From contig JAGGYC010000143.1 of assembly GCA_021162745.1 (NCBI GenBank), forward strand, positions 1 to 35,442: 35,442 nucleotides of DNA, written 5' to 3'. Every line of letters begins with the position of its first letter. Position 1 is the first letter of the stretch. The DNA is from Desulfuromonas sp. (GTDB lineage: Bacteria; Desulfobacterota; Desulfuromonadia; Desulfuromonadales; Desulfuromonadaceae). The translations under genes were made by a program, and so were the position numbers. Below, in pieces: positions 1 to 35,442 of this stretch. The notes under the pieces are model-generated. The model was not told the DNA's origin and searched no databases. It saw nothing but the letters and a program-made list of their open reading frames with translations.

Positions 1-39
1 CTATTATCAAGCTCAAACCGATAACATGTGATGGTGTGT

Positions 40-61
40 GAATTCGTCGGTAAACGAATTC
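40..61. repeat. Short perfect inverted repeat upstream of the protease frame
   Basis: Two 8-base arms (GAATTCGT at 40-47 and ACGAATTC at 54-61) flank a 6-base centre, about 50 bases before the protease start codon. It could be an operator or a leader hairpin. No T-run follows, so it is not a terminator. Its function is unknown. Confidence 0.4.
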
Positions 62-114
62 CGGTAACAACGATAGTAAGATGAGATAATCACTCTGAAC
101 CAGGGAAGGTCTAT

Positions 115-2313
115 ATGAAAAATAAACGATTATTTATCGCTTTGATGTCAGCTCTATTGATCGTATGTGGCTATGCGGGGTTCAGCTTTGGAGAGAATTT
201 CCATGTTAACGACAGCCTGCGGACCTGCCAAGGGCCGGACAGAATACCGGGGGGAATTGTGATCAAATTCAAACCGGGAACCAAGGGTAACGACATTGCC
301 GCCCTGCATGCCCGCCATGATGTGTCCGAGCTGTCCACCAGCCGCTACAGCGGGGTCAAACGCCTGAAGATTTCACCACGCAAGAGCATTGACGAGATAG
401 TTGCCATCTACAGCCGTAACCCCAATGTGGAATACGCCGAACCCAACTTTATTGTCCATGCACAATTGCAGCCGGATGACCCCTATTACCCGTCCTATCA
501 ATAGCATCTGGGTAACATTAAGCACGGCGGCATTGAAATGGAGGAAGCCGGGGATATCACAACCGGTGATACCGATGTGATTGTTGCCGTGGTGGACACC
601 GGCGTCGCCTTCGAGGATTACGACCAATATGTGCCGCGAAACGCGCACAATGGCTATTATGTCAACTACCTGCAGGCTCCCGACCTGGCCCAGACCTCGT
701 TTGTCGCCGGCTATGACTTTATCAACGACGACGCCCACCCTAACGACGATCAGGGCCACGGCACCCATGTCACCGGCACCATCGCCCAGAGCACCAATAA
801 CGGTATAGGTGCCGCCGGCATTGCCTTTGACACCACCATCATGCCGGTAAAGGTGCTGGACAGTAACGGCTCCGGCAGCTATACCGCCATTGCCGAAGGT
901 ATTTATTTTGCCGCCGACAACGGTGCCCAAGTGATCAACATGAGTCTGGGCGGCGGCAGTGAGTCGATCACCTTGGAAAACGCCCTGATTTACGCCTACA
1001 ATGAAGGCGTCACCATTGTTTGTGCTTCGGGTAATGACGGTTTTACCAATGCCATCAGTTATCCGGCAACCTATGATGCCTACTGCATTGCCGTTGGCGC
1101 TACCCGCTACGATGAAGCAGTAAGCTACTATTCAAATCAAGGTGCCTCGCTGGACATCACCGCACCGGGTGGTGACACCGGCATCGACCAAAATGGCGAT
1201 GGCTACGGTGATGGCATCCTGCAACAGACCTTTGGCGACAACCCGACGGATTTTGGCTATTATTTCTATCAGGGTACCAGCATGGCCACCCCCCATGTCA
1301 GTGGCGTTGCCGCATTGCTGTTGGCTCAAGACATCAATCGCACCCCGGATCATATCCGCGAAATCCTGCAAAACACCGCCAAGGATAGCGGCCCAACCGG
1401 TTGGAATACAGGCTATAGCTGGGGTATTGTCGATGCCGCCTCAGCGCTGAGCTACGCCGCCATCCCGAACAGCATACCCGTCGCCGTCATATCCAGCCCA
1501 GCCGACGGCAGCGAGGATATTGCCATCAGTTTCGATGGTTCCAACAGCTACGATGACGATGGTGACGCCCTCACCTACCGCTGGAATTTCGGTGATGGAA
1601 TCATTGGTTCAGGTGTTACCACGACCCACAGCTACACCAGCGGCGACGACTACACGGTGTCGCTGATCGTCAATGACGGCAAAGCTGATTCTGAAGCCAC
1701 CACGACCACCCTCACCATCATTGAAGTCAACGATCCGCCACAGGCCGATGCCGGCATTGATCAAACTGCAATTGTGGGTCAAGTGGTCCATTTCGATGCC
1801 GCAGGCTCATACGCTATTGATGGTGACATTATCAGCTATGAATGGGACTTTGGCGACGGCGCTAGCGGCAGTGGTGAAACAACCGATCACATCTATACCA
1901 CTGGGATCTTTACCGTCACCTTGACCGTCATCGATTCTGGTGGCCTTGATGCCAGCGATGAAAGCATCGTCACAGTCACGGCAACCTCTGAAACAAGTCT
2001 GTTGTCTTCCGATATCGTGCTCGATTTTGCTACACGCAAGGCTGGCAAAAACACCTTTGTCAAAGCCTTGGCAACAGTAACCCTGGTTGATGACGGCGGT
2101 CTGGTGGCGGATGTGATTGTAACGGGAGCGTGGGATGACGGTGGCGAACCGCTGTCGGTGGTAAGCGATGCGAATGGAATGGCGCAGTTCGAATCGATCG
2201 AGATCAAAAACCCAGCCAGCGGCACCTCTTTCACCTTTACCATTCAGGAAACGGTCAAAGCGGGTTACGATACCACGCCTGAGGGTGTAACAAGTGAGAC
2301 AGTGACCTATTGA
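115..2313 (+). pseudogene. Secreted subtilisin-like serine protease (S8) with two PKD domains, interrupted by an in-frame TAG
   Basis: One reading frame encodes a whole S8 protease but carries a TAG at 502-504 (codon 130). Before it lie a signal peptide (about residues 1-26) and an inhibitor-type propeptide (about 46-115). After it the same frame continues with the catalytic domain. The triad is complete: Asp161 in VVDTGV (595-597), His215 in GHGTHVTG (757-759) and Ser389 in GTSMATPH (1279-1281). Two PKD domains follow (about 452-538 and 539-622), each with a WxFGDG core, then a beta-rich C-terminal region. The stop sits between YPSYQ and HLGNI, where related subtilases usually have Trp, so a TGG-to-TAG change fits. 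A few residues on, EEAG replaces the usual EEAW. A good ribosome site (GGAAGG) precedes 115, whereas ATG 538 has no signal peptide and no clear ribosome site. It may be a recent pseudogene, a readthrough gene or a sequencing error. Confidence 0.8.
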
Positions 2314-2361
2314 AGATCATAGTCGCTCTTTCCAATCGCTGAAAATAGTGACAATTTGATT

Positions 2362-2412
2362 AATAGATATGGCCCATACCTTGGCAAAGTTATGGGCCAT
2401 ATTTCTATTTTA
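2362..2412 (+). terminator. Intrinsic terminator after the protease frame
   Basis: A perfect 12-base-pair stem (2367-2378 with 2391-2402) and a 12-base loop are followed by a T-rich tract. Outer bases extend the pairing (AATAG with CTATT). It lies about 50 bases after the protease stop codon. Confidence 0.85.
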
Positions 2413-2567
2413 TTGATGATCTGTCCAATACTGACTTTTAACAAAAGTAGATTTTAGCCTGAGAACTGTGCTTCTGCCCCTTTTGCCATCAAACCGGTTG
2501 TGCTAAACAACCAATACGTGGCTATTTGTATCATGTTAAATAAGACCTGAGACAAGGGACAACCAGA

Positions 2568-3398
2568 ATGAAAACCTCCGCATCACGACAATTACGCAAC
2601 TACCTGCTCGCCTTTTGCGGCGTGATCGGCTTAAGCACCCTGTGCTTCATGGTAACTGAACAGCTGAACTTTAGCGAAGCGCTCTATTTCAGCATCATTA
2701 CCATGTCCAGTGTCGGCTATGGAGACATCCTGCCGCAAACCCCGGCTGGTCGCATCCTTGCTATGGTTTTCATCGTTCTCGGTGCCATCACCTTTCTCGG
2801 TATCATCGCCCAGGCAACAGAGCTGATGCTCAATCGTCGGGAAAATGAAACCAAACGGAAAAAGCTCCATATGCTGATGGGGGTATTTTTTGATGAGATC
2901 GGACGAACGCTGCTGGAGCAACTGGTTCACCACCTGCCGCAACAGGATTATGATCGCCGCCGATTTCACTTCGGCACCAATTGGAACGATCAGATGTTTC
3001 GAGACCTGAAAGGTTATACCGCCACCCTGCCCCTGACTCTGCACCATCCTGAGCAGCTGATGGCGGCAAGCTATACCCTGATTCCTGACAGCAAACCGCT
3101 GCTGATTCGCTTGCTGGAAAACCCTGCAATACTGGAGCACGGTGATTTTTCTGAACTGCTGCTGGCGTTGTTCCACTTTGAGCAGGAGCTGAGTTACCGA
3201 AACAATTTCGACCAACTCCCTCCCGCTGATCTACACCATCTATGCGGCGACGCCCAACGGGTCTATCGTTTATTATTACCCCAGTGGCTTGACTATCTCC
3301 AACATTTGCGACAGGATTATCCATACTTGTATTCACTTCAAGTCCGTGTTAATCCGTTTAAAACAGCACCTTCGGCTATTGTTGACGAGCAACAATAA
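2568..3398 (+). CDS. Two-transmembrane potassium channel (Ion_trans_2 family) with an uncharacterised C-terminal domain
   Basis: This is a 276-residue inner-membrane protein. Residues about 9-30 form TM1, a pore helix leads into the selectivity filter SVGYGD (about residues 47-52), and residues about 60-84 form TM2. This is the minimal KcsA/MthK-type pore, so potassium conduction is likely. After a basic linker (NRRENETKRKKLH) comes a soluble region of about 180 residues rich in Leu, His and aromatic residues. I see no Rossmann GxGxxG signature of an RCK/TrkA_N ligand-gating domain. The start follows a weak AAGGGA ribosome site. The gene sits alone between the protease terminator and the ccdA-like gene 27 bases downstream, with which it may be co-transcribed. 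The channel assignment is secure; gating ligand and role are unknown. Confidence 0.88.
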   Translation: MKTSASRQLRNYLLAFCGVIGLSTLCFMVTEQLNFSEALYFSIITMSSVGYGDILPQTPAGRILAMVFIVLGAITFLGIIAQATELMLNRRENETKRKKLHMLMGVFFDEIGRTLLEQLVHHLPQQDYDRRRFHFGTNWNDQMFRDLKGYTATLPLTLHHPEQLMAASYTLIPDSKPLLIRLLENPAILEHGDFSELLLALFHFEQELSYRNNFDQLPPADLHHLCGDAQRVYRLLLPQWLDYLQHLRQDYPYLYSLQVRVNPFKTAPSAIVDEQQ

Positions 3399-3425
3399 AC
3401 AATTCTTTTCATCACAAAGGATCTT

Positions 3426-4175
3426 ATGTTTAACGAATCTGCCGACATCACCTACTGGATTGCATTCAGCGCTGGTCTGCTGTCATTCTTTTCCCCCTGT
3501 GTTTTGCCGCTGATCCCATCTTTTATCACCTACATTACCGGCATCTCCTTTGGCGATTTGAAACAGGACCACCCCAGTTCAGCGATCCGCTGGAAGGTTG
3601 CCAGCCATTCTCTGGCCTTTGTCCTCGGTTTCAGTACCGTGTTTATTGCCTTGGGAGCGATTGCCGGTTTGGCCTCGTTTTCCGTACGGCAGGTGATGGA
3701 GGAGGGATTGATATGGATACAACGCGGTGGCGGCGTGATGGTGTTCCTGTTTGGTATCCATATGACGGGGATATTTCACTTTGGCGTGCTGTTGGGCGAC
3801 AAACGGGTTAATATTCGCAATAAACCAAGCGGTTATCTGGGTAGTTTTCTGGTTGGAATCGCCTTTGCTGCCGGCTGGACCCCCTGTATCGGTCCGATCC
3901 TCGGCGCGATTCTGGCTCTGGCGGCCGGAACCTCCAGTGATACCTTACATGGCATCGCCCTGCTCAGCGTTTACTCGGCAGGTCTGGGTATTCCATTCAT
4001 GTTGTCAGGATTGCTGTTCCACGGTTTTTTGAATTTTTTCAATCGCTTCAAGAAACATATTCGCATGATGGAGATCTTTACCGGTGTGATGATGATTGTG
4101 GTGGGTATTCTGTTGTTCTTCAATATGTTTAACGAACTATCCAGCTATTTCTATCAGTGGATACCGCTGGACTAA
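3426..4175 (+). CDS. ccdA: CcdA/DsbD-type cytochrome c biogenesis transmembrane protein
   Basis: The 249-residue polytopic membrane protein has about six hydrophobic segments. The two hallmark cysteine/proline motifs are present: FFSPCVLPLIPS near residue 22 and AGWTPCIGPILG near residue 155. In CcdA/DsbD proteins these cysteines relay electrons from cytoplasmic thioredoxin across the membrane to periplasmic thiol proteins, for example those that keep apocytochrome c haem-binding cysteines reduced. Length is typical of stand-alone CcdA (about 220-250). An AAAGGA ribosome site stands 5-6 bases before the ATG. No thioredoxin-like partner or ccs/ccm gene is adjacent, so the downstream substrate cannot be named. 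It ends at a strong bidirectional terminator shared with the convergent flavodiiron gene. Confidence 0.9.
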   Translation: MFNESADITYWIAFSAGLLSFFSPCVLPLIPSFITYITGISFGDLKQDHPSSAIRWKVASHSLAFVLGFSTVFIALGAIAGLASFSVRQVMEEGLIWIQRGGGVMVFLFGIHMTGIFHFGVLLGDKRVNIRNKPSGYLGSFLVGIAFAAGWTPCIGPILGAILALAAGTSSDTLHGIALLSVYSAGLGIPFMLSGLLFHGFLNFFNRFKKHIRMMEIFTGVMMIVVGILLFFNMFNELSSYFYQWIPLD

Positions 4176-4192
4176 ACAGGTCACTAAATAAT

Positions 4193-4236
4193 CAAAAAAA
4201 AAACAGCCCCTGCTGAGATTCAGCAGGGGCTGTTTT
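4193..4236. terminator. Bidirectional intrinsic terminator between convergent genes
   Basis: A perfect 16-base-pair stem (4201-4216 with 4220-4235) closes on a 3-base loop. A runs precede it and T runs follow it, so it can stop transcription from ccdA (plus) and from the flavodiiron gene (minus). Confidence 0.95.
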
Positions 4237-4244
4237 ACGACAAC

Positions 4245-5444
4245 TTATGACGCATGAAGGAGGTCGGCCAGATCATTGGCCAATTGCAAGCAGTGATCAA
4301 TGTCATCCTGGGTTGGGGTGAATTGCCAACGCACCCCTTCTCCGGCCAATTTATAGCGCAAGCCGAGCAAACGACCCTGAATCAACTTCACCGCCTCACC
4401 GCTCCAACCATAGGCACCATAAACCGCCGCCAGCTTATTTTTGACGGTCACCGTCGACAGTAGCGCCAACGCTTTCCACACCGGCGGACCGGCATCACGG
4501 TTGATGGTCGCCACACCGATCATCAGCGCATCGCAGCGTTCGAGCTCATGTTGAAACTGTTGATCATCCAACTCAATGGCCGACAACCGGATTACTGTAC
4601 AACCTCTTGCCTGCAGAGCATGGGTCACCCGGTCGCCCATTTTACGCACCGTGCCATGGGGAGAATGTTCAAGCAATAACACCCGCCGCCCCTGGGTCGG
4701 CTGCGGTTGTTGCGACCACAGCTGATAATCCTGTACGGTCTGTTCAATATCCTGACGACGTACCGGGCCATGGGATGGACAGATCATCTTCACCGGGATA
4801 TCCGCCAGTTTGGCAATGGCTTCGCGGACGTTCTTTTTAAATGGACGAACGATGGTATCAAAATACAATTTGAGATCCGCCTGAACATCGCCATTAATCT
4901 CATCGCAAAAGATCTGCCCCTCTTGTGGACAATAGTGTGCACCAAAGGCATCGCAGGAAAACAGCAGCTGATCTTCCTGCAAATAGGTGAACATGGTATC
5001 CGGCCAGTGAAGATACGGTGCAACAATAAACTGCAGTGTGCGCCCCCCCAGATCGAGGGTCTCTCCATCCTTGATGCTGTGGCTATTAAACGAACGGTTC
5101 ATCTGTTGCTGCAAAAATTTCTCAGCAGCTTTAGTACAGTACACTTCAATCTTCGGATTCATCTCCAGCAGACGGGCAATCGATCCAGAATGATCATGCT
5201 CGGTATGGTTGGAGATGATAATGTCAATGTCATCGACGGCACAGACACTGTTAACCCGCGATAGAAACTCGGTAAAAAAATGTTCCTCGGCGGTATCAAC
5301 CAGAACCGTTTTTCCCCCGCCCTTGACCAGATAGGAATTATAGGTTGTACCGCTCTGGGTCGGATATAATTCGTCAAATACACGCAGTTCATGATCATAT
5401 ACACCAACCCAATAGACACCAGCTGTAAGCTCAATAGTTTTCAT
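4245..5444 (-). CDS. fprA: A-type flavodiiron protein (oxygen/nitric-oxide reductase)
   Basis: The 399-residue protein pairs an N-terminal metallo-beta-lactamase-like di-iron domain (about residues 1-250) with a C-terminal flavodoxin domain (about 255-395). All expected iron ligands are visible: His80, Glu82 and Asp84 in the HxExDH motif, His146, Asp165 and His225. Family members are cytoplasmic enzymes of anaerobes that reduce O2 to water and/or NO to N2O with electrons from rubredoxin or similar carriers. The sequence does not tell which substrate dominates. There is no C-terminal rubredoxin or flavin-reductase fusion and no rubredoxin gene next door, so the donor is encoded elsewhere. The ATG at 5444 has a strong AAGGAGA ribosome site. 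The gene appears monocistronic, with repeat-bearing non-coding DNA upstream. Confidence 0.95.
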   Translation of the reverse strand: MKTIELTAGVYWVGVYDHELRVFDELYPTQSGTTYNSYLVKGGGKTVLVDTAEEHFFTEFLSRVNSVCAVDDIDIIISNHTEHDHSGSIARLLEMNPKIEVYCTKAAEKFLQQQMNRSFNSHSIKDGETLDLGGRTLQFIVAPYLHWPDTMFTYLQEDQLLFSCDAFGAHYCPQEGQIFCDEINGDVQADLKLYFDTIVRPFKKNVREAIAKLADIPVKMICPSHGPVRRQDIEQTVQDYQLWSQQPQPTQGRRVLLLEHSPHGTVRKMGDRVTHALQARGCTVIRLSAIELDDQQFQHELERCDALMIGVATINRDAGPPVWKALALLSTVTVKNKLAAVYGAYGWSGEAVKLIQGRLLGLRYKLAGEGVRWQFTPTQDDIDHCLQLANDLADLLHAS

Positions 5445-5697
5445 CTCTATCTCTCCTTGACCGTACCATCCAGAGGATAGGCATAACCCTGTGATTAATG
5501 TAACGACAACCTGCCGCCAGCGGCACCATGTGACATATCGACAGGGGTAATTTCAGCCAACGATACCATAGACAACTAGTTTAGTCACCTATTACGACGC
5601 AAGATTATCCATTATTCACCATCAACGGATAGCTGTTCACCAAAAATTGCATATGCAGACACTGCAAAATCATGATTAGATGAACAGACAAACAATG
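5445..5697. other. Gene-free region upstream of the flavodiiron gene
   Basis: These 253 bases should hold the fprA promoter. I see only weak sigma-70-like matches and no convincing NsrR, NorR or HcpR/FNR palindrome. No coding frame is supported. Confidence 0.5.
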
Positions 5698-6034
5698 GTG
5701 TCACACCAACAGGGTTCTGCATAACGGTGCCACGGGAAAAGTAGAGAACGATAAACGAACAAGCTACTCAATGCCGTAGCTAAGAAAAAGAGAAAACTCA
5801 GTCGGTCGAGAGATCCGACTTGCCACCAAGGTGAAGCATAACGGAAAACGACTCATCGTAAGTGGGTCTGCGCCCCCCGGAGGGCAGATTTTTAAAGCCA
5901 TTTCTTTGCTCACTTTCTTTGGGGCTTTGCAAAGAAAGTGTGTCGGCTGCGGGACGAAACCCGCGAACTTGATCTTGCTTTTAAGGATTTTCGGATTAGC
6001 AGTTGTCGGGTTACGCTTCGCTAACCCGACCTAC
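5698..6034 (+). repeat. Interspersed ~335-bp repeat, copy 1
   Basis: This stretch matches the reverse complement of 23740-24074 along its whole length, by eye about 85% identical. Two blocks are identical or nearly so (about 5830-5867 and 5896-5959). The second block contains a perfect 11-base-pair hairpin with an 8-base loop at 5911-5940. The end nearest 6034 carries a short palindrome with 9-base arms (GTCGGGTTA and TAACCCGAC). I recall similar elements scattered in proteobacterial genomes, often mis-called as small proteins. A 99-codon frame runs through it (5831-6130) but is not supported as a gene. No transposase is present. Confidence 0.9.
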
Positions 6035-6195
6035 AAAACCTACACCGAGGAACCCGAAAAAACTCGCTACGCTCAAACAATTTTCGGGCAACCATCCTCG
6101 TTGGCGCTCATTACGTTCGGCGACGACTAACGGGGAGACACTACCAGACAATTTAAGTTGGACAGAGTACTAGCCCTTATCTCCCACAAAGATCG
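6035..6195. other. Non-coding stretch beyond repeat copy 1
   Basis: This stretch contains an imperfect inverted repeat (CCCGAAAA near 6053 and TTTTCGGG near 6081) and no supported gene. It has no counterpart next to the other repeat copy. Confidence 0.4.
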
Positions 6196-6579
6196 TCAGC
6201 AACCACAACCACAATTGTGGCAAAAACACTCGCCACCGACCGGGGAGATACTTTCAGGCGAAAAAGCCACCCGCCGCACCCCCCGCTTGATATCCTCCAG
6301 CAGGTTGGCGTTTGGACTGGGTCCAATAAATTGCCCCAGGCACAGGCTGGTAAATCCGTCCTGTGGCGAACGGATACGGATACTGTTGAGCAGATCGCCA
6401 TAGCCGTTCACTCGCAGGGTAATATTCGGTTCATGACAAAAGTCGAAGAGAACACCACAGCCTGAAAGTTCCTGATTCAACGCATCGAAAAAGGGATGAA
6501 TCGCCGTTTCATCAAACGGATAGTCCCATTCTCCGGCAAATTCACGGGCATAAAACACCACGGTAATTGTCTTTACCAT
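6196..6579 (-). CDS. Small protein with a C-terminal cysteine cluster, function unknown
   Basis: I do not recognise this 127-residue protein. The start at 6579 (MVKTITVVFYAREF) overlaps the stop of the upstream YciO-type gene by one base (TGATG), which argues for translational coupling and for this start over an upstream in-frame ATG. The body looks like a mixed alpha/beta cytoplasmic domain. The tail ends in CFCHNCGCGC, five cysteines and a histidine within ten residues, which could bind a metal ion or cluster. It is the last gene of a run that begins with dut, and no terminator is evident after it. The existence of the gene is fairly secure; its role is not. Confidence 0.7.
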   Translation of the reverse strand: MVKTITVVFYAREFAGEWDYPFDETAIHPFFDALNQELSGCGVLFDFCHEPNITLRVNGYGDLLNSIRIRSPQDGFTSLCLGQFIGPSPNANLLEDIKRGVRRVAFSPESISPVGGECFCHNCGCGC

Positions 6580-7193
6580 CAAAGTTGATGAATCCAATCC
6601 GTCGGCCCACACCCCTGACGTAACACTTCAATCTGATCATTACGCAGGCTGATCACCGTTGAAGGCTCACCATACACCAGGCCACCATCGACAACCATAT
6701 CGAGGATGTTACCCCAATCATCATGGATCAGGCTCGGGTCCTGATAGGTTTCATCGCCGGTAACATTGGCACTGGTGGTCACCAGCGGTTGGCCGAGGAC
6801 TCGTACAATCTCCAGGGCGATGGGATTGTCGGGCATACGCACCCCCACCGTCCGCTGTTTTGTCGTCAACAGATCGGGAACGACGCGAGAGGCATCGAGA
6901 ACAAAGGTATAAGGGCCAGGTAAGTGACGCTTCATGATCTTGAATGCCATATTGCTCACCTGAGCATACTTTGAGATCTCCGAAAGATCCGAGCAGATAA
7001 AAGAAAAAGGTTTTTTGGGATCACGCTGTTTAAGCTGATAGATCTTTTTAATCGCTTTTTTATTGAAAATATCACAACCAAAGCCATAGATCGTATCAGT
7101 CGGATAAGCGATCACCCCACCCTTTCGCAAGCAATCCACCACCTGCTGAATATAGCGCGGTTGCGGATTCTGATCATTAATAGATATCATCAT
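6579..7193 (-). CDS. yciO: YrdC/Sua5-fold protein of the YciO type
   Basis: The 204-residue protein has the YrdC fold, the domain that makes L-threonylcarbamoyladenylate for the t6A modification of tRNA in TsaC/Sua5. Motifs seen are GGVIAYPTDTIYGFGCD, KQRDPKKPFSFICSDLSE, PGPYTFVLDAS and TTSANVTG. Overall length and the KPFSFICSDLSELS-like block fit the YciO branch better than TsaC. YciO itself is thought to be much less active in t6A synthesis, while the SAN motif seen here is TsaC-like, so true TsaC function remains possible. The start ATG overlaps the stop of the DUF493 gene (ATGA), and the downstream gene overlaps by one base, giving a tightly coupled set. A second ATG immediately follows the first, so the start could be at 7190. 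Confidence 0.85.
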   Translation of the reverse strand: MMISINDQNPQPRYIQQVVDCLRKGGVIAYPTDTIYGFGCDIFNKKAIKKIYQLKQRDPKKPFSFICSDLSEISKYAQVSNMAFKIMKRHLPGPYTFVLDASRVVPDLLTTKQRTVGVRMPDNPIALEIVRVLGQPLVTTSANVTGDETYQDPSLIHDDWGNILDMVVDGGLVYGEPSTVISLRNDQIEVLRQGCGPTDWIHQL

Positions 7194-7474
7194 AACAGAT
7201 ACCGGAGACCTTCAAGGCATTGCAGGGCTTTATAAATGGCCTGCCGCTGCTGCTCATTATGCAGATAGGTGGTCACCGACACACACAGATACGTCCCTTT
7301 GCTGCTGGGACGATGCTTCATGGCATCGCGCGATACCGGCAGCACCTCATTGACCGCGCGGTGAACACAGCCGACAAAATCATGCTCTGGATCACACGGA
7401 CCAAAGGCTTTAAACAGGTAATCGCAGGGATACTCCTGCAGTGTTTCTTCGTTATTGCTTTCCAGTACCTTCAT
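7190..7474 (-). CDS. DUF493/YbeD-family protein
   Basis: This 94-residue protein fits the small DUF493 (UPF0250, YbeD-like) family. The conserved [13 protein letters not shown] block is present at about residues 56-69, in a ferredoxin-like beta-alpha-beta fold that resembles the regulatory ACT-like domains. It also has an N-terminal FKAFG stretch typical of the family. The biochemical role is not established. Its ATG overlaps the dut stop by four bases (ATGA) and its stop overlaps the start of the next gene, so it is co-translated with both. Confidence 0.8.
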
Positions 7475-7941
7475 GATTCTCCATCTCTGCCAGTATGTCT
7501 GCCAGTGTGGCCAAAACCACCCGCACTACGGGTCGTGTCGTCGAGCACATCCACTTCGCACAGCTGAGCTTGAACAACAGGGGCGATAATCAACTGGGCG
7601 ATTCGCTCACCACACTTGATTTCGACCGTCTGCTGACCATGGTTGATAACGATAATCTTCACTTCACCGCGATAGTCGGCATCGATCGTACCCGGTGAGT
7701 TGACCAGGGTAATGCCATCACGCAGTGCCAGGCCGGAACGGGGGCGAATCTGTCCTTCAAAACCGTCGGGTAACGCCAGAGCCAACCCGGTGGGCACCAG
7801 GGTACGTTGCCCAGGCTCCAGATGAACACTCTCATCGAGAACAGCACATAAATCCAATCCAGCCGCCTGAGCCGACATGTAACGGGGAACCTGAGCCAAA
7901 GGGTGCAGCTTCTTAATCTGCACAGAAACAGAAGATAACAT
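7471..7941 (-). CDS. dut: Deoxyuridine 5'-triphosphate nucleotidohydrolase (dUTPase)
   Basis: The 156-residue protein is of the trimeric dUTPase family, which converts dUTP to dUMP and pyrophosphate and so keeps uracil out of DNA while feeding dTMP synthesis. Conserved motifs appear in order: [11 protein letters not shown] (motif 1), [11 protein letters not shown] (motif 2), [16 protein letters not shown] (motif 3, with the catalytic Asp in DADY), [10 protein letters not shown] (motif 4) and [11 protein letters not shown] (motif 5, the C-terminal arm that closes over the substrate). Length is typical (about 150). It heads the dut-DUF493-yciO-hypothetical run, separated from the M16 peptidase stop by 83 bases. 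Confidence 0.97.
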
Positions 7942-8024
7942 AAACGTTTTGCCAAACCTTTCAAACGACGGTACGTTTCACTTTAGATCTGTTATCAGCA
8001 AACACAGTCTGTGATTTGTAACAA

Positions 8025-9281
8025 CTAAAGACTGATATTTTGCAATTTTTCCGTCTGATCGTCAACATCTCCGATAACACACAGACACAAACTTTCATTA
8101 CTCATCAGATAATGAGCCAGTTTCTGCAGGTTGTCCGGTGAAACCTTTGATAATTCACGCATAACCGTGCGGACAGAAACATATTGACCCTGATAAATTT
8201 CACCGAGAGCCATACGTTCCATGCGGCTGTAAGTACTATCCAGAGACATTTTAAGACGCCCGATAAGCCGTTCACGAACCACCTGTAACTCCTCTTCACC
8301 GATGGGCATATCACGTAAGGCTCTTAATTCAGTGAGAATCATCTCAACGACATACGACACCTGCGCTGGAGAGGTAGAAGCATACGACACCATAGCACCT
8401 GAATCAGAATGACAATTGAGATAGCTGTACGCACAGTACACCAGACCATTTTTTTCACGCAGATTCTGGAATAACCGCGAACTCATCCCGCCGCCAAGAA
8501 CGGCGTTGAGCAGCATGCCGGAGAACCGATTCGGATGCTGTTGAGACAGAGCTGGAGTGCCAAGACAGATATGTGCTTGCCCCAGGGTACTGGGCTGAAT
8601 ATGTACCGCCTTCGTCGGGATCGGCTCCGCCTGTTCCAGAAGCAGGCACTGTGCTGCGACACGATTAAAATTCTCGGCAACCAACGTCAAAACCTGGTCA
8701 TGACTGACTGGGCCGGCAACGCACAAAATGAGGCTGGAATTGACATAGCGTTCCTGGGCAAAACCAACCAATTGATCGCGTTGAAGACTGCTGACGGAGT
8801 CTACCGTGCCAAGAACTGATCGGCCCAAAGCATTGTCCGGCCAAAACACCTGAGTAAACAGATCGTGGATCATTTCATCCGGCGCATCGTGTAGACGTTG
8901 GATTTCCTGCACAATCACCTTACGCTCTTTATCCATCTCATCGACATCGTAGCAGGAATTCAACAACAGATCGGCGAGTAACGGAATCGCAGATGTCAGT
9001 TTTTCCGGTAACGTCCGCAAGTGAAGACAGCTGTATTCACGACCGGTGAAACCGTTTAACGGCCCGCCAATCGCATCAACCTTTTTAGAGATATCCAGCG
9101 ACGACAGTGACGTTGTTCCTTTAAACAACATATGTTCAATGAAGTGGGAGATCCCCGAGAGTTCAGGACTCTCATGTCGGGAACCATTGACAATCCAAGC
9201 ACCGACACTTACCGAATGCGCTTCGGCCATTTGTTCTGTAACGACCCGAATCCCATTGTCCAAGATGCTTTTCTCGACCAT
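8025..9281 (-). CDS. M16-family zinc peptidase (processing-peptidase-like)
   Basis: This is a 418-residue M16 (pitrilysin/mitochondrial processing peptidase-like) protein. The inverted zinc motif HFIEH gives His46, Glu49 (catalytic base) and His50, with the distal Glu near residue 124 in VIVQEIQ. The N-terminal active and C-terminal inactive half-domains are both present. Related YmxG-like genes often lie after pnp in bacteria, as here. Substrates are not known; no signal peptide is seen, so it is probably cytoplasmic. An in-frame GTG two codons earlier (9287) is possible, but the GAGAGG ribosome site fits the ATG at 9281. A terminator separates it from pnp upstream. Confidence 0.93.
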   Translation of the reverse strand: MVEKSILDNGIRVVTEQMAEAHSVSVGAWIVNGSRHESPELSGISHFIEHMLFKGTTSLSSLDISKKVDAIGGPLNGFTGREYSCLHLRTLPEKLTSAIPLLADLLLNSCYDVDEMDKERKVIVQEIQRLHDAPDEMIHDLFTQVFWPDNALGRSVLGTVDSVSSLQRDQLVGFAQERYVNSSLILCVAGPVSHDQVLTLVAENFNRVAAQCLLLEQAEPIPTKAVHIQPSTLGQAHICLGTPALSQQHPNRFSGMLLNAVLGGGMSSRLFQNLREKNGLVYCAYSYLNCHSDSGAMVSYASTSPAQVSYVVEMILTELRALRDMPIGEEELQVVRERLIGRLKMSLDSTYSRMERMALGEIYQGQYVSVRTVMRELSKVSPDNLQKLAHYLMSNESLCLCVIGDVDDQTEKLQNISL

Positions 9282-9310
9282 AAACACCTCTCACTCGTAT
9301 GTACCAAGGT

Positions 9311-9356
9311 AAAAAAGCAAAGTCCTTGTACATCTTAGCAGAAGATGACAAGGACT
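9311..9356 (-). terminator. Intrinsic terminator after pnp
   Basis: On the minus strand a 15-base-pair stem with one bulge (9342-9356 with 9321-9336) is followed by a T-rich stretch (the A-run at 9311-9316). It sits about 65 bases past the pnp stop, before the M16 peptidase. Confidence 0.85.
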
Positions 9357-9420
9357 CTACTGTTGCGCTGAATATTCATTATCAAAGTGTCGGGATCAAC
9401 ACTTCAAAATCACTGAATGA

Positions 9421-11520
9421 TTATCCCTCTTCGGGAAATTCCAAACCAAGAGCTTCTTTACGTGACAGCTTGATCTTACCTTGACGATCAACACCGATGC
9501 ACTTAACCAGGACCTTGTCACCCTCATTGAGGATGTCCGTCACCTTGCTTACGCGCTCTTTAGCCAGTTCACTGACATGAACCAGACCGTCAGTACCGGC
9601 GAAGATCTCAACAAAGGCACCAAAATCCATAATTTTTTTAACGGTGCCTTCATACAGCTTGCCCACTTCAGGACTCTGGGTCAGCTCTTTGATCATCTTC
9701 GCTGCTGCTGCGGCTGCAGCACCATCACTGGAAGAGATGTTGATACGACCATCGTCCTCAATGTCGATACCACAACCTGTCGCTTCGATAATACCGCGAA
9801 CAGTTTTACCGCCGGCACCGATAACCGTACGTACTTGATCAGGCTTAACATGAACAGTGGTGATACGTGGCGCATACGGTGACAGATCATCACGGGTGGT
9901 ATTGATCGCTTTCGCCATCTCGCCGAGGATATGCAGACGACCCTCTTTGGCCTGTTGCAATGCTTGCTGCATGATGTCACGGGTAACGCCGTTGATCTTG
10001 ATGTCCATCTGCAGCGCAGCAACACCATCACTGGTACCGGTTACTTTAAAGTCCATGTCGCCGAGGTGATCTTCATCACCGAGGATATCGGAAAGAACCG
10101 CAATATCGTCACCCTCTTTGATCAGACCCATGGCAATACCCGCCACAGCATCCTTAACCGGCACACCGGCATCCATCAACGCCATGGACGCGCCACAAAC
10201 GGAGGCCATGGACGAAGAACCGTTGGATTCAAGAACTTCAGAAACAATACGTATGGTGTAAGGGAAGTCATCGAAAGAAGGTAAGATTTTGCTGGCGGAA
10301 CGCTCAGCAAGCATACCGTGACCAATTTCACGACGACCGGGGAACAGACGCATGCTGGTCTCGCCAACGCAGAATGGAGGGAAGTTGTAATGCAGCATAA
10401 ACTTCTTGAATTCCATCCCCTGGATATTATCCATCCGTTGCTCGTCGCTGGCAGTACCCAGTGTGGTGGTTACCAGAGCCTGGGTCTCACCACGGGTAAA
10501 CAAAGCGCTACCGTGAGCACGAGGTAACAGACCAACTTCACAGCTGATCGGACGAACAGTGTTCATCTCGCGGCCATCAATACGGATACGATCCTTGGTG
10601 ACCATATGACGGACGGTTTTTTTCTCAATGCTACCCATGATAGCCGAGATCTCACCGGAACGACCTTCATGCTCTTCAGCCAGTTGCTCCTTGATATCGT
10701 TGCGAATCTCTTTAAGTTTCGCGTAACGTTCCTGCTTGGTGCGGATGGTAACCGCTTCAAGAACACGCTCCGCTGCCAGTTTTGTCACCTGAGCCTCAAG
10801 AGCCAGGTCAACAGCAGGCACCTCAAATTCACGCTTTACAGTACCAACCAGTTCCGCCAGCTTGCACTGCATCTCAATCAGGGGCTGAATCGCCTGGTGG
10901 CCGAAGAAAATAGCCTCAAGCATCTCATCTTCACTGATCAGGTCGGCTTCACCCTCAACCATCATCACGGCATCTTTAGAACCGGCAACGATAATCTCGA
11001 TATCACTTTGTTCCTGTTGCTCCAGAGTCGGATTGGCAATAAATTCACCGTCAACACGACCAACACGTACCGCAGCAATCGGGCCACAGAATGGAATATC
11101 GGAAATAGTGACACTGGCAGAGGCAGCCACAATAGCCAGGGTATCGGGGTCATTTACACAGTCCGCCGAGATAACCTGAGGGATGATCTGTGTTTCGAAC
11201 AGGTAGCCCTTGGGGAACAGCGGACGCATGGGACGGTCGATCAGACGACAGATCAGGGTCTCACGCTCAGTGGCACCACGCTCACGACGGAAAAAAGAGC
11301 CGGGGATTTTACCACTGGCATAGAACTTTTCCTGATAGTTAACGGTCAGTGGGAAAAAATCCTGACCTTCACGGATAGAGTGTCCGGAAACAACCGTACA
11401 CAGAACTTTTGTTTCGCCGTAAGTGATGATGGTCGCGCCATCGGCCTGACGGGCCATTTTACCGGTCTCAATGGTCAACGGTTGACCATTGAATTCGATT
11501 TCTACTTTTTGATAAGCCAT
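9421..11520 (-). CDS. pnp: Polynucleotide phosphorylase
   Basis: The 699-residue PNPase is a phosphorolytic 3'-to-5' exoribonuclease that degrades RNA to nucleoside diphosphates and can add tails in reverse. Domains in order are RNase PH-like 1 (about 10-140), an all-helical linker (about 240-310), RNase PH-like 2 (about 320-545), KH (about 555-610, with [12 protein letters not shown]) and S1 (about 620-690, with [18 protein letters not shown]). The second core has the conserved [14 protein letters not shown] and [12 protein letters not shown] blocks. Length is standard. An AGGAGAG ribosome site precedes the ATG. It follows rpsO, as in most bacteria, across a 200-base leader with several hairpins. 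In E. coli that type of leader is processed by RNase III for autoregulation; whether this applies here is inference. Confidence 0.98.
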
Positions 11521-11622
11521 AATAGCTCTCCTGCTGCTGTTAACTCTAAGATTTCACTCATAGAATTACAGCGTTTTTTCAAACAAAAAAAAAGGCTATA
11601 GGAGGTTGGCCTGAGACAAAAC

Positions 11623-11646
11623 CTGACCCGTTAATACAGGTCAGGC
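11623..11646 (-). other. Hairpin in the pnp leader
   Basis: A 7-base-pair stem (CCTGACC with GGTCAGG) and a 10-base loop on the minus strand are followed by TTTTGTCT. A weaker GC hairpin followed by nine T residues lies between it and the pnp ribosome site (about 11587-11615). These could act as a second terminator or as an RNA-processing target. Confidence 0.5.
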
Positions 11647-11680
11647 TTCCTCTCCGGACATCCTCCCAAGCCACCTCAAA

Positions 11681-11716
11681 TCAAAAGCAGCAACTCTCGC
11701 TAAGAAGAGCTGCTGC
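11681..11716 (-). terminator. Intrinsic terminator/attenuator between rpsO and pnp
   Basis: An 11-base-pair stem with one G-U pair (11706-11716 with 11687-11697) is followed by four T residues on the minus strand. It lies directly after the rpsO stop codon, the place of the rpsO terminator in E. coli. Confidence 0.7.
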
Positions 11717-11722
11717 CATTTG

Positions 11723-11989
11723 CTAACGACGAATTCCCAAACGACCGATGATGCTGCGGTAACGTTCAACATCGTTCTTTTTGAGATAGTCCAGCAAGCG
11801 ACGACGCTTACCAACGATCTTCAACAGTCCACGACGGGAATGGTGATCTTTTTTATGGGTACGGAAGTGATCCGTCAGGTAAGTGATGCGCTCTGTCAAC
11901 AGTGCGATCTGTACTTCCGAGGATCCTGTATCACCCTCTTGGGCTTGATATTCTTTGATGATTTCCTGTTTTTTTTCTGTGGCTAACAC
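11723..11989 (-). CDS. rpsO: 30S ribosomal protein S15
   Basis: This is an 88-residue S15 protein that binds 16S rRNA helices in the central domain early in 30S assembly. The conserved block [21 protein letters not shown] and the [14 protein letters not shown] region are intact. The start is taken as GTG at 11989 ([11 protein letters not shown]), which gives the canonical length and a 9-base spacing to AAAGGAG. The in-frame ATG at 11998 touches the ribosome site directly and is unlikely to be used. The gene ends with TAG, showing amber is a normal stop in this genome. S15 often represses its own translation; no confident regulatory fold can be assigned here. Confidence 0.96.
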
Positions 11990-12103
11990 TAGTGCCATCT
12001 CCTTTCGAACTCTTGAAGTCCGGTTTATCAGTTTAGATTGTAAAATACTGTCAGTTTTTACCACATATAAATACGACTGTAAAGACCAAAGCGTGTCTCA
12101 GGA

Positions 12104-12141
12104 GACTGTCCGACAATAGAAGAACCTATTCTCGGGCAGCC
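12104..12141 (-). other. Strong hairpin between truB and rpsO
   Basis: The 16-base arms (12104-12119 and 12126-12141) pair with few mismatches, mostly G-U or pyrimidine changes, around a 6-base loop. No T-run follows on the minus strand, so it is more likely a processing or regulatory RNA structure than a terminator. Confidence 0.55.
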
Positions 12142-12143
12142 TT

Positions 12144-13043
12144 CTAAACACCCCCTGGAAATACTTTTAACAACTTGAATTCACCACGCTCTTCGAGCTG
12201 ATGTTCCGGGTCATACTGAGCAACAGCCATCAGTTTTTCCCCATCCAGTAACAACAGCGTCTGCAACTCCTGTAGTTCAGATACATCCGCCACATCTTCC
12301 AGGCGCGGTGGGATGCCATCTTTAAGCCGATCACGTCCACTGTCCAGTAACAACAATGTGCTCATTCCGTCAAGGGCTTGAACCGGCGACAACAATGTAT
12401 AATCACCCGCTTGCAACTGCTCAATGGAGATCGCCATCGACACATCAAAACCGCCACTACGAACGCGTCGCAATTGCGTCATACAGGCACCACACCACAA
12501 GCGCTGACCGATATCGTGGCACAGGGTACGAACATAGGTTCCCTTGGTGCAATCGACATAGAAGGTCACTTCGTCACCATCAATGGATTCAACCTGTAGT
12601 GAATTAATGGTGATCTGTCGCTTCTGACGCTCGACTTCGATCCCCTGCCTGGCAAGACGATACAAAGGGACACCATCTTTTTTCAGTGCCGAAAACATCG
12701 GTGGAATCTGGTCGATCTCACCGACAAACTCACGACACACCAGCTCAATCTGTTCAGCGGTTACACCATCGGTCGGCAATTGCTGTTGCACTTCACCGGT
12801 AATATCCTGCGAGTCCGTCGTCAACCCCAGACGCATGGTAGCCCGATAACCTTTATCGCCAGCCATCAGATATTCAATCAGCCGTGTACACTGCCCGATC
12901 CCAACCAGCAACAAACCGGTCGCCAACGGATCAAGGGTACCAGCATGACCGACCCGACGAATCTTACAGGCGCGGCGAACTTTTTGCACCACTGTATGAG
13001 AGGTCATCCCCTGCGGTTTATCTATAACCAGTAGACCGTTCAT
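12144..13043 (-). CDS. truB: tRNA pseudouridine(55) synthase
   Basis: The 299-residue TruB converts uridine 55 in the T-loop of tRNAs to pseudouridine and also acts as a tRNA-folding chaperone. The catalytic aspartate is Asp38 in GHAGTLDPLATG. Other family blocks are DKPQGMTSH at the N terminus, GDKGYRATMRLGLTTDSQD, and the CTKGTYVRTLCHDIGQ region. The last 50 or so residues form the degenerate PUA-like domain. The ATG follows the nrnA stop codon directly (TGA then ATG), so the two are translationally coupled. Its position beside rbfA/nrnA and rpsO is the common bacterial order. Confidence 0.97.
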   Translation of the reverse strand: MNGLLVIDKPQGMTSHTVVQKVRRACKIRRVGHAGTLDPLATGLLLVGIGQCTRLIEYLMAGDKGYRATMRLGLTTDSQDITGEVQQQLPTDGVTAEQIELVCREFVGEIDQIPPMFSALKKDGVPLYRLARQGIEVERQKRQITINSLQVESIDGDEVTFYVDCTKGTYVRTLCHDIGQRLWCGACMTQLRRVRSGGFDVSMAISIEQLQAGDYTLLSPVQALDGMSTLLLLDSGRDRLKDGIPPRLEDVADVSELQELQTLLLLDGEKLMAVAQYDPEHQLEERGEFKLLKVFPGGV

Positions 13044-14012
13044 TCAGGCGGACAACAATTGGTCAAGGCGGCTAAAAACAAACTCATGAACCTCATCCAG
13101 CGTTCCCTTCACCACAGCTCCCGCTGCATTGTGGTGGCCTCCACCGCCCAGTTCGCGAGCGAGAGCGCCAACATCAACCAACCCTTTTGAACGCATCCCC
13201 AACTTAAAGCTTTCACCATCGAGTTGACGGAAAAACAATGCCACCTCAACGCCGTTTATTGAGCGAGGATAATTGACAAAACTGTCAGAGAATTCCGCAC
13301 CGACACCAATCTCATCAAGCATCTGCTGCATCACAGTCATGGCGGCATAACGACCACAATCAGAGACACGCAAAGTGTTGAGGGACAGACCCAACAACTG
13401 CAGGCGCTCAACTTCCTGACTTTCGTAGAGCCCACCGGCCACATACCAAGGATCAACGCCAAGGTTGACCATCTCACCAGCAATGGCGAAGGATTCAGGG
13501 TCGGCGTTGGAATAGCGGAACGAACCGGTATCCGACAGAATCGCCGTATAGATACATAGCGCGACATTTTCGGAAATGGTGTAATCGCAAGCCCTCAACA
13601 CACGATAGAGCACGGCTGCTGTGGCACTGGCTTTATCGTCAACCAGATAGATATCACCAAAGTCTTCCGAAAACGGATGATGATCAACATTTATCAACAC
13701 CGGACTGCGACGGCGCGCATCAAGCTGTGCGCGAGACAATTCACCGACATCGAGAACGAAAATCACATCGAACTGGTCTTTTTCAGCCAGACAATTTACA
13801 ACCGTTTCGGCACCCGGTAAAAATATGAATTTTTCCGGTACACCGTCAACATTGTAAGCGACAACATCTTTACCCATCTCGCGTAACGCATTGGTAAGAG
13901 CCAGCGTCGACGCCAAGGCATCACCATCAGGACCTTCATGAGCAGCAATGAGAAATCGTTGCCCCTGAACAATGGCATCAACCGTCGCCTGGAGTGGGTT
14001 ATTCTTCTTCAT
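13044..14012 (-). CDS. nrnA: DHH/DHHA1 phosphoesterase, NrnA-type oligoribonuclease / pAp phosphatase
   Basis: The 322-residue protein has the DHH domain (about 1-190) with HEGPDGDALAST, VFVLDVGE, INVDHHPF and LSDTGSFRYSNAD motifs supplying the metal ligands, then the DHHA1 domain with the GGGGHHNAAG loop near residue 290 that binds substrate. NrnA-type enzymes degrade very short RNA oligonucleotides to mononucleotides and often dephosphorylate 3'-phosphoadenosine 5'-phosphate. This complements the PNPase encoded downstream. The start overlaps the end of rbfA by 14 bases, and the stop abuts the truB start. Substrate preference between nanoRNA and pAp cannot be read from the sequence. Confidence 0.93.
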   Translation of the reverse strand: MKKNNPLQATVDAIVQGQRFLIAAHEGPDGDALASTLALTNALREMGKDVVAYNVDGVPEKFIFLPGAETVVNCLAEKDQFDVIFVLDVGELSRAQLDARRRSPVLINVDHHPFSEDFGDIYLVDDKASATAAVLYRVLRACDYTISENVALCIYTAILSDTGSFRYSNADPESFAIAGEMVNLGVDPWYVAGGLYESQEVERLQLLGLSLNTLRVSDCGRYAAMTVMQQMLDEIGVGAEFSDSFVNYPRSINGVEVALFFRQLDGESFKLGMRSKGLVDVGALARELGGGGHHNAAGAVVKGTLDEVHEFVFSRLDQLLSA

Positions 14013-14355
14013 CGCCTAACCCTGCCTGCTTAAGAAGAGATTCGATGTGGCTGCCGTAAGCAATTGAGGTGTCGTAGTTAAATACCAACTCAGGCACGTG
14101 GCGCAATTTTAAGCGCTTGGCCAATTCCCGGCGCAAATAAGGCACAGCACTGTCAAGCCCCTGCTGGGTCTGCTCAACGTCCGGATCCTCACCCATGACG
14201 GTATAGTACACCTTGGCATAGCGTAAATCGGATGTGACGTCGACCGACATAATGGTGACAAAACCAACACGAGGGTCACGCAAACCACGCAAGATAATTG
14301 CAGAGATCTCCTGCTGAATCAACTCACCGACACGATAGGAACGTTGTGTACCCAT
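13999..14355 (-). CDS. rbfA: 30S ribosome-binding factor A
   Basis: This is a 118-residue RbfA, a KH-like protein that binds immature 30S subunits near the 5' end of 16S rRNA and is needed for late maturation and cold growth. Family blocks are RVGELIQQEISAII, LRDPRVGFVTIMSVDVTSDLRYAKVYY and LKLRHVPELVFNYDTS. The start is placed at ATG 14355 (MGTQRSYRV), with an AGAGG ribosome site 7 bases upstream; the longer frame to 14427 runs into the terminator region and lacks similarity. The C-terminal end is acidic (GLGDEEE). It is separated from infB by a strong terminator, unusual for this pair. Confidence 0.95.
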   Translation of the reverse strand: MGTQRSYRVGELIQQEISAIILRGLRDPRVGFVTIMSVDVTSDLRYAKVYYTVMGEDPDVEQTQQGLDSAVPYLRRELAKRLKLRHVPELVFNYDTSIAYGSHIESLLKQAGLGDEEE

Positions 14356-14423
14356 GTCATATCCTCTTACCCGTTTCAAACAGGGCTGAACTCTGTGATC
14401 ACAAAAGGTGACCATAGATACCA

Positions 14424-14473
14424 ACAAAAAATAAAACTGCCAACAATGATCGACAGGATCACTGCTGGCAGTT
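14424..14473 (-). terminator. Strong intrinsic terminator between infB and rbfA
   Basis: A 17-base-pair stem (14457-14473 with 14435-14451, two G-U pairs) and a 5-base loop are followed by TTATTTTTT on the minus strand. It divides the rimP-nusA-infB group from rbfA-nrnA-truB. Confidence 0.9.
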
Positions 14474-14494
14474 ACTTATCCCGGAAACAAAACT

Positions 14495-17284
14495 CTATAA
14501 CTCAGTCTTGGTTTCTTCCATCTCATAAGCCTCAATAATATCACCAACCTTGATATCATTATACTTTTCGAGGCCGATACCACACTCATAGCCGGTAGCG
14601 ACTTCCTTGACGTCATCTTTAAAGCGCTTCAGAGAGCTGAGTACACCCTCCCAGACAACAACACTGTCGCGCACCAGGCGAACTTGAGAATTGCGCAATA
14701 CTTTACCATCGAGAACCATACAACCGGCAATGGTACCCACTTTGGAAACACTGAACGTCTCGCGAACCTCGACACGTCCCAGATGTTTTTCGCGCATGGT
14801 CGGAGCCAGCAGACCCTCCATCGCATCGTGAATATCATTTACCGCATCGTAAATGATGCTATACAGACGAATATCGACGTCCTCTTTTTCTGCCAACTGT
14901 GCAGCCTTAGGCTCGGGGCGAACACTAAAGCCAATAATAATGGCATCCGATGCTGAAGCCAGCGAGACATCACTCTCCGTGATACCGCCAACGCCGGTAT
15001 GAACAATCGTCAAACGACAGGCCGAAGTCGTCAACTTGCTCAGTGAATCCTTAACGGCTTCAACAGAACCCTGAACATCCGCCTTAACGATAACCTTAAG
15101 CTCTTCAACGTTGCCTTCCTGGATGCGGGCATACAGTTGATCCAGTGACAGACGGCTATTCTTAGCCAACTCAGCTTCACGCAATTTATGCTGGCGATGT
15201 TGAGCAACCTCTTTGGCGGTCTTTTCGTTTTCAAGCGCATGCAGGTTATCCCCGGCATCGGGAACACCTTGCAAACCCGTTACCTCGACAGGCATCGACG
15301 GCCCGGCTTCCTTGACTTGCTCACCACGATCATTAACCATCGTTCGGACACGACCACAATGAACCCCGGCAACGATCGGATCGCCGACACGCAATGTACC
15401 GTCTTGAACTAATACCGTAGCAACCGCACCACGCCCCTTGTCAAGACGGGCTTCAACAATGGTTCCACGACCACGCTTGGTCGGATCGGCGCGCAAATCC
15501 ATCACCTCGGCCTGGAGTAAAATCATCTCCAGTAACTGATCGAGGTTAGTACGTTGCTTTGCAGAAACTTCAACAAAGATGGTATCGCCACCCCACTCTT
15601 CAGGAACCATCTCGAACTCTGTCAGTTCCTGCTTCACCCGTTCGGGGTTGGCACCAGGCTTATCAATCTTATTGACAGCAACGATGATCGGCACACCCGC
15701 AGCCTTTGAGTGGCTGATCGCCTCCTTGGTCTGCGGCATGACACCGTCGTCTGCGGCAACAACCAGAATAACAATATCGGTCACCTGCGCACCACGTGAA
15801 CGCATGGCTGTAAAGGCCTCGTGACCAGGAGTATCGAGGAACGAGATCGTCTTGTCATGCACCTTAACATCGTAGGCACCAATATGCTGAGTAATACCAC
15901 CGGCCTCGCCATCGGCGATGTTAGCCTGGCGGATCGCATCAAGCAAACTGGTCTTACCATGGTCAACGTGACCCATAATGGTAACAACGGCGGGCCGCGC
16001 TACCTGCTTGGTGCCATCCTGATCATCATCAAGATTCAGATCATCATCTGAAAGGATACTGATCTCATCAAAGGCGACGTTCTCTACTTCATAGTTGAAA
16101 TCTGAGGCAAGAATCGCCGCTGATTCAAAGTCGAGAGGATGGTTAATGGTCACCATGCTGCCTTGACGCATCAATTCGCGAATCAGATCATTGGCTTTGA
16201 CACCCATCCGCTTGGCCAATTCACCGACAGTGATGACATCGGTGATACGGATCTTACGCTTGATCGCCTTTGGAATGGTGATCTCAGTTTTCTTGGCAAC
16301 CTTCTGAGCTTTCTTGCCGCGGCGCATTTTACCACCACGAGCCGGCTCAAACACTTCCATCCGGTCACGGCGCCGCCGCTGATCCTTGCCTCCAGCCGGT
16401 GCGTTAGCACCATACTCGTTACCTTTGCCCTTCTTCTTTTTATTACGATTGCGAGAGCTGTCGTCTTTAGGTGGCTCAGCAGCCATCGGCGGACGATTCG
16501 CAGCAGGACGTGCTCCCGGCGCTCCAGGACGGCCCGGTGCTCCAGGGCGTGATCCCGGTGCTCCAGGACGGCCAGCTGCTGCGGGACGCTCTGGGCGACC
16601 ACCCGGCTGCGGTTTGCGCGTTTGTGGTTTTCTACCGCGGCCACCGTCATGGCGCAACGCCGACTGTGGCAACTCCACACGACCAAGAATCTTCGCGCCA
16701 CCTGCTGTCGGTTTTGCTGCGGTCTCTTTCGCTTCTGACGCGGTGGAAACAATGGCCGCAACATTGCGTGTTGCAGCCTTACGTTGAGCAGGCGCTTTTT
16801 TAACTTCCTCGGCCACCGGTTCAGCAGCAACCTCAGCTACCGGTTCAGCAGCAACCTCAGCTACCGGTTCAGCAGCAACCTCAGCTACCGGTTCAGCAGC
16901 AACCTCAGCTACCGGTTCAGCAGCAACCTCGACCACCGGTTCAGCAGCAACCTCGGCTACCGGTTCAGCAGCAACCTCAGCTACCGGTTCAGCAGCAACC
17001 TCAGCTACCGGTTCAGCAGCAACCTCAGCTACCGGCTTAGGGGGCTCCGCTTTACGACGGCGACGAATCAAGCCGGTGTTGATCCGTTTTTCATCAAACA
17101 CGGGCTCGTCAGTTTCCGACGCTTTATCTTTATCTTTACGTTCATCCAAAGAACGAACAACTTCTTCATCGACAACGCTCATATGACTTTTCGCCTCAAT
17201 TCCTGCCTGCTGCAAACGTTCAAGCAACTCTTTATTTTCCAGACCCATCTGCTGTGCCAGTTCGTAGATTCTAATTTTTGCCAT
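14495..17284 (-). CDS. infB: Translation initiation factor IF-2
   Basis: The 929-residue IF-2 is the GTPase that brings initiator tRNA to the 30S subunit and promotes 50S joining. The N-terminal IF2_N module ([25 protein letters not shown]) is followed by a long low-complexity linker, a second IF2_N-like module (about residues 335-395), the G domain with [12 protein letters not shown] near residue 436, DTPGHEAF and NKIDKPGAN, then domains II, III and the C2 fMet-tRNA-binding domain. The linker holds nine exact or near-exact copies of the octapeptide PVAEVAAE (residues 84-155) and a Pro/Gly/Arg-rich segment. The ATG overlaps the ylxR/Q stop by one base (TGATG), with GGGGGAA as ribosome site. 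Confidence 0.98.
16808..17035. repeat. 24-base tandem repeat inside infB
   Basis: Nine consecutive 24-base units (16820-17035) plus a partial unit encode the octapeptide PVAEVAAE. Units are nearly identical at the DNA level, including silent positions; one unit encodes VVEVAAE. Such uniformity suggests recent slippage or unequal exchange rather than ancient protein-level repetition. Confidence 0.95.
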
Positions 17285-17880
17285 CAGAGTTCCCCCATTA
17301 CATACATATATCGTTGCAGCTCGTGATTTAATGTTTGCGCCAATGGACTTTTCTTCAGAGCCAAAACACTTCGCTCCGACAGGCCTAACGCTTGTCCCAA
17401 AGTCGCTTTATCAAAACACTCAATCAGCGGCACGTTTGAACGTGCAGATCGTTGCCGCAATTTCGAACCAACACCTTCCGACACATCAGACGTCATCAAC
17501 ACCCAGGCGATCTCTTGAGGGTTTTTCAACGTCGCTAGCACCAGCTGACTACCACTGGCAACCAGTCCGGCCTTTCGTGCCATCCCGATTAGATTAAGAA
17601 CTCGAAGGCGAACTTGTTCGCGCAACGAACCGATCAACGGGTCAACATCAACATTGATTTGAGCATTTTTCAAAGACCGTGCAAAAGCCTTACGCTGCAC
17701 AGCCCGGGTTATACATTCGCGTTTAAAACAGCTATACGCACCACGACCAGGCAATTTGTGTTGATAATCCACCAGCAGATCACCATTCGGTGAAGCTACA
17801 AATCGGATAAGATTCTCCTGTTCATCGCTGCACCGGCATGCAACACAGGTGCGAGTTACGTGGCGTTTGTGTCCAGTCAC
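17284..17880 (-). CDS. ylxR: YlxR (DUF448) fused to an L7Ae-like YlxQ domain
   Basis: This 198-residue protein joins two RNA-binding modules that are separate genes in Bacillus. Residues about 8-78 are YlxR, with TCVACR and the GRGAY loop (45-49). Residues about 92-195 resemble the ribosomal L7Ae/YlxQ fold, beginning [16 protein letters not shown]. The place between nusA and infB is the conserved position for both. Exact roles are uncertain; YlxR-type proteins have been linked to RNA binding and RNase P. The GTG start at 17880 lies 7 bases after the nusA stop and its ribosome site (GGAGGG) is unusually far, so coupling to nusA translation is likely. Confidence 0.88.
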
Positions 17881-17886
17881 TGAGGA

Positions 17887-19062
17887 TTATTTTCCCTCCG
17901 CTTGCACATTTTCTTCAGTCACTTCTTCAGTCACTTCTTCAGTCACTTCTTCAGTCACTTCTTCAGTCACTTCTTCAGTCACTTCTTCAGTCACTTCTTC
18001 AGTGGCAGTATCTTCTTCTTGCTCAAGTTCCGCAGCGCGTGTCTCACTCTTGATATCGATTTTCCAACCAATCAATCGTGCAGCCAAGCGAACGTTCTGG
18101 CCTTTTTTGCCAATTGCTAAAGAAAGCTGGTCGTCGGGAACAATAACTTCCATCGCCTGCTCTTCATTATCCACATAAACACGCGAGACATCTGCCGGAG
18201 CCAAAGCTGCACACGCAAAGCGAGCCATATCAGGCGACCAAGGGATAATATCAATTTTTTCACCACGCAGTTCAGAAACTACATTTTGAACACGAGAACC
18301 ACGCATACCAACACAGGCACCTACCGGATCGACATCGGGATCGTGAGAAACAACCGCGATCTTCGCCCGGCTACCCGGCTCACGAGTGCAGGATACAATC
18401 TCGACAATCCCTTCGGCAATCTCCGGAACCTCGGTTTTAAACAGTTCCATCACCAGACTTGGATGAGTCCGGGACATAATAATCTGCGGTCCCTTGGGCG
18501 ACATTTTGACTTCAGCAATATACGCACGAACGCGATCAGATTGTCGATAATTTTCACGGGGCACCTGCTCACGATGAGGCAACAGTGCTTCGGCACGACC
18601 AAGATCGATAATAAGATCTCCACGCTCATAGCGACGAACAATACCATTAACCAGTTCACCCACACGATCCTTGAACTCGTTATAAATCCCCTCGCGCTCG
18701 GCTTCACGTACCTTCTGGATGATCACCTGCTTAGCCGTCTGTGCTGCAATACGACTGAAGCTACCGGAATCCATCTTCATACCCAGAGAGTCACCGCACT
18801 CAACATCCGCATCAATCTCTTGCGCTTCAGCGAGATCCATCTCTTTGTACGAATCCTGAACTTCATCGACAATGGTAACAAACTCGAACAGTTCAACCTC
18901 ACCCTGCTCGTTGTTGTAGTGTGCTTCAAGATCACGTGTGTTGCGGTATTTTTTGTTGGCAGCGGAAAGAACAGCCGACTCAAGAGCTTCTACCAGAACC
19001 GCCCGGTCAACACCTTTGTCTTTAACTACCTGATCAATCACGTGGTTGAGATTAGCAACCAT
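17887..19062 (-). CDS. nusA: Transcription termination/antitermination factor NusA
   Basis: The 391-residue NusA binds RNA polymerase and nascent RNA and affects pausing, termination and antitermination. The N-terminal polymerase-binding domain (about 1-130, NLNHVIDQVVKDKG) is followed by S1 (about 135-200), KH1 (about 230-290, PVGACVGMRGSRVQNV) and KH2 (about 300-345, SLAIGKKGQNVRLAARL). In place of the acidic repeat domains of E. coli NusA there is a short tail made of seven TEEV repeats (residues 357-384), strongly acidic. The ATG has AGGAGAG five bases upstream. It follows rimP with a 64-base gap, the standard order. Confidence 0.98.
   Translation of the reverse strand: MVANLNHVIDQVVKDKGVDRAVLVEALESAVLSAANKKYRNTRDLEAHYNNEQGEVELFEFVTIVDEVQDSYKEMDLAEAQEIDADVECGDSLGMKMDSGSFSRIAAQTAKQVIIQKVREAEREGIYNEFKDRVGELVNGIVRRYERGDLIIDLGRAEALLPHREQVPRENYRQSDRVRAYIAEVKMSPKGPQIIMSRTHPSLVMELFKTEVPEIAEGIVEIVSCTREPGSRAKIAVVSHDPDVDPVGACVGMRGSRVQNVVSELRGEKIDIIPWSPDMARFACAALAPADVSRVYVDNEEQAMEVIVPDDQLSLAIGKKGQNVRLAARLIGWKIDIKSETRAAELEQEEDTATEEVTEEVTEEVTEEVTEEVTEEVTEEVTEENVQAEGK
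17911..18003. repeat. 12-base tandem repeat inside nusA
   Basis: Seven perfect copies of a 12-base unit (17911-17994) and a 9-base partial copy encode TEEV repeats at the NusA C terminus. The perfect identity of units marks it as a slippage-prone tract whose copy number may vary between strains. Confidence 0.95.
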
Positions 19063-19126
19063 TTTGGCTCTCCTATCCTGTGCTTACTAAATACCGGCAC
19101 AGCCATGCTATGGCGGGTTTAATCCG

Positions 19127-19615
19127 TTAAAACTGAGGCTCAAGATTGATGGCTTCGAGTTCGTCGCGCTGTAGCGCAACCGGGCCACCAGGATTATCCT
19201 GCTGCTCAATCGTGACAATCCCCTGCTCCAGACCAAGCAGCTCACCAATAAAGATTTTACGCTTATAGCCACGGCCATCAGGATCCATCGCTTCAAGGGT
19301 TTTTGCACGGACAATGTTCCCCTTGAATCGTTCAAAATCAGCATCTTTTTTCAAAGGGCGATCGATTCCGGGTGACGAAACCTCAAGGCGGTAAACGACT
19401 CTGATCACCTCTTCGATGTCAAGAATCGCACTCAACTCACGACTGAAAGCAGCGCAATCATCAAGGTTGATTCCGCCGGACTTGTCGATAAACAAACGCA
19501 GTAACCACCCCGCACCCTCTGGACAATATTCCAGATCCACCAACTCCAGACCCTGCTCATCCAAAATGGGCTGAGCGAGTTCCTGAATTTTGGCTACGAT
19601 CACTTCTTGAGACAT
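19127..19615 (-). CDS. rimP: Ribosome maturation factor RimP
   Basis: The 162-residue RimP assists early 30S assembly around S19. The conserved ELVDLEYCPEGAGWLLRLFIDK region, the DDCAAFSRELSAILD block and the YRLEVSSPGIDRPLKKDADFERF signature are all present. The C-terminal SH3-like domain covers about residues 95-160. The start at ATG 19615 (MSQEVIVAKIQ) is chosen for its AAGG ribosome site and family length; the longer frame reads through a terminator hairpin. It is the first gene of the rimP-nusA-ylxR/Q-infB group. Confidence 0.96.
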   Translation of the reverse strand: MSQEVIVAKIQELAQPILDEQGLELVDLEYCPEGAGWLLRLFIDKSGGINLDDCAAFSRELSAILDIEEVIRVVYRLEVSSPGIDRPLKKDADFERFKGNIVRAKTLEAMDPDGRGYKRKIFIGELLGLEQGIVTIEQQDNPGGPVALQRDELEAINLEPQF

Positions 19616-19630
19616 TTTCTGTACCTTATA

Positions 19631-19658
19631 AACAAAAAAAGTGAGCAAAAGCCCACTT
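19631..19658 (-). terminator. Intrinsic terminator between rlmD and rimP
   Basis: An 8-base-pair stem with one G-U pair (19651-19658 with 19639-19646) and a 4-base loop are followed by seven T residues on the minus strand. It lies about 100 bases after the rlmD stop and just before the rimP ribosome site. It could also act as a leader attenuator of the rimP operon. Confidence 0.8.
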
Positions 19659-19759
19659 CTCATCAGATGAAAAGATTGATCCCGTTTATCTAGCACAACC
19701 ACTCCGGGATGACAAGAAAAAACTGCGCCAGCGCTACATCTACAACCAAAGGAAATACT

Positions 19760-21082
19760 CTAGGATTTCCGTTCAAGCAACGCAACAACTTCAGTATGAC
19801 ACGTCTGTGGAAACATATCTACAGCCCGAATCGACTCAAGGCGATACGGCCCTTTGAGCAACTCACCAAGATCGCGCATCAACGTCTGTTGATCACAGGA
19901 CACATAGACAATACGCTGCGGAGAACAACGAAGAATCTCAACAACGGCCTCCTTGGCACCACTGCGTGGCGGATCAAGGACAACCACGTCTACTGCTTCA
20001 TGCCAGCGACGCAGAAAGCGTTCGACCGGCTCGGCAAAAAAACTGCAATTATCAATAGCGTGGCGGCGGGCATTGGCGCGCGCACTGTCGATCGAGGGGG
20101 TATAACCCTCAACGCCAACCACCCGGGCACTGCGGCGAGCCAGAGGCAAAGAAAAATTGCCCATGCCGCAGTAGAGATCAAGCACGGTTTCATCCCCTTG
20201 CAGTGCGGCACGCTGCTTAACCATTTCGACCAACTGTCGATTCTGGGCCAGATTAATCTGAGCAAAACCACCCGGCCCGTAGTTCAAAGCCAATGGCGGC
20301 TCGTCAACCTCAATCGTCAGTTCGGCCTCGCCTTGGATAACGGTCAATGGCGATTTACGACCACCTTGCACCAACACCGCAGCATCCAACGCACTAATCC
20401 GCCGGCGCAGCCAATCACAAAAAGCGGATTGTTGACGGCCCCGCGATTGTTCTCTGCCATTATAGTGGACGATGATGCGACAGGCCGCGCCATCATCACC
20501 AACAAGACCATCGGCATCGCCGACCGCTATATCGATCTGAGGCACCGCTGCGGCATACTCCGTACCATCAAACAGTTGACGCAAAGGCGTGATCAAAGCA
20601 TCAATCGCCGGATCAATCACCAGACAATGATTAACATTAACCACCGCATGGCTGCCGCGCCGATAAAAACCGATCATGAAACCCGCCACAGTATTGCAAC
20701 ACTTAAGCTGAATCCGGCTGCGATAGCCCATCTCTTTTGGACTGACCACCAGCGGCAGGATCCGGGCAGCATCAAGGTTTAACTGACGCTGACAACTGTC
20801 GACAAACAGCCGCTGCTTCCAGTCACACTGATCGTCATAGGAGAGCTGCTGCCAATCACAACCGCCGCATTCAGCAAAATACTCACAGGGTGGCGTCCGA
20901 CGCTGCGCCGATGGCGTCAACACCTCAACCAGCTGCGCCTTGGCATAGCGCTTTTTATCCTGAACCACCTTACAGCGCACGCGATCACCGGGGATCGCTC
21001 CGGCAACAAACACCGCCTTGCCATCGACATGACCGAGGCCGCTGCCACCATAGGTCAGGGTGGTGATATCAACCTCAATCAT
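19760..21082 (-). CDS. rlmD: 23S rRNA (uracil-5-)-methyltransferase, RlmD/RumA type
   Basis: This 440-residue protein belongs to the TrmA/RlmD family of SAM-dependent 5-methyluridine RNA methyltransferases. A TRAM RNA-binding domain (about 1-60) is followed by the [4Fe-4S]-binding region CEYFAECGGCDWQQLSYDDQ (about 70-90), then a class I methyltransferase domain with VLDLYCGMGNFSLPLA, DPPRSGAKEAV and the catalytic cysteine in YVSCDQQTLMRDL. RlmD methylates U1939 of 23S rRNA, though RlmC/RlmCD-like specificity cannot be excluded. The start ATG at 21082 overlaps the stop of the preceding gene (TGATG). A terminator follows. Confidence 0.92.
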   Translation of the reverse strand: MIEVDITTLTYGGSGLGHVDGKAVFVAGAIPGDRVRCKVVQDKKRYAKAQLVEVLTPSAQRRTPPCEYFAECGGCDWQQLSYDDQCDWKQRLFVDSCQRQLNLDAARILPLVVSPKEMGYRSRIQLKCCNTVAGFMIGFYRRGSHAVVNVNHCLVIDPAIDALITPLRQLFDGTEYAAAVPQIDIAVGDADGLVGDDGAACRIIVHYNGREQSRGRQQSAFCDWLRRRISALDAAVLVQGGRKSPLTVIQGEAELTIEVDEPPLALNYGPGGFAQINLAQNRQLVEMVKQRAALQGDETVLDLYCGMGNFSLPLARRSARVVGVEGYTPSIDSARANARRHAIDNCSFFAEPVERFLRRWHEAVDVVVLDPPRSGAKEAVVEILRCSPQRIVYVSCDQQTLMRDLGELLKGPYRLESIRAVDMFPQTCHTEVVALLERKS

Positions 21083-21399
21083 CAACGCAATCCCGGCAAC
21101 AAGGTTTTTTTACGTTGCGACAACAAGGCGAGAAACTTCTGCGGAAACTGATCACCGGCCATATAGGTCATGGTTCCCTGACGAAAAGCCGTCACGACCT
21201 GACTTTTTACGCTGTCCAGATCGTCGCTACTCACACCCATCCGCTCCAGAGTTTGAAAAACATGGCGCTGGCCGTCATCGAAAATCAGTGAGACCTCAAT
21301 ACATACGCGGTGATAATCACCATAATAACGGTTGGTCTTATCGCAAAATTCCACCGTCACACCGTTTGCCAGTGTTTCACCGGTCAACAAATCAGTCAT
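21082..21399 (-). CDS. Conserved small protein of unknown function
   Basis: I do not recognise a named family for this 105-residue protein. It begins MTDLLTGETLANGVTVEF at 21399 with AAGGAG seven bases upstream; earlier in-frame ATGs lie inside the trmJ frame and lack such a site. It reads as a compact alpha/beta domain (DYHRVCIEVSLIFDDGQ) with a helical C terminus rich in basic residues. It overlaps the end of trmJ by 8 bases and the start of rlmD by one base, so it is translated between two RNA methyltransferases. A link to RNA modification is suggested only by this context. Confidence 0.75.
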   Translation of the reverse strand: MTDLLTGETLANGVTVEFCDKTNRYYGDYHRVCIEVSLIFDDGQRHVFQTLERMGVSSDDLDSVKSQVVTAFRQGTMTYMAGDQFPQKFLALLSQRKKTLLPGLR

Positions 21400-22201
21400 C
21401 GCCCTGCTCCTTATTTTTCTGCTCACTTTTTCCCAGTTCATTGCGCACCCAGTCGACCTTGCGCCACAGACCACGCAGCACCCGCACATCACGCGCACTC
21501 AGACCAGAGCGGCCAAACATTCGCCGATAAACCCGTAAAATATGATCGGGATTCTCTTTATCGAGATAACCAATGCCGACCAACGCCTTTTCCATGTGGC
21601 TATACATCTTTTCCACATCGCCATTGTCCGCCAAATCAACGGCAGGCGCCCCACCACCCTCGCCTTCACGTTCAACAGCGCGAATCTTGCCCAATTCATA
21701 CAGACACAACGACACCGCCTGAGCCAGATTCATCGACGGCAGTTCATCACAGGTGGGAATAGTGATAAAGCGCTGACACAGATCAAGTTCCTCGGTAAAC
21801 AGACCACAATCCTCGCGGCCAAACACCAGCGCCGTCTGCACGTGCGGCCCAAAGCCGACCAGCGTCTCGGCGGCAGCATCGGGATACAAAAAATCATCCC
21901 GATCACGATAGCGGCCAAAACGACGGGTGGTACCGAACGCATACTGGCAATCAGTCAGGGCGTCGTCAAGACGGCTATAAACCTTTGCCGATTCAAGCAA
22001 CACACTGGCCTTGACCGCCATCAAACGCGCATCATAACCAAGATGGTTGGTCTGCGGGTTCACCAGGCGCAGATCGCTGAAACCAAAGTTGGCCATGGCC
22101 CGGCACACCGAACCAATATTCAATGGCCCCTGCGGTTCTACTAAAACAACGGCCATGTTAGGGACAACGCCCTTGGGCGAATCATTTAAACTTTCAGACA
22201 T
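21392..22201 (-). CDS. trmJ: SPOUT-class RNA 2'-O-methyltransferase, TrmJ type
   Basis: The 269-residue protein shows the SpoU knot fold. The N-terminal block VVLVEPQGPLNIGSVCRAMANFG and the SAM-binding knot region (ALVFGREDCGLFTEELDLC and IPTCDELPSMNLAQAVSLCLYEL) fit TrmJ, which 2'-O-methylates nucleotide 32 of tRNAs. The C-terminal 90 residues form a basic extension like that of TrmJ. It is the first gene of trmJ-hypothetical-rlmD, overlapping the next gene by 8 bases. A related rRNA target cannot be ruled out. Confidence 0.88.
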   Translation of the reverse strand: MSESLNDSPKGVVPNMAVVLVEPQGPLNIGSVCRAMANFGFSDLRLVNPQTNHLGYDARLMAVKASVLLESAKVYSRLDDALTDCQYAFGTTRRFGRYRDRDDFLYPDAAAETLVGFGPHVQTALVFGREDCGLFTEELDLCQRFITIPTCDELPSMNLAQAVSLCLYELGKIRAVEREGEGGGAPAVDLADNGDVEKMYSHMEKALVGIGYLDKENPDHILRVYRRMFGRSGLSARDVRVLRGLWRKVDWVRNELGKSEQKNKEQGDD

Positions 22202-22250
22202 AAATGGTCTTTCTAAACAAATAAGCTTATCGTTGATGCGAAAATCAGCA

Positions 22251-22390
22251 AAACCGGGACTGTCCCCGCGCCCTTAAGGTGTTAGAGGGGGGGGCTATCC
22301 CAGGCTTTTGCGGCGCGAACAGCCGGTATTCCATAGCTCGTAAACATCTGGGACAGCCCCCGATGCCCCTAGGAACAGTTCCGAGTTTAC
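22251..22390. repeat. Nested imperfect palindrome (REP/MITE-like) between rsmE and trmJ
   Basis: Two nested pairs of arms are visible: outer arms 22255-22267 with 22371-22383 (about 10 of 13 positions pair) and inner arms 22290-22303 with 22348-22361 (13 of 14 pair). The arms carry GGGACTGTCCCC-like cores. The element fills nearly all the space between the rsmE stop and the trmJ start and could fold into one large hairpin. It resembles the palindromic REP or MITE elements common in bacteria; the name is by resemblance only. Confidence 0.65.
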
Positions 22391-22422
22391 TACACCGCAG
22401 AGCGATTTTTTTTGCTAAGCCA

Positions 22423-23187
22423 TCAGGCATAATCCCCGACACAAAACTGAGCTAGAGACGCCGCGACGATCGCCGCCGTTTCCGTACGCAATATTCGCGA
22501 ACCCAACGATACCGGGACAACCCCGTACTGCTGCGCCTCATCGATTTCACTCTCTTCGAAACCACCTTCCGGGCCGATGATCAACGCCAGTCGATCCGGT
22601 CGACTCGAACCCAGCCCTTCGCGAAACGACCAGCCGGTTCCCTTTTCAGACAACAGCAACTTGACGTCCTCGTCAGCCAGCGAGTTGAGCATCTGCGACC
22701 AACTATGCACCTCGGCCAATTCGGGCAATTGTGCCCGACGACACTGACGCGCTGCTTTCAGCAACACATCGGGCCAACGGTGCGATTTACGCTGCCCGGC
22801 ATCACGCTTCTCAAGGGTGGTGGAATGCTCACTGACGAATGGGACAATCCGCATTACGCCAATCTCGGTCAACTTTTGCAGCACCAGCTCAAAACGCTCC
22901 TTTTCCGGCAGCGCTTGATAGACACAGATCTCCAACGGCGATTCCGGTGATTCCAGTTCAGCAAAGGGGATCACCATCGCCTGCTCCGCATCCAGGGCAC
23001 TGATACGGGCACGAAAATAGCGCTGCTGTGCATCCACCGCCGTCATCACTTCACCGGGACGGGCCTGCCAAATCTGCAACGCCTGAAGTCCCGCAGCGCC
23101 CAGAAAACATTCCTGTTCAAGCTGCAACACCGTATCACAACTGATACGGCTATCGCGTCCACCCTGATTAACGCATGCGTGGCTCAC
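22423..23187 (-). CDS. rsmE: 16S rRNA m3U1498 methyltransferase
   Basis: The 254-residue RsmE methylates N3 of U1498 in 16S rRNA. An N-terminal PUA-like domain (about 1-70) precedes a SPOUT knot domain with ALIIGPEGGFEESEIDEA, VSLGSRILRTETAAIVA and the KERFELVLQKLTEIGV block. The start is placed at GTG 23187 (MSHACVNQGG), where GGAGG lies 7 bases upstream and the N terminus matches the family; longer in-frame starts fall deep in holC and have no such support. This start lies inside the 3' end of holC, giving a 20-base overlap and likely coupling. Confidence 0.92.
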   Translation of the reverse strand: MSHACVNQGGRDSRISCDTVLQLEQECFLGAAGLQALQIWQARPGEVMTAVDAQQRYFRARISALDAEQAMVIPFAELESPESPLEICVYQALPEKERFELVLQKLTEIGVMRIVPFVSEHSTTLEKRDAGQRKSHRWPDVLLKAARQCRRAQLPELAEVHSWSQMLNSLADEDVKLLLSEKGTGWSFREGLGSSRPDRLALIIGPEGGFEESEIDEAQQYGVVPVSLGSRILRTETAAIVAASLAQFCVGDYA

Positions 23188-23584
23188 AACCAATCTCCCT
23201 CCAGGCAGCAAAACGATCACGCGCCTGCTGGCGCAATTGTTCATCATACACTTCAGCAAAGTCGATTACATGCTTGAAATGACACATAAATTCCACCCGA
23301 CATGGCCGGGCGGCAATCAATATCTGGGCACCGTTGGAGTTGCGCTCTTCAGTGCCGATAGCAATCGCCTCTTCATGACATTCAACGGCACCGTTATCCC
23401 AAACATGGGGCAAGAACGAACCCTTGTCCCAGGTCCACATAAAGCGATCAAGGGTCAGCGCCTGATTGTCATCGGCGACCAGAATCAGCACCCGTTGGCC
23501 TTGCGCAAAAAATTCCGTTGCCAACTGGCACAGATGCTTGGCCTTTTCCGGTTTCTTCAACTTAATAAACTCAACAACTGGCAA
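23168..23584 (-). CDS. holC: DNA polymerase III chi subunit
   Basis: The 138-residue HolC links the clamp loader (through psi) to single-stranded DNA-binding protein. Family features are VEFIKLKKPEKAKHLCQLATEFFAQGQRVLILVADDNQALTLDRFMWTWDKGSFLPHVW and the C-terminal ERFAAW-like helix. The start appears to be TTG at 23584 with GGGGAG six bases upstream; no in-frame ATG or GTG gives a plausible N terminus. It overlaps the rsmE start. No holD gene is seen nearby. Confidence 0.9.
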   Translation of the reverse strand: MPVVEFIKLKKPEKAKHLCQLATEFFAQGQRVLILVADDNQALTLDRFMWTWDKGSFLPHVWDNGAVECHEEAIAIGTEERNSNGAQILIAARPCRVEFMCHFKHVIDFAEVYDEQLRQQARDRFAAWREIGCEPRMR

Positions 23585-23650
23585 ACCAGACTCCCCGTTA
23601 TCGTCAATTTTGAATAATTCCTGAATCCATCAGCCCGACAAAGCAACAAT

Positions 23651-23680
23651 AAAAAAGCCGGGAAAACCCGGCCTTTTTAT
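23651..23680. terminator. Bidirectional intrinsic terminator upstream of holC
   Basis: A perfect GC-rich 6-base-pair stem (23657-23662 with 23667-23672) and an AAAA loop are flanked by six A residues before and five T residues after. On the minus strand it would stop transcription coming from the 2-oxoacid oxidoreductase operon before holC. Confidence 0.85.
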
Positions 23681-23739
23681 CACAACAATTATTATCAAGT
23701 CCAGCACCACGGCTAGAACAGTTCCACAAATCAAGGTCC

Positions 23740-24074
23740 GTAGGTTGGGTTAGCGAAGCGTAACCCAACAACTGTTGATTCAAACCCTCAAAACCAAGGT
23801 CAAGTTCGCGGATTTCGTCCCGCAGCCGACACACTTTCTTTGCAAAGCCCCAAAGAAAGTGAGCAAAGAAATGGCTTAAAACCCGGCCCTCCGGGGGTCG
23901 CAAACCCACTTACGATGAGTCGTTTTCCGTTATGCTTCACCTGAGCGGCAAGTCGGATCTTACGACCGACTTAAGTGGTCTCTTTTTCTGAGCTACGGCA
24001 TTGAATAGCTTGTTTGTTTATCGCTCCCTACTTTTTCCGTGGCATCGTCATGCAGTACCCTGTTGGTGCAACAC
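23740..24074 (-). repeat. Interspersed ~335-bp repeat, copy 2 (inverted)
   Basis: This is the reverse complement partner of 5698-6034. The internal hairpin is at 23832-23861. The end at 23741-23769 has the palindrome arms GTTGGGTTA and TAACCCAAC; the arm change from C to T is matched by a compensating change on the other side relative to copy 1, so the palindrome itself is preserved. A shorter remnant of the same palindrome (GGTTAGCGAAGC) reappears at about 24083. Open frames through this copy are not supported as genes. Confidence 0.9.
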
Positions 24075-24113
24075 GATAAATATGGTTAGCGAAGCTCAAA
24101 CCTGACATGATTA

Positions 24114-24671
24114 TTATTTCATCGACAAAGCCTGACGACAAAAATCAGCACCACGCTCCAATGCCTGATAATTCATCGGCAGAAAACGATGATTGCGTTC
24201 CGGCAGCACCACTTTCAGCGCCTCCTTGACCGTTTCCATCTTTACCACCTTGCTATACTCAAGATAGGCACCAAGCACGATCATGTTGACCAGGCGTGAA
24301 TCACCCACCTCCAACGCCATCTCATTGGCGGGGATCAGCACCTTTTGCAGGTCATCACGCGATGACCCATCGTCGTCGATCAACGACGAGTTGACCAGGG
24401 CAAAGCCACCACTGCGCACGCGATCATAATATTTTTCCATCGACAGTGGATTGAGCAGCAATGCCGCCTCGGGCTCTCCTACCACCGGCGAGCCGACATT
24501 TTTATCGGCCATAACAATGGTGCAGGTTGCCGCGCCACCGCGCTTTTCAACACCATAGGCTGGAAAATAGGAGGCATCATTACCCTCCATAATGGTGGCA
24601 TAAGCCAATAGATTTCCGATCAGCAAAACGCCCTGGCCACCGAATCCGGCCATAAATACATCATGATTCAT
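24114..24671 (-). CDS. 2-oxoacid:ferredoxin oxidoreductase, gamma subunit
   Basis: The 185-residue protein is the gamma (catalytic domain III) subunit of a four-subunit 2-oxoacid:acceptor oxidoreductase. The glycine-rich CoA-binding-domain start DVFMAGFGGQGVLLIGNLLAYA and the block SYFPAYGVEKRGGAATCTIVMAD are typical. The start at 24671 (MNHDVFMAG) is preferred over 24701 because the family begins near this point and AAAGGA lies upstream. It is the last gene of the set, 51 bases after the beta-subunit stop. The complex oxidatively decarboxylates a 2-oxoacid to acyl-CoA and CO2 and reduces ferredoxin. The substrate, branched-chain 2-oxoacid or 2-oxoglutarate, cannot be fixed from sequence alone. 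Confidence 0.92.
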   Translation of the reverse strand: MNHDVFMAGFGGQGVLLIGNLLAYATIMEGNDASYFPAYGVEKRGGAATCTIVMADKNVGSPVVGEPEAALLLNPLSMEKYYDRVRSGGFALVNSSLIDDDGSSRDDLQKVLIPANEMALEVGDSRLVNMIVLGAYLEYSKVVKMETVKEALKVVLPERNHRFLPMNYQALERGADFCRQALSMK

Positions 24672-24722
24672 CTTCTTTATTCCTTTAGTAACTGGTAACA
24701 CAGGTGTTAACGATTAATACCG

Positions 24723-25478
24723 TTACTCCCCCGTTGCATCTTTATACTCACCCAGCGGAAAATACGGAATCATCTCACTACCGACGCGCTCATTGGCGGC
24801 CAACGGACTCATTCCCCAGTTGGTCGGGCAGGAAGACAACACTTCGACAAACGCAAACCCTTTGCCGTCGAGTTGAGTCTCAAACGCCTTGCGAATCGCC
24901 TTGCCGGCCTGCAACACATGCTTTGGAGTATCCACGGCAACGCGCACCGAGTAGGCCACCCCGTCCAGTCCCGACAGCAGTTCCGCCATTTTGATCGGAT
25001 AACCGGCCTTGGTCACATCACGACCATAAGGGGTGGTGGAGGTGATCTGCCCCGGCAATGTGGTCGGTGCCATCTGGCCACCGGTCATGCCGTAGGTGGT
25101 ATTATTGACAAAAATCACCGTCATCAACTCGCCACGATTGGCGGTATGGATAATCTCACTGGTACCGATCGCCGCCAAGTCACCATCGCCCTGATAGGTA
25201 AACACCGGACGGTTGGGATGAACGCGCTTGGCACCAGTAGCCACAGCCGGAGCCCGACCATGCGGAGCCTCGATGACATCGATATCGAAATAGCCGTACA
25301 AAAAGACACTGCAACCAACCGAAGCAACGCCGATGGTCTGATCCTTGATCCCAAAATGATCTATGGCTTCCGCCACCAGACGATGGATGGTCCCATGCTG
25401 ACAACCGGGGCAAAAATGGGTCTGAACGTCCTTGAGTGAATCGGGACGGGAAAATACTTTTTTCATCTCTGTACTCAT
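24723..25478 (-). CDS. 2-oxoacid:ferredoxin oxidoreductase, beta (thiamine pyrophosphate-binding) subunit
   Basis: The 251-residue beta subunit binds thiamine pyrophosphate and part of the electron-transfer cluster. The TPP motif is visible as [22 protein letters not shown] followed by [20 protein letters not shown]-terminal [14 protein letters not shown] carries conserved cysteines of the proximal iron-sulphur cluster. The start at ATG 25478 (MSTEMKKVF) has GAGG 7 bases upstream and lies 2 bases after the alpha-subunit stop, so alpha and beta are tightly coupled. Confidence 0.94.
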
Positions 25479-25480
25479 GA

Positions 25481-26545
25481 TCAAGCCTCGTAACGGGAGC
25501 GTATCTTGGCCAAAAATTCTTCGGGGGTCGGCAGTGAACCAGCACCGGGAGCCCGACCATAAAAGTCAACCTCAACATCGCGAACCGCCAGACGCACATC
25601 CTCAACCATCTGCCCATTGTTCAGTTCAAAGCACAGAATCCGCTGACCATCACGCTTACACTGCTTGAACGCCGCCTTGGGGAACGGGAACAGGGTGATG
25701 GGGCGCAACAGACCAACCTTCATCCCCTCTTTACGCGCCAGACGGATGGCGGTCTTGGCAATCCGCGCCGTACTGCCGTAGGCCGTTACCACCAATTTGG
25801 CATCATCCAGTTCGATCCCCTCGTAGCGCACCTCTTTTTCCTGCATCACCGCATACTTGGCGTGAAGGTGGTTGTTGTGCGCTTCCAACTCGCCATCGCC
25901 CAAGTACAGCGACTTAATAATCTTCTGCTCACCGGCCTTTCCGTCACCGATCAACGCCCAGTCCTTTGTCTCCAGATCGTCAGGGGCGACATAAGAATGT
26001 GGCTCCAACCCTTCCTTCATCTGACCGATCACCGCATCGGCCAGAATCATCGCCGGCACCCGATAGCGGTCCGACAGATCAAAGCCAAGGATCGCCATGT
26101 CGTACATCTCCTGAACCGAATCAGGGGCGAGAACGATAATGTGGTAACCACCGTGGCCACCGCCCTTCACCGACTGAAAATAATCAGCCTGAGAGGCATC
26201 AATACCACCGAGACCGGGACCGCTACGACAGACATTGACGATCAGGCCCGGACACTCACTGCCCGCCATATAGGAGATCCCCTCCTGCTTGAGGGAGATA
26301 CCGGGGCTGGATGACGAGGTCATAGCCCGTGCACCACAGGCACTGGCTCCCAGCAACATATTGATAGAGGCCACTTCACTTTCAGCCTGAATAAACTCAC
26401 CACCGAGTTTCGGCAACTCCCGCGAAATATATTCGGGGATATCACTTTGCGGGGTGATGGGATAACCAAAATAGTAACGGCAACCGGCCTCAAGAGCCCC
26501 CATCGCTACCGCTTCATTGCCTTTAACAAACAAACGTTTTGTCAC
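25481..26545 (-). CDS. vorB: 2-oxoacid:ferredoxin oxidoreductase, alpha subunit (VorB-like)
   Basis: This is a 354-residue alpha subunit. It has the family start [32 protein letters not shown], the [41 protein letters not shown] block that shapes the TPP pyrimidine site, and a C-terminal domain with [16 protein letters not shown]. The length and these blocks fit proteins annotated as VorB (3-methyl-2-oxobutanoate oxidoreductase) better than pyruvate or KorA-type subunits. This substrate call is family inference. The start is GTG 26545 with GGAGG five bases upstream; the longer frame to 26569 has weaker support. In anaerobes such enzymes link amino-acid or TCA-cycle carbon flow to ferredoxin reduction. 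Confidence 0.9.
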
Positions 26546-26596
26546 GTATTCCTCCATTGCGAACAGCACTTACGCAGCGCGCTTATACTTCTCCGC

Positions 26597-26824
26597 TTAT
26601 TTCTCGCTTATTTCTCTATAAACCTCGATAGCCACATCGGGGCAGATCTGCGCACACAGGGTACATCCCGTGCAACGTTCCATATCCTCAGCACTGATCA
26701 CCGCCGGCAGAAAGCCCTGTTTGTTCAGCTCGGTACTCATTTTAATCAGACCCTGAGGACAGGCCACGGTACACAGAGCACAGCCCTTGCATCGCAACTC
26801 ATCAATAATAATTTTATTTGCCAC
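26597..26824 (-). CDS. 2x[4Fe-4S] ferredoxin subunit of the 2-oxoacid oxidoreductase
   Basis: The 75-residue protein holds two CxxCxxCxxxCP clusters: CKGCALCTVACP near residue 12 and CTGCTLCAQICP near residue 51, each able to hold a [4Fe-4S] cluster. It is the delta subunit that carries electrons from the TPP site to soluble ferredoxin. A GTG start at 26824 follows AAGGACGAG. It is the first gene of the four-gene set, 51 bases before the alpha subunit. A short direct repeat (CGCTTATTTCT twice, near 26595-26615) lies over its stop codon. Confidence 0.94.
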   Translation of the reverse strand: MANKIIIDELRCKGCALCTVACPQGLIKMSTELNKQGFLPAVISAEDMERCTGCTLCAQICPDVAIEVYREISEK

Positions 26825-27191
26825 GTTCTCGTCCTTTATGCTTACAACGCACTAAAAATTAAGCGGCCCCAAACCTTTGAGACACAACTTTTAACTATAT
26901 CAAATACCGTAAATGGTCGTCAAACTGAAATAACATCGACAGCAATCCGCCCAGGTTTACGGAAGGCTTTCTTGGAACTTTTGCCTTTTGAGTAACTGTA
27001 GGCCGCTCCGACAGTCACTCAATGAAAGTTCGCGAAGGGCGTGAGTCGCTATCAACTCACGCCAGCAATAGCAAACACCAATAGTAACCATTCAAAACAT
27101 CAATATTTCCATTTTGACATTACTTAAACTATTTACGTACATTGCGACCCTTAACGTCATCCTTATTGCAAAATCATCACAAAGGAAATCC
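26825..27191. other. Divergent intergenic region with two hairpins
   Basis: This region lies between the oxidoreductase operon (minus) and the activase/reductase operon (plus) and must hold both promoters. Two inverted repeats are clear: 26988-26999 with 27011-27022 (11 of 12 pair) and 27038-27046 with 27055-27063 (9 of 9 pair, 8-base loop). Neither is followed by a T-run. I see no coding frame and cannot assign -10/-35 boxes confidently. Confidence 0.55.
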
Positions 27192-27962
27192 ATGACAGAT
27201 ATAACAGTTGGTATCGACATTGGCTCAACAGCCACCAAGGCTGTCCTTGTTAACGATGGCCAGATTACCGCACAGGTGGTGATCCCCAGCGGTTGGGATC
27301 CCAAGCAAGCCGGACGCGATGCCTACGATGCCCTGCTGCAACAGAGCAAACTTGGCGAAACAGACGTCAAGGCTGTGGTTGCTACCGGCTATGGCCGTAT
27401 ATCGTTACCGTTTGCCGACCGTCGGGTGACCGAAGTCACCTGCCACGGTCGCGGTGCTGAATATATGGTGCCGGGCAGTCGACTGGTAGTCGATATTGGA
27501 GGTCAGGACAGTAAGGTAATTGCTCTAGATGGTCGAGGCAATGTTACCGATTTCCTGATGAATGATAAATGCGCCGCCGGAACCGGACGTTTTTTGCAAG
27601 TGATGGCCGGAGTCCTCGACCTAACTCTCGACGAACTGGGAGAGTTGGCATTGGTTTCAGAACCTGCCGTCATCAGCAGTATGTGTACCGTTTTTGCCGA
27701 ATCGGAAGTGATCGGCCTGCTGGCCCGTGGCACCGCTAAAGGAGCCATCGCCGCCGGCGTCGTTGAATCCATCGCCAAGCGCCTGCCGACCCTGGTCGGG
27801 CGGATGCCGCACACCGAGGCCATCACCTTTACCGGTGGGCTTGCTGGCAACAGCGCCATCTGTCAACGCATCGAACACAGCCTTGGTCGCCAGCTACAGG
27901 TTCCCAAACTCCCACAAATGGCCGGAGCCATCGGCGCTGCCCTTATCGGTAGCGATCTTTAA
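27192..27962 (+). CDS. Acyl-CoA dehydratase activase-type ATPase (BadF/HgdC family), partner of the double-cubane reductase
   Basis: The 256-residue ATPase is of the ASKHA fold. The phosphate-1 motif GIDIGSTATKAVLV is at residues 7-20, the phosphate-2 motif VVDIGGQDSKVI at about 99-110, and the adenosine motif FTGGLAGN near 218. Cys127 (DKCAAGTGRF) and Cys165 (SSMCTVFAESEV) are the two cysteines per monomer that hold the [4Fe-4S] cluster bridging the homodimer. These proteins couple ATP hydrolysis to a low-potential electron delivered to a partner reductase. AAGGAAA precedes the ATG; an upstream in-frame ATG at 27114 lacks family similarity. It lies 14 bases before the partner gene. Confidence 0.94.
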   Translation: MTDITVGIDIGSTATKAVLVNDGQITAQVVIPSGWDPKQAGRDAYDALLQQSKLGETDVKAVVATGYGRISLPFADRRVTEVTCHGRGAEYMVPGSRLVVDIGGQDSKVIALDGRGNVTDFLMNDKCAAGTGRFLQVMAGVLDLTLDELGELALVSEPAVISSMCTVFAESEVIGLLARGTAKGAIAAGVVESIAKRLPTLVGRMPHTEAITFTGGLAGNSAICQRIEHSLGRQLQVPKLPQMAGAIGAALIGSDL

Positions 27963-27976
27963 TCTCAGGAGAAGTT

Positions 27977-29125
27977 ATGCAGTCAGCCATCTATGAACAA
28001 CTTGAAACTTTACGCGAAAACAATGTCATCGCCCTGAAAAATGCCAAAGAAGCAGGACAAAACATCGTCGGTATTTACTGCCTATACGCACCGGCAGAGC
28101 TGATCGTCGCTGCTGGTGCCAGTCCGGTCGTACTGTGTGGCACCAGTCAAAAACCGATCCCCACCGCCGAACAGAGCCTGCCACGCAACCTCTGCCCGCT
28201 GATCAAATCGAGCTACGGTTTTGCCGTCACCGACACCTGCCCATTCTTCCATTTCGCTGACTTCATCGTCGCTGAAACCACCTGCGATGGCAAAAAGAAG
28301 ATGTTCGAGCTGATGGAAGAGATCAAACCCATGCACCTGATGCAGTTACCACAGATTCAGGACAAGGAATCGGCCCTCGCCTACTGGGTCAAGGAACTGG
28401 AGCAGTTGAAGACACGGCTCGAAAAAACCTTCGACGTTGAGATCACCGAGCAGAAACTGATCGACGCCATCGAACTGCTCAATGACGAGCGACGCAGCCT
28501 CAAGGAACTTCAGGATGTCTGCCGCCATAAACCGGCACCCATCAGCGGCATGAAGATGCTCACCGTCCTCCATAATCGCGGTTTCGCCCTCGATAAACGC
28601 GCCACCATCCAACTGGTCGATCAACTCACCGCCGAACTGACCGAACGGATCGAGCAAGGGATCTCCACCCTAGCCACCGATGCACCACGCATCCTGCTCA
28701 CCGGTGTTCCCGTCGGACTCGGTTCCGAAAAAGTGGTCCGCATCATCGAAGAAGCCGGTGGTCAGGTGGTGTGCTTCGAGAGCTGCGGTGCCTATAAAAA
28801 AGTGGAACCGGTACAACAAAGCGATGACACCCTGCGCGGCATTGCCGAAAGTTACCTCGATATCCCCTGCTCCTGCATGTCGCCCAACCAAGGTCGCTAC
28901 CAGCTGGTGTCGCGCCTCGCCAAAGAGTTTCAGGCCGACGGCGTCATCGATCTGACCTGGCAGGCCTGCCACACCTACAACATCGAGTCATTCAGCCTGC
29001 GTAAGCATGTGCAACAGCAAACCGGGCTGCCGTTCCTCCAAATTGAGACCGATTACTCCGAGTCGGACAGCGAACAGCTAAAACTGCGCCTGGAGGCCTT
29101 TTTGGAATTATTGGCAGGGCGGTAG
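27977..29125 (+). CDS. Double-cubane-cluster-containing anaerobic reductase (YjiM/HgdB-like)
   Basis: The 382-residue protein belongs to the 2-hydroxyacyl-CoA dehydratase D-component superfamily, in the single-subunit branch that includes E. coli YjiM and the double-cubane protein of Carboxydothermus. Cysteines at 35, 54, 73, 88, 103, 270, 298, 300 and 331 fall in blocks I recall as conserved there: RNLCPLIKSSYG, TCPFFHFADF, ETTCDGKKKM, IPCSCMSPN and ACHTYNIES. Several are expected to bind the [Fe8S9] double-cubane cluster. True dehydratases have two different subunits; here only one is present, with its activase, which supports a reductase rather than a dehydratase. The natural substrate is unknown. 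GGAGAAG precedes the ATG and a terminator follows. Confidence 0.9.
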   Translation: MQSAIYEQLETLRENNVIALKNAKEAGQNIVGIYCLYAPAELIVAAGASPVVLCGTSQKPIPTAEQSLPRNLCPLIKSSYGFAVTDTCPFFHFADFIVAETTCDGKKKMFELMEEIKPMHLMQLPQIQDKESALAYWVKELEQLKTRLEKTFDVEITEQKLIDAIELLNDERRSLKELQDVCRHKPAPISGMKMLTVLHNRGFALDKRATIQLVDQLTAELTERIEQGISTLATDAPRILLTGVPVGLGSEKVVRIIEEAGGQVVCFESCGAYKKVEPVQQSDDTLRGIAESYLDIPCSCMSPNQGRYQLVSRLAKEFQADGVIDLTWQACHTYNIESFSLRKHVQQQTGLPFLQIETDYSESDSEQLKLRLEAFLELLAGR

Positions 29126-29154
29126 CGCTTAAGCTATCGAACCGAGAACAACAA

Positions 29155-29194
29155 AAATCGGCCAGCGAAGATTTCGATGGCCGGTTTTTATTTT
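29155..29194. terminator. Bidirectional terminator between the reductase and the bio operon end
   Basis: The outer stem CGGCCA/TGGCCG (29159-29164 with 29178-29183) encloses an inner CGAA/TTCG stem. A-rich sequence precedes it and TTTTTATTTT follows. It can serve both the plus-strand reductase operon and the minus-strand biotin operon. Confidence 0.85.
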
Positions 29195-29259
29195 GACCGC
29201 TGTGGCCATAACGTGTCTACAGCCGGGCTGTTCAGCCTGTCCCGCAAGAAACAGTACCG

Positions 29260-29577
29260 CTACCCTTGAGGAAACATCCGTTCTGCAGCATATTCAGTGA
29301 TATCCGCCGCATAATGCAGAAACAGATCCTTCTTCCCTTCAATGGGTACCCAGTAACTGTCGAGCACCATCTCCAGTTCGGAGTAGTAACTGACAGCGTG
29401 CTTACCAGTATTCTCTTTGAGCGCCTGATTGTCCTGGCAACGCTGACAGGAGATACCGCCCTCTTTGACACAGCGTTTGCCGCGGCACAGGCCAATTTTG
29501 TCTACCTGCGGGTTGGCGGCGAGGATGGTGCGGACCTTATATCCCAGCATCACGACCGAAGGATGGTTATCCCACAT
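29260..29577 (-). CDS. Small cysteine-containing protein at the end of the biotin operon, function unknown
   Basis: I do not recognise this 105-residue protein. The middle carries CRGKRCVKEGGISCQRCQ (residues about 31-48), four cysteines in a CxxxxC...CxxC arrangement that could hold a metal or an iron-sulphur cluster; the rest is alpha/beta with an aromatic-rich C terminus. ATG 29577 lacks a clear ribosome site, so the true start is uncertain. It lies 77 bases after the bioA stop, same strand, before the shared terminator, so it is probably co-transcribed with the bio genes. A role in biotin synthesis is not shown. Confidence 0.65.
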   Translation of the reverse strand: MWDNHPSVVMLGYKVRTILAANPQVDKIGLCRGKRCVKEGGISCQRCQDNQALKENTGKHAVSYYSELEMVLDSYWVPIEGKKDLFLHYAADITEYAAERMFPQG

Positions 29578-29654
29578 TTTTATGTTTCGCCAGACTCATG
29601 TTTCTCGTCGTCCTTTGGATTGCTTTCGGACAATGGAGCAAGGTCTCTCTGGAA

Positions 29655-30956
29655 TTACTGCGGAGAATCATCCTGCGTCAGCACGCTAAACACCGCAGCG
29701 GTCAACTGCTGCAATTCGTTTGGCGTGACAATAAAGGGCGGCATCAGATACACCAGGCGGCCAAACGGACGCACCCACACCCCACAGTCGACAAACTGCC
29801 GCTGGATCTGCGCCATATCCACGGGCTGCGCCAATTCCACCACGCCAATGGCGCCCAATACCCGCACATCGACAACACCGGGCAACTCTTTACAGGGGGC
29901 CAGCCCCTGTTGTAGCCGTTGTTCAATCTCCCACACCGTCTGCTGCCAGTTTTGGTCACACAGCAGATCGATACTGGCCACAGCAACCGCGCAGGCCAGC
30001 GGATTGGCCATAAAGGTCGGGCCGTGCATGAACAGTCCCGGCTCGCCGTCGGAAATCATCCCGGCCAACGCGTCGGTGGTCAGCGTCGCCGCCAAGCTCA
30101 GATAACCGCCGGTCAGCGCCTTGCCGACACAGAGGATATCGGGCGTCACTCCGGCATGTTCCAGAGCAAACATCCGTCCGGTACGGCCAAATCCGGTGGC
30201 AATTTCATCAAAGATCAACAACACCCCGTAGCGATCACACAACTCGCGCAGCCGCACCAGATAGTGCGGTGAGTAGAAACGCATCCCACCGGCACCCTGT
30301 ACCACCGGCTCAATGATCACCGCCGCAATTTCATCGGCGTGGACGGCCAGCTGTCTCTCAAGATCCTTGATATAACTGTCATCCCAGGGCTGGTAAAAAC
30401 CGCACTGCGGTGCTTCGGCGAACAATTGCTGGGCAAGCACCTGACGAAACAGCCCGTGCATACCCGTCACTGGATCACAGACCGACATGGCAGCAAAGGT
30501 ATCGCCATGATAACCCGAACGCACCGTCAATAATCGATGCTTTGTCGGTTTGCCAGCGGCCTGCCAATACTGTAGAGCCATTTTGATGGCCACCTCCACC
30601 GCTACCGAACCGGAATCACTGAAAAACACCTTCTGCAATGGCTGCGGTGTTAACTCAACCAGCCGCTGCGCCAGCTGCACCGCCGGAGCATGGGTCAAAC
30701 CGCCGAACATCACATGGCTCATGGCGCCCAACTGCTGAGTCATCGCCGCGTTCAACTGCGGATGATTGTAGCCATGAATCGCTGCCCACCACGATGACAT
30801 ACCGTCCACCAGTTGGCGTCCGTCCTCAAGCTCAATGATTGAGCCGGAGGCACTACGCACCGGATAGACCGGCAGCGGCTCATGCATGGAGGTATAGGGG
30901 TGCCAAATATGGTTTCGGTCAAAATCGAGATCAATGTCAGGCGGATTCATCATCAT
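29655..30956 (-). CDS. bioA: Adenosylmethionine-8-amino-7-oxononanoate aminotransferase
   Basis: The 433-residue class III PLP aminotransferase converts 8-amino-7-oxononanoate (KAPA) to 7,8-diaminononanoate using S-adenosylmethionine as amino donor. Lys279 in [11 protein letters not shown] is the PLP lysine and Asp250 in [15 protein letters not shown] contacts the pyridine nitrogen. [16 protein letters not shown] at about 51-66 and [12 protein letters not shown] near 147 are BioA-specific. Three consecutive ATGs leave the start ambiguous by two codons (30956, 30953 or 30950), with only a weak GAG/AAAG ribosome site. It follows bioD by 18 bases. Confidence 0.97.
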
Positions 30957-30974
30957 CTTTACGCTCAGAGTTAA

Positions 30975-31694
30975 CTAGAGGGGAAAATCAAGGGCTGCAA
31001 CTGCCGCCATGAATGGCTCTGGCGATTCGCGTTCAAGGTCAGGTAGATCGATCAACGGGCAGTCATAGCCGTAACGGGGTAGCGCCTGCGCCAGAACTCG
31101 GCGAGTATCGTCCGCAATCAGCTCGCTGCTCTGCGGATAGCGGTTATACAGCACCGCCACCACCGGGATGCCGCGCTGACGGCAGGCCTCAAGGGTCAGC
31201 AGGGTATGGTTGATGCTGCCCAGTCTGGCCGAAGTCACCAACACCAGCGGATAGTGCTGCTCTTGCAGGTAGTCGGCCAGCAACAAATCGGACGTCAGCG
31301 GCACCAGCAAGCCACCGACGCCCTCAAGCAGCACCAGCTCATAGTTCTGCTGCAGTTGTCGGGTGGCCGCGCTGATCACATCAGGATCGATCTGCCGCTG
31401 TTCCAATGCTGCCGCCAGATGCGGCGAGGCCGGAAAGTCGAACAGATAGGGACAGGTAGTACCGTCAAGGTCTTCTGATTGTAACGATAAGCCCATCAAT
31501 TGGCGATGCTTGAGGATATCCTCTGCCGTTCCCTGGCAGCCGGTCTGCACCATCTTCTGGGTGATCACCTTCCCCGCCCCTCGACTCTGCAACAACGCCT
31601 TGGCGAGCAGGCCGGTAGCCCAGGTTTTACCGATATCGGTATCAATGCCGCCGACGGCAATCACTTTGCCACCCTTACCCAGCCCATTACTCAT
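30975..31694 (-). CDS. bioD: Dethiobiotin synthetase
   Basis: The 239-residue protein closes the ureido ring of dethiobiotin from diaminononanoate, CO2 and ATP. The P-loop variant GIDTDIGKT is at residues 16-24. Later motifs are MVQTGCQGTAEDIL (substrate lysine region), LLEGVGGLLVPLT and VLVTSARLGSINHTLLTLEA. Its ATG overlaps the bioC stop by four bases (ATGA). Length is typical (about 225-240). Confidence 0.96.
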   Translation of the reverse strand: MSNGLGKGGKVIAVGGIDTDIGKTWATGLLAKALLQSRGAGKVITQKMVQTGCQGTAEDILKHRQLMGLSLQSEDLDGTTCPYLFDFPASPHLAAALEQRQIDPDVISAATRQLQQNYELVLLEGVGGLLVPLTSDLLLADYLQEQHYPLVLVTSARLGSINHTLLTLEACRQRGIPVVAVLYNRYPQSSELIADDTRRVLAQALPRYGYDCPLIDLPDLERESPEPFMAAVAALDFPL

Positions 31695-32566
31695 GCCAGC
31701 ACCCCGATCTCACGCATCTCTTGGCAGCAAACTGCAGCATTGCCAATGGCGGCAGTCTTGGGCTGATGCTGCACCGAGCAGGTGGACCTCTTTTTCATGC
31801 AGCAATACAAGGAATGATAGGTCAGATACACGCCATTGCCACAAGAATAGGCCCGACGGTAGCGCTCAATAAATTCACGATGGCGACTCTTCGTCCAGAC
31901 CCGTGCCGACTGGCCATCAAGGCCATTGACCCCGGTGTTGCTGACATGGCGCAGCACCGCCTGCGGCCCGTCAAACTCAACCTGCTGCACCTCTTCCAGC
32001 ATCGCTTCCATCTCAAACCAGAGTTCCGCCATTTTCTTCAGCTCTGCAAGGGAATGGTAGTGCAACCCCACCGATTCTAACTCGCGAAACTCGCGCATAT
32101 TCTCGGGTCCGAAACTGCTGAAGCATAACCGTCCCTGTGGACCAAGAATCGTAGCCATCCGCTTAAAAAACGCCGGCAGATCATCCAGCCACTGCAGCGC
32201 GGCACCGGACACCACCAGATCGATCTCTTGCGGCAAAATTGTGCAATCCTCAATATCGCCGGGGATAAAATCCATCGCCATTACATCGTGTTGTTTGATC
32301 ACCTCGGCCACCAGCTCGGCGCTTTCCGGCACCAGATCATTGGCATAATAATGACCCACGCCAATGCGCAACAACAACGCTTCGGTCAACCCCCCCGACC
32401 CGGCACCAACCTCAAACAGCCGCTCCACTGCCGCGTGCTCAGCACTGGCGCTGATCATGTCGGCAAGACGCTCGGCCATGGCCTGCTGGACAAAGGCATG
32501 CTTGCGATAGTCCTGCAATTGCCGTCCAAAACGCTGGCGTATCAATGGCTTGCTCAGCTGCGACAT
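31691..32566 (-). CDS. bioC: Malonyl-ACP O-methyltransferase
   Basis: The 291-residue BioC is a SAM-dependent methyltransferase that methylates the free carboxyl of malonyl-ACP so that fatty-acid synthesis can elongate it to pimeloyl-ACP methyl ester. The SAM motif I, LFEVGAGSGGLTEALL, is at residues 50-65. FSSFGPENMREFREL and TGVNGLDGQSARVWTKSRHREF are BioC-like blocks. The usual end of the family, near VYLTYHSLYC (about residue 255), is followed here by some 35 extra residues with four more cysteines. It overlaps bioG by 13 bases upstream and bioD by four bases downstream. Confidence 0.93.
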   Translation of the reverse strand: MSQLSKPLIRQRFGRQLQDYRKHAFVQQAMAERLADMISASAEHAAVERLFEVGAGSGGLTEALLLRIGVGHYYANDLVPESAELVAEVIKQHDVMAMDFIPGDIEDCTILPQEIDLVVSGAALQWLDDLPAFFKRMATILGPQGRLCFSSFGPENMREFRELESVGLHYHSLAELKKMAELWFEMEAMLEEVQQVEFDGPQAVLRHVSNTGVNGLDGQSARVWTKSRHREFIERYRRAYSCGNGVYLTYHSLYCCMKKRSTCSVQHQPKTAAIGNAAVCCQEMREIGVLA

Positions 32567-33240
32567 GAAAGCACCTCCGGCCAGGTCTCAAAATCAAAAA
32601 ACGGCATGTGGGCCATCGTCGGTAGCACGGTCTGCGCTACCCCCTGCCAAGCCAACTGCTGTGCAGCACAGGGAAAGATCATATCCTTACCGCCGATAAT
32701 GGCATGGCTGTAACGCCATGACGCTGCCTCAACTGGTGGGCTGGAAAGAACATGACCCTGAATGGCGGCCAGTTCCTGCTGCTGATCAGCAACGCTGCGC
32801 TGCGAAGCCATGACTTCAAAACGGTTCAGCGCTGCCGCGCCACCACAGATCCGACGCATAAAACGTTTTCGATTCGGTTCGTTGTAGGTATCCAGGGTGG
32901 ACTGAAAAATTCGGATGGGAATGCCATGTTGATCACTGATCGGCTCCAAGGTGCCGTTCACCGCAATCGCCTGTACAACGTCTTCCAGGCCGGCATGGGC
33001 GGCCGCCCATACACCGAGCGACCAGGCGATAACCAGCCGCTGCTCGTAATCCGCAAGCTCATCCAGCACCGACTGCGCTATGGCAAGGTCACGGTAGTCG
33101 TAGCACAACAGCACATCGTGACCAAAGTCGGTGGGTGTCTTGGCCAGCAGATGCGCACCAAGCTGCTCGTCCATCCCCCAGCCGGTAAAAAACACCAGCA
33201 CCCGGTCATGACCGGCTTTTTCCAGCCAACAGGTTTTCAT
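32554..33240 (-). CDS. bioG: Pimeloyl-ACP methyl ester esterase of the BioG (DUF452) type
   Basis: The 228-residue BioG is an alpha/beta-hydrolase that removes the methyl group from pimeloyl-ACP methyl ester, ending the elongation cycle begun by BioC. It stands in place of BioH, BioK or similar esterases. The likely triad is Ser74 in AWSLGVW, Asp186 in GGKDMIFP and His211 in MAHMPFF. The oxyanion region is FFTGWGMDE. Its start overlaps the bioF stop by four bases (ATGA), and its end overlaps bioC. The BioG type is known mainly from Haemophilus, Bacteroidetes and some delta/epsilon groups. Confidence 0.93.
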   Translation of the reverse strand: MKTCWLEKAGHDRVLVFFTGWGMDEQLGAHLLAKTPTDFGHDVLLCYDYRDLAIAQSVLDELADYEQRLVIAWSLGVWAAAHAGLEDVVQAIAVNGTLEPISDQHGIPIRIFQSTLDTYNEPNRKRFMRRICGGAAALNRFEVMASQRSVADQQQELAAIQGHVLSSPPVEAASWRYSHAIIGGKDMIFPCAAQQLAWQGVAQTVLPTMAHMPFFDFETWPEVLSCRS

Positions 33241-34412
33241 GGCTGCTCACCGCTAAGCAGTTGAGGAATCATGGCGATATCGTCCCAGCGCAGATCGGCC
33301 CGCAGCGAAAAACGCAATCGCGCCGTATTTTCCGGCACCGTCGGCGGCCGGACCGGCAACGCCAGCATGCCGTGGTCACGCAGCTGGGTTGCTTTTTGCA
33401 CCGCCAGCTCATCGCTACCGATAATCACCGGCACGATATGGCTGTCGCCATAGGTCTCCAACCCCACCGCAGTCAGAGCATCACGCAGTTGGCCACTGAT
33501 ATGCTGCAGGTGATGACGCTCCGCCTGCATCGTCTGCTGCGCTTCAAGGACCTTGATGCTCCAACCCAGAATCGCCGGTGGCAGTGCGGTGGTAAAGATA
33601 AACGGTCGCATGGTGTTGATCAGATAGTCGCGCACCAGCAGATCAAGCACGGCATAGGCCCCGGTCGAGGCCAACGCCTTGCCGAAGGTACCAATAATGA
33701 TATCGACCCGCTCGGTCACCCCTTGCGCCTCACACAGCCCCTGACCCTGATCACCAAAGGTACCGACGCTATGGGCCTCATCGACAATGAGCATGGCCTG
33801 ATACTGTTCTTTAAGATCACAAAGCCGACGCAGATCAGCCAGATCGCCATCCATACTGAACACCGATTCAGTGATGATAAACACCTGCCGATATTTACCG
33901 CTTGCCGCTGCCAGCAATGATTCGAGATGGGCATAATCCAGATGGCGATAGCGCTTGAAGGTGGCATCGGCGATCTTGCCACCATCGATGATGCTGGCGT
34001 GATTCAACTTGTCAGAAAGGATCAGGTCGTGCCGAGTCGAAAGCGCCGGCAGTATGCCGGTATTAGCGTGATAACCACTATTGAAGACCATGGCCGCTTC
34101 GCGACCGTACAACGCCGCCAGCTGCAATTCCAAGCGATCATAAAGGGGATGATTGCCCGTCAACAGCCGCGACGACGAACTGGTCATGGCATAGTCACCA
34201 ACATGACCGCCAGCGTCATCCAAATAAGTTTCAAGCAGTTCCTGCTGGCCAGCAAGCCCAAGATAATCATTCGACGACAGGTTAAGCAGATAGCGACCAT
34301 TGAACTCCAGCATGGTGCCGCTCCGCTCACGGGTTTGTGCCAACGACCGGAAACGCCCCCGCGTTTGTAGCCCATCCAGCTCTTTTTGAATTATCTCTGT
34401 CAAAGGCAGCAT
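33237..34412 (-). CDS. bioF: 8-amino-7-oxononanoate synthase
   Basis: The 391-residue PLP enzyme condenses pimeloyl-ACP (or -CoA) with L-alanine to give 8-amino-7-oxononanoate. The PLP lysine is Lys245 in IGTFGKALASTGAY, with Asp211 and His214 in VDEAHSVGTFG. NLSSNDYLGLA at the N terminus and TSSSSRLLTGNHPLYDRLE near residue 78 are typical. Two consecutive ATGs occur; the second (34412) is better spaced from GGGGAG than the first (34415). It is the first gene of bioF-G-C-D-A and follows a BirA-controlled promoter. Confidence 0.97.
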   Translation of the reverse strand: MLPLTEIIQKELDGLQTRGRFRSLAQTRERSGTMLEFNGRYLLNLSSNDYLGLAGQQELLETYLDDAGGHVGDYAMTSSSSRLLTGNHPLYDRLELQLAALYGREAAMVFNSGYHANTGILPALSTRHDLILSDKLNHASIIDGGKIADATFKRYRHLDYAHLESLLAAASGKYRQVFIITESVFSMDGDLADLRRLCDLKEQYQAMLIVDEAHSVGTFGDQGQGLCEAQGVTERVDIIIGTFGKALASTGAYAVLDLLVRDYLINTMRPFIFTTALPPAILGWSIKVLEAQQTMQAERHHLQHISGQLRDALTAVGLETYGDSHIVPVIIGSDELAVQKATQLRDHGMLALPVRPPTVPENTARLRFSLRADLRWDDIAMIPQLLSGEQP

Positions 34413-34530
34413 CATATTCTCCCCGCAATATGTTTCAACAGCCCTCTCTGACGGCCTGTCGTATCAACGTATCAATCCCTCAACATGGCTCGATCACATC
34501 AAAACCATGACAGATTAAAAGGTTAAATGC

Positions 34531-34560
34531 AGTATGTGTGAGGGGGAATCGAATTGTCAA
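34531..34560 (-). promoter_or_regulatory. Sigma-70-type promoter of the biotin operon
   Basis: On the minus strand a perfect TTGACA (-35, at 34555-34560) is followed after 18 bases by CATACT (34531-34536), a 4-of-6 match to the -10 consensus. It lies about 120 bases before bioF. The -35 box lies inside one half-site of the BirA operator. Confidence 0.65.
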
Positions 34561-34584
34561 CCCGTCAACAGCCATGGTTTACAA
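34554..34584 (-). promoter_or_regulatory. BirA operator (biotin repressor site)
   Basis: The half-sites TTGTAAACC and GGTTGACAA on the minus strand form an inverted repeat with a 13-base spacer, with one mismatch to the classical TTGTAAACC/GGTTTACAA consensus. Overlap with the -35 box fits repression by biotinyl-AMP-bound BirA. The repressor gene is not in the window. Confidence 0.88.
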
Positions 34585-34610
34585 ACACTTGAGCCGTGCA
34601 CGAAAGCATG

Positions 34611-34654
34611 GAAAATAAAAAAATCGGCTGTCGAAATTATCGACAGCCGATTTA
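34611..34654 (-). terminator. Intrinsic terminator after the small membrane protein
   Basis: A perfect 14-base-pair stem (34640-34653 with 34621-34634) and a 5-base loop are followed on the minus strand by a run of T residues (the A-run at 34613-34620). It insulates the bio promoter from upstream transcription. Confidence 0.92.
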
Positions 34655-34770
34655 AGTTTATATTTCACAATCTTCAGCCTATTGAGTATTGCCGATAAGA
34701 AGAAAAGACCGGCACAAAGAAGGTTATTCTCTGTTACCCTGCCTGTCTAGACAATCTCTTAGACCTCTGT

Positions 34771-34980
34771 TCAAATCGCAATGTTAACCGGGCATGTTGA
34801 CCAGAGATAACCCAGGCCGACAAACCCCAGCGTCACCACCAGCAGCACAACGGCGACTCCACCCACCAATAAGCCTTCACGATAGTGTTTTTTCTTGAAC
34901 AGCAGGTAGGCAAGGTAAAAAAACAGCGCACAGAAAGGTGCTGAAAACAAAAACAACATAGGTAATGAAACTCCTTGCAT
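34771..34980 (-). CDS. Small membrane protein, two predicted transmembrane segments
   Basis: This is an unrecognised protein of up to 69 residues. Two hydrophobic segments (about residues 8-28 and 36-60) flank a basic loop (FKKKHYREG), giving a hairpin with a short C terminus. ATG 34980 has no strong ribosome site, and ATG 34959 has AAGGAG eleven bases upstream, so the start is uncertain. It lies 78 bases after the NifX-domain gene on the same strand and ends about 120 bases before a terminator. No function can be proposed. Confidence 0.6.
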   Translation of the reverse strand: MQGVSLPMLFLFSAPFCALFFYLAYLLFKKKHYREGLLVGGVAVVLLVVTLGFVGLGYLWSTCPVNIAI

Positions 34981-35058
34981 TCTCGAATCGGGTAATCACA
35001 TCACCCATTAAATTCCAATGGTAGCCCTCTTTGAGTTGCATTGTCAATGAACCGCCTG

Positions 35059-35442
35059 TTATTGCCACTTTTCCACGTTAGTCATCGTCTGATTCAACGC
35101 ATCTGTCGCATCGGTTTCAGTACGCACAACGATTTCCACCTCGGCATTGCCCAACACAAACCCCGGACCTTTACCAGCAAGATCTTGACGGACAATCATC
35201 ACATTCAAACCATTTTCCAACAGCCAATTGGCCACGGCAATCCCCTTGGCTTTTTCCTTATGACAAAATGGATTGGCCACAATGATGTCAGCAGTTACCT
35301 CACCATCAGATGGACACACAGAGACACGCCTGAAAAATGGCGCCTCACCAAAGTGATCAGAAATCGTCTGACGATCCTCACAAAGAGGCACGGCAAGATT
35401 GAGTTGTTCTGCCGGCAAGGGCGCACAATGGATCAGCACCTC
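35059..35442 (-). CDS. C-terminal NifX/NifB-type domain, 5' end cut by window edge (possible cation-efflux fusion)
   Basis: The frame is open to the window edge, so the true start lies outside. The visible 127 residues contain the dinitrogenase iron-molybdenum cofactor-type fold (PF02579-like), with LNLAVPLCEDRQTISDHFGEAPFFRRVSV, then a DIIVANPF block and a Gly/Pro loop. This fold binds metal clusters in NifX/NafY but is widespread in anaerobes outside nitrogen fixation. The upstream stretch EVLIHCAPLP resembles the linker of cation diffusion facilitator proteins that carry this domain at the C terminus. The efflux part is therefore an inference. Confidence 0.7.
   Translation of the reverse strand, partial: EVLIHCAPLPAEQLNLAVPLCEDRQTISDHFGEAPFFRRVSVCPSDGEVTADIIVANPFCHKEKAKGIAVANWLLENGLNVMIVRQDLAGKGPGFVLGNAEVEIVVRTETDATDALNQTMTNVEKWQ

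Follow-up and report, generated by a model that had tools for sequence, protein, structure and literature searches.

The activase gene and the double-cubane cluster protein (DCCP) gene that lie side by side in the window (the whole stretch of 35,442 nucleotides that was analysed) are best explained overall as an operon that is complete in itself, was probably acquired horizontally and encodes an ATP-driven double-cubane reductase, a reading to which we assign a probability of roughly 0.8. The pair appears to represent an already known kind of ATP-driven double-cubane system, with a mechanism that is secure by homology to characterised relatives and a substrate that we can only infer. It is carried on contig C9 of a 2.9 Mb genome (97% complete), and the features of the locus and of the operon next to it are as follows:

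24117-26824, minus strand: 2-oxoacid:ferredoxin oxidoreductase operon korDABC, CoA-acylating; VorB-type subunit PRK07119 at 533 bits (cut-off 399)
27098-27143, plus strand: promoter block, a conserved CATCAATATTTCC element and then TTGACA (27114-27119), 18 nt and TACATT (27138-27143)
27192-27962, plus strand: activase gene (BadF/BcrA-type ATPase, 256 aa) with an ATG start; TIGR00241 and PF01869 matches, C127 and C165
27967-27974, plus strand: RBS-like AGGAGAAG ahead of the DCCP gene, read from the sequence
27977-29125, plus strand: DCCP gene (YjiM-type, 382 aa), assigned by NF040772, ligand columns, tree and structure model
29159-29189, plus strand: terminator-like hairpin (CGGCCA ... TGGCCG) and then a T run, 3' of the DCCP gene, read from the sequence

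Both genes are real and located where the first-pass annotation had put them, at 27192-29125. The listed activase ORF starts further upstream, at a TTG at 27114, the ATG being at 27192, and a gap of 14 bp separates the activase gene from the DCCP gene. The promoter at 27114-27143 is sigma-70-like (the scan found 3 such promoters, against 1.4 expected in shuffles) and the promoter block is shared with loci L006, L119 and L007, most of the sequence further upstream of it not being conserved. The hairpin went unflagged by the terminator scan because its loop exceeds the loop limit of that scan, and it is unconserved in the three relatives compared; an Rfam scan of the window gave no match and a tRNA scan of the window found none. 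As read from these elements, the activase and DCCP genes form a two-gene operon with its own predicted promoter, and in base composition the pair resembles its kor and bio neighbours. A 105-aa ORF (29263-29577, minus strand) sits between the DCCP gene and bioA; it carries a cluster of four cysteines (GLCRGKRCVKEGGISCQRCQ) and gave no match in Pfam. Elsewhere, the window carries a subtilase with PKD domains (538-2313, plus strand) and an ORF (4248-5444, minus strand) with an ODP-type metallo-beta-lactamase domain and then a weak flavodoxin match, which is therefore perhaps a flavodiiron protein.

The activase scored 267 bits against NCBIfam TIGR00241 (cut-off 125.4) and also matched PF01869. 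It has four cysteines (84, 127, 165 and 224), and C127 and C165, which had been singled out beforehand as the cluster cysteines, are both present and invariant across the 12 activases aligned. An activase match adjoins 95 of 108 DCCP loci. In this family there is one cluster per activase dimer, and electrons are passed in single-electron steps.

The partner had been annotated as a YjiM/double-cubane-type protein, and the family model, tree and predicted fold all agree: it scored 521 bits against NCBIfam NF040772 "double_cubane" (cut-off 350), versus 121 bits (HadC; cut-off 700) and 44 bits (cut-off 750) for the HadBC dehydratase models and 83, 49, 26 and 21 bits for the benzoyl-CoA reductase models BzdN, BcrC, BcrB and BzdO (cut-offs 454, 421, 487 and 449). 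By sequence, its match to the Carboxydothermus hydrogenoformans DCCP in the PDB had an E-value of 1.7e-85 and that to HadC one of 1.4e-26; its closest named relatives are from uncultured Desulfuromonadales. Nine of its eleven cysteines (35, 54, 73, 88, 103, 270, 298, 300 and 331, but not 182 or 266) align with cysteines of the C. hydrogenoformans DCCP, so that the earlier description of nine intact block cysteines holds. The putative [8Fe-9S] ligands C35, C73, C103, C270, C298 and C331 align with BzdN ligands 36/73/100/263/293/327 (numbered as in a passage of PMC11971306). Loss of these ligands, which would have told against the first-pass reading, did not occur in the alignment: all six columns are cysteine in every one of the 84 relatives at ≥50% identity, four of them in 24 of 24 rows at 35-44% identity (23 of 24 for the C298 and C331 columns), and cysteine is found in four or five of the five rows below 35% identity, whereas in HadC the columns of C35 and C270 are occupied by P and A. 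C300 is cysteine in only 55 of the 84 relatives at ≥50% identity. The AlphaFold2 model of the protein (55-row alignment; pLDDT 93.8) is nearest to the C. hydrogenoformans DCCP, not to a dehydratase, with Z-scores of 53.0 (1.5 Å over 377 residues, 37% identity) for that DCCP, 45.2 for BzdN and 43.6 for HadC and a Foldseek match to the DCCP at E 9e-33.

By analogy with the characterised homologues, we consider it very probable that the pair works by an ATP-driven transfer from activase to double cubane. The activase dimer would carry one [4Fe-4S] cluster and accept single electrons from a reduced carrier, e.g., ferredoxin (a donor that we infer); with ATP spent in the process, it would deliver these electrons, at very low potential, to a double cubane in the DCCP, which would act as a homodimer and reduce a small substrate in turn. 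DCCPs and related proteins are common (143 of the 394 genomes of the phylum sample have a relative at E ≤ 1e-40), and their reported ATP-driven chemistry recalls that of nitrogenase with a simpler cluster.

In a tree of 65 rows, the window DCCP did not fall among the two-subunit dehydratases but with the DCCPs, in a 38-row group (support 100/99) that includes E. coli YjiM; by position in the tree it lies away from HadC, BzdN and MbdN, all three on long branches, and the C. hydrogenoformans DCCP is in a separate group of 21 rows (93/81, not starred). The two subgroups differ at ten positions (86 versus 25 rows), among them T56/G, K274/R, W328/L and A330/F, and positions 328 and 330 are beside ligand C331; several of these ten positions are different in E. 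coli YjiM. On these alignments, the window DCCP is YjiM-like and the DCCP with solved structures belongs to another subgroup, for which reason the latter may be a poor stand-in for YjiM-type proteins. Ten loci (L012, L013, L042, L060, L061, L064, L077, L081, L189 and L191) have one DCCP gene of the YjiM type and one of the Carboxydothermus type, at most 3 kb apart and mostly with a single activase gene; the two types may cooperate there or be served by one common activase.

The pair is probably a mobile, horizontally acquired cassette. Three genomes of another family (f18) carry DCCP copies with 80-85% identity to that of the window, and the copy in the window's own family has 66%; PNPase from the same genomes is 77-78% (f18) and 79% (own family) identical; PNPase is 88-90% identical in the five members of the genus with a full-length match. 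Within the window's order, a DCCP over the cut-off was found in 26 of 136 genomes (seven of them YjiM-type), and within its genus in 3 of 10, the YjiM-type only in the window's own genome. In a close relative, an IS21-type transposase gene lies just upstream of the pair (L119, 7921-9513, minus strand). At G009:C1:1354055-1354162 (in L140), 36 residues match the DCCP model with 36.5 bits, and no other DCCP or activase sequence was found around them; this is perhaps the remnant of a gene lost in the window's genus, or chance.

The kor/vor operon starts about 0.4 kb from the pair, on the opposite strand. The first-pass annotation had argued against amino-acid fermentation on the ground that no CoA transferase or acyl-CoA gene was near, and the acyl-CoA part of this argument fails because a CoA-acylating operon adjoins. 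Twelve relatives of the window's family have a KorA match and 11 were examined: korDABC was present in all 11, and the pair was absent upstream of korD in all eight with several kb of sequence there (L227, L230 and L231 end too soon). Adjacency to kor is consequently no evidence either way, and the kor neighbourhood is incidental. A role for the kor operon as functional partner, supplying reduced ferredoxin, was rejected, as korDABC stands without the pair in the 8/8 testable relatives.

For the natural substrate, selenium is the leading though unproven lead, drawn from the genes around the relatives. Part of this association is already in print. A passage of the preprint PMC10418091 provisionally links DCCP genes to selenium metabolism and places them in type I mlp gene clusters, which are thought to handle methyl-selenide, and an earlier survey (PMC5322559) names an activase and a 2-hydroxyglutaryl-CoA dehydratase subunit as partners that STRING connects with YedE, YedF, DUF3343 and a LysR-like regulator in Slackia. 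To this we add the distinction between subgroups, evidence that the pair is mobile and a neighbourhood count with controls. Within the window's clade, one locus (L120) has YedF and SelD over their cut-offs and a cysteine-desulfurase/Sec-lyase-like protein; L118 has YedF, a Sec-lyase-like protein and Sao-like transporter genes below their cut-offs, with corrinoid and methyltransferase matches; L008 has YedF and rhodanese and then formate dehydrogenase; L011 has proteins resembling a corrinoid protein, MtaA and a corrinoid activator, to which L014 and L114 have matches; and L009 has a molybdenum hydroxylase instead.

The neighbourhood count was made with fixed queries over flanks of mostly ≤8 kb per side; four duplicates were removed first (102 loci kept), and L008, L011, L118 and L120, having given queries, were left out (98 counted). 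The survey of relatives proposed at first pass showed an over-representation of selenium genes near the YjiM-type: one was present in the flanks of 17 of 98 YjiM-type loci, which are phylogenetically non-independent, versus 1 of 58 control regions, which come from outside the Bacillota loci (0 of 38, plus 1 of 20 same-genome controls from nine YjiM-type genomes only; Fisher p 0.003). The count rises to 22 of 98 when mlp-cluster genes are included, with queries picked after the neighbours of some loci, including L014 and L114, had been viewed. The sole positive among the same-genome controls, L215 (G213:C12:20000-37000), has a YedF match of 136 bits. A later set comprised 20 of the 21 non-window genomes with a match at ≥46% identity (G184 omitted), or 18 after removal of two duplicates, and gave by itself 6 of 18 versus 1 of 20 controls (Fisher p 0.038). 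None of the 16 Carboxydothermus-type loci of the order had a selenium gene, which does not set them significantly apart from the YjiM-type (p 0.12). Across the phylum sample, at least five genomes (G176, G202, G205, G212 and G481) have selD ≤8 kb from a DCCP gene, and since the DCCP near selD lies outside the YjiM subgroup in at least four of them (all but G176), the selenium link looks general to the wider DCCP family rather than specific to YjiM.

On the strength of these neighbourhoods of relatives, the natural substrate of the YjiM-type subgroup might be a selenium (or sulfur) compound in oxidised, organic or methylated form, which the enzyme would convert to a form usable by the selenium pathway; we hold a selenium (or related chalcogen) substrate as a tentative proposal at clearly less than even odds, and lower still for the window copy. 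Within the window, no query matched a selenium or mlp-cluster gene near the pair. The genome has selA over the cut-off on contig C147, with selB (by its GTPase motif) and a selD match beside it; a search of the same genome gave no YedF, no YedE over the cut-off and no mlp-type methyltransferase at E ≤ 1e-30. Co-occurrence across the 136 genomes of the order was not significant for selA (24 of 26 DCCP genomes versus 90 of 110 others) or for YedE (9/26 versus 50/110), nor, for the YjiM-type alone, for YedE (5/7 versus 54/129) or YedF (6/7 versus 93/129); that of SelD is uninformative because it is too common, being over the cut-off in 357 of the 394 genomes of the phylum. The mlp-type methyltransferase is present in 3 of the 136 genomes, two of them YjiM-type and one of these the query donor, without which the comparison is 1/6 versus 1/129 (p 0.087). 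The main texts of PMC11097638, PMC13188914 and PMC9312934, among them a study of how transcriptome and proteome respond to selenium starvation in Methanococcus, make no mention of cubane, dehydratase or activase. No physiological substrate of any DCCP was found stated in the open-licence literature searched, the primary DCCP papers lying outside it. The fuller proposal, that YjiM-type DCCPs, and E. coli YjiM among them, serve selenium metabolism as ATP-driven reductases, making selenide or a selenol out of oxidised, organic or methylated selenium for SelD or for methyl-selenide salvage, with the window pair as a mobile, stand-alone version in a genome that has selA, selB and selD without YedF or YedE, seems to us unlikely as a whole, at something like one chance in four.

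Three other explanations have to be weighed. The pair could encode a low-potential reductase of broad range, which would detoxify or scavenge acetylene, hydrazine, azide and other small molecules and have no dedicated selenium role, and we regard this as a serious possibility that falls clearly short of an even chance. Part of PMC11971306 reports the reduction of exactly these three compounds by the C. hydrogenoformans DCCP, with its physiology unclear; the window pair is isolated, no genes of a pathway adjoining it, 81 of the 98 YjiM-type loci have no selenium gene in the flanks in view, and the distribution of DCCPs is patchy and mobile. A general scavenger, however, predicts no bias in gene neighbourhood, and selenium genes are over-represented near the relatives. 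Much less probable is a role as low-potential donor to, or reactivator of, another metalloenzyme, e.g., a corrinoid protein trapped as cob(II)alamin: the pair does adjoin corrinoid and methyltransferase genes in L011, L014, L114 and L118, but those clusters have a corrinoid-activator-like protein of their own (L011, with matches in L014, L114 and L118) and the mlp-type methyltransferase is absent from the window genome. A component of a two-subunit 2-hydroxyacyl-CoA dehydratase or of a benzoyl-CoA reductase, acting in amino-acid or aromatic metabolism, would share the superfamily, fold and activase type and sit well beside a CoA-acylating kor/vor operon, but relatives have that operon without the pair, and the reading was rejected, with hardly any probability left to it, on the model scores, the single HGD-D (PF06050) gene in this 97%-complete genome, the ligand columns (HadC lacking cysteine at two), the tree and the predicted fold.

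Among the closest known systems, HadBC, the (R)-2-hydroxyisocaproyl-CoA dehydratase (PDB 3o3m), resembles the window pair in fold (Z 44) and in its related activase, and differs from the window DCCP in having two subunits, in P/A at the C35/C270 columns and in a curated cut-off far above the score of the window protein. BzdN of the class I benzoyl-CoA reductase (PDB 8s02) shares the six [8Fe-9S] ligands by alignment and the fold (Z 45); it works with a second subunit, BzdO (in part of PMC11971306), and the window protein is far below the BzdN cut-off. The C. hydrogenoformans DCCP/DCCP-R system (PDB 6eno, 7yyl and 7yzm) is like the window pair in fold (Z 53), six ligand cysteines and paired activase, and its DCCP is unlike that of the window in its longer N-terminus (422 aa) and in G56, R274, L328 and F330 around the cluster ligands. 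As to expression, a passage of PMC7306483 has the pair downregulated under CO in Calderihabitans, and part of a study of the E. coli YgfI regulator (PMC9068703) lists yjiM and yjiL in a table of expression changes with formate hydrogenlyase genes, which is an anaerobic context and no test of selenium.

E. coli YjiL-YjiM (b4334, b4335) belongs to the same subgroup as the window pair, with 46% identity in each protein. YjiM has the short form, T56, K274 and A330 and the six ligand cysteines in common with the window DCCP, and is set apart by a long branch (1.54) and by L, not W, at 328; the activase gene is downstream of the DCCP gene in E. coli, whereas it is upstream in the window. The neighbourhood result indicates a class of substrates that can be tested, and with YjiM the subgroup has a member in E. 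coli, where simple genetics is possible.
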